Under the pieces are notes generated by a model, which ran no database searches, was not told the origin of the DNA, and worked only from the letters and a program-made list of their open reading frames with translations. From Methylococcales bacterium (lineage in GTDB: Bacteria > Pseudomonadota > Gammaproteobacteria > Methylococcales > Methylomonadaceae), in assembly GCA_026399075.1 (NCBI GenBank), contig JAPLRR010000083.1:62001-126000 (forward strand): a DNA stretch of 64,000 bases, written 5' to 3'. Positions 1 to 64,000 of this stretch are shown here, piece by piece. The position numbers and the translations under genes are program-made. How positions within the stretch are numbered: position 1 is the stretch's first letter; each line of letters opens with the position of its first letter.

Positions 1-570
1 CAGGTGGATATCCGCTTTGTTTGTGCCACCAACCGCGATCCATGGTCGGAGGTTAAGGCGGGGCGTTTTCGCGAGGATTTGTTTTATCGTCTCCATGTCA
101 TCCCCATTTTTCTGCCTGCTTTGCGCGAGCGGGAGCAAGATGTGATATTGATCGCGCGGCATTTTTTACTGGCTTATAGCAAAGAGGAGGGCAAGCCTTT
201 TATCCGCTTTGCGCCTGAGGTTGAAATGATCATGCTTAATTATCCGTGGCCGGGCAATATCCGCCAATTGCTTAATGTCATCCGCAATATCGTGGTGTTG
301 CACCATGCCGAAGAAGTCACTCCGGCGATGTTGCCACCGCCACTAAACACCTTGATATACAACAATATGGCCGCAGCTTCCCCGCCAGCAGCGCCGATGG
401 CATCGGCGGGGCAAATGGCTGACATCCAGCCCTTGTGGTTAACTGAAAAGCATAATATTGAACGCGTAATCGCCTTGTGTGACGGCAACATCCCCAAAGC
501 CGCAAACTTTTTGGAGGTGAGCGCCTCCACCTTGTACCGGAAGTTGCAATCATGGCAAACGCAAAAATAG
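1..570 (+). CDS. luxO: LuxO-like sigma-54-dependent response regulator (3' part)
   Basis: The frame is open from the left edge, so the receiver domain and most of the AAA+ domain lie outside the window. What remains is the end of the sigma-54 activator ATPase (the CATNRDPW segment, then GRFREDLFYRL and the PWPGNIRQL region) and a C-terminal Fis-type helix-turn-helix (GNIPKAANFLEVSASTLYRKL). The segment LPPPLN followed by PLWLTEKHNIE is characteristic of the LuxO branch of NtrC-type regulators, which activate sigma-54 promoters, classically small RNAs of quorum or phosphorelay circuits. The LuxO assignment rests on recalled similarity; another NtrC-family regulator is possible. No target promoter is visible nearby. 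Confidence 0.8.
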   Translation, partial: QVDIRFVCATNRDPWSEVKAGRFREDLFYRLHVIPIFLPALREREQDVILIARHFLLAYSKEEGKPFIRFAPEVEMIMLNYPWPGNIRQLLNVIRNIVVLHHAEEVTPAMLPPPLNTLIYNNMAAASPPAAPMASAGQMADIQPLWLTEKHNIERVIALCDGNIPKAANFLEVSASTLYRKLQSWQTQK

Positions 571-674
571 GGTAGGGGCTTAAGTCTTTAAGGATAAACG
601 GGGTTTAGGATATACAGTCAATAGTTGGGATTGTCATATTGGGAAGAGTGGCTTTTGGTGTCTGTAGGTGCGGC

Positions 675-1409
675 TTAATCATCGTCATCATCCCCGCTTC
701 CGTGTTTACCTTTTCCACGAATATCCTGCTCATTGGCGCTACGATGGCATTCAACGCAATTGTCGAAATTGCGGATACCTTCTTCGATATGTTCACGACG
801 GATACTGGTTAATGAGTGCTCATGGCAGCCAAAGCAGGTATATTGCTGGTAATCGTTATGTACATGGCAAGTTTCGCAGCGGGTGTTATGGTCGCCGTCC
901 AAGATAAAGTAAGGTGTGTGGTCAAAGGTGCTGGGTCGCCATTTTACTTGGCTGTGGCATTGCCCGCAGGTGCCTTGGGCCTGCTGTTGGTGTAACGTGT
1001 CGGCAGGCGGGGTATGGCAGTTTTGGCATTGCCCACGTAAACCAATCTCCAATAAGGCATGGTTAAATTGGCCATGTTGCCGGGGCCTTACCACGCCAGA
1101 ATGGTCGCTATGACAAGAAACACAGTCTTGACCCAGCAACTGTTGGTGGAAGGGTAGGCGGGTGGCGGGTTTGGCGATAGGGTGGCCTGTTGTTGACAAG
1201 CGGCCTATGTCGTCTGGTTTATGGCAGTTGGTGCAGCGCGCGGAATCCGCCCCAGCAAAAGGCGCATGGCAAGCAAAGCAATCCGCTTCCAAGTGTTTGT
1301 GGCCAGCAATGAGTTTTCCTGGCGCAACCATTAATTGGGGGTAACTGAAGACCAATACGGTAATAAAGAGTAAGGCGCAGGCAATTATAGCCTTTAAGAT
1401 AGTGTTCAT
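675..1409 (-). CDS. Octahaem c-type cytochrome, exported
   Basis: The 244-residue product starts at an ATG overlapping the stop of the upstream membrane gene (ATGA). A hydrophobic N-terminus (about residues 4-24) would export or anchor it. Eight CXXCH haem-binding motifs follow (CFACH, CTNCH, CVSCH, CQNCH, CGQCH, CETCH, CFGCH, CVECH) with many extra histidines available as distal ligands. The tail ends in GSG plus five aspartates. This is a periplasmic multihaem electron carrier. Coupling to a cytochrome b-like membrane protein suggests the two pass electrons between the quinone pool and a periplasmic acceptor or donor; the substrate cannot be read from sequence. A longer reading starting at 1499 would lie inside the upstream gene and is not preferred. 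Confidence 0.85.
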   Translation of the reverse strand: MNTILKAIIACALLFITVLVFSYPQLMVAPGKLIAGHKHLEADCFACHAPFAGADSARCTNCHKPDDIGRLSTTGHPIAKPATRLPFHQQLLGQDCVSCHSDHSGVVRPRQHGQFNHALLEIGLRGQCQNCHTPPADTLHQQQAQGTCGQCHSQVKWRPSTFDHTPYFILDGDHNTRCETCHVHNDYQQYTCFGCHEHSLTSIRREHIEEGIRNFDNCVECHRSANEQDIRGKGKHGSGDDDDD

Positions 1410-1984
1410 GACCAAGCCCAGAACAGGAAGATGCTGAGGATATGGCCTAGTGCCAGCACCACAAAAACGCTGAAAATAGGGATATGCACTTTTCGCCACT
1501 GCGCCAACACGGCTAGTGTTTTGGCATCCCAGAACAGCGCCTGTTCCACCTCAGCTATAGACAACCCATGGCCTTTTAAGCTGTCACGTTCAGCTTGTAC
1601 ATGGCGTCGGGAAATCCCCAGCAGCCATTTGCCTACCAAGCCGCTAATCACGTTGACGCCCATGGCCACGGTGGCTAGCCAAGGCAAAATGGCATTAAAA
1701 TGGATGCCCGCATGGATAAGCACAAACAAAGAGCCTAGCCAAGCGCTGGCTTCATGGAAAGCCAGCAATGTTTTGGGTTTGCCTACGCTAATGTATTTTC
1801 GTTTGCGTAGCGAATAGATAAATGAAAGCAGGATCAAAAATGTCCCAAGTATGCCCAAATAGCGGCCAACCCAGACCAGGTCAAGCCTATGCAAATAATA
1901 ATCGCCCGTTAGCGTGGCGATTGCCAGCAAGCCCGGCAGCAAACTAAAAGGCAGGATATGATGTCGCCACAGCGTTGTTGTCAT
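1406..1984 (-). CDS. Cytochrome b-like integral membrane protein
   Basis: The 192-residue protein has about five hydrophobic segments. Histidines sit inside helices (AFHEASAW, LIHAGIHF near the middle, VVLALGHILSIF at the C-terminus), as expected of a b-type haem protein of the ferric-reductase/cytochrome b type. ATG at 1984 is preferred over a GTG at 2011. The stop overlaps the start of the octahaem cytochrome gene by ATGA, so the two are almost certainly co-translated. Inference: it is the quinone-facing partner of the periplasmic multihaem protein. The family is not certain, and no family signature beyond the helix histidines was recognised. Confidence 0.7.
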   Translation of the reverse strand: MTTTLWRHHILPFSLLPGLLAIATLTGDYYLHRLDLVWVGRYLGILGTFLILLSFIYSLRKRKYISVGKPKTLLAFHEASAWLGSLFVLIHAGIHFNAILPWLATVAMGVNVISGLVGKWLLGISRRHVQAERDSLKGHGLSIAEVEQALFWDAKTLAVLAQWRKVHIPIFSVFVVLALGHILSIFLFWAWS

Positions 1985-2010
1985 TGATAATACCCGTAGC
2001 AAGCCCCCCA

Positions 2011-2036
2011 CTTTTTTTAAAGGGGGAGAGGTGAAT
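2011..2036. repeat. Degenerate copy of a C-rich/G-rich hairpin repeat
   Basis: A run of C followed by a T/A tract and a run of G (CCCCCCACTTTTTTTAAAGG and onward) resembles one half of the paired hairpin repeat at 19730-19805. It sits just upstream of the cytochrome b-like gene. Confidence 0.4.
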
Positions 2037-2169
2037 AGTTAGGCCTAGGAATAGGCTAAATCAATCGCCAGCTTATAGGCAAAAAGCCTAAAGCTCCGTG
2101 CTGTAACGCACATCCGTTCTTGAGCGCCCAGCAATATTCCCGGTATGGTTTAAAGCTGAGCATCTGTAG

Positions 2170-2263
2170 GTGCGGCTTCAGCCGCACATAAGCAGGTGTT
2201 CATAAGTTTCTCACCTAAGCGGGATCGGCTTTAGCCGCGACAATTGCGGCTAAAGCCGATCCC
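2170..2263. repeat. REP-like pair of hairpins
   Basis: Two palindromes lie close together. The first is GTGCGGCT-tc-AGCCGCAC at 2170-2187. The second has a perfect 18-bp stem (2221-2238 paired with 2246-2263, GGGATCGGCTTTAGCCGC) around a 7-nt loop. Both share the core GCGGCTNNAGCCGC. The lead-in TGTAGGTGCGGCTT also occurs at 662-678, at the 3' end of the cytochrome gene. This is the look of an extragenic repetitive (REP) family and could also stabilise or end transcripts. The stretch 2040-2310 holds no gene. Confidence 0.65.
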
Positions 2264-2310
2264 ACATTTGTTAAAATATTTTTGCACCATTACTGACACA
2301 GCCATCAGGC

Positions 2311-3087
2311 TTAATCAATAATTGCCGCATCCAAATGTTTGCTTTGGCTGATGCCTTTTAATTTGGATTTGTCCTTAATACCGGCAAAGCGCGTACCTGC
2401 CAAGTCCGCCCCAGTAAAATCCGTATCTTCCAGCGTTGTGCCAGTCAGGTCTGCGCCTGACAGGTTAGCATTGGAAAAATCCGCGCCCGACAAATCCACC
2501 CCAAACAATACCGCATTTTGCAGATTGGCCCCTGAAAAATTGGCGTAACGCATCAACGCGCGGTCAAAATTGGCATAAGACAAATTGGCACCCGTAAAAT
2601 TGACGTTATTTAAACTGGCCCGCATCAACCCCATAGACTGGTTTTTCATATCCGCCCCCCATCTGGCATGGGAGAGGTTGGCATAAGACAAGTTGGCCCT
2701 GTCCATGATGCCAATAAAACGGCTGTCACTTAAATTGGCGTGGCTTAAATTGGCACTGCCAACATGTACGCCAAAAATACTGGTTTTTGACAAGTTGGAG
2801 TTTGAAAAATTAACTTTGGACAGCACCGATAAATCCAAGTTTAAGCCGGATAAATCACTATTGCTGAAATTAGAACGGCGTAAATCAGAACCCCATAAAT
2901 CCGCATTTTTATAATCCAAGCCGGACAAATCCAAATCGGTCAGCTCTTTTCTGCGTAAATCCGCCGGATGTGCGGCATCCGCTTTGGCAAGGCGTTTTTC
3001 CACTTCGGCCCTGTCTAAATCAGCCGCCGATGCCGATACAAAAAATAGTGCCGTCAATAAACCAGCCCAGTAAGCGTGCATTTTCAT
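2311..3087 (-). CDS. Exported pentapeptide-repeat protein
   Basis: The 258-residue protein starts at ATG 3087, preceded by a strong GAAGGAG ribosome site; a longer TTG start at 3105 is rejected for that reason. Residues 1-21 form a signal peptide (hydrophobic core, then SASAA). From about residue 45 to 240 the sequence is built of A(N/D)LSX pentapeptides (for example SGADFSNANL, TGANLSYANF), which fold as a right-handed quadrilateral beta-helix. Pentapeptide proteins include DNA-mimic gyrase protectors, but a secreted one more likely has a scaffold or envelope role. Function unknown. It is transcribed away from the OYE gene and has no operon partner. Confidence 0.8.
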   Translation of the reverse strand: MKMHAYWAGLLTALFFVSASAADLDRAEVEKRLAKADAAHPADLRRKELTDLDLSGLDYKNADLWGSDLRRSNFSNSDLSGLNLDLSVLSKVNFSNSNLSKTSIFGVHVGSANLSHANLSDSRFIGIMDRANLSYANLSHARWGADMKNQSMGLMRASLNNVNFTGANLSYANFDRALMRYANFSGANLQNAVLFGVDLSGADFSNANLSGADLTGTTLEDTDFTGADLAGTRFAGIKDKSKLKGISQSKHLDAAIID

Positions 3088-3281
3088 TGGTGCTCCTTCA
3101 GTCAAATAATGGATGATTAGGCTAGGCAGTCGGTGTTTGGCATTGCCCTGGCTTAAGCTTGTCAGGCGATTATATAGGATGTAAGCCGTAGATTTGAGAT
3201 AAAATAAAGCCTTGCTTGAATCCGTAAGCCCTGCACATTACCCCCCAGTTAATTACACATTCACCAGCTATTAAAAACACT

Positions 3282-4358
3282 ATGACTATATCGCTCTATA
3301 CACCGATAACCGTGGGTGCTTACCAATTGCCCAACCGCTTGGTTATGGCCCCATTGACACGGATGCGTGCACCGGACAATATCCCCACTGAATTGATGGC
3401 TACGTATTATGTACAACGTGCCACAGCGGGGCTGATTATTGCTGAGGCCACACAAATTTCGCCGATAGGTCGCGGATACCCAAACACACCGGGCATCCAT
3501 AACGATTTGCAGGTAACCGCCTGGAAACAAATCACTGATGCCGTCCATGCGGCAGGCGGGCATATTTTTTTGCAACTGTGGCATGTGGGCCGCATCTCGC
3601 ATCCAGATTTCCATAATGGCCAGTTGCCCGTCGCCCCTTCTGCTATCAAACCTGCCGGCAATGCGATTACCCCCACAGGAATGCAGCCGTTTGTCACCCC
3701 CCATGCACTGAGTGTCGCGGAAATCGCCGCAACAATCGATGATTACGCCAAGGCGGCTAAAAATGCCTTGGCTGCCGGATTTGACGGCATCGAAGTTCAC
3801 AGCGCCAATGGCTATTTATTGGATGAGTTTTTGCGCGATGGCAGCAACCAACGTACCGATGAATACGGCGGCACTGTGGCAAACCGTGCCAGATTGTTGT
3901 TGGAAGTCGTCGCCGCCGTAACAGGCGTTTGGGGTGCTGACCGTGTGGGTGTGCGTTTGTCGCCTAGCGGCACGTTTAATGATATGGCCGATTCTGATCC
4001 TGTAACCTTGTTTAGCTATGTGGCGGGCGAACTGAATGGTTTTAATTTGGCGTATTTGCATCTTGTGGATGCCCTGGAGGGCGACATCCGCCACGGTGCT
4101 AAAGTGGTGGCCTTAGAGGTGTTACGGAAAGCGTATCATGGCACATTGATTGTGTGTGGGGGCTATGGCCAAGAACGCGCAGAACGCACGGTAGCCGAAG
4201 GTCTGGCCGATGCCGTAGCGTTTGGGCAGTTGTATATCGCCAACCCCGATTTAGTCGAACGCTTTAAACGCAACGCGCCTTTAAACACCCCTGATGTAAA
4301 CACTTTTTATGGTGGCACTGAAATAGGTTACACCGACTATCCAACATTGGCGGATTAG
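3282..4358 (+). CDS. nemA: Old Yellow Enzyme family alkene reductase (NADH:flavin oxidoreductase)
   Basis: The 358-residue protein is a full-length FMN TIM barrel. The N-terminus (NRLVMAPLTRMRA) and the block HSANGYLLDEFLRDGSNQRT, whose His and Asn bind substrate carbonyl or nitro groups, are classic for OYE/NemA/XenB. These enzymes use NAD(P)H to reduce activated C=C bonds, N-ethylmaleimide, nitrate esters or nitroaromatics. It stands alone, followed by a hairpin at 4373-4411. The exact substrate and the symbol (nemA versus xenB) are uncertain; the family is not. Confidence 0.88.
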   Translation: MTISLYTPITVGAYQLPNRLVMAPLTRMRAPDNIPTELMATYYVQRATAGLIIAEATQISPIGRGYPNTPGIHNDLQVTAWKQITDAVHAAGGHIFLQLWHVGRISHPDFHNGQLPVAPSAIKPAGNAITPTGMQPFVTPHALSVAEIAATIDDYAKAAKNALAAGFDGIEVHSANGYLLDEFLRDGSNQRTDEYGGTVANRARLLLEVVAAVTGVWGADRVGVRLSPSGTFNDMADSDPVTLFSYVAGELNGFNLAYLHLVDALEGDIRHGAKVVALEVLRKAYHGTLIVCGGYGQERAERTVAEGLADAVAFGQLYIANPDLVERFKRNAPLNTPDVNTFYGGTEIGYTDYPTLAD

Positions 4359-4372
4359 CCAATTGACTTACC

Positions 4373-4411
4373 GGGCAGGCTTGCTTCGCTGATAGTGATA
4401 AAAGCCTGCCC
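4373..4411 (+). terminator. Hairpin after the OYE gene
   Basis: A perfect 10-bp stem, GGGCAGGCTT with AAGCCTGCCC, encloses a 19-nt loop 15 bases after the stop codon. There is no long T tract, so it may be a weak or Rho-assisted end. Confidence 0.5.
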
Positions 4412-4420
4412 AATATTCTA

Positions 4421-4426
4421 TATAAT
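4421..4426 (+). promoter_or_regulatory. Possible -10 box of uup
   Basis: A perfect TATAAT lies 36 bp before the uup ATG. No convincing -35 box is visible at the usual spacing. Confidence 0.35.
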
Positions 4427-4462
4427 GCGCCTGTAACTTCTCCACTCCCCAACAAACTCACT

Positions 4463-6364
4463 ATGCCCTTATTACGTTTAACGAACATCTCCATCGCTTA
4501 TGGTACCCACGCCTTATTAAAAAACGCCGATTTCCAGCTTGATGCTGGGGAGCGAGTAGGTTTGTTGGGCCGCAACGGCGAAGGCAAGTCCACCTTAATG
4601 AAAATCATCGCAGGCAATGTGCTGGCCGATCATGGCGAAATCTGGCGGCAACCCGAATTACGGCTGGCTTGGCTGGAGCAAGCGCCGGATTTGCCTGACG
4701 ATGCGACAATTTATGATGCGGTTGCAGGCGGCTTGGGCGAGTTGGGTTCTTGGATCACCCGATACCATGCCTTGTCCATGACAATGGACAATGACGACGA
4801 CAAAGCCCTAAACGAATTGGGCGACTTGCAGCATAAGCTGGAAGCGCATAATGGCTGGCATTTCCAACAACGCGTGGAAACTACGCTGACCAAACTGGAT
4901 TTGCCCGGCGAATTAAAAATCAGCGGTTTGTCCGGTGGTTGGAAGCGCCGGGTGGCCTTGGCAAGGGCGTTGGTGATAGAGCCAGAAGTGTTGTTATTGG
5001 ACGAGCCAACCAACCATTTGGATTTTGAAAGCATCACTTGGCTAGAAGAGCAATTGCTTAACTTTCAGGGCGCGGTGTTGTTTGTCACCCATGACCGTTC
5101 CTTTTTACAAAAACTGGCGACCCGCATTGTTGATTTGGATAGGGGCAACCTAGTGTCCTGGGCGGGCAATTATGACGATTACCTGACCCGCAAAGCCGCC
5201 GCCTTGGAAGACGAGGCTAACCAAAATGCCGAGTTTGACAAAAAACTGGCGGATGAGGAAGTCTGGATCAGGCAAGGCGTTAAAGCCCGCCGCACCCGCA
5301 ACGAAGGTCGGGTAAGGGCTTTGGAAAAACTGCGTAACGAACGCGCACAACGCCGCTTGCAACAAGGCACAGCGCGTTTGGCACTAGAAAAAGGCGATGC
5401 TTCAGGCAAAAAAGTCATCGAAGTTGATGACATTTGTTTTGGCTATGCGGAGCGGCAAATCATCAGCCATTTTTCCACACTCATCCAACGCGGCGACAAA
5501 ATTGGCCTGATAGGGGCCAACGGCGCAGGCAAATCAACCCTATTAAAACTCTTGCTCAAACAATTGACACCAACCAGCGGCACAGTGGAGCAGGGCACGC
5601 GTCTTGAAATTGCCTACTTCGACCAGTTGCGCGACCAATTGGATCCGGATATGACGGTTGCCGACACCGTGGCGGATGGCAATGATTTTGTCGAAATCGC
5701 CGGCAATAAGCGCCACGTCATGTCTTATTTGGGCGATTTTTTGTTCGCCCCGGCCAGGGCGCGTTCGCCAGTAAAAAGTTTGTCAGGCGGTGAGAAAAAC
5801 CGCTTATTGCTGGCACGCTTATTCACCAAGCCCGCCAACTTGATCGTTATGGACGAACCGACCAACGATTTGGATTTGGAAACTTTGGAGCTGTTGGAAG
5901 AAAAGCTGGTGAATTATGACGGTACTTTATTGCTGGTCAGCCATGACCGGGCATTTTTGGATAACGTCGTGACCAGTGTTTTTGTGCTGGGTGGCAATGG
6001 CGATGTCGAAGAATTTGTTGGTGGATACACCGATTGGATAAGCCAAGTTAAACAAGCCAAACAAGACACTCCAGCAGTTGTGGTCAAAAAACCTGAACCT
6101 GCGGCCAAGCCAGACAAGCCAGTCGCCAAAAAGAAAAAGCTAAGCTTTAAAGACCAGCAAGAACTCAATAAATTACCGGAAGTGATTGATGACCTTGAAA
6201 CCAAGCAGGCCGCGTTGAACGTAAAGATAAGCGCGTCCTCATTTTATAAACAAGAGCCACTGGCAATCGCCAAAACCTTGGATGAAATGCAGGCACTAGA
6301 AGCCAAGCTAGAGCAGGTTTATGCGCGCTGGAATGAACTGGAAGCCTTGGCGGATGAAGGCTAA
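4463..6364 (+). CDS. uup: ABC-F family ATPase Uup
   Basis: The 633-residue protein has two soluble ABC domains and no membrane segments. Domain 1 shows Walker A GRNGEGKST (residues 36-44), signature LSGGWKRR and Walker B LLLDEPTNHLD. Domain 2 shows GANGAGKST, LSGGEKNR and IVMDEPTNDLD. Between them lies the charged interdomain linker, and the C-terminal 90 residues form a lysine-rich coiled coil as in Uup. Uup acts on ribosomes and/or branched DNA and limits precise transposon excision in Escherichia coli. Length and domain order match the family. It is transcribed alone from a likely promoter just upstream. Confidence 0.93.
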   Translation: MPLLRLTNISIAYGTHALLKNADFQLDAGERVGLLGRNGEGKSTLMKIIAGNVLADHGEIWRQPELRLAWLEQAPDLPDDATIYDAVAGGLGELGSWITRYHALSMTMDNDDDKALNELGDLQHKLEAHNGWHFQQRVETTLTKLDLPGELKISGLSGGWKRRVALARALVIEPEVLLLDEPTNHLDFESITWLEEQLLNFQGAVLFVTHDRSFLQKLATRIVDLDRGNLVSWAGNYDDYLTRKAAALEDEANQNAEFDKKLADEEVWIRQGVKARRTRNEGRVRALEKLRNERAQRRLQQGTARLALEKGDASGKKVIEVDDICFGYAERQIISHFSTLIQRGDKIGLIGANGAGKSTLLKLLLKQLTPTSGTVEQGTRLEIAYFDQLRDQLDPDMTVADTVADGNDFVEIAGNKRHVMSYLGDFLFAPARARSPVKSLSGGEKNRLLLARLFTKPANLIVMDEPTNDLDLETLELLEEKLVNYDGTLLLVSHDRAFLDNVVTSVFVLGGNGDVEEFVGGYTDWISQVKQAKQDTPAVVVKKPEPAAKPDKPVAKKKKLSFKDQQELNKLPEVIDDLETKQAALNVKISASSFYKQEPLAIAKTLDEMQALEAKLEQVYARWNELEALADEG

Positions 6365-6400
6365 CGGCATCAGCTTTTACACAATACAGGCTGGGCAAAC

Positions 6401-6579
6401 AGGCCGGAATAAGACCACCCAAGCGTAGCACGTGGTGGCGTTTCCGGCTTTCGTTGCCAGTCTTGCGAATGCCAAACGCGGGTTTTCATCCGCGTTCAAA
6501 CTGCCGTTTCCAGCATGCCGCGTATCCAATGCTGGAAACACCGACTTTCGCTTTCACTGATGGCGGTTTATTTCGGCCT
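6401..6579. mobile_element. MITE-like palindromic element, copy 1
   Basis: The roughly 179-bp element starts with AGGCCGGAATAAG and ends with an imperfect inverted copy (TTTATTTCGGCCT). Inside is a second perfect inverted repeat, GTTTCCAGCAT (6506-6516) with ATGCTGGAAAC (6529-6539), followed by a shared ACTTTCGCT segment. It has no coding capacity and matches the element at 54599-54723 in ends and internal order. It begins 37 bases after the uup stop codon. Confidence 0.6.
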
Positions 6580-6626
6580 ACAAACCTACATAAATAGCGT
6601 TACCGAGTTTTCCACATTGCTGTCAA

Positions 6627-6713
6627 GCCGACAATTTCAGCCGCACTGTATATTTACGCTTGGGCACGAACGGCATGTGCCCAGCCTGCATGGCTTATAC
6701 ACTCCACAAATGA
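6627..6713 (+). pseudogene. Short coding remnant, related to 7861-7971
   Basis: This frame reads NFSRTVYLRLGT and resembles NYSRTVYLRMGI encoded at 7861-7971; I count 28 of 36 bases identical over the core. Neither stretch has a proper start or full length. They look like decayed copies of one small gene flanking the lipoprotein gene. The parent family is not recognised. Confidence 0.35.
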
Positions 6714-6802
6714 TACGCCTTAAGCGTTGGGCAACTTGTCCTATCCAACCAGCCTGAGAGCAGTATTTTCAAATTAACCATTACCGTAAAGGACACAGCA
6801 TT

Positions 6803-7765
6803 ATGGCTAACCGTCTCAATACCATAAGCATCAAATTCATTTTTTTAACCTCTGTTTTGCTTCTCGCTGGGTGTACGAAAAGCTTTACTATTAAACCAGT
6901 GTCACCACCGAGCAATGTTTATTCGTCGACGATACCAACAGAAACGAGTTCATTCGGACTTATGGATGCCCGTACTGGCGAAGCAAAACCCTTAAATACG
7001 GGTACATTGTCAGTCGAGCTGCCTGAGATGGGTGACGAAATTAACTATCTTGGGGTAAACCTGGCCAGCGTCCTGAATGCTGAAGGCATCAAGGTTGCCT
7101 ATAACAAAGCCGGGGGTTCTGGCATCAAACTTAAGGTGCTGAATTACCGTATCCGAAATTTGCGGACTAGCGGATTTTCCCCTTATCACACCTTCACTAC
7201 GTTTAGTGCTGATTTGATCGGTAACGGTGCACCGCAACGTATTACCGCCTATTTTAAAAACAGCAAGGTTCCGGTTTGGGCATTTAGCGAAGTGGAGCGG
7301 CCTTGTTATCAGATTCCCGTTGAAGTCGTAGTGAAAGAAATCGCGGCAAAGCTGAATACACATGTTTACAAAAAGACCGCCTCGAATGAAACCGTGGAAA
7401 GGCTGGTCAAAGCCATTGCAACAGATTCGGCTGATGCAGCGAGTGAACAGTATCTTAAGGTTTTGGAACTGGGATATACAAATAATCCCTCAGCGGTCGA
7501 GCCGCTTGTGCGCCTAACAACCCACAAAGAAGCGGTTATGCGTCAGGCGGCAATTTCGGCACTCGGTATTCTTGGCGCGAAAGACCAATTTGCTTTGCTG
7601 AAGAACATCTACGGAACAAAAGAAAAAATCGACAAATCAATGGCGTTAAAATCGATTGGCGATCTTGATACGCCAGAAGCGCGTGAATTTATTCGCCAAG
7701 TAAAAATGTCCGAAGCTTATAGCGATGATGAGACAATACGTGAAGTGGCAGACCTTTATCCTTAA
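6803..7765 (+). CDS. Lipoprotein with C-terminal HEAT-like repeats
   Basis: The 320-residue protein has a lipoprotein signal (hydrophobic segment ending LLLAGC, lipidated Cys near residue 24), so it is membrane-anchored on the periplasmic side. The middle (about 50-190) is a mixed fold with an LGVNLASVLNAEGIKV segment, resembling proteins of the YajG type. The last 110 residues are helical pairs with the rhythm of HEAT repeats (AVEPLVRLTTHKEAVMRQAA, ALGILGAKDQFALLKNI). No enzyme motif is seen; a binding or assembly role is inference. It stands alone between two decayed regions, which hints at an accessory location. Confidence 0.65.
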   Translation: MANRLNTISIKFIFLTSVLLLAGCTKSFTIKPVSPPSNVYSSTIPTETSSFGLMDARTGEAKPLNTGTLSVELPEMGDEINYLGVNLASVLNAEGIKVAYNKAGGSGIKLKVLNYRIRNLRTSGFSPYHTFTTFSADLIGNGAPQRITAYFKNSKVPVWAFSEVERPCYQIPVEVVVKEIAAKLNTHVYKKTASNETVERLVKAIATDSADAASEQYLKVLELGYTNNPSAVEPLVRLTTHKEAVMRQAAISALGILGAKDQFALLKNIYGTKEKIDKSMALKSIGDLDTPEAREFIRQVKMSEAYSDDETIREVADLYP

Positions 7766-7860
7766 CTTAATTCCGTTCATGGCTGTGCCATAGCCCTGGA
7801 ATCTAAACGCCAGCAATTACCAAGGGTAGGCAGGTTTATTTGCCCACCCTTGCGATACCG

Positions 7861-7999
7861 GATTTCCTGCATGACGCCCATTCCAGCAATTATAGCCGCA
7901 CCGTCTATTTGCGTATGGGCATTAGTGAGGTATTGGCAACCTACGTGCCGCAAAAACGCGCAGATGATTGATCTGTTGGAAAAATTAATCGAAAAATAA
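7861..7999 (+). pseudogene. Frameshifted small coding remnant
   Basis: One frame (7861-7971) reads through SRTVYLRMGISEVLATYVPQ and then stops. A shifted frame (7958-7999) continues with AQMIDLLEKLIEK and a stop. The join looks like a single-gene frameshift near 7955. Similar coding text occurs at 6627-6713. No start codon with a ribosome site is evident. Confidence 0.35.
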
Positions 8000-8011
8000 G
8001 GTTATTGCCGC

Positions 8012-8188
8012 GTGGGTTCTTGTATTTTAACGGTCAATGCCGCCTATAGCGAGGCGATTGATGTTAATATTGTCGTCACACACTACTGTAACAGCCACCT
8101 TGAACGGGCGGTGGCTGTAGCATTAGTGCGGTTAATGCGGGGCGAGGCGGCTAAAAATCTTGGCGGCATGACTGAAGACTTATTGTGA
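8012..8188 (+). CDS. Possible small protein upstream of ribBA
   Basis: A 58-codon frame runs from GTG 8012 to TGA 8188, with AAGG ten bases upstream of the GTG. The predicted product has a beta-like start and a helical, arginine-bearing end (VALVRLMRGEAAKNLGGMTE) loosely reminiscent of VapB-type antitoxins. It lies in frame with, and just after, the remnant ending at 7999, so it may be the surviving end of a decayed locus. Evidence is weak. Confidence 0.3.
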   Translation: MGSCILTVNAAYSEAIDVNIVVTHYCNSHLERAVAVALVRLMRGEAAKNLGGMTEDLL

Positions 8189-8206
8189 GAGTGGATTTTT
8201 GGGCTG

Positions 8207-9313
8207 ATGAATACAATTGAAGAAATCATAGACGATTTAAAACAAGGCAAAATGGTCATTATTATGGATGATGAAGACCGCGAAAATGAAGGTGATTTGT
8301 TGATGGCGGCGGCTTTTACCCGCCCTGAAGACATAAATTTTATGGCGCGCTACGGGCGTGGCCTGATTTGTTTGACCTTAACCAGCGAGCGTTGCCAGCA
8401 ACTGCGTTTGCCGCTGATGACCAACGAAAATAAAACGGCGCATTCGACGAATTTTACCGTTTCCATTGAAGCGGCAACGGGCGTGACGACAGGCATTTCT
8501 GCCGCCGACAGGGCGCGGACTGTGCAATGTGCGGTGGCATCCAATGCCAAGGCCGACGATTTGGTGCAGCCAGGGCATATTTTTCCGTTAATGGCAAAAT
8601 CTGGCGGCGTGTTAAGCCGCGCGGGGCATACCGAAGCCGGATGTGATCTGGCGCGCTTGGCGGGTGTTGACCCGTCGGCGGTGATTGTGGAAATCCTCAA
8701 CGAAGATGGCTCTATGGCAAGACGGCCTGATTTGGAGGTGTTTGCCAAAGAACACAACCTGAAAATGGGTACTATCGCTGATTTGATCCATTACCGCATC
8801 CAACACGAAAACACCTTGGAACGTATTAGCGAGTGTGCGTTCCCTACTGAATTTGGTGATTTTCGGATGTACGCCTATCAGGACAAGAACGACAATAACC
8901 TGCATTTGGCGTTGGTGATGGGCAAAGTGTCGGGCGATGAGCCTGTGCTGGTTCGTGTCCATGCCCGCAATTTGCTGGATGATTTGTTGTCGTCCAAGCG
9001 TAATACTTACAGTATGTCGATACGCACGGCCATGCAAAAAATCGCTGAGGAAGGACGCGGCGTGTTGGTGATTGTGCGCCAAAGCGAAGACAATAAATCG
9101 TTGATAGAGCTTATCCACCGTTACCAATTGCAAGACCATGGCATAGTCGATGTCGCCAAACCAGTTGATACTAACGACGATTGGCGTATGACAGGTGCGG
9201 GTGCAAGAATCCTGGCTGATTTGGGGGTGCATAAATTAAAGGTGTTGGGTACGCAGAAAAAATATATTGGCTTGTCGGGCTTTGATTTGGAAGTCTGTGA
9301 ACATGTCGGCTAG
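8207..9313 (+). CDS. ribBA: RibB with degenerate GTP cyclohydrolase II domain (RibBX type)
   Basis: The 368-residue protein makes 3,4-dihydroxy-2-butanone 4-phosphate from ribulose 5-phosphate in riboflavin synthesis. The N-terminal half carries the RibB motifs [10 protein letters not shown] (residues 21-30) and the [10 protein letters not shown] region. The C-terminal half aligns with RibA ([25 protein letters not shown]), but where RibA has its zinc cysteines (the CxxGDxxGSxRCDCG region) this protein reads [15 protein letters not shown]. The GTP cyclohydrolase II activity is therefore probably lost, as in described RibBX fusions, and a separate RibA would be needed. First gene of the rib-nusB-thiL-pgpA run. 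No FMN riboswitch motif is visible upstream. Confidence 0.9.
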
Positions 9314-9396
9314 GGCTACAGCTAAACATAAAATTTATAACCCTGATAAAATATCCCAACTTACGTAATCAGAATTTTGAGTGTAAAGAGAAAAAT

Positions 9397-9873
9397 ATGT
9401 CAAAACTAAAGACCTTTGAAGGCAACCTACTCGTCCAAGGCGGCAAATTTTGCTTAGTCGCTTCACGCTTTAACAGTTTTATCGTTGAGCAACTCGAAGC
9501 GGGGGCTATAGACGCATTGGTGCGTCATGGCGCAGATCGTGCCGACATCCATTTGGTGAAAGCGCCAGGGGCATTTGAGTTGCCTATGGTCGTACAGCGT
9601 GTTGCGGCCACCAAAAAATACGATGCCATTATTGCTTTAGGGGCGGTTATCCGTGGTGGTACGCCGCATTTTGAGTATGTTGCGGGGGAGTGTGTGAAAG
9701 GCTTGGCCAGTGTGTCTTTGCAATATGATATTCCTGTCAGCTTTGGGGTTTTGACGGTTGATAGCATAGAGCAAGCGATAGAGCGGGCAGGGACTAAAGC
9801 CGGGAATAAAGGCGCGGAAGCGGCGCTGTCGGCCATAGAAATGGTGAGTTTGTTTACTAATCTGGAAGCCTGA
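9397..9873 (+). CDS. ribH: 6,7-dimethyl-8-ribityllumazine synthase
   Basis: The 158-residue protein condenses 5-amino-6-ribitylamino-uracil with the RibB product to form lumazine. Family blocks are present: [15 protein letters not shown], the PGAFELP loop, [16 protein letters not shown], and [20 protein letters not shown]. Length is normal and the enzyme forms icosahedral or pentameric shells in the cytosol. Its stop overlaps the nusB start by one base (TGATG), so the pair is translationally coupled. It follows ribBA by 83 bp. Confidence 0.95.
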
Positions 9874-10313
9874 TGAGCCAAGCACGAACGAATGCCCGTA
9901 AAGCTGCTGTGCAGGCTTTGTACCAATGGCAAATGACTGGCCAAAGCTTAGTTGAGATTGAGCGGCAATTTTTGGAAGAAGAGCGTTTGAAAGATGCCCA
10001 AAAAAGCTACTTTACCGAGCTGTTTCACGGTGTCCCCAAAAATTTGGAAGCCATAGACGAAGCCTTGGGCGAATTTGTGGATCGTCCGGTGGGCATGATA
10101 GATCCCGTCGAAAGGGCAATTTTGCGGATAGGTGCTTTTGAATTGTTGCTACGCTTGGATATGCCTTATCGCGTGGTGTTAAATGAAGGTATTAATCTGG
10201 CCAAAGATTTTGGGGCGGACGGTAGCCATAAATATGTTAATGGCATACTGGATAAAGTGGCGCAAAAGGTTAGGGTTTTAGAAGATCGGGGACGGAAAAA
10301 AGGTGGTGGATGA
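9873..10313 (+). CDS. nusB: Transcription antitermination factor NusB
   Basis: The 146-residue all-helical protein binds boxA RNA with NusE (ribosomal protein S10) in rRNA antitermination. The N-terminal ARKAAVQALYQWQ and C-terminal LNEGINLAKDFGADGSHKYV-like blocks are typical. The ribH-nusB-thiL order is the usual one in gammaproteobacteria. It overlaps ribH by one base. Confidence 0.94.
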   Translation: MSQARTNARKAAVQALYQWQMTGQSLVEIERQFLEEERLKDAQKSYFTELFHGVPKNLEAIDEALGEFVDRPVGMIDPVERAILRIGAFELLLRLDMPYRVVLNEGINLAKDFGADGSHKYVNGILDKVAQKVRVLEDRGRKKGGG

Positions 10314-10338
10314 GGATGGGGTTTTAAGCCCTGGCCAG

Positions 10339-11268
10339 ATGGGGGAGTTTTCGCTAATTTCACGTTTTTTTAAAAATCAAGCGCTAACCAAGCCATCAAC
10401 CCATTTGGGCATAGGCGATGATTGTGCCCTGTTGTCAGTGCCGGAAGGCTTTGATTTGGCCGTGACCACAGACACGATGGTGGAAAATGTGCACTTTTTT
10501 GCAGGGGCAGATGCCAAGCAACTAGGGCACAAATTATTGGCTGTCAATTTAAGTGATCTGGCCAGTATGGGTGCCAGACCACTTTCTGTGACGCTGGCCT
10601 TGACCTTGCCCAAAGCTGATGAAAACTGGTTGGCGGCTTTTTCCCAGGGTTTATTGGGTTTGGCAGGGCGGCATTCAGTCGATTTAGTGGGTGGTGACAC
10701 TACTTGTGGCCCTTTAACCCTCACTGTGCAGGCTTTGGGTTTAGTGCCCCATGGTAAGGCGCTTAAGCGGTCGGCCGCAAAAGTCGGTGACTTTATTTAT
10801 ATGACGGGGGTTTTGGGCGATGCAGGCCTAGGTTTAAAAATTAAGCAAGGCTACCCATGCGCCTCCCCTGATCAGGCTTTACAACGCTTTAACCAACCCG
10901 ATCCCCAAGTGGATGCAGGCGTGGCATTGCTTGATGTGGCGAATGCCTGCATCGACCTGTCTGATGGCTTGGCCGGGGATTTAGGCCATATTTTGGAACA
11001 AAGCCAAGTTGGGGCCAGCCTTGTTTATGAGTCCTTGCCGCTGTCCAATGCGGTGCGCACCTATATAAATGATACTGGGGATTGGGCAATGCCGCTAACA
11101 GCGGGCGATGATTATGAGCTTTGTTTTACCGTAAGCCCCGAAAAAGCCGACCAACTTAGCATTAACTGCACAAAAATTGGTGTTATCGAAGCCGCACCGG
11201 GTTTACGCCTGTACAAGTCAGGTATTATTCAACCATTAATCACGAAAAGTTATGAGCATTTTTCTTAA
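10339..11268 (+). CDS. thiL: Thiamine-monophosphate kinase
   Basis: The 309-residue protein phosphorylates thiamine monophosphate to the active diphosphate. Motifs: GIGDDCALL near the N-terminus (metal and nucleotide binding), TDTMVENVHF, HKLLAVNLSDLASMGA, and DLSDGLAGDLGHI. I place the start at ATG 10339 because the family begins MGEF; in-frame GTG codons at 10303 and 10306 would overlap the end of nusB. It overlaps pgpA by 17 bases. Confidence 0.93.
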   Translation: MGEFSLISRFFKNQALTKPSTHLGIGDDCALLSVPEGFDLAVTTDTMVENVHFFAGADAKQLGHKLLAVNLSDLASMGARPLSVTLALTLPKADENWLAAFSQGLLGLAGRHSVDLVGGDTTCGPLTLTVQALGLVPHGKALKRSAAKVGDFIYMTGVLGDAGLGLKIKQGYPCASPDQALQRFNQPDPQVDAGVALLDVANACIDLSDGLAGDLGHILEQSQVGASLVYESLPLSNAVRTYINDTGDWAMPLTAGDDYELCFTVSPEKADQLSINCTKIGVIEAAPGLRLYKSGIIQPLITKSYEHFS

Positions 11269-11767
11269 TTCCCAGTATGGCAAAAACCAGTTGACCCCAC
11301 GGCAAATTTTGACGGATCCGGTGTTGTTTTTGGCTTTTGGGTTTGGTTCGGGTTTGGCTAAAAAAGCGCCGGGTACCTGTGGCACACTTGCCGCAATTCC
11401 GGTTTATCTGATCTTTGTCCAAGCCAATATGCTGATTTATAGCCTATTGACCATTATTGTCACTGTGGTTGGCATAAGCTTGTGCGGCATTGCGGCAGAA
11501 AAATTAGGTGAGCATGATTTTGGCGGCATTGTCTGGGATGAAATTGCAGGCTATTTAATCACCCTGTGGTTGGCCCCCTGTACATGGCAAACTGTCATCG
11601 CCGGATTTGTATTGTTCAGATTCTTTGATATTTTAAAACCGTGGCCGATCAAATGGCTAGACCAACACGTGCAAGGCGGTTTTGGCATCATGGTTGATGA
11701 TGTTTTGGCAGGGGTGTTTGCGGCGGCAGTCTTGTTGTTATTGCTAGAATGGGGTTTGTTGGGCTAA
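11252..11767 (+). CDS. pgpA: Phosphatidylglycerophosphatase A
   Basis: The 171-residue inner-membrane enzyme dephosphorylates phosphatidylglycerol phosphate. It shows FGFGSGLAKKAPGTCGTLAA at residues 29-48, the acidic WDEIAGY motif, and DILKPWPIKWLD, with several hydrophobic helices. Last gene of the rib-nusB-thiL-pgpA run, as in many gammaproteobacteria. Confidence 0.94.
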   Translation: MSIFLNSQYGKNQLTPRQILTDPVLFLAFGFGSGLAKKAPGTCGTLAAIPVYLIFVQANMLIYSLLTIIVTVVGISLCGIAAEKLGEHDFGGIVWDEIAGYLITLWLAPCTWQTVIAGFVLFRFFDILKPWPIKWLDQHVQGGFGIMVDDVLAGVFAAAVLLLLLEWGLLG

Positions 11768-12196
11768 GTGGTGGTTTTGCCCGGATTGCTTACCGGGGCA
11801 AGGGCTAGATCAGTATTTATACGAATGGTCAACTTTCGATTTTTGGCATTATAATTACAATAAAGGGCGGTTTTATTCCCCTCCTTCAAGCAATCAGAAA
11901 CGGTTGCTATTTCTAATGGGTTTGAATTGATGGGGGGAATAGCGTTGTGTAGGCCAGTCCGTAGGTCAGTGGCGTAGTACAGCTTAGAGATCGTGATTAG
12001 CTTTGCAAGAGGTTCTGCCAGATGTTTTTCAGCCAGGCCAGGCAAAAACTGGCATTAACTTTCCAACCAAGTTTGCCTTGTCCCCATTTTCTATGTAGAT
12101 GTCAGCCTATATTCTTATGATTGCATTATTCCATTGACTTTGTAAGTCAATTGGAATAACGTCCTTACAACGGGTAATTGGGAAACTTTTTAGGCT
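11768..12196. other. Intergenic stretch between pgpA and the pilus operon
   Basis: No gene is convincing here. A 93-codon minus-strand frame (11764-12045) has no recognised similarity and overlaps the pgpA stop. The one clear structure is an inverted repeat: TTATTCCATTGACT at 12126-12139 pairs with AGTCAATTGGAATAA at 12145-12159 (one bulged base), 37 bp before fimT. It could be a terminator or an operator for the pilus genes. Confidence 0.5.
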
Positions 12197-12775
12197 ATGC
12201 GTAATAATAATTCACAATATATCTCAGGTTTCACACTAGCTGAACTTATGATTATTATTTCCATTGTCGGGGGTACTCTCGCTATTGGCATACCTAGTTT
12301 TAATTCCATTATTAGCAGAACCCGTCTAACCAGTTATGCCAATGACTTGGTTACCGCATTGTATCTGGCCCGTAGTGAAGCCATAAAACGTGGGCAAGCA
12401 GTTAGCATCGAAAACACAGATGGGGATTGGTCATTAGGATGGGTGATGTATACTGATTCAAATGGGGATGAATCTTATACTGAAGGTGTTGACCCTGTGT
12501 ATCGAGTTTACAACGCTTTGCCAACATCATTTACCTTGAAGAGTACTTCGACTTACGCTGACCGTATAACCTACCAATCGTCTGGTAAAAGCGCCAACGG
12601 CAGTTTTGTTTTTTGCGATATTAGCGATGGTAATACTGTACCCGAACCCTATACTTCCAAGCTGATAATCATCAATACTGTAGGGCGTGTCCGAATGGGG
12701 CCTGATGCAGATAACGATGGGGTACCTGAGGGGGACGGTGGCGAACTCAACTCTTGCCAGTCTCCGTTTTATTAA
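12197..12775 (+). CDS. fimT: GspH/FimT-family minor pseudopilin
   Basis: The 192-residue prepilin has cleavage motif G|FTLAE with Glu5 (residues 11-16) and a hydrophobic N-terminal helix. The GspH/FimT signature follows (YANDLVTALYLARSEAIKRG). PilD would cleave and methylate it. In this family the protein primes pilus assembly, and some FimT proteins bind DNA during uptake. It opens a tight operon with pilV, pilW and pilX. Confidence 0.88.
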   Translation: MRNNNSQYISGFTLAELMIIISIVGGTLAIGIPSFNSIISRTRLTSYANDLVTALYLARSEAIKRGQAVSIENTDGDWSLGWVMYTDSNGDESYTEGVDPVYRVYNALPTSFTLKSTSTYADRITYQSSGKSANGSFVFCDISDGNTVPEPYTSKLIIINTVGRVRMGPDADNDGVPEGDGGELNSCQSPFY

Positions 12776-12788
12776 TGGCCACTCAACT

Positions 12789-13286
12789 ATGAAAAGACAT
12801 GACGGGTTTACCTTAATTGAAGTGTTAATCGCGACAGTTGTGTTGTCGGTAGGTTTACTGGGGCTGGCAGCGCTCCAAGCGTCCAGCTTAAAAAATAACC
12901 AGAGCGCCTATAACCGTAGCCAAGCGATGGAGTTGGCGGGGGATATGGCTGATAAGATGCGTGCGAATATAAGCTATGCCAAATCGGCAGGAAATTTCTA
13001 TATCTCTAAAACACCGACATCAGCAGCAGCAGTTCCTGATTGTTTGATCCCCCCCGATGGCTGTAGCCCAGCACAAATGGCCGAAAATGACTTGTTTGAG
13101 TGGAATGAGGCCGTTACAACTTCATTGCCTGCAACGTTTGGCGATACGCCTGAACCGATGTGCACAATTTCCTTGAATGGCAATGTGTTTACCATCACGA
13201 TCAAATGGACTGAAGACCGTTTTAGTGTGGCTACTGACCATGTTGAAACGGGAATTAGCACTTTTGCAATGAGCTTTCAGTTATGA
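12789..13286 (+). CDS. pilV: Type IV pilus minor pilin PilV
   Basis: The 165-residue prepilin starts at ATG 12789, chosen so that the short basic leader MKRHDG precedes the cleavage site G|FTLIEVLIA. The conserved LLGLAALQ helix and the SQAMELAGDMADKMRAN segment are typical of PilV. It overlaps pilW by four bases (ATGA), so translation is coupled. A longer frame from 12687 lies inside fimT and is rejected. Confidence 0.88.
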   Translation: MKRHDGFTLIEVLIATVVLSVGLLGLAALQASSLKNNQSAYNRSQAMELAGDMADKMRANISYAKSAGNFYISKTPTSAAAVPDCLIPPDGCSPAQMAENDLFEWNEAVTTSLPATFGDTPEPMCTISLNGNVFTITIKWTEDRFSVATDHVETGISTFAMSFQL

Positions 13287-14410
13287 AATATCGTCGTACG
13301 GGTAGTCCCCAACAAGGCATGACCTTGGTGGAGTTGTTAATTGCCATGCTCTTGGGGGTATTTTTGACTGGTGGTTTGATTCAGATTTTTGTTGGCAGTC
13401 AACAAACTTATAGGATGCAGGAAAGTTTGTCCCGGTTGCAGGAAAATGGCCGTTTTGCGATAGACTTTTTGTCACGTGACATACGTATGGCGGGTTACAG
13501 GGGGTGTTCCAGCGGCGTTTCACTAACTATAGGATTTAATCCTGGTGGTAATTATTTGTATGATTTTAGTGTTTTTATCAAGGGTTTTGAGGCAACGTCT
13601 ATTGACACCTGGTCACCAGGGGTCAATATGCCTGATATGGATGATATGACCGCCGCAGCGGGCACAATCAATTCACCGACGGGCGGCTCAGATGTGGTTA
13701 CGGTGCGTAGGGCCGATGATAAAGGGTTTGTGTTAGCCTCAAACATTACCCCCGCGGATAATCTGGGGCTGGATGCAGCGGCTTCCAGCCCAAATTTAAG
13801 TGCAGACACCGACAATTTTAAAGCGGCAGGCTTTTTAAATTCCAACGGTGTCAATAAATGTGCCACTGCGGTTATTTCTGATTGTAACGTTGCTGGCGTA
13901 GTTAGTGCGGATGTGTTCAAAATTAGTAAAATCTCTGGAACTATTCTAGAGCATAAAGTAAGTGGTTGTGCCGACCCCAATAATTCTAGCGCTTCCTTGG
14001 CCCAAGCTTACCTTCAGGGGGCCCAAGTTTACCCCATTAATACCATCACTTATTACGTTAGCCAAAACCCGGGCAACCATCCGGCTCTTTATCGTCGGAT
14101 TGGGACAAATAAAGCGGAAGAGGTGGTTGAAGGTATAGAAAGCATGGAGATTTTATACGGTGTCGATACGGAACCAGACGGGGAGGTTGATTATTATGCT
14201 AACGCCAAAGTAGTGTCAGAAGCTAATGCTGGGCTTGGTGATTGGAGCAAGGTTGTCAGTGTCCGTATTAAAGTGTTGGCGGTAACTATTGATGATAAGT
14301 TAAGGGAACAAGCCGTAGGCCTTAATTTTAATGGCATGGACATACCCGCAGACCGAAGGCAAAGACGGATTTTTAATGCCACTATAACCCTACGAAATAG
14401 GGCGCCATAA
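13283..14410 (+). CDS. pilW: Type IV pilus assembly protein PilW
   Basis: The 375-residue minor pilin has leader cleavage at QQG|MTLVELLIAM, followed by the PilW blocks LSRLQENGRFAIDFLSRDIRMAGYRGC (split here by a Phe-rich helix) and, near the end, the conserved segment VVEGIESMEILYGVD. It forms part of the tip complex that primes pilin polymerisation with PilV, PilX, FimU and PilY1. Its stop overlaps the pilX start (TAATG). Confidence 0.9.
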   Translation: MKYRRTGSPQQGMTLVELLIAMLLGVFLTGGLIQIFVGSQQTYRMQESLSRLQENGRFAIDFLSRDIRMAGYRGCSSGVSLTIGFNPGGNYLYDFSVFIKGFEATSIDTWSPGVNMPDMDDMTAAAGTINSPTGGSDVVTVRRADDKGFVLASNITPADNLGLDAAASSPNLSADTDNFKAAGFLNSNGVNKCATAVISDCNVAGVVSADVFKISKISGTILEHKVSGCADPNNSSASLAQAYLQGAQVYPINTITYYVSQNPGNHPALYRRIGTNKAEEVVEGIESMEILYGVDTEPDGEVDYYANAKVVSEANAGLGDWSKVVSVRIKVLAVTIDDKLREQAVGLNFNGMDIPADRRQRRIFNATITLRNRAP

Positions 14411-14910
14411 TGCGCAGGCAACGTATTTCTTTAGCTACGAACACAGCCCAGTCAGGCGCGGTACTGGTAATTAGCTTGATTATCTTGTTGTTGCTTTCCA
14501 TTATTGGCATTACTGCTGCCCAGCTTAATGGGCTTGAAGAAAAGATGGCGGGTAATTTACGGGACCGAAATTTGGCTTTTCAAGCGGCTGAAACCGCGTT
14601 GAGGGCTGGTGAACAAGAAATTGGCGGATTATTGCAATGCCCCATCGTTACGTCAGTGGGTGGGTTTTATGCCCATACGGATAACCCAATTATTGATGAT
14701 AGTGTCGGCAATGTTTGGGCGAGTGCATCTAAACACTACAATTATTCGGGGCCCGTATTGGCTGGCAGCACAAGCACTGCCGCCCCCAAATATATTATCC
14801 AGTGCATAACGTCGACAGCTGGTACTGAGAGCCTTTATCGAATAACGGCCCGTGGCACTGGGATCACTACGGATGCAGTGGTCATGTTACAGTCAACTTA
14901 TCAGCGATGA
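14410..14910 (+). CDS. pilX: Type IV pilus assembly protein PilX
   Basis: The 166-residue protein has the PilX N-terminal domain: a short basic leader, SGAVLVISLIILLLLSIIG as the membrane helix, then NLRDRNLAFQAAETALRAGE, which is the family's most conserved stretch. It is a minor pilin of the tip complex. Last gene before the terminator at 15180-15204. Confidence 0.9.
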   Translation: MRRQRISLATNTAQSGAVLVISLIILLLLSIIGITAAQLNGLEEKMAGNLRDRNLAFQAAETALRAGEQEIGGLLQCPIVTSVGGFYAHTDNPIIDDSVGNVWASASKHYNYSGPVLAGSTSTAAPKYIIQCITSTAGTESLYRITARGTGITTDAVVMLQSTYQR

Positions 14911-14974
14911 ATTTTTGAGTTGATATTGTCTCCCAAAGTTGTCGGCTTATTGAAGATTTTTGGGAAATTCCATA

Positions 14975-15190
14975 ATGCCAGCATTGATGCGGAAGATGAT
15001 TTGCCTATGCTGCCTTTGGCTCATATTGGCGGCTGGTTCACTGTGTATTTGTTATTTATTTTATAATAAACAATGGCTTGTGCAGGGCTTTCTGGATATG
15101 TTTTTCGAAGGGGCTAAAGCCTTTTTTAAGGATGCCAAACAAGCTATTTTTTGCGCAGGGTGCTACAATTATCCAAGTGATGGCGGGTAA
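14975..15190 (+). CDS. Doubtful small membrane protein between pilX and pilY1
   Basis: A frame of about 71 codons encodes a hydrophobic N-terminal segment (CLCCLWLILAAGSLCICYLF) and a phenylalanine-rich tail. No family is recognised. Its stop codon falls inside the terminator stem at 15180-15204, and a small GGCTAAAGCC-T6 hairpin lies within it near 15113. It may be a real small protein, a leader peptide, or spurious; start position is uncertain. Confidence 0.25.
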   Translation: MPALMRKMICLCCLWLILAAGSLCICYLFYNKQWLVQGFLDMFFEGAKAFFKDAKQAIFCAGCYNYPSDGG

Positions 15191-15204
15191 GGCCGCCATT
15201 TTTT
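15180..15204 (+). terminator. Rho-independent terminator between pilX and pilY1
   Basis: ATGGCGG pairs with CCGCCAT around a 6-nt loop, followed directly by six T. It separates the minor-pilin genes from pilY1, which would either need its own promoter or receive read-through. Confidence 0.7.
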
Positions 15205-15270
15205 CCCTTTCCATCTGCCTAACTGTCGGACTGGAAGGAATCAGGCCTATAAGGCCTTGGGAGCAGTAAA

Positions 15271-18200
15271 ATGAACACACGTAAATTTAAAAAACACCTC
15301 TTTTTTGGTTTGGTGCCGATAGCTTTGGTATTGTCTAAGGCCGTGCTTTCCGCTGAATTTGATGTGGCACAAAGCCCTTTAGCCGTACAGGATACGGCAT
15401 CACCCAATGTCATGTTGGCATTGTCCCGCGACCATCAGCTCTACAGTAAAGCCTATCCGGATACTTCCGACCTTAATAATGATGGTTTCCTTGACATAAC
15501 CTATAACAATAGCATCGATTACTATGGTTATTTCGACAGTAACCGTTGCTATACCTACAGCAGTAACCTTTTTGAACCAGCAGGTATTGCTACCGCGCAT
15601 CAATGCAGCAGCCAATGGAGCGGTAATTTCCTCAATTGGGCGACTATGACGCGTATTGATATCCTCAGAAAAGTGTTATATGGCGGCTACAGGTCTACAG
15701 ACAATGGCTATGAAGTAGACGGGGCCACCACCGTGTTGGAGCGTACAATGATACCTTACGATGCACACGCCTTTGTTAAAGTCTATTCAGATGCGGACAA
15801 AATGCTTAAATACACCCCGTATTCGAAAGCGGTGATTAGTATTTGTAACCTGACCGAGGTTTCTATTGATGGGAAATCCAGTTACCCTTCTAGGGACATT
15901 AATACTACAATTAATCCGCCGTTAATCCGGGTTGCTAGCGGCAGTGATTCCGGCAGTACCGGTTGGCCTAAATGGGCATCCCTATCTGATAGGGAATGCG
16001 AATGGGATAGGGATAATGCGCCTCGTACTAGCGATAGTCTGGCCGAACTCAAGGTAAAGGTCAAGGTTTGCGTTAACGGAAAAGAGGAAACCAATTGCAC
16101 GAGTTACGCAAACAGCAGCGATAGTAGCCAAATTACAAAAAAACCCACAGGCTTATTACAAAAATATTGGGAACGGGAAAAACCCATCAATTTTGGGTTG
16201 GTGACAGGAAGTTGGCAATATAATAAGTCAGGTGGGGTATTGCGTGCCATCGCCCAATCGGGTTCCAATGAAGTTTCACCGGACGATGGGACGTTTAGGG
16301 TTCTGGAGCCAGCTAGTGGCGGGATTATTGCCACACTTAACCGTTTTCGTATCAGCGATTACGATTTTGGTTATAAATCTTATAGTGACCATTCCAACGA
16401 ATACTTTGACTGGGGTAATCCGTTGAGTGAAATTTATCTGGAAACTTTGCGGTATCTGGCAGGAAACAATGCCGCCACTGCAAGCTTTGATGCGAACGAC
16501 TCAAGTTATTTGCCCTCAGTTATCCCCCCTTTGGCGGATGCCTATACAATGGGAAGGAAAACATGGAATACCCCTGTAACCAAAAGCAATTGGTGCGCAC
16601 AGAATTCTATTATTGCGATGTCGGCTGGCATAAATTCGTTTGATACCGATAATTTAAGCATCGATACGACATCCGAAACAAACGCCATTGGCACTATAGA
16701 AGGTATAAGCGGCAAATACCTAATTGGGGGCAACGGTAGCACTAACGATGGCCTATGCACTGGAAAATCCCTTGCTAACTTAGCTAGCGCGGAAGGCATC
16801 TGCCCTGATGGTGCCAGCCTTAAAGGTGGCTATGATATTGCTGGGTTGGCCTATTATGCAAGAACCCATGATTTTTATACGACAACGTCCGTCAATCCTT
16901 CTGATAGTGATGAGACTTATTATGAAGGGGAACAATTTATTAACACCTACGGTGTTGCACTCTCGGAAAATGCCCCCCGTTTTGAAATTCCGATTGATAA
17001 GGGGACTATCACCATTCTCCCTGCTTGCCAGTCGAAAATCAGCCATGCTTGGCACACTTGGCATTCTTGTGGCATAACCGATTTACGGGTTGAGAGCCTG
17101 ACCTATAGTGGCGCTAATTTGATTTCAGGTCGACTTATCGTTACTTGGGAAGACACTACGGCAGGCAGCGATTATGAAATGGATGGAATTGAACAGCTGG
17201 ATTTTTGTGTGGGTGCTGTCTGCACCTCACCTATTTCGGCCAATAAGGTTAAAATCACGACCTCTATACTTGACACCAGCTCAGACCGGGATATGAGATT
17301 TGGCTATACCATTGCTGGCAGTGACAGTGATGGGCCTAAATTCCCAGTTTGCCACGGTTATGATCATTGCAGTGCTACCGATGATAGCCCGCCAAGCTAT
17401 ACGGCTTCTGGTAACGCCACATTACTGCAAAGCCCGCTGTGGTACGCGGCAAAATATGGTGGTTTTAATACCGTAGACAAAAATAATCTGCAAAATCCCC
17501 AATACCAATCTTGGGACGATGATGAAAATGGCGTCCCCGATGCGTTTTTTAAGGCAACTAACCCCATTTTATTGGAAGGGATGCTAGATGCCGCCTTGAA
17601 TACCGTGGCGGAAAAACTGTCGTCTTCAACTTCAGTGGTCGCCAATTCAACCTCAACCAATTCGACTCGTGCCGACGCTTCTTTAGCACTGTTTCATGCA
17701 AGGTTTAGTCCTGCGGTATGGACAGGGCAATTGTTGGCCTATCCCATAGATAGCTCTGATGGCACAATTGCCTCTATAGAATCATGGGATGCCGGAGATA
17801 TGGTGACCAGCCAAGGTACGAACCGTTCTATTTTCAGTTATAACGGGGGCGGGGTTGTTTTTAATTATGCCAATCTTAGCAACGACCAAAAAGCTTTAAT
17901 AACTGAAAACCAATTGGACTATATCAAAGGCGACACATCCAATGAAAAACCTGTTGGTACATTTAGGACGAGGATGGGTTTATTGGGCGATATTGTAAAC
18001 TCCACGCCGAAGTTAATTACTAGCCTGAGCCAAGGATATGATAGCCTTCCTGCCCCTGCTGGCACCGACTATTTAAAATACATCACCAGCCCCGCTTTTA
18101 TGGCGAGGGCACCAATGTTGGCGGTTGGGGCCAACGACGGTATGTTGCATGTTTTTAACGCGTCTTTGGGCACCGCTGATAGCGGTAAGGAGATTATGGC

Positions 18201-19650
18201 TTATGTGCCTAGCACGGTTATTGCTAACTTGAAGTACCTTACTGAACCCAGTTATATCAGCAATGGCCATCATAAATATTTCGTCGATGGCTCACCGAAT
18301 GTGGGCGACGCTTATTTTGACACTAATGGGGCTGGTAAATGGCGTACAGCGTTGGTGGGCACTTTGGGGGCGGGTGGAAAAGGCGTGTTTGCCTTGGATT
18401 TGACTTTTTTAAGTCCTAGCAGTTATCAGACTAAAGAAAACGCCTTTATGGCTAGCCATGTGTTATGGGAGATAAACAATAAATCCGCACCTAAGGCCCA
18501 AGACTTGACCGATGATGGCAACCGCTATGGTTTTGCCAATTACCTTGGGCTTACCGTTGGCCAAGCATCGATAGTGCGTATGGCCAATGGCCATTTTGCC
18601 GCTGTGTTTGGCAATGGCTATAATAGTGTTAAACAGCAAGCTGTTTTATATATTGTTAATATCGAAAATGGGCATTTAATCAGATCCATTGCTACGGGTG
18701 TTGGCAGCGCCAATTCAAAGTCCACGGTGAATGGCTTAGCAACACCGCTGGCCGTAGACGCTAATGGTGATCATATTGTTGATGCTGTTTACGCGGGTGA
18801 CCATCAGGGCAATTTTTGGAAATTTGATGTCAGCAACAGCAATCCAAATAACTGGGGGGTGGCTTTTACAGCTGGCGATCAGCCAGCACCCTTGTTCAAG
18901 GCAGTTACCACCGCAACCCCAGCCAAGCCCCAAGCGATCACTGCCAAGCCAGAATTTGGCAAACATCCGAATGGGGGTGTTTTGCTTTACTTCGGCACCG
19001 GCAAGTATTTCTTGAATAACGACAACCACCTCGATACTAGCACAAATCCGATAGAGAGTTTTTATGCCCTCTGGGATTCATGCTTGAATTACGCTGGGGG
19101 CGGGGCAACATGTTCCAACACACCGATTAGCGGAAAATCAGCGCTAGTCAGCCAATCCATTATTTATCAAGATGCAGAAAATCGGGTTACGTCTGATAAT
19201 ACACTTGATTATTCGACCAAAAAAGGCTGGTATATAGACCTTTATAATGGCAGTGACGTGACGGGAGAACGGGTGGTCAATCAAGCCATCCTCAGAAATC
19301 GAAGGGTGATTTTTCCGACCCTTTATCCTAAGGCAGGTCAATGTGTGGCGGGGGGTAGTAGCTGGTTAATGATGGTGGACGCATTAACGGGCAAACGACT
19401 TGACGTTTATGGGTTCGATTTGGATAAAAATGCCGAGTTTAATGAGAATGACAAGAAATCCATCGGCGGCGGTGGCTCTAAGGTTTCTGTTTCTGGTGTA
19501 AAATCTAAAGCTATCCTTAATCAGCCAGCAATAATTCAAATAAATAACGGTACTGAAAAACTGTATAGTCCTGATTCATCTGGCAACAGTTTTAGTACAG
19601 GAATCCAAAAACCCGATATAAAACGCCAGTCATGGACGCAAATTAGATGA
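15271..19650 (+). CDS. pilY1: PilY1-type pilus tip adhesin
   Basis: The 1459-residue exported protein has an N-terminal signal peptide (ending near VLSA, residue 28). A long N-terminal region begins with a calcium-like loop DLNNDGFLD near residue 70. The C-terminal third is the PilY1 beta-propeller: STPKLITSL, RAPMLAVGANDGMLHVFNAS, TLGAGGKGVFALDLT and AVDANGDHIVDAVYAGD, the last fitting the calcium-binding loop known from PilY1. PilY1 caps the pilus, controls extension and retraction and mediates surface contact and attachment. It lies behind a terminator but ahead of pilE, with the minor pilins upstream. Confidence 0.92.
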   Translation: MNTRKFKKHLFFGLVPIALVLSKAVLSAEFDVAQSPLAVQDTASPNVMLALSRDHQLYSKAYPDTSDLNNDGFLDITYNNSIDYYGYFDSNRCYTYSSNLFEPAGIATAHQCSSQWSGNFLNWATMTRIDILRKVLYGGYRSTDNGYEVDGATTVLERTMIPYDAHAFVKVYSDADKMLKYTPYSKAVISICNLTEVSIDGKSSYPSRDINTTINPPLIRVASGSDSGSTGWPKWASLSDRECEWDRDNAPRTSDSLAELKVKVKVCVNGKEETNCTSYANSSDSSQITKKPTGLLQKYWEREKPINFGLVTGSWQYNKSGGVLRAIAQSGSNEVSPDDGTFRVLEPASGGIIATLNRFRISDYDFGYKSYSDHSNEYFDWGNPLSEIYLETLRYLAGNNAATASFDANDSSYLPSVIPPLADAYTMGRKTWNTPVTKSNWCAQNSIIAMSAGINSFDTDNLSIDTTSETNAIGTIEGISGKYLIGGNGSTNDGLCTGKSLANLASAEGICPDGASLKGGYDIAGLAYYARTHDFYTTTSVNPSDSDETYYEGEQFINTYGVALSENAPRFEIPIDKGTITILPACQSKISHAWHTWHSCGITDLRVESLTYSGANLISGRLIVTWEDTTAGSDYEMDGIEQLDFCVGAVCTSPISANKVKITTSILDTSSDRDMRFGYTIAGSDSDGPKFPVCHGYDHCSATDDSPPSYTASGNATLLQSPLWYAAKYGGFNTVDKNNLQNPQYQSWDDDENGVPDAFFKATNPILLEGMLDAALNTVAEKLSSSTSVVANSTSTNSTRADASLALFHARFSPAVWTGQLLAYPIDSSDGTIASIESWDAGDMVTSQGTNRSIFSYNGGGVVFNYANLSNDQKALITENQLDYIKGDTSNEKPVGTFRTRMGLLGDIVNSTPKLITSLSQGYDSLPAPAGTDYLKYITSPAFMARAPMLAVGANDGMLHVFNASLGTADSGKEIMAYVPSTVIANLKYLTEPSYISNGHHKYFVDGSPNVGDAYFDTNGAGKWRTALVGTLGAGGKGVFALDLTFLSPSSYQTKENAFMASHVLWEINNKSAPKAQDLTDDGNRYGFANYLGLTVGQASIVRMANGHFAAVFGNGYNSVKQQAVLYIVNIENGHLIRSIATGVGSANSKSTVNGLATPLAVDANGDHIVDAVYAGDHQGNFWKFDVSNSNPNNWGVAFTAGDQPAPLFKAVTTATPAKPQAITAKPEFGKHPNGGVLLYFGTGKYFLNNDNHLDTSTNPIESFYALWDSCLNYAGGGATCSNTPISGKSALVSQSIIYQDAENRVTSDNTLDYSTKKGWYIDLYNGSDVTGERVVNQAILRNRRVIFPTLYPKAGQCVAGGSSWLMMVDALTGKRLDVYGFDLDKNAEFNENDKKSIGGGGSKVSVSGVKSKAILNQPAIIQINNGTEKLYSPDSSGNSFSTGIQKPDIKRQSWTQIR

Positions 19651-19729
19651 GAATATAGGGTGTGGTGGAAAGTAAACCGCAATGTTCTGTCTAACTCAGG
19701 ACAAGGTGTTTTTGTGTAATTATTCACTT

Positions 19730-19805
19730 CCCCCTTTGAAAAAGGGGGATTGAGGGGGTATTTATCTAATAAAATTTCCCCTAACCCCTCTTTTCCAAAG
19801 AGGGG
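19730..19805. repeat. Paired C/G-rich hairpin repeat
   Basis: Two related palindromes in opposite sense: CCCCCTTT-gaa-AAAGGGGG (19730-19748) and CCCCTCTTT-tcc-AAAGAGGGG (19785-19805). Such pairs are dispersed REP-like units. They sit between pilY1 and pilE and could also attenuate transcription. A degenerate half occurs at 2011-2036. Confidence 0.6.
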
Positions 19806-19863
19806 TGGCTGCATGCTTACATTTTTGTTACTTTATCTGATTTATTTGTACAGGCTTTAATAA

Positions 19864-20295
19864 ATGTTAAACACAAGAGGCTTCACGCTGATTGAACTCA
19901 TGATTGCCGTGGCAGTTGTGGGTATTCTTTCAGCCATCGCCTATCCTAGCTATAGGGATAGTATGAATAATGCAAGACGTGCCGATGCGAAAGGCGCGTT
20001 GTCAGGTCTTGCCAATGCAATGGAACGGCACTTTACTGAGCACAACAATTATTTAGGCGCAGCAACTGGAGGTGATGACACGGGGACTCCCAGCATCTAT
20101 TCAGGCCAAAGCCCTGTTGATGGCGGTACTGCATACTATAATTTAGAAATAAGTGTGGCAACAGAGAGTACTTATACACTGAGTGCCATACCAATTGGGG
20201 CGCAAACAGGTGATAAATGCGGCACATTGACATTAAGCCAGACAGGGGCAAAAGCTGTTGTAGATGCGACCGCAACCTTTGCGGAATGTTGGTGA
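19864..20295 (+). CDS. pilE: Type IV pilin PilE family
   Basis: The 143-residue prepilin has a very short leader cleaved at RG|FTLIELMIAVAVVGIL. The AYPSYRDSMNNARRADAKGAL segment is the classic minor pilin PilE/PilA pattern, and two C-terminal cysteines (GDKCG and AECW) would close the disulfide D-loop. It could be a minor pilin encoded with the pilY1 cluster or a structural subunit; position favours minor pilin PilE. Confidence 0.88.
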   Translation: MLNTRGFTLIELMIAVAVVGILSAIAYPSYRDSMNNARRADAKGALSGLANAMERHFTEHNNYLGAATGGDDTGTPSIYSGQSPVDGGTAYYNLEISVATESTYTLSAIPIGAQTGDKCGTLTLSQTGAKAVVDATATFAECW

Positions 20296-20531
20296 TAAAC
20301 GCCTGATCTATATTCACCCGTAAAATTTTTATTAGTTTTCATTTGGCAAAAGTAAATGACACGCTGCGTTACTTCTGCCTTGTGGCTGGTAATTTTTGCA
20401 TTTGGGTTTTAGCTGGTGGTAACCGCGAATGGCTAAACGCTTTGCTTGGTATTGACAATGGGAAGCCCGCAAAATCAATCAAGTTTTTTACTGTTGTATT
20501 TGCCCAAGCACCTACTGCACACGGACTCCAT

Positions 20532-21215
20532 TCACTCTAATAGATTGAGCGGCTGAAAGTGGCTGTTTTTCCAAACTTTAACAAATGGTAGTGTGGGCGG
20601 GGCCACCCAATAAAGTAATAATGTGCATATTGCCATTAGGATTGAAGCGATCAGATTATCATAGCTACATAACTTTAAAGCAGTGCCAAATGATTTTTTC
20701 ATTCTGGCATTCAATAAATCCACGCTAAAAATCTCATCCAATAGCAAATGGACGATAAAGCCAATTGCGGTAAATATCCCGTTTAACCAAGCATGTAAAG
20801 CGTTCCAATGCAGAAAGTGAAAGCTGACACAGGCCATGAAGAAAGCAAAAAATAAGGCCGCCAATAGTGAATGGAAGACCCCCCGATGAACCGTAAGCCT
20901 GTTGAACAGCGCAAACATACCGTGCCGGATTAACACATAAGTGCCCACAATAATCAGCATTAACTCATAAGCATCGTTGTTGTCCTTAAACACCTGTAAT
21001 GTCACCCCAGCCCCCATTAAGGCCAATAGGGTAAACAGTAATTTCACGGGTCTTGAGTTGCTCGCATCAATATCAGGTAACATACCGCCCAACGTTCCTA
21101 GAAAAATAAGCCAAGCCATGTCGGCGTTGGTAATCAGGTGGGCTTTGGCTGCTAGTAATGCCGCACTAGTGCTGGCAACTGTTGCGATGGTTACGTGGGT
21201 GTTAAAATTAGCCAT
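20532..21215 (-). CDS. YdjM-like membrane-bound metal-dependent hydrolase
   Basis: The 227-residue integral membrane protein has the family's conserved set: N-terminal NFNTHV, GGMLPDIDASNS, HRGVFHSLLAA and a late HLLLDEIF. The clustered Asp and His residues suggest a metal site at the membrane face. The family (DUF457/YdjM) is LexA-regulated in Escherichia coli but its reaction is unknown. Start placed at ATG 21215 rather than a TTG 12 bases upstream. It is transcribed against the preceding pilus genes and stands alone. Confidence 0.75.
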   Translation of the reverse strand: MANFNTHVTIATVASTSAALLAAKAHLITNADMAWLIFLGTLGGMLPDIDASNSRPVKLLFTLLALMGAGVTLQVFKDNNDAYELMLIIVGTYVLIRHGMFALFNRLTVHRGVFHSLLAALFFAFFMACVSFHFLHWNALHAWLNGIFTAIGFIVHLLLDEIFSVDLLNARMKKSFGTALKLCSYDNLIASILMAICTLLLYWVAPPTLPFVKVWKNSHFQPLNLLE

Positions 21216-21388
21216 ATAAAACAACAATCCTTTTTAAGCAAATAGTGCAGATTATGACATCATCCGGCTATAATTAGGCCAGTTTTGCTGGAATATTTGG
21301 CTTTAGTGTCTTTTTTCACAAACGGGTGTGAAGTTTTACGCTCTTGTTGTTAAGGTAGGTCGGCATTTAAGACAAGTTTTTTCAACTT

Positions 21389-21412
21389 ATTACAGAGTAA
21401 AGCTTCTGTAAT
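21389..21412. promoter_or_regulatory. Palindrome upstream of the phosphomannomutase gene
   Basis: ATTACAGA and TCTGTAAT form a perfect 8-bp dyad with an 8-nt centre, 75 bp before the start codon, in a divergent intergenic region. It has the form of a regulator binding site; the regulator is unknown. Confidence 0.35.
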
Positions 21413-21486
21413 TTGATATAAAAACCTGCGTATATACACAAGGGCAACTTCAATTACTGTATCGAACCATTAACTTTATAGATCTC

Positions 21487-22872
21487 ATGACTCAACAATT
21501 AAGCTGTTTTAAAGCCTACGATATACGTGGGCGCATCCCCGATGAATTGAATACTGATATTGCCTACCGGATTGGAAGGGCTTACGCGGAATGCATTTTA
21601 CCCAAGCGTGTTATTGTCGGGCGTGACATCCGTCTTTCCAGTAACGAAATGGCCGATGCGGTCATCAACGGGCTGCAAGATGCGGGTGTTGATGTTTATG
21701 ACATTGGCTTATGTGGCACTGAAGAGGTGTATTACGCCACATTTGCTTACCAAGACAACGGGGCGGCGATGGACGGCGGTATTATGGTCACTGCCAGCCA
21801 TAATCCAAAAGATTATAATGGGATGAAGTTGGTGCGCGAACTAAGCAAGCCAGTCAGTGGCGATACGGGGTTAAATGACATCAAGCAACTGGCTGAAGCC
21901 AATAGTTTCAGTGCACCTGCCCAGCATCGGGGGGTGGTCAAGGCTATTTCTATAGGGGAAGATTATACTGCCCATCTGCTCAACTATATCGATCCCTTGG
22001 CGTTAAAGCCTTTAAAAATAGTTGTTAATGCAGGTAATGGCGCGGCTGGACATGTGCTTGATTGGTTGGAAGCCGCCTTAAGAAAGGTCATGCCACAACC
22101 GGTGGAGTTTATTAAAGTTCACCATGAGCCTGATGGCCATTTTCCAAACGGTATTCCAAACCCATTATTGCCAGAAAATCGTGGCAGCACCATTGCCGCA
22201 ATCCTTGGGCAAGGGGCGGATTTGGGTATTGCTTGGGATGGTGATTTTGACCGCTGTTTTTTGTTTGATGAAAATGGCCGGTTTATTGAAGGTTATTACA
22301 TTGTTGGATTGCTGGCGGATGCCTTCCTTAAACAATACCCAGGCGCAAAAATTGTCCATGACCCACGTTTGACTTGGAACACGATAGATATAGTCAATAG
22401 CCAGTCTGGAATTGCAATACAAAGCAAAACAGGCCATGCCTTTATTAAAGAACGGATGCGCCTGGAAGATGCAGTTTATGGTGGCGAGATGAGTGCCCAC
22501 CATTATTTTAGGGATTTTTCCTATTGTGATAGCGGGATGATACCTTGGCTGTTGGTGGTTGAGCTGATGAGCAAATCAGGGAAAAAGCTTTCCGAATTGG
22601 TTGACGAAAGGATGCTGCGTTTTCCCGCGAGTGGTGAAATCAACCGTACCATAGCCCAGCCAGCGGCTGCCATTGAGTCAGTTAAAAACCATTATCAGCA
22701 ACTGGCTTTGCTTGTCGACTATACTGATGGCCTCAGCATGGAATTTTCTGATTGGCGGTTTAATTTACGCTGTTCCAACACCGAACCCTTAGTACGCTTA
22801 AATGTCGAATCACGGGGTGATGAGGCCTTAATGCAAGCAAAAACGCAAGAGTTATTGGCATTATTAGCTTGA
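21487..22872 (+). CDS. cpsG: Phosphomannomutase/phosphoglucomutase
   Basis: The 461-residue alpha-D-phosphohexomutase interconverts hexose 1- and 6-phosphates, feeding GDP-mannose or UDP/dTDP-glucose synthesis. Four domain landmarks are present: the start [12 protein letters not shown], the phosphoserine loop [13 protein letters not shown] (about residue 100), the metal loop DGDFDRCF, and the C-terminal phosphate loop [14 protein letters not shown]. It precedes the dTDP-rhamnose genes, so glucose 1-phosphate for RfbA is a natural product here. CpsG/ManB versus AlgC-type use cannot be decided from sequence alone. Confidence 0.88.
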
Positions 22873-23113
22873 TGGCAGTTTGGCTCTTCGTTGCCGTAAG
22901 CATCCATTTAAATCTTACCCGCTGGTTTAATTTATTATTGGTCAAGGCGTGAGGGGGCGCGTATTTTTCAGTCGCGCCGGCTGCACTTCGTGTTTCCCCA
23001 TTAACTGGATAGAATAGGGTGTAAAGCAGCAGAAGCAAAATGGTGGGATTCAAGAAGTTCAATATTCAATAACTAGTCTATAATTTAGCTTATATATTTA
23101 ATGGAGCCAGTGG

Positions 23114-24004
23114 ATGAAAGGTATTATTTTAGCAGGTGGGAGCGGTACTAGGCTTTACCCTATAACTAAAGGTGTCAGTAAGCAACTTACGCCAATTTAC
23201 GACAAACCCATGATTTACTACCCGCTTTCTGTGTTAATGCTGGCGGGGATCACTGATATATTGATTATTTCCACCCCTAAGGATTTACCTAGGTTTGAGG
23301 AGTTATTGGGTGATGGATCTGAAATCGGCCTAAACTTCACTTACAAAGTCCAGCCCTCCCCCGATGGGCTTGCCCAGGCGTTTATCTTGGGGGAAGCGTT
23401 TATTGGTGATGACGATGTGTGTATGGTGCTGGGTGACAACATCTTTTATGGGCATGGTTTAGTGAAAATGCTGGCAAAGGCGGTCGATAATGTGACGCAG
23501 CACAAAAAAGCGACGGTCTTTGGATATCATGTGAAAGATCCTGATCAGTATGGGGTTGCAGAATTTGATGATAAAGGGAACGTGCTTAGCATCGAAGAAA
23601 AACCCAGTAACCCGAAAAGTAATTATGCGGTAGTGGGCTTGTATTTTTACCCAAACAGTGTTGTTGAATGCGCCAAAAATATAAAGCCTTCCCATCGTGG
23701 CGAACTTGAGATAACCACTGTGAACCAGACCTATCTCGAGCAAGGCGATTTAAAAGTTGAACTCATGGGGCGAGGTTTTGCTTGGCTGGACACCGGAACC
23801 CATGAGTCATTACTGGAGGCGTCCAATTTTATCCAGACCATTGAAAATAGGCAGGGATTGAAAGTGGCCTGTATTGAAGAGATTGCCTACGAAATGGGCT
23901 ATATTTCCAAGGATCAATTAATGACATTGGCCCAGCCACTCATAAAAAACCAATACGGGCAGTATTTGATGCTTAGGGCCAGCGAAGGGGCCAGTGTGTT
24001 ATGA
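23114..24004 (+). CDS. rfbA: Glucose-1-phosphate thymidylyltransferase
   Basis: The 296-residue enzyme makes dTDP-glucose from dTTP and glucose 1-phosphate, step one to dTDP-L-rhamnose. It shows the nucleotidyltransferase signature [18 protein letters not shown] at residues 8-25, the metal-binding GDN in [22 protein letters not shown] and [17 protein letters not shown] ribosome site precedes the ATG. The stop overlaps the rfbC start (ATGA), opening a four-gene operon. Confidence 0.95.
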
Positions 24005-24573
24005 ATTTTATAAATACAAGCATCCCTGATGTTATTATCATTGAACCAAAAGTGTTTGGTGATGAACGGGGCTATTTTGTTGAAACGTTTCGCCAAGATA
24101 AATTGGATGATTTTTTGGGCTATAAAATCAATTTTACTCAAGATAATGAGTCAAAGTCCGGGTATGGTGTGCTAAGGGGCTTACATTATCAACTGCCACC
24201 TGCCGCCCAAACAAAGTTGGTGCGTGTTATTAAGGGCAAGGTTCTTGACGTTGCCGTGGACATCAGGCAAGGCAGCCCTACTTTTGGTAAACACGTTGCA
24301 GTAGAATTGACAGGGGAAAATAAACGCCAGCTGCTTGTCCCTAAAGGGTTTGCCCATGGCTTTGTGGTTCTGGAGGATGACACAGTTTTCGCCTATAAAG
24401 TGGATAATTATTACTCACCTGAAAATGACCGTGGCATTGCTTTTGATGATAGGGTCTTAGCGATAGATTGGCGCGTGGAAAACAGGCTTCTTCAGCTCTC
24501 AGCCAAAGATACCCGGCAGCCCTCGTTAGAACAAGCGGAACTGTTTAGCTACGGGATGGATTATTATGCCTAA
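24001..24573 (+). CDS. rfbC: dTDP-4-dehydrorhamnose 3,5-epimerase
   Basis: The 190-residue cupin epimerises carbons 3 and 5 of dTDP-4-keto-6-deoxyglucose. Motifs: [31 protein letters not shown] with the catalytic His, [16 protein letters not shown] and [10 protein letters not shown]. It overlaps rfbA by four bases and rfbD by eight. Confidence 0.95.
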
Positions 24574-25444
24574 ATCGATATTGGTTACGGGTGCAAATGG
24601 GCAATTGGGCCATGAGCTACGCCAACAAAGTGACTTGTATGCCGATTGTACATTTACATTTGTCACCCGAAGCGAGCTGGATTTGGGCGATTCAGATAGT
24701 ATTTGGGCTTATTTTTCTGATAAGGTGTTTGATGTCATCGTTAACTGCGCGGCTTACACCGCTGTTGATAAGGCCGAGTCGGAGGCGGACTTGGCCCAAG
24801 CCATAAACTGCACCGCTGTGGGGACTTTAGCGGCTATTGCAAAACAAAAACAGATCGCCTTAATCCACATTTCAACGGATTATGTGTTTGACGGCAACCA
24901 TTTCAAGCCCTACCAAGAGACCGATCCCACCAACCCACAAGGTGTTTACGGAAAGACCAAGCTAGCAGGTGAGAAGGCGCTGCTTGAGGCCAACCCCGCC
25001 AACTCGGTAATCATAAGGACTTCTTGGGTTTATTCAAGCTTTGGCAATAACTTTGTTAAGACTATGCTGCGTTTGGGTAAAGAACGGGGTGAACTGGGCG
25101 TTATTTATGACCAAGTTGGCACACCGACTTTTGCAAAAGATTTGGCACAGGCCATTATGTCGATTATCCGGCATCCGGCGTTCAGCACCCAACCATCAAC
25201 AGAAATTTTTCATTTCAGCAATGAAGGGGTTGCTAGTTGGTTTGACTTTGCCAAAGCCATTTTTGAACTTTCGGACATCAATTGCCACGTTAAACCGATA
25301 GAAACAAAAGATTACCCAACACCTGCCAAACGCCCCCATTACAGCATACTGAACAAAACAAAAATTAAAACCACATTCGGTTTGGATATCCCTTATTGGA
25401 AAGATAGCCTGCACGAATGTCTCGACCAACTCAAAGGCAATTAA
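24566..25444 (+). CDS. rfbD: dTDP-4-dehydrorhamnose reductase
   Basis: The 292-residue short-chain dehydrogenase reduces the 4-keto group, giving dTDP-L-rhamnose. It has the Rossmann loop GANGQLGHEL (residues 9-18), the region STDYVFDG, and the YxxxK pair in GVYGKTKLAGE. It abuts rfbB with no spacer (TAA then ATG). Confidence 0.94.
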   Translation: MPKSILVTGANGQLGHELRQQSDLYADCTFTFVTRSELDLGDSDSIWAYFSDKVFDVIVNCAAYTAVDKAESEADLAQAINCTAVGTLAAIAKQKQIALIHISTDYVFDGNHFKPYQETDPTNPQGVYGKTKLAGEKALLEANPANSVIIRTSWVYSSFGNNFVKTMLRLGKERGELGVIYDQVGTPTFAKDLAQAIMSIIRHPAFSTQPSTEIFHFSNEGVASWFDFAKAIFELSDINCHVKPIETKDYPTPAKRPHYSILNKTKIKTTFGLDIPYWKDSLHECLDQLKGN

Positions 25445-26461
25445 ATGAAATCAATCTTAGTCACTGGCTGTGCGGGATTTATCGGCAGTAATTTTGTACC
25501 CTATTTTTTAGCGAAATACCCTGACTATCAACTGATCAACCTCGACTTACTCACTTATGCAGGCAACCTTGCCAACCTCAAGGAAGTGGAAGGTAATCAA
25601 CGCTATACTTTTGTGCAAGGCGATATTTGTGACCGGGGTTTACTTGAGGCGCTCTTCAAGCAGCATGACATACACGGTGTCATCCATTTTGCGGCAGAAA
25701 GCCATGTGGACAATTCGATAAAAAATCCGGGTGTTTTTGTGCAGACTAATGTCAACGGGACGTTTACCCTGATTGACGTTGCTTACAAATATTGGATGGA
25801 AAAACCGTTTGTATTTAAACCAGGCTATGAAGCGTGCCGTTTCCACCATATTTCTACTGATGAAGTTTACGGCACCTTGGGGGAAACAGGCCTGTTTACT
25901 GAAGCCACGCCTTATGCGCCCAATTCGCCCTATTCAGCCAGTAAGGCGGGCAGTGACATGATTGTGCGCAGCTACTACCATACCTATGGCATGAACACAG
26001 TCATCACCAATTGTTCAAACAATTACGGCCCTAAACAGCATGATGAAAAATTGATCCCCACCATTATCCGCAAGGCAATTGGCGGCGAAAATATCCCCAT
26101 TTATGGGGACGGGAAAAACATCCGTGACTGGCTGTATGTGTTGGATCATTGTAAAGGCATCGACTTGGTTTACCATGCCGGTAACGTTGGCGAGGTCTAC
26201 AATATAGGTGGCCGCAATGAGCGCAACAATAACATGATAGCCAATAAGGTCTGTGAAATTTTGGATGGGCTGCGCCCTAAGGCCGAAGGCAGTTATAAGG
26301 ATCAGATCACTTATGTCGAAGATCGTGCTGGCCATGACCGGCGTTATGCAATTGATGCCAGCAAAATAGAAGCGGAATTAGGCTGGCAAGCGGATGAAAA
26401 TTTTGACAGTGGCATAGTCAAGACCATCGAATGGTATTTAGCCAAGCAAAGTGGCGATTAA
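25445..26461 (+). CDS. rfbB: dTDP-glucose 4,6-dehydratase
   Basis: The 338-residue NAD-dependent SDR enzyme converts dTDP-glucose to its 4-keto-6-deoxy form. Motifs: GCAGFIGSNF (residues 8-17), HFAAESHVDNSI, STDEVYGTLGE with the catalytic Asp-Glu pair, and YSASKAGSD. It closes the rfbACDB operon. The order A-C-D-B puts the second enzyme of the pathway last. A terminator-like hairpin follows. Confidence 0.95.
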   Translation: MKSILVTGCAGFIGSNFVPYFLAKYPDYQLINLDLLTYAGNLANLKEVEGNQRYTFVQGDICDRGLLEALFKQHDIHGVIHFAAESHVDNSIKNPGVFVQTNVNGTFTLIDVAYKYWMEKPFVFKPGYEACRFHHISTDEVYGTLGETGLFTEATPYAPNSPYSASKAGSDMIVRSYYHTYGMNTVITNCSNNYGPKQHDEKLIPTIIRKAIGGENIPIYGDGKNIRDWLYVLDHCKGIDLVYHAGNVGEVYNIGGRNERNNNMIANKVCEILDGLRPKAEGSYKDQITYVEDRAGHDRRYAIDASKIEAELGWQADENFDSGIVKTIEWYLAKQSGD

Positions 26462-26489
26462 CAGCCATCTATTGCTAGTTTAACAGCCC

Positions 26490-26514
26490 AGTACAACCCT
26501 TAGCGGGTTGTACT
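26490..26514 (+). terminator. Hairpin after rfbB
   Basis: A perfect 10-bp stem, AGTACAACCC with GGGTTGTACT around TTAGC, is followed by ATTTTAGT. It probably ends or reduces transcription before wecB, whose ATG is 42 bp further on. Confidence 0.65.
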
Positions 26515-26556
26515 ATTTTAGTCTCCTGAATCCCGTTCTTGGCCAGTTATTAATCA

Positions 26557-27693
26557 ATGAAAAAAATCCTGCTGGTGTTTGGTACCCGTCCTGAAGCCAT
26601 AAAAATGGCGCCCTTAGTTAAAGCATTCCAAGCCCAAAACCACGACTTTCAAACCAAAGTCTGCGTAACCGCACAGCATAGGGAAATGCTGGATCAAGTG
26701 TTGGAACTATTTGCCATCACCCCAGATTTTGACCTCAACATCATGCAGCCCAACCAAGATTTGTATGATATTACTTGCAACATCTTACAGGGCATGAAAG
26801 GCGTATTTAACAGCTACCGCCCAGACACCATTTTTGTGCATGGCGACACCACCACCAGTTTTGCGGTAAGTTTGGCGGCTTTTTATGAAAAAATAGCCAT
26901 AGGCCATATAGAAGCAGGGCTTAGGACGGGCAATATTTATTCGCCTTGGCCAGAAGAAGCCAACCGCAAATTAACCACCCAATTGACCGCATACCATTTT
27001 GCCCCCACCTTACAAAGCCAAGCCAATTTATTGGCTGAAAATGTTGCACCCGAAAAAATTATCGTGACAGGCAATACGGTTATTGATGCCTTACTTTATA
27101 TGCGCAATCGATTGGATACGGATGCACCTTTCCGGGAACGCGTCCAACAGGCAATTATAGGGCAAGGCTTTAATCCAGAAGCAGCCGATTTTATTTTAGT
27201 GACTGGGCATAGGCGGGAGAATTTTGGCGCAGGGTTTATTGACATCTGTAAAGCGTTAAAAACAATAGCCCAAGCAAGGCCGCAGATCAACATTGTCTAT
27301 CCAGTCCATTTGAACCCGAATGTGCTCAAACCAGTCAATGAATTATTGGGTGACGTACCTAACATTTATTTGATTAGCCCCCAGCAATATGAAGCCTTTA
27401 TTTATCTGATGGGAAAATCAAAACTGATCATCACAGATAGTGGCGGTGTTCAAGAAGAAGCACCTAGCTTGGGTAAGCCCGTGTTAGTCATGCGTGACAC
27501 CACAGAACGGCCAGAAGCGGTCGATGCTGGCACGGTTAAGTTAGTGGGTACGGATGCAGGGCGTATTGTCGCCGAGGCCAGTGAACTACTGGATAATAGC
27601 TTGGCCTACGAAAAAATGGCCAAAGCCCATAACCCTTATGGGGATGGCAAAGCTTGCGAACGGATTTTAACTTTTATGAAAAAAACAGCATGA
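26557..27693 (+). CDS. wecB: UDP-N-acetylglucosamine 2-epimerase (non-hydrolysing)
   Basis: The 378-residue enzyme converts UDP-GlcNAc to UDP-ManNAc. Family blocks: [60 protein letters not shown] and the nucleotide site [22 protein letters not shown]. It is coupled to wecC by an ATGA overlap. The product feeds UDP-ManNAcA for enterobacterial-common-antigen-like or other surface polysaccharides. Confidence 0.95.
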
Positions 27694-28892
27694 GAAAAAT
27701 ACAAAAAATTTGTGTTATCGGTTTGGGCTATATCGGCTTGCCAACTGCCGCCTTATTGGCCAATAGGGGCTATGAGATACATGGGGTAGATATAGACCAG
27801 CGCACAGTGGACATTATCAACCGGGGTGAAATCCACATTGTTGAGCCCGAACTGGACACGTTTGTCCAATCCGCCGTCAATTCCAGAAAACTGAAGGCCG
27901 ACACCCAACCGGCAGCAGCCGATGTTTTTATTATCGCGGTGCCGACACCGTTCCATGAAGGTTTTGTGCCCAATGTCGATTATGTCTCTGCGGCTACCTT
28001 AGCAATAGTGCCTTATATTAAGCCTGGCAATATCGTCATTCTGGAATCAACTTCGCCTGTGGGCACCACCGATATGGTTGCAGATTTGCTCAGCGGGCAG
28101 GGCATTGATGTTTCCACGATCTATATAGCCCATTGCCCGGAGCGGGTGCTGCCAGGCAAAATCATGAAAGAACTGGTGGAGAATGACCGCATTGTCGGCG
28201 GTACAACACCCGAAGCCACCCACATCACGGCGGCATTCTATCGGGATTTTGTCCAAGGTGAAGTCTTGGAAACCGATGCCAAAACAGCAGAAATGGCCAA
28301 ACTGACTGAAAACAGCTATCGGGACACCAACATTGCCTTTGCCAATGAGCTGTCCATTTTGTGTGATAAATTTGCCATTAATGTGTGGGAACTTATCCGC
28401 TTGGCCAATCGCCATCCGCGAGTCAATATCCTGCAACCTGGGGCTGGGGTTGGTGGTCATTGTATCGCCGTGGATCCTTGGTTTATTGTCCATAAAGGTG
28501 GTAAAGATGCCAAGCTGATCCGCACCGCCCGGGAGGTCAACAACTATAAAACTGAGTGGACGATAGAAAAGATCAAAAATGCCGCCCTGACATTTGCAAA
28601 CACCCATGGCAGACCAGCAAAAGTGGCATGTATGGGGTTGGCCTTTAAACCTGATATTGACGACTTAAGGGAGTCACCCGCTTTACACATCACCAAACGC
28701 CTTGTTAAGGAAGGTTTGGAGATTTTGGCGGTAGAACCCAATATAAGCAGCTATGAAGGCTTAAATCTAGTTGACCATAACGAGGCGGTCACCGCAGCGG
28801 ATATTGTCGTGTTTCTTGTGGCACACAAAGAATTTAAAGGTCTTAATGTTGGCAATAAGTTGGATTTTTGTGGGGTGGTGGATAATAACTAA
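27690..28892 (+). CDS. wecC: UDP-N-acetyl-D-mannosamine dehydrogenase
   Basis: The 400-residue enzyme oxidises UDP-ManNAc twice to UDP-ManNAcA using NAD. It has the N-terminal Rossmann motif [31 protein letters not shown], and the active-site Cys in [15 protein letters not shown], then the C-terminal [14 protein letters not shown]. Start at ATG 27690 overlaps the wecB stop. Downstream, 28921-28949 forms an imperfect 11-bp hairpin that may end the transcript. Confidence 0.94.
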
Positions 28893-28920
28893 GCGCAGTC
28901 CACGATCACAATTCTTAGGA

Positions 28921-28949
28921 AATGCGGCGGTCAGTCACACCGCTGCATT
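28921..28949. terminator. Hairpin between convergent wecC and a small membrane gene
   Basis: AATGCGGCGGT pairs with ACCGCTGCATT (one mismatch) around a 7-nt loop, 28 bases after the wecC stop. It has no T tract. Confidence 0.45.
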
Positions 28950-29018
28950 ACCCCCCTGATGATTATTTCCTGCAATGGATTACTCCAGCATTGGCCGCAG
29001 CCCAACGGCTATAAGGGG

Positions 29019-29405
29019 TTAGTGGGTATGCCAAAGTGCCCAAATGACGACACCGTCAATTATCACGTGTAGAGCCAAGGTGATTTGCAGGCGGAATTTC
29101 AAGCCATCTTCTGATAAGGCATTTTGCAGATAGGTGCTTGCAAACAACTTTTCTTTGGATTTAAGCCGTATCTCATCCCTTATCCCAAGTACCAGTTTTG
29201 TTGCTTGCCACAGTACCGCAAGGTTGCAGGAAAAAAATACCATCGTACCCAAGGAAACCCCCTTAGCTTCCAAAGGCAGCAGCCCTAGTTTCCCTGAAAA
29301 AAGCCAGCCCCCCACTGCAAACACCGCTATAGACCAGTAAGTCCAGTAAGCGTTAATACGTGTTTCAAGTTTCTCATGTAAATCGAACAGGTCTTTTAAG
29401 TCCAT
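29019..29405 (-). CDS. Small membrane protein of unknown function
   Basis: The 128-residue product has a charged N-terminal helix (DLKDLFDLHEKLETR) and three hydrophobic segments, around residues 20-37, 48-68 and 106-125. The central loop is basic and helical (LGIRDEIRLKSKEKL). No family is recognised. It lies 15 bp downstream of the STAS-like gene on the same strand, so the two may be co-transcribed. Confidence 0.5.
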   Translation of the reverse strand: MDLKDLFDLHEKLETRINAYWTYWSIAVFAVGGWLFSGKLGLLPLEAKGVSLGTMVFFSCNLAVLWQATKLVLGIRDEIRLKSKEKLFASTYLQNALSEDGLKFRLQITLALHVIIDGVVIWALWHTH

Positions 29406-29420
29406 AGGGCATCCAATTGG

Positions 29421-29783
29421 TCAAGATTTCAACCAGGCTAGTGCAGTGTCAGTGTCAGGGAATATTTTTACATCAAACCCCCTGTTTAAACAGGCGGTTT
29501 CATAAAATTTCACTTGTTCTTTGGATGAATCTAGGTTGGGCAATACCAAGGCCTCTTTCATTTTTCTCAAGTCCAATGATTCAAAAAGTGAAATGATATA
29601 ATACAGATCAGCCAAGGTATGTCCGCCAAGCATGGTGCTACAATCGGCTAAAATCAATAGGGTATTGTTGTCTTTAGAAAGTGTATTTGAGGCGAGCAGA
29701 GCCTCTTTTAATTCTGTTGCCGAAACCGTGCCTATAAAGGCGAGTTCTATGATGTTATTGTTTAGTTTTGTAGTCCAAGCCAT
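29421..29783 (-). CDS. STAS/SpoIIAA-like small protein
   Basis: The 120-residue product starts at ATG 29783. Its alternating pattern (a beta hairpin IIELAFIGTVS, helix, then TLLILADCSTML and late VKIFPDTDTALAWL) fits the STAS/SpoIIAA-like fold in which the last strand and helix end in a conserved ALAWL. Such proteins often act as partner-binding or lipid-binding modules. Assignment rests on fold rhythm only, with no catalytic or phosphorylation site identified. Confidence 0.5.
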   Translation of the reverse strand: MAWTTKLNNNIIELAFIGTVSATELKEALLASNTLSKDNNTLLILADCSTMLGGHTLADLYYIISLFESLDLRKMKEALVLPNLDSSKEQVKFYETACLNRGFDVKIFPDTDTALAWLKS

Positions 29784-30071
29784 GGTGTTTTGTTTTGTCC
29801 AGCAAACAGAGCAAGTAATAGGGGATCTAAGGGACGTGTATAAAATATTGTGCCACTGAAAAAGAACACTTGGTATTTGTAGGGGATGATTTGCCGCCCC
29901 CACAACTACCCACATTAATCCACGCGTACCCCTAACCAGCTTAGCAATGTTTTAAAATCACGCCAAGCCATTTATACCACACCCAGCAAACCAAACCCAA
30001 AAAAGCCTTGCCCTACAATTTATGTTACCCTGTAACCATTCGTTTAACTGTTACTAAACCCCTCAGCCGCC

Positions 30072-31679
30072 ATGAATTCGCCCACTAAAATCACCCATCT
30101 TGATGCCTTAAATTTTGATAATTGTTTTGTCCGTGAGTTGCCTGCTGATCCTGATCCCGGCAATACCCGCCGCCAAGTGTTGGGGGCCTGTTATTCCAAG
30201 GTGTTGCCTACGCCAGTGGCCAAGCCAATTGGCGTGGCGGTGGCCAAGGAAGTGGCGGACTTGTTGGATTTAAGTGATCAGTTGTGTGCCAGTGATGATT
30301 TTGTCCAAGTGTTTGTCGGCAACCGTTTGGCGCAAGGTATGGACGCTTATGCGATGTGTTATGGTGGGCATCAGTTTGGGATGTGGGCAGGGCAGTTGGG
30401 TGATGGCCGGGCGATCAATTTGGGTGAGGTGATCAATCGTAATGGTGAGCGTTGGGCCTTGCAGTTGAAAGGGGCGGGGGCGACGCCGTATTCGCGTAAC
30501 GCCGATGGTTTGGCGGTGTTGCGGTCGTCGGTGCGGGAATTTTTGTGTAGTGAGGCGATGTTCCATTTAGGTGTGCCGACTACCCGCGCCTTGAGTTTGA
30601 CTTTAACAGGTGAGTTTGTCGTTAGGGACATGTTTTATGATGGCAACCCCAAGGCCGAATTGGGCGCGGTGGTGTGCCGGGTCGCACCCAGTTTTACCCG
30701 TTTTGGCAATTTCCAGATTTTAACTGCGCAGCGTAACCCTGCTTTACTCAAACAATTGGCGGATTACACGATACGTACCGATTTTCCGCATTTGGGCGAG
30801 CCTAGCCCAGACGTATATGTCGCCTGGTTTGCCGAAGTGTGCCAACGCACAGCGGCGATGATTGTGCACTGGCAGCGCGTGGGGTTTGTGCACGGTGTGA
30901 TGAACACGGACAATATGTCGATATTGGGCCTTACGATTGATTACGGCCCTTATGGTTGGCTGGAAAATTATGATCCGGATTGGACACCCAACACCACCGA
31001 TTCGGGTGAGCGGCGTTACCGCTATGCCCATCAGCCACAAATTGCCTTTTGGAATTTAGGCCAGTTGGCGAACGCCATTTTTCCGTTGCTGGGTGTGGCT
31101 CCGCCTTTACAACAGGCCTTGGCAAGTTATACCGAATATTTTGAGCAAGGCTGGCAAGCGATGATGGCCGACAAATTGGGCTTGTTGGCGTATCAGCCCG
31201 CAACCGATGATGAGTTGTGCAGTAGTTTGTTAGGCTTGTTGGCGAAGGTTGAAACGGATATGACTATTTTTTATCGGCAATTGGCAGAACTTTCAGCCCA
31301 TCAGGCGGTGTCGGATGAGGCGCTGATTGCGCCCTTGCTGCTGGCGTATTACCGCCCTGAACAACTTACCGCTGATTATAAGGCGCAATTGCTGCAATGG
31401 TTACGGGACTATTTGGCCCGTTTGCAGCAAGATGGGCTTGCCGATGACACTAAAAAAGCCCGGATGAATGCCGTCAACCCCAAGTATGTGCTACGCAATT
31501 ATTTGGCGCAGTTGGCGATAGACCAAGCTGAACAAGGCGATTTTTCTATGATCCACAAGCTGTTGGATTGTTTGCGCCATCCTTATGACGAACAGCCGGA
31601 ATACCAGGAGTTTGCCGAAAAGCGACCTGATTGGGCTAGGCAACGGCCGGGTTGTTCGATGTTATCTTGTAGTTCTTAA
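30072..31679 (+). CDS. selO: Protein adenylyltransferase SelO (YdiU)
   Basis: The 535-residue pseudokinase transfers AMP to protein Ser, Thr or Tyr, linked in bacteria to redox stress. Landmarks: YGGHQFGMWAGQLGDGRA near residue 95, LQLKGAGATPYSRNADG, SSVREFLCSEAM, VHGVMNTDNMSILGLTIDYGP, and a C-terminal cysteine tail GCSMLSCSS. In eukaryotes that end carries selenocysteine; here it is Cys. Monocistronic as far as can be seen. Confidence 0.94.
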   Translation: MNSPTKITHLDALNFDNCFVRELPADPDPGNTRRQVLGACYSKVLPTPVAKPIGVAVAKEVADLLDLSDQLCASDDFVQVFVGNRLAQGMDAYAMCYGGHQFGMWAGQLGDGRAINLGEVINRNGERWALQLKGAGATPYSRNADGLAVLRSSVREFLCSEAMFHLGVPTTRALSLTLTGEFVVRDMFYDGNPKAELGAVVCRVAPSFTRFGNFQILTAQRNPALLKQLADYTIRTDFPHLGEPSPDVYVAWFAEVCQRTAAMIVHWQRVGFVHGVMNTDNMSILGLTIDYGPYGWLENYDPDWTPNTTDSGERRYRYAHQPQIAFWNLGQLANAIFPLLGVAPPLQQALASYTEYFEQGWQAMMADKLGLLAYQPATDDELCSSLLGLLAKVETDMTIFYRQLAELSAHQAVSDEALIAPLLLAYYRPEQLTADYKAQLLQWLRDYLARLQQDGLADDTKKARMNAVNPKYVLRNYLAQLAIDQAEQGDFSMIHKLLDCLRHPYDEQPEYQEFAEKRPDWARQRPGCSMLSCSS

Positions 31680-31779
31680 ACGATTTGTAGGATAAAATAA
31701 CCTTATCTGGATTGGGACTGTTAATGGGTGTTAGTGTACAGCTTAATCCATTCGCTAACATTTGATGAGGATTACCTAC

Positions 31780-33843
31780 ATGTCGAATAAATCCCCAAAA
31801 TACGCTTTGTTGGTTACTGGTTTATTGGCTGTTGTTGCCTTGGGGCCAGTGTCAGCGGCCTCTGTGAACCCTTATTCGCCTAAGATTAATTTTAAAGACT
31901 TTGTCAGCCAATCAAAAAAGCTGAAGCCGCAAAAAATCGCTTCCAATTTAGCTTTGGCTAATTTACTGGCCAAACGTCACACTAACCATTACGCCAATTA
32001 TTTTCTTAAGTCGTCTACACAACCGGGTGTTTTTAACATGGTGGCGAATGACAGCTCAGGTGGTGCAGAGCTGTCACATACCGATACCAATATCCAAGTG
32101 CAAGGCGTGGATGAGTCGGATTTGCTTAAGGTGGGTGATGATGGCTATATCTACCAAGTTTACAATAATCAAGTCCGCATCATTAAAGGCTTTCCTGTGG
32201 CTGACTTGAACCAAGTGGCAACGCTGACTTTTTCCGACAGTAACTTTTACCCTACTGGCATCTATATTAAAGCTGGTAAGTTGGTGGTCTTAGGTTCTTC
32301 TTGGCAAATGGCGACACAAACTAAAATGGCAAACCCGGCCATTGTTGCCATCGACGATTATAATCCAGGCTGGTATTGGAGAGGCACCCAACAGGCGCGG
32401 GTGTTGATTTATGATTTGGCTGACCACACCAAACCTACGCTAGTGCGCGATGTCGCCATAGACGGGGATTTTTTGGATTCACGTGTCGTGGGTGATAATT
32501 TATATTTTATTACCCGTTCTTACCCTGATTTTTATCGGATTATTGCCCAAACAAAATATAAGGCCAACACCTTGGCGGCAAAACCAGCGACGATGTTGCC
32601 GACTATCAGTGACACGAAAAAAGGCAAAATCGCCAAGAAAACCTTGGCGCTTAAAGATCTGTCGTATTTTCCTGATTTTGTGGAGCCCAATTATGTCATG
32701 GCCAGCAGCCTCAACTTGGCGCATCCTGAGCAGGCTTTAAACACCAAAGCCTATTTGGGGGCAGGGGAACTGGTTTATGCCAGCCAAAAAAGCCTGTATT
32801 TGTCTGCATCCAACTATAATTTTGATTCGGCTACTGTCGATGCTTATTTTAGCTACAACCCCAGTACGCAAATTTATAAGTACGCCATCAATAATGGCCA
32901 AATTGCTTTTGAAGCAGCGGGCCAAGTGGCGGGTACGGCACTTAACCAATTTTCCATGGATGAAAATGGCGATTATTTCCGTATTGCCACTACCAGCCAA
33001 AACTGGAATGCTGCCGGCAATGCGTCCACAAGCTCGCTGTTTGTGTTGGATAAAAACATGACAACCGTGGGTAAAATTGAAAACCTGGCTAAGGGCGAGC
33101 AAATTTATGCCACACGCTTTTTAGGCGACCGTTGTTATATCGTCACCTTTAAGCTGGTAGATCCCTTATTTGCGATTGATTTATCTACCCCAACCCAGCC
33201 CAAGGTGCTAGGCGAGTTGAAAATCCCCGGCTACAGCAATTATCTGCATCCTTATGATGAAACCCACCTGATTGGTTTTGGCAAGGACGCGGCGGTTTAC
33301 CAGTCTGAACAAGCCAATTCAGACCAGTTTTGGGCAGGCGGTTCGGCATTTTACCAAGGCTTGAAAGTTGCCTTGTTTGATGTGGCCGATATGGCCAACC
33401 CGAAAGAATTGCATAGTATTACGATAGGCGACCGGGGCAGCCTATCGCCGTTGTTGTGGAACCATAAGGCCTTGTATTGGGATGCCGAACGGCATTTGTT
33501 TGGTTTTCCGGTTGATTTGGCTGCCTTGGCGGGTGGCTTTGATGCCACGAAACCGTGGCAATATGGCTTGCCAGTTTATCAAGGTGCGTACATCTATCAA
33601 GTCAGTCCTGAAAACGGCTTTACCTTACAAGCAAAGCTTAGCCAAATACCTGAAGATAAAAAACCCGTCCATGTGGCTAATGAAGGCTATGAATATGGCT
33701 ATTGGGACTTGGATACCAGCGACTATTTTGTTGATCGGATATTACGTATCGACAATAGTTTATATACCGTTTCCAACAAGCAAGTCAGTGTTTATGGTTT
33801 AAGTGATTTTGGCTTGCAGGCCAGTTTGCCGCTTACGCCTTAA
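31780..33843 (+). CDS. Secreted beta-propeller domain protein
   Basis: The 687-residue protein starts at ATG 31780, nine bases after GATGAGG. A signal peptide occupies residues 1-29 (ends VSAAS). The remainder has the features of the secreted C-terminal beta-propeller family (COG4880 type): TNIQVQGVDESDLLKVGDDGYIYQVYNNQVRIIKGF in pieces, ARVLIYDLAD, DSRVVGDNLYFITR and AVYQ. The block GVDESDLLK is the family's hallmark. Role unknown; often proposed as a surface or periplasmic binding protein. It follows selO by 100 bp but has its own ribosome site and a terminator behind it. Confidence 0.75.
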   Translation: MSNKSPKYALLVTGLLAVVALGPVSAASVNPYSPKINFKDFVSQSKKLKPQKIASNLALANLLAKRHTNHYANYFLKSSTQPGVFNMVANDSSGGAELSHTDTNIQVQGVDESDLLKVGDDGYIYQVYNNQVRIIKGFPVADLNQVATLTFSDSNFYPTGIYIKAGKLVVLGSSWQMATQTKMANPAIVAIDDYNPGWYWRGTQQARVLIYDLADHTKPTLVRDVAIDGDFLDSRVVGDNLYFITRSYPDFYRIIAQTKYKANTLAAKPATMLPTISDTKKGKIAKKTLALKDLSYFPDFVEPNYVMASSLNLAHPEQALNTKAYLGAGELVYASQKSLYLSASNYNFDSATVDAYFSYNPSTQIYKYAINNGQIAFEAAGQVAGTALNQFSMDENGDYFRIATTSQNWNAAGNASTSSLFVLDKNMTTVGKIENLAKGEQIYATRFLGDRCYIVTFKLVDPLFAIDLSTPTQPKVLGELKIPGYSNYLHPYDETHLIGFGKDAAVYQSEQANSDQFWAGGSAFYQGLKVALFDVADMANPKELHSITIGDRGSLSPLLWNHKALYWDAERHLFGFPVDLAALAGGFDATKPWQYGLPVYQGAYIYQVSPENGFTLQAKLSQIPEDKKPVHVANEGYEYGYWDLDTSDYFVDRILRIDNSLYTVSNKQVSVYGLSDFGLQASLPLTP

Positions 33844-33852
33844 CCTTACTGG

Positions 33853-33891
33853 AAACCATTCACTTCTTAAAAAAATGGAAGTGAATGGTTT
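33853..33891. terminator. Bidirectional terminator between convergent genes
   Basis: A perfect 14-bp stem (AAACCATTCACTTC with GAAGTGAATGGTTT) around an 11-nt loop, with A-rich and T-rich flanks on both sides, 10 bases after the propeller gene's stop and 25 bases before the end of the opposing gene. Confidence 0.8.
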
Positions 33892-33915
33892 TATTCTACT
33901 GAACTGCCTGCCGCC

Positions 33916-34926
33916 TTATTTTTGCCTAAGGTTTTTGAGTATTTCTTCTAAGGGCACTAGGTTCATCGTCATCCGAAACAACACCGCGTTATTTTCCAAT
34001 AAGCCGTAACACTGGTAGGTTCTTAGCTGGATATTGGTTTGGTTTAAGGTGTTGGCTGCGGATTCAGGAAGTTGTTTTACCAGAATATGCAGTGTGGCAT
34101 TATTTTTTAGCTGCTTTAAATATTCGCGGTCTAGCGAGATTTCATGGGAGGTATAAACCATGGGGTTGAGCTTAAAGTCATGGTTTTCCAATTGCGCTTT
34201 TTCCAATAAAGCCCCCGACGTTAGGCTGCAAGGGAATACTTCCGGGTACTTGGCGGTGTGGGATAGTTCATCAAAATAATCGGATTGTTCGGCCAAAGAT
34301 CCTGATAAGAAATTTTTGGCGGCCCCATTGTTCATAAATTTCCGTTTCAGGAAATAGTTTGTGCCAGGGATGAAGGACACATCAGGGATTCCATTCAGGT
34401 CAGGTAGCTGGTCAAAAGGGGTGTCGGGCAAAAACAGCGGAGCCTGGGTTTCTTTTTTATAGCCCAGCAATACTGTCTTGCCATCGGATTTCATGGTGAT
34501 GCGGTTACACAGCGTCAGTTGGGGGATGGTCTTGATCAGGGTTTTTTTTATGTCCAGATAAACAGGAGTCCGAGGCCGCACCGCATTCACAAAGGTGATT
34601 TGGTAATTGCTAAAACGCAGTGAGTTTTCAGCAATGATCCCGTTTTCGTGATGTGCCAAGCGATGCAGGCGTATTTGGTGTTCAATCAGCGTGTTGAGCT
34701 GATAGCCCAAAACTATCGGGCCCTTAAACGGGTTATGGGTAATTTGTAACCATTTATGTTTGTCATGGAACAAATTGAAGTCATCGGTGGCATTACGCGC
34801 CACTTCGATATGGATCTGGTCGAACGTGTAGGGCTGGTCTTTCATGGTCATCGGCAGGAATGGGTGATTAGGGCGGCGGAAATATTGCGGCAGTGGTTTT
34901 TTTGCGCGGGCTGGTCGCTGCATCAT
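33916..34926 (-). CDS. Hotdog-fold (MaoC-like) protein of unknown substrate
   Basis: The product is up to 336 residues. After a basic N-terminus, a MaoC/FAS-type hotdog module appears: a segment with NATDDFNLFHDKHKW, then PFKGPIVLGYQLNTLIEHQI, matching the hydratase pattern of D...N..H followed by G.I..G. A second half (about 190-330) may be a second hotdog repeat. Family members act on acyl-CoA or acyl-ACP. ATG 34926 is given, but ATG 34848 or 34842 would start nearer the domain. It sits at the end of the gshA-cysH-glutaredoxin run. Confidence 0.5.
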   Translation of the reverse strand: MMQRPARAKKPLPQYFRRPNHPFLPMTMKDQPYTFDQIHIEVARNATDDFNLFHDKHKWLQITHNPFKGPIVLGYQLNTLIEHQIRLHRLAHHENGIIAENSLRFSNYQITFVNAVRPRTPVYLDIKKTLIKTIPQLTLCNRITMKSDGKTVLLGYKKETQAPLFLPDTPFDQLPDLNGIPDVSFIPGTNYFLKRKFMNNGAAKNFLSGSLAEQSDYFDELSHTAKYPEVFPCSLTSGALLEKAQLENHDFKLNPMVYTSHEISLDREYLKQLKNNATLHILVKQLPESAANTLNQTNIQLRTYQCYGLLENNAVLFRMTMNLVPLEEILKNLRQK

Positions 34927-34941
34927 CCCTAGAGTGCGGAC

Positions 34942-35292
34942 TTATTCTGACGATAAGGCCGCATCAATTTTATCTGGGGAATAACCTTGGATAACCGTGT
35001 CGTTAATGACAATGATCGGCACCCCGTTTGCCCCCAACTTTTGGTAGGCGGCTTGGCCTGCGCCGGTATGCTCTACATCAATGTCCTCATAGGCAATATC
35101 ATTGTCGGCAAAATAGCGGCGGGTTTTGGCGCAATAACCACACCAAACGGTGGAATAGAGCGTGACCTTATCATCACCTGGCACACGCGCCGGCTTGGGT
35201 GGCGGCGGGTTTAGCCAAGCATTTATCGCCTCTTGGTTTTGGTATAGCCCGCCCATCAGGGCAATCAACAGCAGAAAGATTGGTCTTGGCAT
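34942..35292 (-). CDS. Membrane-anchored or exported glutaredoxin-like protein
   Basis: The 116-residue protein has an N-terminal hydrophobic segment (PRPIFLLLIALMGGLY), a proline-rich linker, then a glutaredoxin domain with active site WCGYCAK and the cis-proline region NGVPIIVIND, followed by IQGYS. It would reduce disulfides or transfer electrons facing the periplasm. ATG 35292 is chosen; it follows the cysH stop by 14 bp, so co-transcription with cysH is likely. Confidence 0.75.
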   Translation of the reverse strand: MPRPIFLLLIALMGGLYQNQEAINAWLNPPPPKPARVPGDDKVTLYSTVWCGYCAKTRRYFADNDIAYEDIDVEHTGAGQAAYQKLGANGVPIIVINDTVIQGYSPDKIDAALSSE

Positions 35293-35306
35293 GGCAGGTG
35301 GAAAGG

Positions 35307-36032
35307 TCAGTTTTCTTTTATATTTCCGGCATGTAGGCCGCATTCTTTTTTAGCGCCTGCTTCCCACCACCAACGTCCGGCGCGTTCATGTTGGTTGGGC
35401 AGCACTGGTCGGGTGCAGGGTTCACAGCCGATGCTGATAAAGCCATGCTGATGCAAGTCATTATAAGGCACTTGATACGCTTCTATATAATCCCAAACTT
35501 GCGCCGACGTCCAATTTATCAAGGGATTGAATTTTATCAGCGGCTGTCCTGGGCTAGAAAACGCACTGTCCACCTGCACCTCAGGAATCGTTTGGCGGGT
35601 ATCCAAGCTTTGGTCTTTGCGTTGGCCGGTAATCCACGCATCGACGTGGGCCAGTTTGCGTTTCAAGGGTTCAACTTTTCGGATACCGCAGCATTCTTGG
35701 TGGCCATCTTCGTAAAAGCTAAACAAGCCCTTGGCTTTAACAAAACTATCCAATTCATCGCGGTTGGGCGTCAGCAGCTCAATGTCGATTTGGTAATGTT
35801 TCCTGACTTTTTCAATAAAGCGGTAAGTTTCGGGGTGTAAACGCCCAGTATCCAAAGAAAACACTTGGATATCTTTTCTGATGGCCAAGGCCATATCAAT
35901 CAACACCACATCTTCCGCACCGCTAAATGAGATGGCAATATTATCAAACTGCGCCAATGCTTTCTTTAAGATAGTGCGTGGGTTTTTATCGGCCAATTCG
36001 GCTTGTAACGGTAAAATATCAAAGGGGGTCAT
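35307..36032 (-). CDS. cysH: APS/PAPS reductase of the iron-sulfur type (CysH)
   Basis: The 241-residue enzyme reduces adenylyl sulfate (or PAPS) to sulfite for assimilation. It has [14 protein letters not shown] (the PP-motif region), [13 protein letters not shown], the Cys pair in HQECCGIRK, the CxxC in GCEPCTRP, and the catalytic C-terminal KKECGLH. The paired CC and CxxC ligate a 4Fe-4S cluster, which marks the APS-reductase form rather than the PAPS form. Start at ATG 36032. Confidence 0.92.
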
Positions 36033-36118
36033 AGGCCTTGGGATTGATGGGTTGTGAATTTTCGTGGGGTAGGTCGGGATACAGGCTAAGCGTGTACCCT
36101 GAAACCTAACCCAAGTCA

Positions 36119-37705
36119 TTAGGTTTGGGAAAAATACTGCTTCAAAAACATTTTGAAAGGGATTTGCTCTTTGCTTTCCATCGTTTGTTGTTTTGCCAAA
36201 GATTGCTTTGCCATTTCCTGAAATTGTTCGGTTTGGCTGTCATTTAGCTTGTTGGCGCTAAAATGTCCGGCATGTTCAGCAGATTTGCTTAAGGCAAAAC
36301 GGCTAAAAGGTTGGCCTGTGCGCGTCATTTCCGCCAAAATTCGGGCGGATGCGGTCAAATTAGGGTTGGCCACTAAGGATTGTTGCTCTACCAAAGCTGC
36401 GCTATAGGGTTTGTCAGTATTTTGCCCATCAAGAATTACACATACTGGTTGCATGGATTCCATTATTTCTGTAGCCCAGTCTTGCAACACGATTTTTTGT
36501 AGGCCATTGTCCAGCTCCAGCCCCGGCCTTCTGCCAAAATTGGCAACGGCTAGTTGGTTGGCATTATTGCGTTTATGGTCTTGGTCAGACATCGGCGGGC
36601 TGTCATTTAACAGACAGGTCAGCAACAGGGCTTCTATAAAGCGGGCTTTCGCTTCGTCTATCCCAATAGGATTGAACAAATCCAAGTCTAGGGAGCGCAT
36701 TTCCACATAGCGCACACCACGTTTTTTTAGTGCCAGCGTCGGTTTTTCACCCGAGTTTATGATTTGCTTGGGGCGTATCGTGCTGTAAAACTCGTTTTCA
36801 ATTTGCAGGATATTGCTGTTTAGTTGGCGGTATTGCCCTTTAACCTCGACGCCAATTTTTTCATAGTCAGGGTAGGGGGTTGTTATGGCCTTGCTTAGGC
36901 TGTCAACGTAACCGGCCAAAGAATTGTAGTTAATTCTCAAATTGGCTTGGTTGTTGCTTTTATAGCCGATATCACTCATGCGTAAGGAAGTCGCATAAGG
37001 GTGGAACAGTGTGCCCGCGTCAAATTCTTCAAATTGTTTCATTAAAGCCGGGCGGCTTTTGAAGAAATTTTTACAGATTGCCGGCGAAGCGCCAAACAAG
37101 TATAAGATCAACCAGCCAATGCGCTGGAAGTTCCTGATTAAACCGAAGTAGGCTTCGGAAGTGAATTGCTCCAAATTGAGCGGGCTTTGCGCTTGCCGAT
37201 GTAAGGCGATAAACAAAGCCTTGGGTACGGAATAATTAAAATGGATGCCAGCTATGGCTTGCATAGTCCGTCCGTAGCGGTGCCAGAGGCCATGGCGGTA
37301 GACGTGTTTCATGCGGCCTATATTGGATGTCCCGTATTCGGCGATGGGGATGCTCTCATCCCCATTAATGCCGCAAGGCATACTGGCTCCCAATAAGGTT
37401 TCATTGTCCAGGTTGTCATAGACAAACTGATGTAATGCCTTTAAATACTCCAGGGTGTCAGTTATGTTGGGAAATGGCGGGGTAATCAGTTCAATGAGTG
37501 CTTCCGAATAGTCGGTGGTGATGTGCGGATGGGTGAGCGCCGAGCCAAGTGCCTCAGGATGCGGCGTATGGGCTATAAAACCATTGCTTCCTATACGCAG
37601 GCTTTCTTTTTCTATGCCTTTTAGCCCCCCGGTGAGCAGGTGTTGCTGGCCGTTTGCCAGAAGTTGCTCCAAATGAGTTGAAAGCTTATTGTTATAATGA
37701 GTCAT
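36119..37705 (-). CDS. gshA: Glutamate-cysteine ligase
   Basis: The 528-residue enzyme joins glutamate and cysteine, the first step to glutathione. Gammaproteobacterial GshA blocks are present: [10 protein letters not shown] (residues 29-38), [40 protein letters not shown]-like [12 protein letters not shown], and [20 protein letters not shown]. It lies 86 bp upstream of cysH on the same strand, grouping cysteine supply and glutathione. The upstream region shared with recQ has TATAAT-like boxes facing both ways (37735-37740 on plus, 37747-37752 on minus). Confidence 0.94.
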
Positions 37706-37734
37706 AGAGTGGGCGTGTGTTCCCTGCTGTCCTG

Positions 37735-37752
37735 TATAATTTGCGTATTATA
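37735..37752. promoter_or_regulatory. Divergent -10-like boxes between gshA and recQ
   Basis: TATAAT at 37735-37740 reads toward recQ and the reverse complement of ATTATA at 37747-37752 reads toward gshA. The -35 regions are not convincing. Confidence 0.35.
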
Positions 37753-37795
37753 AAGGGTTTAACGGATAGACGGAATATTATCATGAGGGTTCGTG

Positions 37796-39922
37796 GTGAA
37801 TAAGACAGCCAATGAAATACTTAAAACAGTGTTTGGCTATGATAGTTTTAGGGGCCAGCAAGAAGAAGTCATTACCCAGGTGGTGGCAGGCCAAGATGCG
37901 TTGGTGCTGATGCCGACCGGCGGCGGCAAATCCTTATGTTACCAAATCCCCGCCCTACTCAGGCCTGGCGTGGGTATTGTCATCTCCCCACTGATCGCCT
38001 TGATGCAGGATCAAGTCAGCGCTTTATTACAATTAGGGGTTAGGGCGGCCTTCTTAAACTCCACACTCTCCCAAGAAGCCGCTTACCGTATAGAACAGCA
38101 GTTGCTGAGGCAAGAGTTGGATTTGCTGTACATAGCCCCTGAAAGGCTGACATCGGCGCGTACTATCGCCTTGTTTTCGCGTATCCAAATCGCCTTGTTC
38201 GCCATTGATGAAGCCCATTGTGTTTCCCAATGGGGGCATGATTTTCGGGTCGATTATTTGCAGTTGTCCATGCTGCATGAGCAATTCCCGACCATCCCCC
38301 GTATAGCCCTGACCGCCACTGCGGATGAAAAAACCCGCCAAGAAATTATCTTGCGTCTGCAACTGGAGCAAGCCCCGCTATACTTGAGCGGCTTTGACCG
38401 CCCCAATATCCGTTACCGCATCGTCCAAAAGCAAAATGCGCGGCAACAGTTAATGGATTTTATTCGTGCCGAACATGCGGGTGATGCGGGTATTGTCTAT
38501 TGTTTGTCGCGCAAAAAAGTCGATGAGACAGCCGAATGGCTAAGGGCTAAAGGGGTAAATGCCTTGGCTTATCATGCGGGCATGGACAGCACGCAGCGCT
38601 ACCAGCACCAACATCGGTTTTTAATGGAAGAGGGTTTGGTGATAGTCGCCACCATTGCATTTGGTATGGGCATAGACAAGCCTAACGTGCGTTTTGTGGC
38701 GCATTTGGATTTGCCTAAAAGTGTCGAAGCTTATTATCAGGAAACCGGAAGGGCAGGGCGTGATGGCTTGCCCGCCAATGCGTGGATGGCTTACGGCTTG
38801 CAGGATGTCATTACCCTGCGGCGGATGTTGGCAGATTCCAATGCCGATGAAGCCCATAAACGCTTGGAAATGCACAAGCTTGATGCCATGCTGGCCTTGT
38901 GTGAACAAGTGCATTGTCGGCGGCAAGCCTTGTTGCAGTATTTTGGCGATCACTTGGAACAGCCTTGCAATAATTGCGACACGTGTTTGGAGACCGTGGA
39001 AACCTGGGATGGTTCGCTGGCGGCACAACAGGCCTTGTCGTGCATTTACCGCACTGGACAACGCTTTGGGGTCGGCTATTTGATCGATGTATTACGCGGC
39101 AAGTTGACCGAGCGCGTTGCTAGTTTTGGGCATGATAAACAATCGACCTTCGGCATCGGTACAGCGCTGGATGAACAGCAATGGTCCTCGGTGTTCAGGC
39201 AATTGGTGGCACGGGGTTTGGTGGCGGTCAATTTTGAGCACTTTGGCGTATTGCAACTGACGGATGCCTGTCGGCCTATCTTGCGGGGTGAGCAGCAATT
39301 GATATTACGCAAAGACCTAAAACCCGAAAAAACCAAGGCCAGCAAACGGGTTGCCAGCAGCAAAACCGTTAGCGAAGTCAATACGGCTTTGTGGGATGCC
39401 CTACGCGCCAAACGAAAAGAAATTGCCGATGCCCAAGATGTGCCGCCTTACATCATTTTTCATGATGCCACCTTGATGGCGATGATGGAAGCCAAACCCA
39501 GCAACCGTAAGCAAATGGGCTTGTTGTCAGGCGTGGGCGAACAAAAGCTTAAGCTCTATGCCGATCAATTCTTAGCCGTCATCAGTGAGTACGTGGGTGA
39601 TATAGACGTGCCTGACACGGTGCAAGAAACCATAGAGCTGTTCAAGATTGGTTTTAGTATCCAACAAGTCGCCCAAAAACGCGGTTACAAGGAAGAAACG
39701 ATTTATAACCATCTCGCCCAAGCCCTGGAACTGGGCCAACTGGTTTTGACTGACGTGGTGGCGCTGCCCGAACTAGACATCAAGGAAATACAAGATGCCC
39801 TGTTAAATTTGCCCGAAGAACAGCAAAACGCCCTCAAACCAGTTTATGAATTGTTTGCGGGCCAATACAGCTATGGGGTTTTACGCTGTGTACGGGCTGG
39901 TTTGCAGTATCAGATGGGCTAG
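37796..39922 (+). CDS. recQ: ATP-dependent DNA helicase RecQ
   Basis: The 708-residue helicase unwinds DNA in recombination and repair. Motifs: aromatic Gln motif [14 protein letters not shown], Walker [27 protein letters not shown], and GRAGRDG. The zinc module has CRRQ-like and CNNCDTC cysteines, followed by the RQC winged helix and an HRDC domain ([12 protein letters not shown]). Two adjacent GTG codons at 37793 and 37796 compete as start; the second is better spaced from GAGG at 37785-37788. Confidence 0.95.
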
Positions 39923-39987
39923 GGCAGCGCCCACTTCAGGGCGTCTGCACCGTCAACCGGTTGTCTGCTAAGCGTAGGTTTAAGCAA

Positions 39988-41055
39988 TCATCCTTTGCTG
40001 GAAGGGGTAAGTATCCCGTCCTGCATTTGATGAACCTCAACCTGGCTCCAAATCGCCTCAATAAAATCAGCCCCCATTTCCGGCATCCCATCTTGTAACC
40101 ATTGCACCAAGACCTTGGCGACATTGGGATACGTGATGCGGATGGCATGGTTATCATGCAACCAGTGTTCGATGGCCTTGATGTCCATGGTGTTCATCGT
40201 ATGGCCATAACCCAATTGTTTCAGGGCCAGCGCATTGGATATTTGTTCCATTTGCGAATGCAGGGGTTTGGCGAGAATCTTTTTGCCTAATTGCAAGGCC
40301 TCGCTGGCCAACTCAAAACCGGCATTGCTGATGATACCGACGCAATCATACAAATCTTTTTGAAAACCAACCCGTGATAGCGGGTGGCAGGTAATGTGGC
40401 TATAACTAGATGCTATCACTTCCGGCGCGTAGATATGGAACTCAAAATTGCTAAACGGCGCCAACAACTTGATGACTGCCTGTTGGTCTTCAAAAGGGAG
40501 GTAGACAACAATTTTATTGGCAATAACATGCTGGGGTGCTTCTGGCGTGTCGATGATGGGCGGCAAAATAGCCTGGCCAAAATGATGCCAATGTAAACCG
40601 ACTCCCTTATCAGCCGGGGCAAAATATTTCATCACCTGATTGGCGATAGGATCCGAACCAGCTCTAGGGATTTTATGGTTAAAGGCATATTGGTGGCCTA
40701 TGCCTAACACGGGTTTTTTCTGGTTTTTTGCCGCCCAAGCGGTTACCGGTTCAAAATCGCTGATGACCAAATCGTAGCCGTTTAAATCCAATGACCTGAC
40801 ATCTTTAATAAAGGTAATCGGCTTTGCATCGCGGGCGGTTTTTAAATAACTGACCTGGCCTTTTTCCGTATTAAACGTCAAGCCAGTCCGCAATTGGTAG
40901 CCGTTAAAAATCGCCATATCAAAATACTGGTCAGCAGGACGGCCCGTAAATTGAAAAGTCACGTCCATGCCTGCCGCATAGAGTTCATTGGCCATGATTC
41001 TGGCCCGAGTGATATGGCCGTTACCAGTACCTTGTACACCGTAAAAAATTTTCAT
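39988..41055 (-). CDS. MJ1255/VC2487-family glycosyltransferase
   Basis: The 355-residue protein starts KIFYGVQGTGNGHITRA, which matches a MurG-like GT-B family of unknown acceptor. The C-terminal half contains the donor-site region VGIISNAGFELASEALQLGKKIL followed by KPLHSQMEQ, typical of nucleotide-sugar binding. It overlaps the upstream PAP2 gene by four bases (ATGA), so the two act together, possibly on a lipid-linked sugar. Substrate unknown. Confidence 0.75.
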   Translation of the reverse strand: MKIFYGVQGTGNGHITRARIMANELYAAGMDVTFQFTGRPADQYFDMAIFNGYQLRTGLTFNTEKGQVSYLKTARDAKPITFIKDVRSLDLNGYDLVISDFEPVTAWAAKNQKKPVLGIGHQYAFNHKIPRAGSDPIANQVMKYFAPADKGVGLHWHHFGQAILPPIIDTPEAPQHVIANKIVVYLPFEDQQAVIKLLAPFSNFEFHIYAPEVIASSYSHITCHPLSRVGFQKDLYDCVGIISNAGFELASEALQLGKKILAKPLHSQMEQISNALALKQLGYGHTMNTMDIKAIEHWLHDNHAIRITYPNVAKVLVQWLQDGMPEMGADFIEAIWSQVEVHQMQDGILTPSSKG

Positions 41056-41570
41056 AGTTCTCCCAAACTAAAGAGTGCCACGCTGACACCTAAAATAACA
41101 CCGACTAAAATATCGCTAGGGAAATGGACTCCCAGCACCACACGCGAGCCGCCAACGAGCAAAGCCCACACATATAAAGGCAACAGTAATGGCGGATAAT
41201 AAAACCCCAGCAAGGTCGCCATCATAAAGGCGGCAGAGGTATGTCCTGAGGGGAAGCTGAATTGGTCAGAAGGGGTGATGACGCTACGGAAGTTTTTGAG
41301 TGCCGCTGAAGGGCGATTGCGTTTAAGGCTATTTTTTAATACAAAATAAACCGGTCTTTCGATCAAAAAGGCCAGCAGCAGCGATTGTAAACAGGGGCTA
41401 TCAAAGCCTTGTTGCAAAAAGATCAGCAATGCGACCAAAACATATAACTGGCCGTCACCAGTTTTTGACAGATAGCGGCTAAGCTGGCTTAAGCTGCCGT
41501 GCATCCGGGTGTTAATCAACCAGCTAAACATAAAAACGTCGTATTTATGGATGGAATAGAGCAGTTTCAT
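41052..41570 (-). CDS. PAP2-family membrane phosphatase
   Basis: The 172-residue integral membrane protein has the three phosphatase motifs: KNSLKRNRP (K-x6-RP), PSGHTSA, and SRVVLGVHFPSD with its catalytic His. The family hydrolyses phosphatidic acid, undecaprenyl pyrophosphate or related lipid phosphates. Coupled to the MJ1255-type glycosyltransferase by ATGA, it might remove phosphate from its lipid substrate; this is inference. Confidence 0.85.
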   Translation of the reverse strand: MKLLYSIHKYDVFMFSWLINTRMHGSLSQLSRYLSKTGDGQLYVLVALLIFLQQGFDSPCLQSLLLAFLIERPVYFVLKNSLKRNRPSAALKNFRSVITPSDQFSFPSGHTSAAFMMATLLGFYYPPLLLPLYVWALLVGGSRVVLGVHFPSDILVGVILGVSVALFSLGEL

Positions 41571-41996
41571 AATGTGTCCCCCAGTTAGTGTGCTTACACG
41601 GATTAGCTGCTAGCAATTGCCAAACTAAAAATCACGGTATTTTTGCGGAGCTAAACTGGGTAAAGCATAAAGCGCAGTCGTGACAAAATTATGAAGGGAT
41701 GTTTAAGGTTTTATGACAAGGGGGATTTTTGCTGATGATGGGCGAGGTTGGCTTTGGTGTAGCCGAGTAGCTTGGGCTGGCTTTGACAAGCATGGGTAGC
41801 GCTGAACAATGACCGTGATTTCTTGAAACGTGACGGTGTGTTTACTGACGACGTGATTGACGTCGTATTGCCCTGAAAATGGGAGAAGTGACTGTATTAC
41901 AGTTTGTAAAGGTTAAGCCTGTTTAGCAGAACCAGGACCCCACAAGCCATCGGCTTGGCGGGATATTTTTTGCCTAACTGTTTGCATTAGAATTGC
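41571..41996. other. Gene-free stretch
   Basis: No coding frame is convincing. The only clear structure is a short perfect dyad, ACGACGT-gattg-ACGTCGT, at 41848-41866. Nothing else is recognised. Confidence 0.4.
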
Positions 41997-42311
41997 CTAA
42001 GCGCTAGGCGTGTTCAGATTTGCGAATTTGCACATTTCTTCTTTTGTCGTGTCATCCACGTTTTCCCAGATTGTATTTTCTGTTATCACCAATTGACAGC
42101 CATATTCATCGCTTGCCGCAGTGATGATTTGCTTAAACCACTGTATATGTGACCACTCCTGAGGAACAGATGAGTACAGGAACTTCCCATTTAAATCCCA
42201 CTGCACAGCCATTGCCGCACGATAGATATGGGTAAAGTCCGCCTTCTCAGGCGTGATGCAGACGCGGTTTTTTGCATCAATGCGGATCAGGACAATTTTG
42301 TCTGACTTCAT
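41997..42311 (-). CDS. Hypothetical small protein
   Basis: The 104-residue product begins MKSDKIVLIRIDAKNRVCI and reads as a compact alpha/beta protein with aromatic residues (VQWDLNGKFLYSS, HIQWFKQII). No motif or family is recognised. It stands next to the Doc toxin locus on the same strand, in a region of low gene density, which fits an accessory cassette. Confidence 0.5.
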   Translation of the reverse strand: MKSDKIVLIRIDAKNRVCITPEKADFTHIYRAAMAVQWDLNGKFLYSSVPQEWSHIQWFKQIITAASDEYGCQLVITENTIWENVDDTTKEEMCKFANLNTPSA

Positions 42312-42409
42312 AATGCTATTGGTTTAGGTAATTCTTTCAGTTGACACGAGTAGCAACTTATAGGGTACAGCGGAAAGTAAGTGGGAATTGACAAAATTCG
42401 CCTGCGTCT

Positions 42410-42802
42410 TCAAATAGTAGTGCGAATTATTGAATGTTTGCGTAGCCACTGGGCAAAATTTGTTTCCTGCATTTTTCCGCTGGCAACAGCTAATACAGTT
42501 TGTGTTGCGTCGGTTTGGGTGGCGGTCAATTTGTAGCCATTCAGACCTAAAAACAAACCGACTGCCAAAAATGCGACCCGTTTATTGCCATCCACAAAGG
42601 CATGGTTTTTCGCTAATCCTATTGCATACGCCGCCGCTAAGTCGGCAAAATCTGGCTCACTATACAAGGCTAAGTTCAGTGGACGATCCAATGCTGAATC
42701 TAATAAACCTTCATCCCGAATACCTGACGCGCCACCGTGTAGAAGTAAACTTTCATCATGCAGCATCACTAACAATTGCTTATCAATCCACTGCCACTTC
42801 AT
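42410..42802 (-). CDS. doc: Death-on-curing (Doc/Fic) family toxin
   Basis: The 130-residue protein has the Fic core motif HAFVDGNKR near residue 66, matching HxFx(D/E)GNKR, plus the Doc N-terminal pattern LLHGGASGIRDEGLLDSALDRP. Doc phosphorylates elongation factor Tu; other Fic proteins transfer AMP. It follows its likely antitoxin gene by two bases, the usual antitoxin-first order. Confidence 0.88.
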   Translation of the reverse strand: MKWQWIDKQLLVMLHDESLLLHGGASGIRDEGLLDSALDRPLNLALYSEPDFADLAAAYAIGLAKNHAFVDGNKRVAFLAVGLFLGLNGYKLTATQTDATQTVLAVASGKMQETNFAQWLRKHSIIRTTI

Positions 42803-42804
42803 GA

Positions 42805-43005
42805 TTATTTAGCCAATGCGCTAAATGTTTCGTGATATTCCTGCATAAATTCACGCCCAATTTTTAACTGTTCTGACGTGGTGATTGCTGTGTTTGATTC
42901 AATGGCTAACTTTTCTTCAGTTTGTAATTGATACTGCCATTGCGTTATCAGTTTATTAATAATTTCCTGTGGAATAACATCAGGAATATCAAGCGTAACT
43001 TGCAT
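42805..43005 (-). CDS. Putative antitoxin of the Doc pair
   Basis: The 66-residue product starts at an ATG preceded by GGGGAC and ends two bases before the Doc-like toxin ATG. It begins MQVTLDIPDVIPQEI with an amphipathic middle, a design shared with small RHH/Phd-like antitoxins, and a C-terminal tail (REFMQEYHETFSALAK) that could plug the toxin site. It is not an obvious Phd sequence, so assignment is by context. Confidence 0.65.
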   Translation of the reverse strand: MQVTLDIPDVIPQEIINKLITQWQYQLQTEEKLAIESNTAITTSEQLKIGREFMQEYHETFSALAK

Positions 43006-43195
43006 GGTTGTCCCCTTTGGTAAATGTATTGCCTAACTCAATGCCCCTGCCTAGCCGGGTAGGGTACGCATCGCGTACCAATTTCAAAATAAATTAAGAA
43101 ACTAGTCCAGATGGGGTTTGCAGAATCGGGGCTTTTGAAGCATTGATGTCCCCTCTTCTGTGTGGCTGCCTACGGGGCTACTTTTACTTAAGGCA

Positions 43196-43495
43196 TTATT
43201 TCATAAGCAGCTCAATTAATTTGACGAACGCGGGGTTAAATAGCGTCAACCCAAAAACAGTAATTCCGATCAATATCTTTAGCAACAGAGCATTTTGCTT
43301 AAGTTCTGCGCGAACTTCACCAATCTCCGCACGTACGAAATCCTTGGTTGCCAATTCCGTACTCAACTCATTGTACAGCTGTGATTTAAGGGCTTTCTTT
43401 GCTGGCTCCGGCGTGTCCAATTTAGTCGTGTAGGTAAGGTTATATCTACGGGTTTTATACCACTTACTGCAAGTTCTCTTTAGGCCCTTGCACAT
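43196..43495 (-). CDS. Coiled-coil membrane-anchored small protein (start uncertain)
   Basis: The readable part ends LKSQLYNELSTELATKD, then EIGEVRAELKQNALLLK and a C-terminal hydrophobic anchor (ILIGITVFGLTLFNPAF). This is the plan of bacterial CCDC90/DUF1640-like proteins: coiled coil followed by one membrane segment. The usual N-terminal domain is not seen. The only in-frame ATG codons lie inside the topA 3' end (43495 and further upstream), so the gene may be N-terminally truncated or use a nonstandard start. Confidence 0.4.
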   Translation of the reverse strand: MCKGLKRTCSKWYKTRRYNLTYTTKLDTPEPAKKALKSQLYNELSTELATKDFVRAEIGEVRAELKQNALLLKILIGITVFGLTLFNPAFVKLIELLMK

Positions 43496-45788
43496 CAGCG
43501 GGATCACCTTCATACGGGGTTGCATATTTGCATTCTTTTTGCGGGCAAACTTTTTCAACGCCACGGCGTTTGGTTTCTTTTACGGTCAAAATGGGCCAGT
43601 TGCATTCTGGGCAGCTTTCGTTGATTGGCGCATCCCATAGCGCGTAGCTGCATTTTGGGTAGCCGGAACACGAGTAAAACACTTTGCCATTGCGGGATTT
43701 GCGTTTAAGGATGCTGCCTTTTTTGCATTGGGGGCAGGTGACACCGGTGTCCGCAGGTTTTTCTAAAGGCTCAATGTGGCGGCATTTTGGGTAAGCGCTA
43801 CAGCCGATAAATTTGCCATAGCGCCCAGTTTTGAACACCAAGGGCGATTCACAGAGCGGGCAACTGCGGTCTTCCACCACTTCTGGCTCATCCGATGCAC
43901 TGGCATCTTCATTCAAATTACGGGTATACGAGCACTCCGGGTAATGGGTGCAACCGATAAAGCGGCCATTCCTGCCTAAGCGGATGGACAGCGGGCTACC
44001 GCATTCTGGACATTTTTCGTCTATGGCTTCTTGGGTGACATCTTTACGTTGGACGCTTTCTTCCTTTTCATGGATCAAGGTGGTGAAAGGGTTCCAAAAA
44101 TCGTGCATTAAGGGGATCCAATCTTTTTCGCCCCGTGAAACCGCGTCCAGATCATCTTCCAAATTGGCCGTAAAATCATAATCGACATATTTGGTGAAGT
44201 GTTCCGTCAGGAATTTATTGACGATACGGCCCACATCCGTCGGGTAGAAGCGTTTATTGTCCAAGGTGACATAGTCACGGTTTTGCAGCGTGGAAATAAT
44301 CGACGAGTAGGTCGAAGGCCGCCCTATGCCATATTCTTCCAGTGATTTTACCAAGCTGGCTTCACCATAACGCGGCGGTGGCTCGGTGAAATGCTGGCCA
44401 GCAATAATCTCGTCCAAGGGTACGGGTCGGCCTTCTTCTAGCGGCGGCAAAAAGCTTTCGTTGTCGTCGCTGTCTTTACTGTCATCTTTGCCTTCCAGAT
44501 AAACGGCCATAAAGCCAGGTGTGGCAATGCTGGAGCCTGTCGCCCTAAAGATGTGTTTGCCATCACCGCAGGTCAGGTCTATGGCGACCCGGTTAAGTGT
44601 GGCATGGATCATTTGGCAGGCGATGGTGCGTTTCCAGATCAGGTCGTAGAGTTTAAATTGCTCCACACTCAGATAATCTTTGATTTGGTTGGGTGTCTGC
44701 CTAGGATAGGTTGGGCGTATGGCTTCGTGGGCCTCTTGGGCATTTTTGGATTTGGTCTTAAAAATACGCGGCTCTTTGGGCACATTTTTGGCGCCATAAT
44801 TTTCCGCGATCAGGGTGCGGATTTCTTCGACAGCCTCCACGGACAAATTAACGGAGTCGGTACGCATATAGGTGATTAAACCTGCTGTTTCGCCACCAAT
44901 ATCAATGCCTTCATACAGTTGTTGCGCAACGATCATGGTGCGCTTGGTGGTAAAGCCCAATTTGCGTGAGGCTTCTTGTTGCAGTGTTGAGGTGATGAAC
45001 GGTGGTGCTGGGTTGCGTTTTTGTTGCTTTTTTTCTAAGGAAGAAACCAGCAGTTGGCCGTCGGCTGCATCCAAGAGGCTTTGTTTGGTTTTTTCGGCAA
45101 GCGCTTCGTCGGTAATGCTGAATTGGCTCAACTTTTCACCGTCAAAATGGGTGAGCTTGGCTTTGAAGGATTGCTCGAATGCGGTTAATGCCGCGTTGAT
45201 AGTCCAGTATTCACGGCTTTTGAAGGCTTCAATTTCAAGTTCCCGCTCCACGATCATGCGTAAGGCGGGGCTTTGTACGCGGCCTGCGGACAACCCACGG
45301 CGAATTTTTTTCCACAATAGCGGTGAAAGGTTAAAGCCCACCAAATAATCCAGGGCGCGTCTGGCCTGTTGGGCATTGATCAAATTGATGGCCAGCTCGG
45401 CAGGGTTGGCGATGGCTTCTGTGACGGCTTTTTTGGTGATTTCATGAAAGATCACCCGATGCACGGGCTTGTCTTTGAGCAGCTTTTTTTCTTTTAACAG
45501 TTCATACAAATGCCAGGATATGGCTTCACCTTCCCGATCAGGGTCGGTTGCGAGATATAAGGTGTCGGCGCTTTTAAGTGCTTTGCTGATGGCTTGGACA
45601 TGGCGTTGGTTGCGGTCTATGACTTCGTATTTCATGGCAAAGTCATGGTTTGGGTCAACGGCCCCTTCTTTGGGGATAAGGTCGCGTACGTGTCCATAAG
45701 AGGCCAAGACTTGGAAGTCTTTGCCTAGATATTTCTCGATGGTTTTTGCTTTTGCAGGCGATTCTACAATGACAAGATTTTTACTCAT
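43464..45788 (-). CDS. topA: DNA topoisomerase I
   Basis: The 774-residue enzyme relaxes negative supercoils. N-terminal TOPRIM domain: VIVESPAKAKTIEKYLG and ATDPDREGEAISWH. The catalytic tyrosine is in LITYMRTDS. The C-terminus carries four zinc-ribbon modules, each with two CxxC-like pairs (for example CPECGSPL...CTHYPEC, CPLCESPL...CSAYPKC). It is the last core gene of the lysM-dprA-smg-topA series, the usual gammaproteobacterial order. Confidence 0.96.
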   Translation of the reverse strand: MSKNLVIVESPAKAKTIEKYLGKDFQVLASYGHVRDLIPKEGAVDPNHDFAMKYEVIDRNQRHVQAISKALKSADTLYLATDPDREGEAISWHLYELLKEKKLLKDKPVHRVIFHEITKKAVTEAIANPAELAINLINAQQARRALDYLVGFNLSPLLWKKIRRGLSAGRVQSPALRMIVERELEIEAFKSREYWTINAALTAFEQSFKAKLTHFDGEKLSQFSITDEALAEKTKQSLLDAADGQLLVSSLEKKQQKRNPAPPFITSTLQQEASRKLGFTTKRTMIVAQQLYEGIDIGGETAGLITYMRTDSVNLSVEAVEEIRTLIAENYGAKNVPKEPRIFKTKSKNAQEAHEAIRPTYPRQTPNQIKDYLSVEQFKLYDLIWKRTIACQMIHATLNRVAIDLTCGDGKHIFRATGSSIATPGFMAVYLEGKDDSKDSDDNESFLPPLEEGRPVPLDEIIAGQHFTEPPPRYGEASLVKSLEEYGIGRPSTYSSIISTLQNRDYVTLDNKRFYPTDVGRIVNKFLTEHFTKYVDYDFTANLEDDLDAVSRGEKDWIPLMHDFWNPFTTLIHEKEESVQRKDVTQEAIDEKCPECGSPLSIRLGRNGRFIGCTHYPECSYTRNLNEDASASDEPEVVEDRSCPLCESPLVFKTGRYGKFIGCSAYPKCRHIEPLEKPADTGVTCPQCKKGSILKRKSRNGKVFYSCSGYPKCSYALWDAPINESCPECNWPILTVKETKRRGVEKVCPQKECKYATPYEGDPADVQGPKENLQ

Positions 45789-45850
45789 TATGATTAATGT
45801 TCAAGGTGCAGTTAGTAAGGATTAAGGGGCTGGGCTTTTCCCTTGTACCT

Positions 45851-46318
45851 CTAATGTAAATAGCTAGGGACGAGATCATAAACAATGTCCTCCATCCTTG
45901 AAAACGCAATTTCTTCGTCAGGCTGGCTAAGCAAAATCATCAACACGATCCATTTTAATTTTTCCATGGAAATTTCTTCATTTTCCAGTGCCATTGCACG
46001 GTCGATGACAATTTCGCGGCTAGCCGAGGTTAAAATACCATTGTGTTCAAGGTACATAATTAGGTTGCGGCAATCAATGTCCAACTTGGCAATTTCCTGG
46101 TCGCAGAAAATACGGAACGCAGGCGCATAAGTCGGTTTGATCGAGCGTTGCAGGCTAAGTGAATCTAGCCAGTCAAAGGCTTTATTGACCTCTTGGGAGG
46201 CAAAACCCGCTTCCAGTAACTCGGTTCTGATGACATCGCTGTCCGGAAGCATTTCAATTTCATCTTCCATATAGTTTTCGAACAAGTACATCAGGACATC
46301 AAAAATATTTTCTTTCAT
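45851..46318 (-). CDS. smg: Smg family protein (DUF494)
   Basis: The 155-residue acidic protein begins MKENIFDVLMYLFENYMEDE, the hallmark of Smg. Family members lie next to dprA in many gammaproteobacteria, and no biochemical role is established. The gene follows dprA by 21 bp and precedes topA by 62 bp on the same strand. Confidence 0.9.
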   Translation of the reverse strand: MKENIFDVLMYLFENYMEDEIEMLPDSDVIRTELLEAGFASQEVNKAFDWLDSLSLQRSIKPTYAPAFRIFCDQEIAKLDIDCRNLIMYLEHNGILTSASREIVIDRAMALENEEISMEKLKWIVLMILLSQPDEEIAFSRMEDIVYDLVPSYLH

Positions 46319-46339
46319 AGTAGGTTTGCAGGTTTTAAT

Positions 46340-47446
46340 TTATTTTACTCTCGTATAGCAGCCGCCAGCGGTTGCTTCTAGGTAACCCTGGAGCTCCAGG
46401 ATCAGTAGCATTGAAGAAATGGCTTCAACAGATAAACCGGTATTTTCAACCAGACTATCAACCGAAGTTGGGCTAAACATGACACGATTCAATAATGTTT
46501 GTTGCTCCAGGTCAAGTGTTGTTTGCATATCAATCGGTGAAAAATTCTCATCTTGTTGATAATATTGATTTAATTCTTCCAGTATATCCTGCGTGGTTTC
46601 GACAAGCTTTGCGCCTTGGCGGATCAGGGAATTACAGCCCCGTGCCAGTGGGTTATTGATGGATCCTGGGATGGCGAATACGTCCCGGTTTTGCTCCAAG
46701 GCCAAGCGGGCGGTAATTAATGAACCGCTTTGTATGGCGGCCTCAACCACCAGCAAGCCTTGGCACAGGCCGCTGATAATACGGTTGCGTCTGGGGAAAT
46801 GGTTGGCTTTAGCGGTAGTCCCCGGCGGGAATTCGGAAACCATCACACCGGTGTTGACTATTTCAGTTGCCAAGTCTTTATGTCGGGCCGGGTAGACGCG
46901 GTCTAAGCCGGTGCCTGCCACAGCAATGGTAAAGGCTTTGGCCTGTAATGCCCCGCGATGGCTGGCCGCATCTATCCCCAGTGCCAGGCCACTGGTAATT
47001 GTAAAACCGTGCTGGCCTAGCGATTTGGCAAAATTAAAGGCAGTTTCTAGTCCAAAAGCCGATGGGTTGCGGCTGCCGACTATGGCTATTTGGGGGGCAA
47101 GCAACACCTCGGTTTTGCCCCGGACAAACAATAATGGTGGTGGGTCGGCGATTTGTTTTAGCAGCGGCGGATAATCCGCATCATAAAACGTAACCACGGC
47201 GTTATTAGTTTGCGATACCCAGACCAAGTCAGAATCGACTAATGCCCAATCCGGGTTTTTGATGGCCTGGATGATGGCATTTTTTAAGCCCAGTGCAGCA
47301 AGTGCAGCCGCCGGTTCAGCAAATAACTGCTCTGGGGTATGGGTTTCTAATAAGCCAAGAAACGTCCGGCAACCAATGCCTGGCGTACGCAATAGCGCAA
47401 GCCAGTATTTGAGGCCGTTGTCTGTAGATGGCGTGGTGATGTTCAG
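46340..47446 (-). CDS. dprA: DNA-processing protein DprA, with probable CTG start
   Basis: DprA loads RecA on incoming single strands during transformation. Core: VGSRNPSAFGLETAFNFAK, then SGLALGIDAASHRGAL and VSEFPPGTTAKANHFPRRNR, with a C-terminal winged helix (about residues 300-368). Conserved N-terminal sequence WLALLRTPGIG begins upstream of the only standard start, TTG 47392. Reading back, the frame has no ATG, GTG or TTG before its stop; the only initiator-like codon is CTG at 47446-47444, which overlaps the lysM stop as CTGA. With that start the protein is 368 residues, the family's usual size. TTG 47392 would give 350. Confidence 0.85.
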   Translation of the reverse strand: MNITTPSTDNGLKYWLALLRTPGIGCRTFLGLLETHTPEQLFAEPAAALAALGLKNAIIQAIKNPDWALVDSDLVWVSQTNNAVVTFYDADYPPLLKQIADPPPLLFVRGKTEVLLAPQIAIVGSRNPSAFGLETAFNFAKSLGQHGFTITSGLALGIDAASHRGALQAKAFTIAVAGTGLDRVYPARHKDLATEIVNTGVMVSEFPPGTTAKANHFPRRNRIISGLCQGLLVVEAAIQSGSLITARLALEQNRDVFAIPGSINNPLARGCNSLIRQGAKLVETTQDILEELNQYYQQDENFSPIDMQTTLDLEQQTLLNRVMFSPTSVDSLVENTGLSVEAISSMLLILELQGYLEATAGGCYTRVK

Positions 47447-48558
47447 GGCGTTCTGACTTTATCTAACACGTGTATGGCCTTGGACGCTTTCATGATCAAG
47501 GCATAACTGACGCGCTCAAAAGGGCGGAAAATCATCAAGATACCCGCTTCTTCATCAGGCAGCGTGACCACTTCATTTTTGTGGGGGCTGAACGGGTCGG
47601 TGACAGTCCTACCTTTTTGGTAAACAGATAGCTCGTGGCCTACCAGCAGGCCATCCCGTGTGCCTTTGTCTATGACCACCACATTAAATTGTCCAATCTG
47701 GGAGACCCCACCCAGCACACTAATAATGCTGCCATTCACCACTTTATCAGGGGGTCTGGGGAAATAATTCAGCGTCACATCCGCTTCTGATTTGGGCATG
47801 ACCCTATCGCCTTTACGTATCTCAGAAGCCGAACTGGTGATGGACAAGGTCGCAGGGTCGCCTGTTTTTTGCAATATGGTGTCGGCGATAAACTCCGCCT
47901 CGTAACCCAAAATCTCTGAGGTTACCGCATCACGGTAGATCTGGCCTGCACGGTAAATGGTGTATAACTGGATGGCTGATTGCGGTATAGCCCGCACATA
48001 AACTCTGTCACCTGCGCCAGCAACGATATGTTCCCCTGCAATATCGACCACATAAGGCGCGGTGTTGAGGTCAGTGTCGCCGACTACCTTCGGGGAACTT
48101 AAATATTGTGCTATGGAAGACGACGGGATAAGTTCAACGGCCTGATTTATTAAAGTTTCCCGTATACATGGCATAAGCTTGCCATCTTCGGTAACAGCAA
48201 ATTGGCTGCGGCCATATTTAAGGTCTTCATCGGTAAGGACACAGGTATGGTTAGTGTCATAATAAGCTTGCGGTTCCGTCCTGGAAAGGCTCATCTGCGG
48301 CCGACCATTGACCATGGTCAAATATAGGGTGTCGCCGGGGTAGATCAAGTTGGGGTTGGCAATTTGGCTGTTGTCGCGCCACAGATCAGGCCATTGCCAG
48401 GGATGGTTTAAAAATCTGCCCGCGATATCCCACAAAGTGTCACCTTGGACGACGGTGTATTGGGCGGGATGGGCGGGGTTTAATTGTATTTCATCTGCCC
48501 ATGAGCTTATGCTGATAAGCAGGGCTAGCATCAAACCTAAGAGTGTACGAAAAGCCAT
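47443..48558 (-). CDS. Exported LysM-domain protein
   Basis: The 371-residue protein has a signal peptide (residues 1-21, ending SSWA) and one LysM domain (YTVVQGDTLWDIAGRFLNHP, then NPNLIYPGDTLYL) that binds peptidoglycan. The remaining 270 residues match the unnamed family always found beside dprA and def in gammaproteobacteria; function unknown. It is transcribed away from def, and its stop is shared with the proposed dprA start. Confidence 0.88.
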   Translation of the reverse strand: MAFRTLLGLMLALLISISSWADEIQLNPAHPAQYTVVQGDTLWDIAGRFLNHPWQWPDLWRDNSQIANPNLIYPGDTLYLTMVNGRPQMSLSRTEPQAYYDTNHTCVLTDEDLKYGRSQFAVTEDGKLMPCIRETLINQAVELIPSSSIAQYLSSPKVVGDTDLNTAPYVVDIAGEHIVAGAGDRVYVRAIPQSAIQLYTIYRAGQIYRDAVTSEILGYEAEFIADTILQKTGDPATLSITSSASEIRKGDRVMPKSEADVTLNYFPRPPDKVVNGSIISVLGGVSQIGQFNVVVIDKGTRDGLLVGHELSVYQKGRTVTDPFSPHKNEVVTLPDEEAGILMIFRPFERVSYALIMKASKAIHVLDKVRTP

Positions 48559-48605
48559 ATTGATTCCTGGGGGTCTTTTTTAGTCGTTAGCATTCAAAGT
48601 TTATA

Positions 48606-48624
48606 GGAATTCATATAGAATTCC
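48606..48624. promoter_or_regulatory. Dyad in the lysM/def divergent region
   Basis: GGAATTC-atata-GAATTCC, a perfect 7-bp dyad 31 bp before the def start, in the only space between two divergent operons. Possible operator or transcript hairpin. Confidence 0.3.
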
Positions 48625-48654
48625 AGCATTCAATTATATTTAGTGGTGAGTTTG

Positions 48655-49161
48655 TTGAGTATTTTAACGATTCTTGAGTTTCCAGACGAACGCTTGCGTA
48701 AAAAAGCCGCCGTAGTAAAAACAGTCGATGACAAAATCAGAAAACTGGCGGACGACATGCTGGAAACCATGTATGGCTCTAAAGGCGTTGGTTTGGCGGC
48801 GACCCAGGTCGATGTGCAATTGTCTGTTATAGTGATAGACATTAGTGAAGAAAAAGATGCCCCTATGGTTTTGATCAACCCGCAAATCCTCGAAAAAGAT
48901 GGGGTCAAAGAGTCCGAAGAAGGCTGTTTGTCTGTCCCCGGTTTTTTTGAAAAGGTCAATCGGGCAGAGCGGGTTAAGGTAAAAGCCTTGGACAGGACAG
49001 GCCAGCCTTTTGAATTTGAGGCCACGGAATTGCTGGCGGTGTGTGTGCAACATGAAATGGACCATTTAAACGGCAAGCTGTTTGTTGATTATATCTCTTC
49101 ACTAAAAAGACAGCGCATCAAAAAGAAATTAGAAAAAATTCATAAAATGGAAAAAAGTTGA
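48655..49161 (+). CDS. def: Peptide deformylase
   Basis: The 168-residue metalloenzyme removes the formyl group from nascent proteins. Motifs: [15 protein letters not shown] (with its metal-binding Cys), and HEMDHLNG with two metal-binding His. Start at TTG 48655, spaced correctly from GGTGAG and matching the family's MSIL start; GTG 48643 and 48646 are upstream alternatives. Def leads def-fmt-rsmB. Confidence 0.94.
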
Positions 49162-49163
49162 TC

Positions 49164-50087
49164 ATGAAGATTATTTTTGCCGGAACCCCGGATTTTGCCG
49201 TACCCAGTTTACAAACCTTGCTGGCTTCTGAACATGAAGTCTGCGCCGTATATACCCAACCCGACCGTCCTTCGGGCCGCGGTCGGCAAAGCCACGTCAG
49301 CCCTGTCAAAGCCTTGGCATCAGAACATAACATCCCGGTCTTGCAGCCTGCGACACTGAAAACCGAGGCAGACTTGCAGCAGCTAAAAGCCTTTGATGCT
49401 GACCTTATCGTGGTGGTCGCTTATGGGATGATTTTAACCCAAGCGGTTTTGGATGCGCCCCGTTACGGCTGCATCAATGTCCACGGATCTTTATTGCCGC
49501 GCTGGCGGGGTGCGGCCCCTATCCAGCGGGCGCTAATGGCCGGGGATGAAAAAACCGGTGTTACTTTGATGCAGATAGTCCACAAACTGGATGCAGGGGA
49601 CATGTTGCTTAAGGAAGAGTATGTTATCGGCCCTAACGACACTTCCAGTGATTTGTATGATAAATTGTCCCTATTGGGCGCCATCGGTTTGGACAAAGTG
49701 CTGGCTCAGATAGGGCAGGGGACGTTACATCCTGAGCCACAAGATGAAAGTTTGGTAACGTTTGCTGAAAAACTGTCAAAATCCGAAGCCTTGATCGATT
49801 GGACACAAGCGGCCACCACTTTGGCCTTAAAAGTCCGGGGCCTGAACCCTTGGCCGGTGGCCGAAACCCGTTATCAAGACCAAGCCCTGCGTATCTGGCA
49901 GGCGGAAGCCTTGGCTATTGACACCGGCTTAAGCGCAGGTACAGTGAGTTGCCAGCAAAAAAACCTTGATGTGGCAACTGGCAACGGGGTGTTACGCTTG
50001 CTGGAAGTCCAATTGCCTGGTGGCAAGCGCATGGCCGCACAAGCGTTTTTAAATGCCCATAAGCTAGATGGAGTAAAACTTGGCTGA
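49164..50087 (+). CDS. fmt: Methionyl-tRNA formyltransferase
   Basis: The 307-residue enzyme formylates initiator Met-tRNA. It shows FAGTPDFAVPSL, QPDRPSGRG (residues 34-42), and HGSLLPRWRGAAPIQRA, the formyltetrahydrofolate site. ATG 49164 lies two bases past the def stop. It pairs functionally with def (adds the group that Def removes). Confidence 0.95.
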   Translation: MKIIFAGTPDFAVPSLQTLLASEHEVCAVYTQPDRPSGRGRQSHVSPVKALASEHNIPVLQPATLKTEADLQQLKAFDADLIVVVAYGMILTQAVLDAPRYGCINVHGSLLPRWRGAAPIQRALMAGDEKTGVTLMQIVHKLDAGDMLLKEEYVIGPNDTSSDLYDKLSLLGAIGLDKVLAQIGQGTLHPEPQDESLVTFAEKLSKSEALIDWTQAATTLALKVRGLNPWPVAETRYQDQALRIWQAEALAIDTGLSAGTVSCQQKNLDVATGNGVLRLLEVQLPGGKRMAAQAFLNAHKLDGVKLG

Positions 50088-51381
50088 ACACCTAGTGAAC
50101 ACACGATTAATCGCCGCCCGCGTGTTAACACGCATTATTCAGGACGGACAGTCCTTAACCTCCGCGCTGGATGCTGCGTTAGCCAGCGTAGAACCCAGCA
50201 AAGACCAAGCCTTTATCCAAGCTGTTTGCTATGGCGTATGCCGCAGCTACCAGCGTTTGGACTTTATCTTAAACCAATTGCTGACCAAACCGATCAAGGA
50301 CACTGAACTTAAAGCTTTGGCCTTAGTGGGTTTGTATCAACTCAGCTTTATGCGCGTCAAACCCCATGCGGCGGTTTCTGAAACCGTGTTGGCGACGGCC
50401 AAAAAACCTTGGGCCAAAGGTTTGATTAACGCCGTGTTGCGCAATTATCTTCGGGAGCAAGCCAAACTTGAAGCATTGGCAGATCAAGAAAAAACCGCAG
50501 CAAGCTGCCATCCGGCTTGGCTAATGGCTCTCGTTGAACAGGACTGGCCGGAACACGCCACGCAACTGTTCCATGAAAACAACCAACAAGCGCCCATGGC
50601 CTTGCGGGTAAATTTGGCGCGTGGCAGCCGCGAACACTATATACAGCTGTTGGCAGACCAAGTTTATCCGGCAATCGCTGCCGAACATTGCCCTAGTGGG
50701 CTGGTGTTGCTCAAGCCAGTTGCCGTGGAAGTATTGCCAGGCTTTGCCGACGGTTTGGTGTCGGTACAAGACACCGCCGCACAACTTGCCGCCTATTTGC
50801 TGGACGTTCAAGCCGGACAGCGGGTACTGGATGTCTGCGCCGCCCCTGGTGGCAAAGCCGCGCATATCTTGGAACACCAAACCCAGCTAAAAACCTTGGT
50901 GGCAGTTGACATTGATGCAGCCCGTTTACAGCGTGTCAGTGACGGCCTACAGCGCTTGCAATTGACCGCACAACTTACCTTGGGCGATGCCACCCAGCCC
51001 CAAACGTGGTGGGACGGGCAAACATTCGAGCGGATTTTATTGGATGCGCCCTGTTCTGCTTTAGGCGTTATCCGCCGCCATCCTGACATTAAATTGCTGC
51101 GCCGTGCCGATGACATTCCGGCCTTGCAAGCCTTGCAACAATCCATGTTGCGCGCCATCTGGCCCTTACTGGCCCCCGGCGGCATATTGCTATACGCCAC
51201 CTGTTCAATCTTAAAACAAGAAAACGAACAGCAAATCGCCACGTTTTTGGCAGACCATGCCGATGCCATAGAGCAACCCATAGCCGCCGACTGGGGGCTG
51301 GCAGGTTTACATGGACGGCAGATTCTGACGGGCGAGGCAGGTATGGATGGGTTTTATTATGCTAAGTTGCTTAAGGTTTGA
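50080..51381 (+). CDS. rsmB: 16S rRNA (cytosine-967-C5)-methyltransferase
   Basis: The 433-residue protein has an N-terminal NusB-like RNA-binding domain (residues 1-140), then a SAM-dependent methyltransferase: VLDVCAAPGGKAAHI, the nucleophile motif DAPCSALG and YATCSI. Start is TTG 50080, six bases after GGAG, overlapping fmt by eight bases; GTG 50095 is an alternative. It is the usual third gene of def-fmt-rsmB. Confidence 0.93.
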   Translation: MAEHLVNTRLIAARVLTRIIQDGQSLTSALDAALASVEPSKDQAFIQAVCYGVCRSYQRLDFILNQLLTKPIKDTELKALALVGLYQLSFMRVKPHAAVSETVLATAKKPWAKGLINAVLRNYLREQAKLEALADQEKTAASCHPAWLMALVEQDWPEHATQLFHENNQQAPMALRVNLARGSREHYIQLLADQVYPAIAAEHCPSGLVLLKPVAVEVLPGFADGLVSVQDTAAQLAAYLLDVQAGQRVLDVCAAPGGKAAHILEHQTQLKTLVAVDIDAARLQRVSDGLQRLQLTAQLTLGDATQPQTWWDGQTFERILLDAPCSALGVIRRHPDIKLLRRADDIPALQALQQSMLRAIWPLLAPGGILLYATCSILKQENEQQIATFLADHADAIEQPIAADWGLAGLHGRQILTGEAGMDGFYYAKLLKV

Positions 51382-51504
51382 TTTAAAATGGCAACACATA
51401 ATCCTGTGCTAACTGCCGTTGTTCCAGTCCAACCATTAAAGTCCCTGTTATCTGGATTCCTCAGCGGCATAAGCCAACCCTTACCCTAAACCCAGAGTTT
51501 GCCC

Positions 51505-52785
51505 ATGTCAGCCCCTACCCAACGTGATTTGCTAAAAGCGTTTTTCAACAACTTGGATGATGAACCCTTAGAGCCTGATGACCCGTTTTATTATCCGTTT
51601 CTACAAGACACAGTGGATGATCCCATCGCCGAATTGGCTGAACGCATCAGTTTTAGCCAATCCCAAAGCGTCAATTTATTCACTGGGCAACGGGGTTGCG
51701 GCAAAAGCACCGAGTTCCGGCGCTTAAGAAAACAGCTGGAAGCCGACGATTGCGTCGTGTTTTTGCTCGATATGCGCGATTACATGAACCTAAGCACGGC
51801 TGTAGAAATCAGTGATTTTCTGATCTCCATCATGACGGCCTTAAGTGAGGCGGTCGAACTACGCTACCAGCAAGCACCGCAAAAACGTGGCTATATCGAA
51901 CGCCTGACTGAGCTGCTGACAAGCGATATTAAAGTTCCCGAGATAGACATTTGCGGTATCACCGCCTCGCTTAAAGAAGACCCTAGCTTTAAAAAACAGC
52001 TGCAACAAGGTTTACAAGGCCATTTGGCAAAAATCGTTAAAGAGGCCCACGGTTTTGCCCAAGAGGTGGTGGCCCTTGTCCGCAAAGCAACCGCCGATGA
52101 CCACAAAAAAATCGTGGTGTTGGTCGATTCGGTGGAACAACTGCGCGGCGTGGGCGCAGATGGCGCGAATGAAGTTTATAAAAGCGTAGAAAACCTATTT
52201 TCTGGTCATGCCAGCAGCTTACAAATTCCGATGCTGCATATTGTTTACACCATCCCGCCGTATTTAACGCCTTTAGCCCCTGGCTTAGGGCGGTTATTAG
52301 GCTGCAATTTAGGCTGCACCTTGCCTTGTGTGCATGTACAACAAAGAGATGACCTAACCCCTGATGCTGATGGCTTAGCCATCATGCGCACACTGATCGC
52401 CAGACGTTGTCCAGTCGAAAGTTCAAGCTTGTTTGCCCAAGCACAGTTAGACCAGCTTGCTATCGCTTCGGGCGGCGATTTACGCGAATTTTTTCGGCTA
52501 ATCCGTGACAGTTTAATCAAATCGAGTTCCGGCGGCGTTTATCCCGTGCCAGACGCGGTAATCCAGCGCACCTTAAACCACGCCCGACGCGAAATGTTGC
52601 CCATTGCTGAAGACGACAAAGTTTGGCTGAAAAAAATACACACATCCAAAACCGCCGAACTCACGGCTATAGAAGAACTCCCCACCTTGGCGCGGTTTTT
52701 TGACTGCAAACTGGTGTTGAATTACCGCAATGGCGAAGATTGGTACGATGTGCACCCGTTAATCCGGGATGAAGTCAGACGCTAA
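51505..52785 (+). CDS. P-loop ATPase of an ATPase/TPR gene pair
   Basis: The 426-residue protein has an N-terminal acidic lead-in, Walker A GQRGCGKST (residues 61-69), and Walker B KIVVLVDSVEQL (about 201-212) with Asp and a serine where many AAA proteins have Asp-Glu. The segment ASGGDLREFFRLIR near residue 325 resembles the sensor-2/ARC region of STAND and KAP-like ATPases. It appears to be a stand-alone nucleotide switch. It is followed 2 bp later by a TPR gene, so the products almost certainly interact. No membrane segments. Exact family not recognised; an anti-phage or signalling role is inference. Confidence 0.6.
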   Translation: MSAPTQRDLLKAFFNNLDDEPLEPDDPFYYPFLQDTVDDPIAELAERISFSQSQSVNLFTGQRGCGKSTEFRRLRKQLEADDCVVFLLDMRDYMNLSTAVEISDFLISIMTALSEAVELRYQQAPQKRGYIERLTELLTSDIKVPEIDICGITASLKEDPSFKKQLQQGLQGHLAKIVKEAHGFAQEVVALVRKATADDHKKIVVLVDSVEQLRGVGADGANEVYKSVENLFSGHASSLQIPMLHIVYTIPPYLTPLAPGLGRLLGCNLGCTLPCVHVQQRDDLTPDADGLAIMRTLIARRCPVESSSLFAQAQLDQLAIASGGDLREFFRLIRDSLIKSSSGGVYPVPDAVIQRTLNHARREMLPIAEDDKVWLKKIHTSKTAELTAIEELPTLARFFDCKLVLNYRNGEDWYDVHPLIRDEVRR

Positions 52786-52787
52786 GC

Positions 52788-54620
52788 ATGTCCCCCGAAC
52801 GCCAATTAACCGCCGAAGAAGAAAACCAATGGCAAGAGCTGAGCCGCCATATTGAATGGGCTAAGCGCTTTAGCCTGATCGTATTGTTTGTTGAAGATAG
52901 TTTGCTGGCGGCGGTGTTTTTGCAACGCTTACAACAGCACATACAAGGCCGGGTCAGCAAGCTGCATATCATCAAACCCAGCCAGCCGGACAACTTGGCG
53001 GCGTTTGTGTTTAAGGAACTGCGGCTAGGGCAAATCCCCCATGCGCTAGTCCCCCGCTGGCTAGAGCTGCACCAACACCGCACCCCCGAATGGCAACGCG
53101 CCATCGATAATTTTTTCGCCCGCTTTAACGAACGCCGCGACCTGATCCGCCGCGATTACCCGTGTCCGTTTATCATCTTATTGCCCTTAGCGTATAAATC
53201 GCGCTTACGCGAAATCGCCCCCGATTTATGGTCAGTACGCACGTTTACCGACGAACTGCATCCTGCCCCGCCTAGCCCGCCCACACCGCTGCCGCTGCCA
53301 ACCTTAGTCGCCGAACCTATTGTCGCCACGCTAGACGTAGACGCACTAGCCTTAAAAGAACCCGCTATCCGCGAATGGCAACGCGTCAAAGGGCTGGCTA
53401 TGGCGGATAGGGAATGGTTTTTGGTGTTGGTCAATGCCTTTGCTGCCGCTTTTGAAGCGGGTTTTTATCCCTTGGCCTTGGGTTTGGCACTGCAGTTGGT
53501 GGGGTTGGCTGATAAGCTGCTAAGGGAAGACAGTGATGATGTTATCAACATAGAAAACGCTGGCTTTGCATTACGACGCTTAGGGGACATACAACAAGCC
53601 ACAGGCCATTATGATGAAGCTTATCAGGCTTTTAAACAGAGTGAACAACTGGGTCGTGCTTGGTTAAGCTGCGAGCCAGAAAATGCCTATGCTTTGCGGG
53701 CATTAAGTGTGTCGTTAGAGAATGTTGCGGATATAGATCGGATTTTAGGCCGTTATGATGCCGCAGTCATGGGCTACCAAGACAGTTTGCAGCTGTTCCG
53801 CGAATTACAAACCTGTTTGGGAGCTACGCCTGAAGTGTTGCGGGGTTTAAGTGTATCGTTAGAGAAAGTAGCTGATATGGACGCACTATTAGGCCACTTT
53901 GAGGTGGCTTTAACAGGCTATAAAGAAAGCTTGCAGCTATGCCGCGAATTACAAGTTCAGTTAGGGGACACACCGCAAGTGTTACGCGATTTAAGCGTTT
54001 CCTTAAATAAAACAGCAGATGTTGAACAACGCTTAGGCTGTTATGAAGCCGCCTTAACAGCTTATAACGAAAGCTTGCAATTACGTCGGCTTTTACAAAC
54101 CCGCTTAGGCGACACCCCGCAAGTGTTACGCGATTTAAGTGCTTCGTTGGATAGAACGGCAGATGCTGAACAGCACGTAGGTCGTTATGAAGCCGCTTTA
54201 ACACGTTATGACGAAAGCTTGCAACTACGACGCGTGTTACAAAACCGACTAGGCGACACTTCGCAAGTATTACGCGACTTGAGCGTTTCCTTGAATAAAA
54301 CCGCCGATGTTGAACGGCATTTAGGCCATTATGAAGCCGCCTTATTAAACTACAATGAAAGCTTGCAACTCTTCCGCGAACTCAAAGCACGCTTAGGCGA
54401 CACCCCCGAAGTGCTGAGGGATTTAACGATTGCCTTAGAAAACTTAGGCGATTGCGAAACCAGCTTAGGCCACACATCAGCCGCCTTAGCCGCCTACCAA
54501 GAATGTTTGCCGCTATTGGAACGCCTACAAGCCACCCAAGGATATGACCAATACTCACCCCGCATTGCCGACATCAAAGCCAAAATGGCTGAATTGACAG
54601 GCCGGAATAAGGCAGTTTGA
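52788..54620 (+). CDS. TPR-repeat partner protein with amplified 48-residue repeats
   Basis: The 610-residue protein has an N-terminal domain (1-165) with RRDLIRRDYPCPFIILLPLAYKSRL and a late DLWSVRTF, a pattern seen in TPR proteins next to NLR-like ATPases. A proline-rich linker (PAPPSPPTPLPLPT) follows, then a helical region, then TPRs. Residues 315-554 are five back-to-back 48-residue units (GRYEAALTAYNESLQLRRLL type) plus a partial sixth. Start 2 bp after the ATPase stop implies an operon. The stop codon lies inside a MITE-like element (54599-54723), which supplies the last residues (TGRNKAV). Confidence 0.6.
   Translation: MSPERQLTAEEENQWQELSRHIEWAKRFSLIVLFVEDSLLAAVFLQRLQQHIQGRVSKLHIIKPSQPDNLAAFVFKELRLGQIPHALVPRWLELHQHRTPEWQRAIDNFFARFNERRDLIRRDYPCPFIILLPLAYKSRLREIAPDLWSVRTFTDELHPAPPSPPTPLPLPTLVAEPIVATLDVDALALKEPAIREWQRVKGLAMADREWFLVLVNAFAAAFEAGFYPLALGLALQLVGLADKLLREDSDDVINIENAGFALRRLGDIQQATGHYDEAYQAFKQSEQLGRAWLSCEPENAYALRALSVSLENVADIDRILGRYDAAVMGYQDSLQLFRELQTCLGATPEVLRGLSVSLEKVADMDALLGHFEVALTGYKESLQLCRELQVQLGDTPQVLRDLSVSLNKTADVEQRLGCYEAALTAYNESLQLRRLLQTRLGDTPQVLRDLSASLDRTADAEQHVGRYEAALTRYDESLQLRRVLQNRLGDTSQVLRDLSVSLNKTADVERHLGHYEAALLNYNESLQLFRELKARLGDTPEVLRDLTIALENLGDCETSLGHTSAALAAYQECLPLLERLQATQGYDQYSPRIADIKAKMAELTGRNKAV
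53730..54449 (+). repeat. Five tandem 144-bp units inside the TPR gene
   Basis: Codons for DIDRILG, DMDALLG, DVEQRLG, DAEQHVG and DVERHLG start units exactly 144 bp apart. Units 2 to 4 are closest to each other in sequence. A degenerate sixth unit begins at 54450. The exact register is unusual for TPRs, which are normally 34 residues. Confidence 0.85.
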
Positions 54621-54723
54621 ACGCAAGTGAAAACGGGCATTTCCGGCACACCGCGCAACCGATACGCCCACTGCCCCGGAAACGCCGCTTTTCGCTCCCA
54701 CTCAAAGCAGCTTATTCTGGCCT
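54599..54723. mobile_element. MITE-like palindromic element, copy 2
   Basis: The 125-bp element has AGGCCGGAATAAG at 54599-54611 and its inverted copy CTTATTCTGGCCT at 54711-54723 (one mismatch). An internal TTTCCGG...CCGGAAAC dyad and a TTTTCGCT segment match the element at 6401-6579. It has no coding capacity of its own but overlaps the end of the TPR gene. Confidence 0.65.
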
Positions 54724-54762
54724 ACAAGGCTAAACACCCGATAAGCAAATTTTTAAAAGCAC

Positions 54763-55107
54763 ATGAAGCAAGTGACTGAATTAGAATGGAATGAAGCATG
54801 GTCTACGTCTGGATATTTAATACAACTTTGTCAGCTTCCCTATTCCGTAAAGGAAATAGAAAGCCTATTTTCTCTTTCATCTTTTGAATATACTGAGGAT
54901 GGATTGGGAACTTGTTTCGGTATTTATATTTCGATTGAAGACCAGTTGTGTTTTTTACTTGGTTTTCATGACAAAGAAGATAAAACCCATTCTGTATTGG
55001 TTCAAGTAAAGAATTTTGAAAGTAACTTGCCTAGCTTGTTAAATAAACTCTGTCAAGAATTTAAAGTAAACGAAAACTCTCTAATCTGGGTAAATTTAGA
55101 CTTGTAG
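54763..55107 (+). CDS. Hypothetical small protein
   Basis: The 114-residue acidic product (TELEWNEAWSTSGYLIQL; SVKEIESLFSLSSFEYTEDG; ending LIWVNLDL) has no recognised family. Base composition is clearly AT-richer than its neighbours, suggesting recent arrival. Its size and acidity would suit an immunity or antitoxin protein, but nothing in the sequence proves that. It follows the TPR gene and the MITE-like element. Confidence 0.5.
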   Translation: MKQVTELEWNEAWSTSGYLIQLCQLPYSVKEIESLFSLSSFEYTEDGLGTCFGIYISIEDQLCFLLGFHDKEDKTHSVLVQVKNFESNLPSLLNKLCQEFKVNENSLIWVNLDL

Positions 55108-55233
55108 CGCGTAGACTGGAATAAGGTCTAAAATCAGCTACAACTACGCAGTAGAAAATTTCCCCTCACAATGACTCCCCCATTTACCCCTTGCCCATGT
55201 TAAAATAAAAATCTTTGTGTTATTTAAGGCATC

Positions 55234-56178
55234 ATGCGTTTAATTAGAGGCTTATCCCATCTAGGGCCGTTTAAAAACGGTTGTGTACTGACTATCGGCA
55301 ATTTTGACGGTTTGCATTTGGGCCATAGGGCGGTGATTAAAAAATTGGCTGAACGTGGCGCGGCCTTGGGTTTGCCTGTAGTGACCATGACGTTTGAGCC
55401 GCAGCCCTTGGAATATTTTTTGGGCGACAATTCGCCTTCGCGCTTGATGCGGCTGCGCGAAAAAGTGATTGAGTTTGCTAAATTGCCGGTTGATAACTTG
55501 CTAGTGGTTAAATTTAACCGTGATTTTGCCAATTATGATGCCGAGCAATTTATTGGTGAGGTGTTGATCAATAAGCTCAACATCAAGCATTTGGTGGTGG
55601 GTGATGATTTTCACTTTGGCAAAGCCCGTCGCGGCAATTTTGCTATGCTGAAAGAGCATGGCCTACGCCACGGGTTTAGTGTCGAAGATACCGGCACTTA
55701 TTTATTGGACGGGCTGCGGATTAGCAGCACAGAAATTCGGGATGCCTTGGCTGTTGGCGATTTGGCCAAAGCGGAGGCGATGCTGGGCCACCCTTATTCG
55801 GTGTGTGGCCGGGTTGGGCATGGTGACAAACGTGGCCGCACTATCGGTTATCCTACCGCCAATATTCGTTTGTTCAGGAAAAACACCCCGGTGAATGGTG
55901 TGTTCGCGGTCACCATGACCGGGCTGGATGGCAATGAATACCAAGGCATTGCCAATGTCGGCACTAGGCCGACGTTTGTGGGTGGTAGCAAGGCGATCCT
56001 GGAAACCCATTTGTTTGATTTTAATAAGGACATTTACGGGCATTATGTGGAGGTGCATTTTATCCAAAAAATCAGGGACGAAGTGCGGTTTGACTCATTG
56101 GAAGATCTCACCGCACAGATTAAAAATGATGTGCTGGAGGCGAAAAGAATTTTTGCTGCTAAGGGTGGCGGGGTGTAG
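55234..56178 (+). CDS. ribF: Bifunctional riboflavin kinase/FAD synthetase
   Basis: The 314-residue enzyme makes FMN then FAD. N-terminal adenylyltransferase: TIGNFDGLHLGHRAVI at residues 21-36, VGDDFHFGKARRGNF. C-terminal kinase: GHGDKRGRTIGYPTANI and TRPTFVGG. It heads ribF-ileS-lspA, the common gammaproteobacterial order. Confidence 0.95.
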   Translation: MRLIRGLSHLGPFKNGCVLTIGNFDGLHLGHRAVIKKLAERGAALGLPVVTMTFEPQPLEYFLGDNSPSRLMRLREKVIEFAKLPVDNLLVVKFNRDFANYDAEQFIGEVLINKLNIKHLVVGDDFHFGKARRGNFAMLKEHGLRHGFSVEDTGTYLLDGLRISSTEIRDALAVGDLAKAEAMLGHPYSVCGRVGHGDKRGRTIGYPTANIRLFRKNTPVNGVFAVTMTGLDGNEYQGIANVGTRPTFVGGSKAILETHLFDFNKDIYGHYVEVHFIQKIRDEVRFDSLEDLTAQIKNDVLEAKRIFAAKGGGV

Positions 56179-56293
56179 CGACTTTACTAACCCTAAGCAG
56201 GTGTCCACATGAGCCAACCCTTTAAGATTTAAACATTAAGCCCAAATCAAAACGATAGGCGCGATAACCCAAGGTTTTGCAGAGAAAAACATT

Positions 56294-59113
56294 ATGACCA
56301 TAGACTATAAAAAAACCCTAAACTTACCCAACACCGCTTTTCCTATGAAAGGCAACTTGGCGCAACGCGAACCTGAACAACTAAAAAAATGGACGGGGGC
56401 GGGTTTGTACCAGCAAATCAGAGAGGCTTTTACAGGTCGCCACCAATTTGTCCTGCATGACGGCCCGCCGTATGCCAATGGCGAGATCCATATCGGCCAT
56501 GCGGTCAATAAAGTCTTAAAAGACTTTATCATCAAGTCAAAAACCTTAAGCGGATACGATGCGCCTTATGTGCCTGGCTGGGATTGCCATGGTTTGCCGA
56601 TTGAATTGATGGTGGAAAAGAAAATTGGCAAGGCGGGCGTTAAAGTGTCGCCTGCGGTGTTCCGCAAAGCCTGCCGTGAATATGCCGCCAAGCAAGTTGA
56701 AATCCAAAAAGAGGCGTTTATCCGCTTGGGTATTTTAGGCGATTGGGAAAATCCGTATTTAACGATGGATTATCAATTTGAAGCCGACATCGTGCGCTCA
56801 TTGGGAAAAATCAACCAAAAAGGCCATATTGTGGCTGGCGCAAAACCCGTGCATTGGTGTACCGATTGCGGCTCGGCTTTGGCTGAAGCCGAAGTGGAAT
56901 ACGAAGACAAGCATTCGCCTGCGATAGATGTGCGTTTTCAAGTGCTCGATGAACACCGCTTTATCAGCGCCTGCCACCATGCCCCCGAACATGAAGGCCA
57001 AGGGCCTTTGTCGGTGGTGATTTGGACAACCACGCCGTGGACCTTGCCTGCCAACCAAGGCGTGGCCTTAAACCCGGATTTGGAATATGTCGTGGTGCAA
57101 TGCGCCAACGAGCGCTTGGTGGTGGCTGAGGCACTGTTAAAAGACACCATGCTGCGCTATGGCATAGAAGGTTACCATGTGGTTGCGTATTGCACAGGTT
57201 CGGCGTTGGAACACCAGCTGTTGCAACATCCATTTTATGACCGCCAGGTGCCGATTATTTTAGGTGACCACGTCACCACCGAGGCGGGTACTGGTGCGGT
57301 GCATACTGCGCCTGGCCATGGTCAGGACGATTACGTGGTCGGCCAAAAATACGGTCTGCCAGTAGACAACCCCGTGGGTGCCGATGGCGTGTTTTTGGCA
57401 AGCACCGAATTGTTTGCCGGTGAGCATGTGTTCAATGCCAATGCCCATGTTTTGGAAGTGCTGGAAGCGCGTGGCAAATTGCTGCATCATCACGCCATTT
57501 TGCACAGCTACCCACATTGCTGGCGGCATAAAACCCCGATTATTTTTAGGGCGACGGCGCAATGGTTTATTTCCATGAACCAAAACCATTTGCGTGACTT
57601 GGCCTTAAGCGAAGTGCAACGGGTCGATTGGATACCCGAATGGGGGCAGGCGCGGATTGAAAGCATGATTGATGGCCGTCCCGATTGGTGTATTTCCCGC
57701 CAACGGACGTGGGGTGTGCCCATTACCTTTTTTATCCACAAAGAAACCCGCGAATTGCATCCGCGCACGGGCGAGTTGATAGAAATTATCGCCAAACGTA
57801 TCGAAAAGCAAGGCATAGAAGCGTGGTTTGAGCTGGACAAAGCCGAATTGCTGGGCGCGGAAGCCGATGCTTACGACAAAATGAGCGATACCTTGGACGT
57901 GTGGTTTGACTCTGGTGTGACCCATGCCTGTGTATTGGAAAAACGCGCACAGCTGACATTTCCGGCGGATTTGTATTTGGAAGGTTCAGACCAACATCGC
58001 GGCTGGTTCCAGTCGTCATTATTGGCATCGGTCGCTATGAATGATGTCGCGCCTTATAAAGCCGTGTTGACGCATGGTTTTACCGTGGACAAAAACGGCG
58101 AAAAAATGTCCAAGTCCAAAGGCAATGTCATCCCGCCGCAATCGGTGATGAAAAACCTGGGCGCGGATGTGTTGCGTTTATGGATAGCCTCTACCGATTA
58201 CCGTAGCGAAATGCGCGTGTCTGATGAGATTTTGGAGCGCACCTCTGACGGTTATCGACGCTTACGTAACACCGCCCGGTTTTTGCTATCGAACCTGAAT
58301 GATTTCAACCCGGCGACCGATTTGGTGCCAACTGCCGACTTATTGGCTTTGGATCGGTGGATAGTCGACAGGGCTTATAATTTGCAGGAAGAGGTTAAAA
58401 CCGCTTACGACCAGTATTTATTCCAATCCATCTACCAAAAAGTCCACCATTTTTGTGTGCTGGATTTAGGCGGGTTTTATTTGGATATTATCAAAGACCG
58501 CCAATATACCGCCAAAGCCGATGGCTTGGCGCGGCGTTCTGCGCAAACCGCCATGTACCATATCCTGGAAGCCTTAACCCGTTGGTTGGCGCCTATCATC
58601 AGTTATACCGCCGACGAGATTTGGCAGTATATTCCTGGTGAACGCGGCAGTTCGATATTCTTGGAAACGTGGTACGAGGGTTTGGCACCGCTGGATAAAA
58701 ATGCCGCCATGAACCCTGAATTTTGGCAAAAAGTGATGGCGGTCAGGACTGCCGTCAGCAAAGAGTTGGAAAAAAGCCGTGCCAAAGGCGAGATAGGCGC
58801 ATCCTTAAATGCCGAAGTGGAGCTGTATTGCGACCCTGAGTATTTCGCCGCCTTAAGCTTATTGGAAAATGAGCTGCATTTTATTTTCATCACCTCCAAT
58901 GCCTTGTTGGTGGCTGCACAATTTTGCCCGGATGAGGCTATTGAGACCGACGTACCGGGTGTTAAATTATTGGTGCGGGTGTCCGAGCACACCAAATGTG
59001 TGCGCTGCTGGCATCAACGCTTTGATGTGGGTGAGCATCCTGAGCACCCCGAACTTTGTGGCCGTTGTGTGGAAAACGTTGCAGGCGACGGCGAACAGAG
59101 GCGTTATGCGTAA
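56294..59113 (+). CDS. ileS: Isoleucyl-tRNA synthetase
   Basis: The 939-residue class I synthetase charges tRNA-Ile. It has the HIGH motif in [11 protein letters not shown], an editing domain (about 200-400) with [18 protein letters not shown] in [11 protein letters not shown], and a C-terminal zinc ribbon (CVRCWHQR with CGRC). Full length and intact. It overlaps lspA by eight bases. Confidence 0.96.
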
Positions 59114-59597
59114 TTTGGGTATGCTGAAATGGTTGGGTTTGTCTTTGTTGGCCATTGTCTTGGATCAAGCCAGCAAATTAACAGTCGATGGTTCCATGCA
59201 GCTGTTTGAATCTATCCCGGTGCTGCCGTATTTTAATCTGACTTATGTCCACAACACCGGCGCGGCGTTTAGTTTTTTAAGTGATGCAGGCGGTTGGCAA
59301 CGCTGGTTTTTTGCTGGTTTGGCGATAGTGATCAGCGGCGTGATCGGCGTGTGGTTATCCCGCTTGAAATCCCACGAAACCTTGCTGGCCGTGGCGTTGT
59401 CACTGGTGCTAGGTGGTGCGATCGGCAATTTGATAGACCGTTTGGCCTATGGGTATGTGATCGACTTTTTGGATGTCTATTACCAAAACTACCACTGGCC
59501 CGCGTTTAATATTGCAGATTCGGCGATTACGCTGGGCGTGGCGTTGATGTTGTTGGAATCGTTTGGGGTAGGGAAGGCGGCGGATGTGGCGGGTTGA
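59106..59597 (+). CDS. lspA: Lipoprotein signal peptidase
   Basis: The 163-residue inner-membrane aspartyl protease cleaves prolipoproteins, such as the one at 6803. It has four hydrophobic helices, the motif [25 protein letters not shown] with the first catalytic Asp, and [11 protein letters not shown] with the second. ATG 59106 overlaps the ileS end; MLKW at 59121 is an alternative. Confidence 0.94.
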
Positions 59598-59675
59598 GGT
59601 TTTAAGCATTGAAATAAATTCAGTTCCTATTGCTGGTTTTGATATACCCACTTAATAAGATTTGCGGGCAAGCTT

Positions 59676-60860
59676 ATGATGATACGCGCTATTCAAATTG
59701 AAGGTTTTAAATCCATTGTCTCCCAAACTGTGGAATTAGGGCGGATAAATTGTTTTATTGGCGCAAATGGCGTAGGAAAAAGCAATGTTTTGGAGGCCAT
59801 TGGTGTGCTTGGTGCTGCCGCTAGTGGCAAGGTAGATGATGAGTCCTTAAAAAGACGTGGTGTGCGTGAAGGCATGCCGCGCTTATATAAGGCATCTTTT
59901 GAAGGTATCCGCGTATCTGGGCAAATTAGATTGATTGCAAAGGGGGACGCGGGAGAAGAGTTTCGCGTTTCGTTGTTGAATCCTTTGGAACACCCCAATC
60001 CCGCTTGGTCTTTCAAAACTGAATATTTGTTTGATGGAAATAAATCCGTTGTTTCGCGTGGTGTCCGTACTGAGAAAAATAATTTGGCAAACACAGCTGG
60101 CCTTTCTGCATTGAAAGTCGTGGAGCTTGAGCCGGACAACGCCGCTGCACAATTACTTACGCGGCTGCAAAACTACGCAATATATTGTCCTGACACCCCA
60201 ACCTTACGTGGCACAATACAAGACCCCCAAACCCGTGATCCTTTGGGCTTGTCAGGTGGACGATTAGCCGAAGGTTTTGCTGAATTTCGTAAGTATCTGC
60301 TTAATAAAGACGAAGGCTTGCTAGACAGTGTTCTTGAGCTAATTGATTGGGTAGCCGATATAGACACTTCGGATAATGTTCGCAAGCTACTATCGCCATC
60401 TGTGTCGCGTAGCAAATATGTACTTCGCTTTACTGACCGCTATATGAAAAAAAGCCGTAATACCTTAACGGCGTATGATGCTAGTGAAGGTGCTTTATAT
60501 GTGTTGTTTTGTGCAATGTTATGCCTTTCGCCCAATGCACCTAAATTACTGGCTGTGGATAATCTGGATCAAGCTTTAAATCCGCGTTTAGTTATGCGCT
60601 TAAGCGCCAAACTGTCAACGTGGTTACAGCAAGCCGATTCCGAACGGCAACTGCTGTTTACAGCCCATAACCCCGCTGTGTTGGATGGCTTGGACTTAAC
60701 CGATGATGAAGTGCGCTTGTTCGCCGTTGAACGGAGCAGTAAAGGCCACACACTTATTAAGAGAGTTATGCTAAGCCCAGAACTGTTGGAACTTAATAAC
60801 GACTACCCACTTTCACGCTTATGGTTGATGGGGCATTTGGGGGCTGTGCCGAATGTCTGA
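59676..60860 (+). CDS. AAA (RecF/OLD-like) ATPase of an ATPase/TOPRIM pair
   Basis: The 394-residue protein starts MIRAIQIEGFKSI, the typical beta start of SMC/RecF/OLD ATPases, with Walker A GANGVGKS (residues 29-36). The C-terminal half has a signature-like ASEGALYVL, then Walker B KLLAVDNLDQALNP in which the usual catalytic Asp-Glu reads Asp-Asn, and a switch His in TAHNPAVLDGLDL. It has no internal TOPRIM. Its stop overlaps the next gene by eight bases, so the two are coupled. Plausible anti-phage sensor ATPase; that role is inference. Confidence 0.75.
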   Translation: MMIRAIQIEGFKSIVSQTVELGRINCFIGANGVGKSNVLEAIGVLGAAASGKVDDESLKRRGVREGMPRLYKASFEGIRVSGQIRLIAKGDAGEEFRVSLLNPLEHPNPAWSFKTEYLFDGNKSVVSRGVRTEKNNLANTAGLSALKVVELEPDNAAAQLLTRLQNYAIYCPDTPTLRGTIQDPQTRDPLGLSGGRLAEGFAEFRKYLLNKDEGLLDSVLELIDWVADIDTSDNVRKLLSPSVSRSKYVLRFTDRYMKKSRNTLTAYDASEGALYVLFCAMLCLSPNAPKLLAVDNLDQALNPRLVMRLSAKLSTWLQQADSERQLLFTAHNPAVLDGLDLTDDEVRLFAVERSSKGHTLIKRVMLSPELLELNNDYPLSRLWLMGHLGAVPNV

Positions 60861-61545
60861 TCTGCACATAGCATTGGTGGCAGAAGGAGTAACGGATTTA
60901 ATTATTATTGAGGCTGCGTTACAAGCGGTTTTGCCGGCTGATTTTGTGTTGACGCTATTGCAACCAGAACCCACAAGGCCTGAAATGGGCGGCGGTTGGG
61001 GAGGGGTGTTTAAGTGGTGTAGGGATTTTGAAAGCCGTGGCCATCCTACATTGGAAGCAGATCCAACCCTAGGTCTATTTGACTTGTTTATTATCCATCT
61101 TGATGCCGATGTTGCCCATAAGGCTTACACGGATTGTGGGGCGTCAGCTGTAAATGCAGCTATGGGATTACCTGCACTACCTTGTGATTTGCCGTGCCCA
61201 CCGTCTGTTGATACGGTAAAGCCACTTAGTGACGCAATGCTTGCTTGGTTGGGGATCTCACAACCCGGTCAGAAAACTATTTTTTGCATTCCTTCAAAGG
61301 CCAGTGAAGCTTGGCTTGCGGCAGCGATTTTACCGGATGGGCATCCGCTATTGAATAATCTTGAGTGCAATTTGAGATTAGAACAAGATTTATCCCTGTT
61401 ACCCAAGCCGTTGCGTGTTAAAAAAAGCAAACGGGAATATCAGGTTCATGCGCTAACAATTTCAAGTCAATGGGCAAAGGTTTGCAATTTATGCCCACAA
61501 GCAGACGTTTTTCAACAAGCATTAACCCAAGGTCATGGTGTTTAG
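60853..61545 (+). CDS. TOPRIM-like (DUF4276-like) partner protein
   Basis: The 230-residue product begins with a strand and VAEGVTDLIIIEAAL, the Glu-x-x-Thr-Asp loop of TOPRIM folds. It has IIHLDADVA (the Asp-x-Asp metal pair) near residue 80 and IFCIPSKASEAWLAAAIL around residue 145, matching the third acidic site of DUF4276-type proteins. TOPRIM enzymes cleave nucleic acid. Translational coupling to the AAA ATPase upstream points to an ATPase-gated nuclease. No membrane or DNA-binding module is visible. Confidence 0.6.
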   Translation: MSDLHIALVAEGVTDLIIIEAALQAVLPADFVLTLLQPEPTRPEMGGGWGGVFKWCRDFESRGHPTLEADPTLGLFDLFIIHLDADVAHKAYTDCGASAVNAAMGLPALPCDLPCPPSVDTVKPLSDAMLAWLGISQPGQKTIFCIPSKASEAWLAAAILPDGHPLLNNLECNLRLEQDLSLLPKPLRVKKSKREYQVHALTISSQWAKVCNLCPQADVFQQALTQGHGV

Positions 61546-61614
61546 ACATATTCAGAACGGTCATTGTTTGTGACCCATACACCAACACTGTCCTCAAGGG
61601 TATTAAATTTGTAG

Positions 61615-61643
61615 GTCGGGTTAGGAGCTATCCCTAACCCGAC
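61615..61643. repeat. Hairpin between convergent genes
   Basis: GTCGGGTTAGG and CCTAACCCGAC form a perfect 11-bp stem around a 7-nt loop, between the TOPRIM-like gene and the PEP-CTERM gene that ends toward it. It could act as a two-way terminator or be a dispersed repeat. Confidence 0.5.
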
Positions 61644-61670
61644 GCCGCATCCAATACTCCTTAGGCGTTT

Positions 61671-64000
61671 TTATGCCTCCACACTTTTGCTTATCGATTT
61701 CTTACGACGGCGTAAGCGTGGCACGAACAAGGCCGCCAATCCGAACATCCCCAACAAGCCAGGTTCTGGCACAGTGGCGAAGCTGTCCAGTGACCCCAAA
61801 TTAATCAACAAATTACTGCCCGTACCGCTGGCACCGCCGCCACTAAAAAAGTTTTCGGTGAAGCTTGGATCGGACAAATCAAGGGTAAATCCACCAAAGC
61901 TACAAACATGGGTGCTGGTGCTTACACAATTGGCGGGTGGGTCACCAAACAGGAAGTCAAACCCGAAACTTTGGCCAACGGTGTCTAAATTGAGTGACAA
62001 AGCAACTGTCAGATTAAACAAGCTTTGGTTAGGCCCGAATTTGAAACCGCTTATCGAAAGGCTGGAGCCTGCGCCTGCTTGTCCAGAATGCTGGTAAAAC
62101 CCAATCGCCAGATTGTCAGTAATAAGGCTGGAATCAACGATAAAGCTGACAAAACTATTGTAATTTTCAACTACCCCGCCGCCTGGGCCACCATAATAAC
62201 CACCCAATGCACCAGCCCCAAAGATAATGGCACCAGGTTGCCCCAGCACGGCATTTATCGGGTTGCTGACGTTTAATCCTTGGGGATACAAGGCGCTAGT
62301 TACCCACGATGTCGATGGTGTGCCTGTGACAAACGCGTATGAGTTGTTTTGGCTGCCATCAAGGCTTACCGTAGAGCCAAAATTGGCCGTGCTTTTGGTT
62401 TTTGCCGTGCCGTTGTCCACGGGTGCTGTGGCCTGTGCAAATACGCTGGCCACGCTGTTTTGTTTGCTGGAACTGGCTTTGCTGGTCGCACTACCAGTGC
62501 CGCCTGTCGCGGTGGCCGTGGCTGTTGCTTGTTGGCCATTGGCGGTGGAGGCCAGTGCATCTGCCACACCAGCTGCCCGGTTGATAGCCCCTAATCCGCC
62601 AGTGGCCGTTGCCGTGGCCGTGGCAGTTTTATTGGCGGCGGTGCTGGTTTCCCCGCCCCAGGCAATCGCGGTGGCGGCGCCACCGGTAGCACCACTACCT
62701 CCTGTGGCGTTTACCGTTGTTTGGGTTGAGCCGCCGCTATTGCTGACATTGGTTTTAGTCCACGCATCACCGCCGTTGCCGTTGCTGGAACCCGCACCAG
62801 AGCCTGTGCCGCCCGCCCCACCGGTTGCGCTGGTGGATGCGTTCAAACTGCTGGAGTTTGCCGAGTAATTTAATTGGCTGTTGACCAAGCCACCTAGGCC
62901 GCCAGCCGCATTGGCGCTATTGCCGCCTTTGCCGCCAATCGCATTTTGGGTCAGGCTTAAGGCACCGCTAGTGCTACCTGAAACATTGCCTGAGACAATT
63001 TGTGTTGCTGCCCCCGCGCCGCCCGCTGCGCCATTTTGTCCATCACCACCAGCCCCGCCAGTGCTATCCGTCCTGACGCTAACATCAGCCCCGCCAGTAG
63101 AGACGCCAGTGGCGACCGCAGTCGCGATTGCACCATCACCACCCGAGTTGCCAGCTCCCCGGCCAGTACCGCCATTACCGCCGTAAACAGCGGCGGCGCT
63201 GTAGATAGTTCCAAGATTAGTGCTATTGGTACCTGATGATTGGCCAGTCGCCCAACCACCATCGCCACCATTTCCCGTTCCGGAAATAGAACCGCCGAAA
63301 CCACCATGGGATTCGACCGTAGAGGTGACGCCTTTAACCCCTGTCGCCAAGCTTTGTGCGGCAGTATTGCCGCCAGTACCGGCTATGCCGTCGATGGTGG
63401 AGCCGCCGCCGCCATAAGCGCTGCCGAAACGGTAATTTCCCCAGGCCGTTGAGGTGACGCTGCCAGCACCAGTGACTATATTTTGCGCCAAGCTATAGGC
63501 GCCATCGCCTGCGGCCCCATGGTCGCTCTGGCCACCGTAGCCCGCTTGGGTGATGGAGGTGACGGTGAGCGAACTGGCAGCCGGGTCATTGACACTTTGT
63601 AGGCTGCGGGCCTCCCCAGCAGTACCACCTGAACCGGTGCCAGTCCCGTTAGCTGAACCGCCGCTGCCGCCACCGGCCACTTGGAATAAGGCCAAGCTGC
63701 CGCTGCTTGTGCCTTGTGCTGAATTAAACAGCTGGCTATCGGCACCCGCACCGCCATTGGCACCATTGAAACCGCTACCGCCCGTACCGCCATATTGGTT
63801 GACCGTGACTGTAGTTGTGCCACCGTTGTTGGAAATGCCCGTGGCATCGGCTAGGACAGTACCGCCGTCCCCACCACTTTTGCCGACACCGTTGCCACCG
63901 CCGCCATTGCCGCCCGTGGCGGTACTGGTGGCGTTCACTTGGCCACTGCCTGTGCCGGTTGTAGTGTTGTGGGCTGTGGCACTGCCGCCGTTGCTGCCGC
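61671..64000 (-). CDS. Glycine-rich PEP-CTERM protein (5' end outside window)
   Basis: The frame is open to the right edge, so the N-terminus and signal peptide are missing; at least 775 residues are seen. Most of it is low-complexity Gly/Ala/Ser/Thr with GGxGG and TGGxG units (PGRS-like), then about 200 residues of ordinary sequence with a Cys pair (NCVSTSTHVC). It ends in the exosortase signal VPEPGLLG, a hydrophobic helix and RLRRRKK. Such proteins are exported, processed by exosortase and associated with exopolysaccharide. Codon choice is G/C-rich by necessity. Confidence 0.88.
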   Translation of the reverse strand, partial: GSNGGSATAHNTTTGTGSGQVNATSTATGGNGGGGNGVGKSGGDGGTVLADATGISNNGGTTTVTVNQYGGTGGSGFNGANGGAGADSQLFNSAQGTSSGSLALFQVAGGGSGGSANGTGTGSGGTAGEARSLQSVNDPAASSLTVTSITQAGYGGQSDHGAAGDGAYSLAQNIVTGAGSVTSTAWGNYRFGSAYGGGGSTIDGIAGTGGNTAAQSLATGVKGVTSTVESHGGFGGSISGTGNGGDGGWATGQSSGTNSTNLGTIYSAAAVYGGNGGTGRGAGNSGGDGAIATAVATGVSTGGADVSVRTDSTGGAGGDGQNGAAGGAGAATQIVSGNVSGSTSGALSLTQNAIGGKGGNSANAAGGLGGLVNSQLNYSANSSSLNASTSATGGAGGTGSGAGSSNGNGGDAWTKTNVSNSGGSTQTTVNATGGSGATGGAATAIAWGGETSTAANKTATATATATGGLGAINRAAGVADALASTANGQQATATATATGGTGSATSKASSSKQNSVASVFAQATAPVDNGTAKTKSTANFGSTVSLDGSQNNSYAFVTGTPSTSWVTSALYPQGLNVSNPINAVLGQPGAIIFGAGALGGYYGGPGGGVVENYNSFVSFIVDSSLITDNLAIGFYQHSGQAGAGSSLSISGFKFGPNQSLFNLTVALSLNLDTVGQSFGFDFLFGDPPANCVSTSTHVCSFGGFTLDLSDPSFTENFFSGGGASGTGSNLLINLGSLDSFATVPEPGLLGMFGLAALFVPRLRRRKKSISKSVEA

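What the first reader, a model, noticed from the sequence alone, without database searches (positions are those of the whole stretch)
59676..61545. Overlapping AAA ATPase and TOPRIM-like gene pair: candidate split OLD/PARIS-like defence module
Seen: an SMC/RecF-type ATPase with Walker A and a switch His, and an eight-base-overlapping gene with EGxTD, DxD and a later Glu as in TOPRIM nucleases. Known: OLD, Gabija and PARIS pair these activities; in PARIS the TOPRIM partner is DUF4435 and the ATPase is separate. Here the partner looks like DUF4276, so it fits none of the three exactly. Inferred: an ATPase-gated nuclease set between lspA and a PEP-CTERM gene.
Basis: partly seen in the sequence, partly recalled or inferred. 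Interest (0 to 1): 0.75.

Follow-up and report, generated by a model that had tools for sequence, protein, structure and literature searches.

The report
Paired ATPase–nuclease phage-defence candidate
Two overlapping genes encode an ATP-binding sensor-like protein and a predicted RNA- or DNA-cutting enzyme that travel together on phages, plasmids and chromosomes; they most likely stop virus infection, and the family is already listed as an untested defence candidate.

Summary
Both genes are real: A, 59676-60860 (394 aa), and B, 60853-61545 (230 aa), overlap by 8 nt. They match PADLOC's uncharacterised candidate PDC-M31 almost end to end (A 1.5e-185, B 3.4e-94), so the pair is catalogued but, in the library I could search, untested. 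A is an OLD/SMC-type ABC head ATPase, closest in PDB to retron/Septu PtuA. B is a remote DUF4276 relative (profile-profile 96%) and keeps, in order, the OLD two-metal Toprim residues E11, D15, D84, D86, E152, K191. In all 32 pairs examined (one cut by a contig end) A stands directly before B: phage-type contigs, plasmids, genome contigs. Defence neighbours occur: CBASS, a CRISPR-like array, PD-T7-1. Among 34 congeners none has it. One trait stands out: the ABC catalytic glutamate is replaced in 26 of 26 aligned A proteins (24 Asn, 2 Ser), while 24 of 27 comparison ATPases keep Glu. Best reading: a PARIS/AbiL-like abortive-infection pair in which an ATP-bound, poorly hydrolysing A gates the B nuclease. 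Defence and substrate are inferred. No fold search of B reached E 0.001.

The parts
59676..60860 (+). Gene A: OLD/SMC-type ABC head ATPase (PDC-M31A), 394 aa
   Evidence: AAA_21 1.6e-18, SMC_N, AAA_15; PDC-M31A 1.5e-185; pLDDT 87.5, pTM 0.89; PtuA, Rad50, SMC heads
60853..61545 (+). Gene B: DUF4276-like Toprim-type nuclease (PDC-M31B), 230 aa
   Evidence: PDC-M31B 3.4e-94; pLDDT 78.5, pTM 0.81
60853..60860 (+). 8-nt stop/start overlap, suggesting translational coupling; the same 8 nt in L002, L014 and L022
59760..59783 (+). Walker A of gene A, residues 29-36
60558..60569 (+). Walker B region of A, D295-N296-L297-D298: Asn where ABC ATPases have the catalytic Glu
60883..60897 (+). B residues 11-15, EGVTD: first Toprim acid E11 and presumed metal-B acid D15
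61102..61110 (+). B residues 84-86, DAD (Toprim DxD)
61306..61314 (+). B residues 152-154, E152-A-W154 (presumed metal-B Glu of OLD/RNase M5 type)
61423..61425 (+). B K191, candidate counterpart of the catalytic Lys of OLD nucleases (K562 in BpOLD)

Best explanation
A and B are a two-gene anti-phage (abortive-infection type) module. A, an ABC head ATPase, binds ATP, dimerises, probably holds B inactive and acts as the sensor. When a phage signal changes A, B is released or activated as a two-metal Toprim nuclease that cuts host nucleic acid, most likely RNA such as tRNA by analogy with PARIS AriB and the translation block of WonAB, and so stops the cell before phage are made. Shown here: gene structure, homology, conserved active-site residues, constant pairing, mobile carriage. 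Inferred: complex formation, sensing, activation, substrate and defence.
For: Near full-length match of both to one defence candidate, and of all 17 members of each alignment to PDC-M31B or A. A has the PtuA/Rad50/SMC head fold (best E 1.8e-12, TM-scores mostly 0.4-0.6) and hits PARIS AriA, AbiLi, Menshen NsnB and HEC-01A models. B is homologous to DUF4276 over 186 columns, 96.3%, against at most 1.1% for 51 other window ORFs used as single sequences; its best predicted-structure match is an RloB-like phage protein (probability 0.99 but E 0.018, TM 0.45/0.48). The conserved charged residues coincide in order with BpOLD E400, E404, D455, D457, E508, K562 and share the E-x3-acid and D-x-D spacings (passages of PMC6755086). 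Pairing: 9 of 10 phylum matches found with B have A upstream; 15 of 15 viral contigs with a strong A have B directly behind. Co-variation of A and B distances r = 0.86, 0 of 2000 permutations. Phage context: terminase, holin, endolysin, integrase. Plasmid copies. Defence neighbours: a CBASS-type operon, a 60-nt-period CRISPR-like array starting 53 nt after B in L082, a PD-T7-1 protein 1.3 kb after B in L050 (3.3e-112). Sporadic: own genome only among 61.
Against: No experiment. B's predicted fold found no Toprim structure among the 50 PDB rows listed (best E 0.05, unrelated Rossmann-like folds), nothing in BFVD reached E 0.001, and B itself hits no Pfam family at E up to 10. With a five-sequence DUF4276 subset the match covers only B's C-terminal 103 columns. 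Most genome-contig copies and the window copy have no evident defence neighbour. Complex prediction was not possible. The Enterobacter plasmid copy has Gly at position 152. Parallel inheritance is expected of any stable operon, and the searches were seeded by each gene in turn.
Confidence: 0.72

Rival explanations
1. Toxin-antitoxin or addiction module: B is a toxin neutralised by A, kept because it stabilises phages and plasmids, with defence at most secondary.
For: Overlapping or abutting genes, and carriage on small plasmids with few other genes (5.8 kb Paracoccus, 10.3 and 12.8 kb Acinetobacter). Related AAA + TOPRIM_OLD pairs neutralise toxicity (passages of PMC10440598).
Against: In WonAB the nuclease was toxic only when the ATPase was present, so simple sequestration failed there (passages of PMC12137116). 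TA and abortive infection are not exclusive.
Confidence: 0.15
2. OLD-like DNase: B degrades or nicks phage or host DNA rather than RNA, gated by A. (A variant of the best explanation, differing in substrate.)
For: The residue set matches BpOLD, a DNase. Pfam and PADLOC link A to OLD-type ATPases.
Against: The key residues are shared with the RNases AriB and M5. The substrate of its nearest relatives (DUF4276, RloB) was not found in what I read.
Confidence: 0.25
3. Housekeeping DNA-repair or cell-cycle ATPase-nuclease, not defence.
For: Most genome-contig copies lie singly among genes that read as ordinary. An archaeal OLD protein, Cran1, acts in the cell cycle and apparently not in defence (passages of PMC12796447).
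Against: Absent from 34 of 34 congeners, rare (10 of 398 phylum genomes, one of these a false partial match), and on phage-type contigs and plasmids: not the pattern of a core gene.
Confidence: 0.05

Closest known systems
PADLOC PDC-M31 (PDC-M31A + PDC-M31B), untested candidate
   Same: Both proteins, nearly full length, best hits by far; both genes adjacent
   Different: No difference found; the missing catalytic Glu is a trait of the family as sampled here, not of this copy alone
HEC-01 / ATPase + DUF4276 pairs (three ATPase + DUF4276 pairs elsewhere in this genome)
   Same: ABC ATPase next to a DUF4276-type protein; remotely homologous
   Different: Far lower scores (A 80 against 615 bits; B 16 bits); those ATPases mostly keep the catalytic Glu
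PARIS (AriA + AriB)
   Same: Separate adjacent OLD-ABC and Toprim genes; two-metal Toprim-type residues
   Different: No DUF4435 hit; A matches an AriA model at 62.9 bits only
AbiL (AbiLi + AbiLii/RloB)
   Same: OLD-ABC + RloB/Toprim effector; A matches an AbiLi model along its length (3.6e-19); B's best viral fold match is RloB-like
   Different: RloB sequence similarity marginal (profile 2.7%, Pfam best 0.0053 in 4 of 17 members)
WonAB and PD-T4-4
   Same: OLD-ABC sensor + nuclease; WonAB acts by abortive infection
   Different: WonB is a PD-(D/E)xK nuclease, not Toprim; PD-T4-4's nuclease was modelled likewise
OLD class 1, Gabija, Septu
   Same: ABC head ATPase; OLD-type Toprim residues (OLD, GajA)
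   Different: No fusion, no GajB helicase, no HNH partner

Membership tests
PADLOC PDC-M31 | A matches PDC-M31A and B matches PDC-M31B, adjacent | tested here: met
   615 bits (profile 1-395 of 395) and 312.9 bits (1-227 of 233); genes overlap
PADLOC PDC-M31 | Anti-phage activity | not testable with these tools
   candidate only; 0 occurrences of PDC-M31 in the paper library
OLD-ABC ATPase superfamily | ABC head fold with Walker A, signature, Walker B Asp, switch His | tested here: met
OLD-ABC ATPase superfamily | Catalytic Glu after Walker B Asp | tested here: not met
   24 N, 2 S of 26; 24 E, 2 Q, 1 N of 27 comparison ATPases, so the Glu is usual but not universal
Toprim nuclease | Glu after strand 1 and DxD after strand 3 of a Rossmann-like sheet (arrangement recalled) | tested here: met
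   predicted strand 4-9 then E11; strand 78-82 then D84xD86
Toprim nuclease | Fold superposes on solved Toprim domains | tested here: inconclusive
   no match with E <= 0.001 and no Toprim among the 50 listed; RloB-like viral model, probability 0.99, E 0.018
DUF4276 (PF14103) | Pfam profile match | tested here: not met
   window B none; 4 of 17 members at E up to 1, best 4.1e-4; 3 of 12 at E up to 10, best 0.0055
DUF4276 (PF14103) | Remote homology by profile-profile comparison | tested here: met
   96.3%, E 1.6e-9, 186 columns with 16 sequences; a distant family member is annotated DUF4276 in its record
PARIS | Separate adjacent ATPase and Toprim genes | tested here: met
PARIS | Effector is DUF4435 | tested here: not met
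   DUF4435 not among the families hit; comparison with one DUF4435 sequence 0.3%, which alone is weak
AbiL | Effector is RloB (PF13707) | tested here: inconclusive
   4 of 17 members, best 0.0053; profile 2.7%; viral fold match RloB-like
Gabija | ATPase-Toprim fusion with UvrD-like GajB | tested here: not met
   two separate genes; the next gene is the long Gly-rich gene on the other strand
Class 1 OLD | Single fused protein | tested here: not met
   two ORFs here and in the 27 pairs
Septu | HNH partner PtuB | tested here: not met
   no HNH family hit by B or its relatives; conserved residues are Toprim-type

The most novel reading that the evidence does not exclude
The whole PDC-M31 family uses a naturally hydrolysis-poor ABC switch. 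With Asn in place of the catalytic Glu, A would stay ATP-engaged like laboratory E-to-Q traps, holding B in check by ATP binding alone, and would fire when a phage protein or a fall in ATP/dNTP opens the clamp. That would be a one-shot, binding-driven sensor rather than a hydrolytic cycle.
Probability: 0.3. Interest if true: 0.6.

Novelty: new member of a known kind. Interest (0 to 1): 0.42.

Why it matters
It turns a bare database candidate into a concrete, testable mechanism: named active-site residues, a likely remote family (DUF4276/RloB) for the effector, and a family-wide loss of the ABC catalytic glutamate that predicts a non-hydrolytic sensor. The effector reading would extend to other ATPase + DUF4276 pairs, three of which are elsewhere in this genome.

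Tried and rejected
Rejected: housekeeping role (sporadic, mobile); Gabija, class 1 OLD, Septu (missing parts); strict PARIS (no DUF4435). Led nowhere or weak: PDB fold search for B; Pfam and NCBIfam for the window B; PDB sequence search with B's alignment (one unrelated hit at 0.66); viral-contig scan with B alone (none); E. coli genomes with the Enterobacter pair (none); promoter and terminator scan near chance (5 against 3.7 expected, 2 against 2.7); paper searches for DUF4276 (0 papers) and for PDC-M31, HEC-01, PDC-M07 (15 papers, all by the string HEC-01, most by title on other subjects; the one on Desulfovibrio piger prophages was not opened).

Corrections and dropped rows. The first DUF4276, RloB and DUF4435 sets held wrong ORFs (ATPases picked instead); rebuilt with 16 of 17 DUF4276 loci, 6 of 10 RloB loci (L107, L110, L114 wrong ORF, L115 not used) and 1 of 2 DUF4435 loci. 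In that call DUF4276 against RloB gave 47.6%. Other dropped rows: L011 (partial match in a long ORF, no A), L013 (a partial pair), L007 (A cut by a contig end; left out of the 26-row counts). Two Acinetobacter haemolyticus plasmid hits (H9, H10) were not opened. The 27 comparison ATPases are the first ORF of 300 aa or more with a Walker A in each locus; their adjacency to the partner gene was not checked one by one.

Full report
What is there. Two ORFs on the + strand: A 59676-60860 (394 aa) and B 60853-61545 (230 aa), overlapping by 8 nt. A carries Walker A, an SEG signature, a Walker B-like strand and a switch His; B carries EGVTD, DAD and a later E-x-W. Upstream are ileS and lspA; downstream, convergent, a long Gly-rich PEP-CTERM-type gene that continues beyond the window (gene names are my reading of the sequences; a match to lspA was found in 31 of 35 genomes of the genus). 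GC at third codon positions is 0.41 (A) and 0.37 (B) against 0.57 for ileS, a weak sign of recent arrival from one comparison gene.

What it is by profile. Pfam gives A as AAA_21, SMC_N and AAA_15 and B nothing; NCBIfam gives B nothing and A only matches far below cut-off. PADLOC-DB gives A as PDC-M31A (1.5e-185, 615 bits, whole profile) and B as PDC-M31B (3.4e-94, profile 1-227 of 233); the next A model, HEC-01A, has 80 bits. All 17 rows of the A and of the B alignments built from window, genome-contig and viral-contig loci match PDC-M31A and PDC-M31B, as do all 12 rows of the first B alignment. So the pair belongs to a catalogued candidate. My searches of the paper library (open-licence PubMed Central only) listed no study of it. 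That PDC means phage defence candidate is recalled.

Gene A. AlphaFold2 from 17 sequences gives pLDDT 87.5, pTM 0.89. Foldseek against PDB finds 283 matches with E <= 0.001, led by retron Ec83 PtuA (1.8e-12), with Rad50, SMC and RecN heads, Septu PtuA and other retron ATPases among the 50 listed. The striking point is the Walker B. Over 26 aligned A proteins the residue after the Walker B Asp (the catalytic Glu of ABC ATPases; general knowledge) is Asn in 24 and Ser in 2. In 27 comparison ATPases, from loci of DUF4276, RloB or DUF4435 genes or found by A-likeness in this genome, it is Glu in 24, Gln in 2, Asn in 1. Other key residues stand: K35 26/26, E271 25/26, D295 25/26, H331 25/26. Of five further plasmid pairs, three of the four inspected read Asp-Asn and one Glu-Ser. 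Cautions: in the OLD protein Cran1, substitution of either Walker B residue left the ATPase activity intact, though growth was retarded; the same paper says GajA has likely lost hydrolysis but kept binding (passages of PMC12796447). So loss of hydrolysis in A is a prediction only.

Gene B. In 26 pairs E11, D15, P38, D84, D86 and W154 are invariant, G12 25, K191 24; position 152 is E 23, D 2, G 1. BpOLD, a class 2 OLD nuclease with two bound Mg, uses E400, E404, D455, D457, T506, E508 and K562 (passages of PMC6755086). The order and the E-x3-acid and D-x-D spacings agree, and a Glu and a Lys follow in both; T506 has no fixed counterpart (position 150 varies), and the Lys alignment is loose because of gaps around it. 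The model (pLDDT 78.5, pTM 0.81) places E11 just after the first strand, D84/D86 just after the third and E152 at the start of the helix after the fourth, the Toprim arrangement as I know it. Among 17 members Pfam gives weak matches only: DUF4276 4 (best 4.1e-4), RloB 4 (0.0053), Toprim 1 (0.0058), OLD-like Toprim 1 (0.051), and unrelated families at 0.01 and above. Profile comparison with 16 DUF4276 proteins gives 96.3%, E 1.6e-9, over 186 columns; with a five-sequence subset 94.0% but only over B's C-terminal 103 columns. 51 other window ORFs, as single sequences, gave at most 1.1%. RloB (2.7%) and one DUF4435 sequence (0.3%) did not rise above that noise by much. BFVD's best match is an RloB-like protein, probability 0.99, E 0.018, TM 0.45/0.48, with nothing at E <= 0.001. 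PDB Foldseek found no match with E <= 0.001 and only unrelated, mostly Rossmann-like proteins among the 50 listed. I take B as a Toprim-type nuclease at about 85%.

Pairing and distribution. B-seeded: phylum search 10 of 398 genomes; 9 of the 10 matches have A upstream, the tenth is a partial match in a 1105-aa frame without A. Also one Myxococcales genome contig, one Enterobacter plasmid and one phage-labelled faecal scaffold. A-seeded in IMG/VR: 23 distinct contigs over four scans; 15 have a strong A and all 15 have B directly behind, the other 8 have no B. A-seeded in plasmids: 8 records; the Enterobacter one was known, five were opened and all five have B behind A, two were not opened. Together 32 pairs were seen (window, L002, L003-L010, L014, L015, 15 viral, 5 plasmid), one of them (L007) with A cut by the contig end. 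For 27 pairs measured, A-B spacing runs from an 8-nt overlap to a 5-nt gap, with start codons partly chosen by me; the 8-nt overlap recurs in L002, L014 and L022. Distances of A and B correlate at r = 0.86 (26 pairs, 0 of 2000 permutations as high), which says they are inherited together, not that they touch. The family is sparse: in the class 2 of 369 genomes, one of them a partial copy; among 61 relatives only the window genome, 34 of them congeners; in one other family 6 of 18.

Neighbourhood. Of the 29 other lspA loci of the genus that were read, some cut by contig ends, 16 have a conserved 176-188-aa ORF on the opposite strand just downstream, which looks like AmpD (recalled), and none has the pair. 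Viral-contig copies lie near terminase large subunits (L024, L027, L028, L040, L041), holin and endolysin (L024), an antitermination protein (L041), integrases (L025, L026) and DNA methyltransferases (L023, L050); ten flanking proteins were chosen for PHROGs, ten for Pfam and ten for PADLOC, not all. Defence-type neighbours: on an F-type conjugative Enterobacter plasmid the pair lies 1.2 kb before a SAVED, ThiF, Mov34 operon, CBASS by my reading of the annotation; in genome contig L082 a CRISPR-like array (28-nt identical repeats, about 60-nt period, dozens of copies) starts 53 nt after B (no cas genes were sought); in viral contig L050 a protein 1.3 kb after B matches PD-T7-1 at 3.3e-112. Small mobilizable plasmids of 5.8, 10.3 and 12.8 kb carry the pair. 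Against this, the other genome-contig copies (L083-L088) stand among genes that read as ordinary, and seven proteins flanking L082-L086 and L088 gave PADLOC nothing except one marginal 8.9e-6.

How it probably works. Precedents: PARIS AriA sequesters AriB, a trigger releases it, and AriB, a two-metal Toprim RNase, cuts tRNAs (PMC12409363: abstract and two sections read); WonAB, an OLD-ABC with a PD-(D/E)xK nuclease, needs both genes, blocks translation and aborts infection (PMC12137116, passages); AbiL and AAA + TOPRIM_OLD pairs are placed among toxin-neutraliser systems (PMC10440598, passages); TOPRIM-linked OLD-ABC modules are described as prominent auxiliary effectors of BREX-type loci (PMC12839542, passages). 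By that logic A is sensor and gate, B effector. RNA is my favoured substrate (about 55%), DNA next (25%); neither was tested.

Relation to known systems. It works like PARIS and AbiL; by membership it is PDC-M31. It fails PARIS (DUF4435), Gabija (fusion, GajB), class 1 OLD (fusion) and Septu (HNH) on tested features. This genome carries three further ATPase + DUF4276 pairs (contigs C59, C40, C20); the C59 pair fits HEC-01 models strongly, the C40 pair weakly, and for C20 only the ATPase matches.

Verdict. Observation confirmed; interpretation largely right in kind but not new as a family. The new element is the family-wide missing catalytic glutamate together with a mapped two-metal site, which makes the mechanism testable.

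Noticed in passing
G000 C59:41309-43035 (L092, L123), C40:1402-3098 (L100, L122), C20:33236-35220 (L104, L120): Three more ABC ATPase + DUF4276 gene pairs in the same genome; C59 fits HEC-01 models strongly (ATPase 3.4e-228), C40 weakly, in C20 only the ATPase matches.
   Followed up: partly
L082:6209-11001: A CRISPR-like array of 28-nt repeats at about 60-nt period starts 53 nt after gene B in genome G077; no cas genes were sought.
   Followed up: partly
L050:3930-5105: A protein matching PADLOC PD-T7-1 (3.3e-112) lies 1.3 kb after the pair on a viral contig.
   Followed up: partly
L014:12001-12729: The Enterobacter plasmid copy of B has Gly where nearly all relatives have the presumed metal-binding Glu (position 152).
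   Followed up: partly
L013 (genome G461, near the start of contig C57): A partial copy of the pair: C-terminal piece of A and N-terminal piece of B.
   Followed up: no
61671-64000 and on into L081:1-1900 (- strand): A very long Gly-rich repetitive protein with a C-terminal PEP-CTERM-like signal (my reading), running beyond the window.
   Followed up: no
41997-42802 (- strand): A small protein that looks Doc/Fic-like (recalled) with a small neighbour gene; the former hits PADLOC candidate PDC-M59B at 6.1e-8.
   Followed up: partly
54763-55107 (+): A 114-aa ORF of 33% GC in a window of 48% GC; no PADLOC hit.
   Followed up: no
L015:483-4256: In the faecal scaffold a 1257-aa protein with HD-CE and HSP90-like ATPase domains stands just upstream of the pair; no PADLOC hit.
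   Followed up: partly
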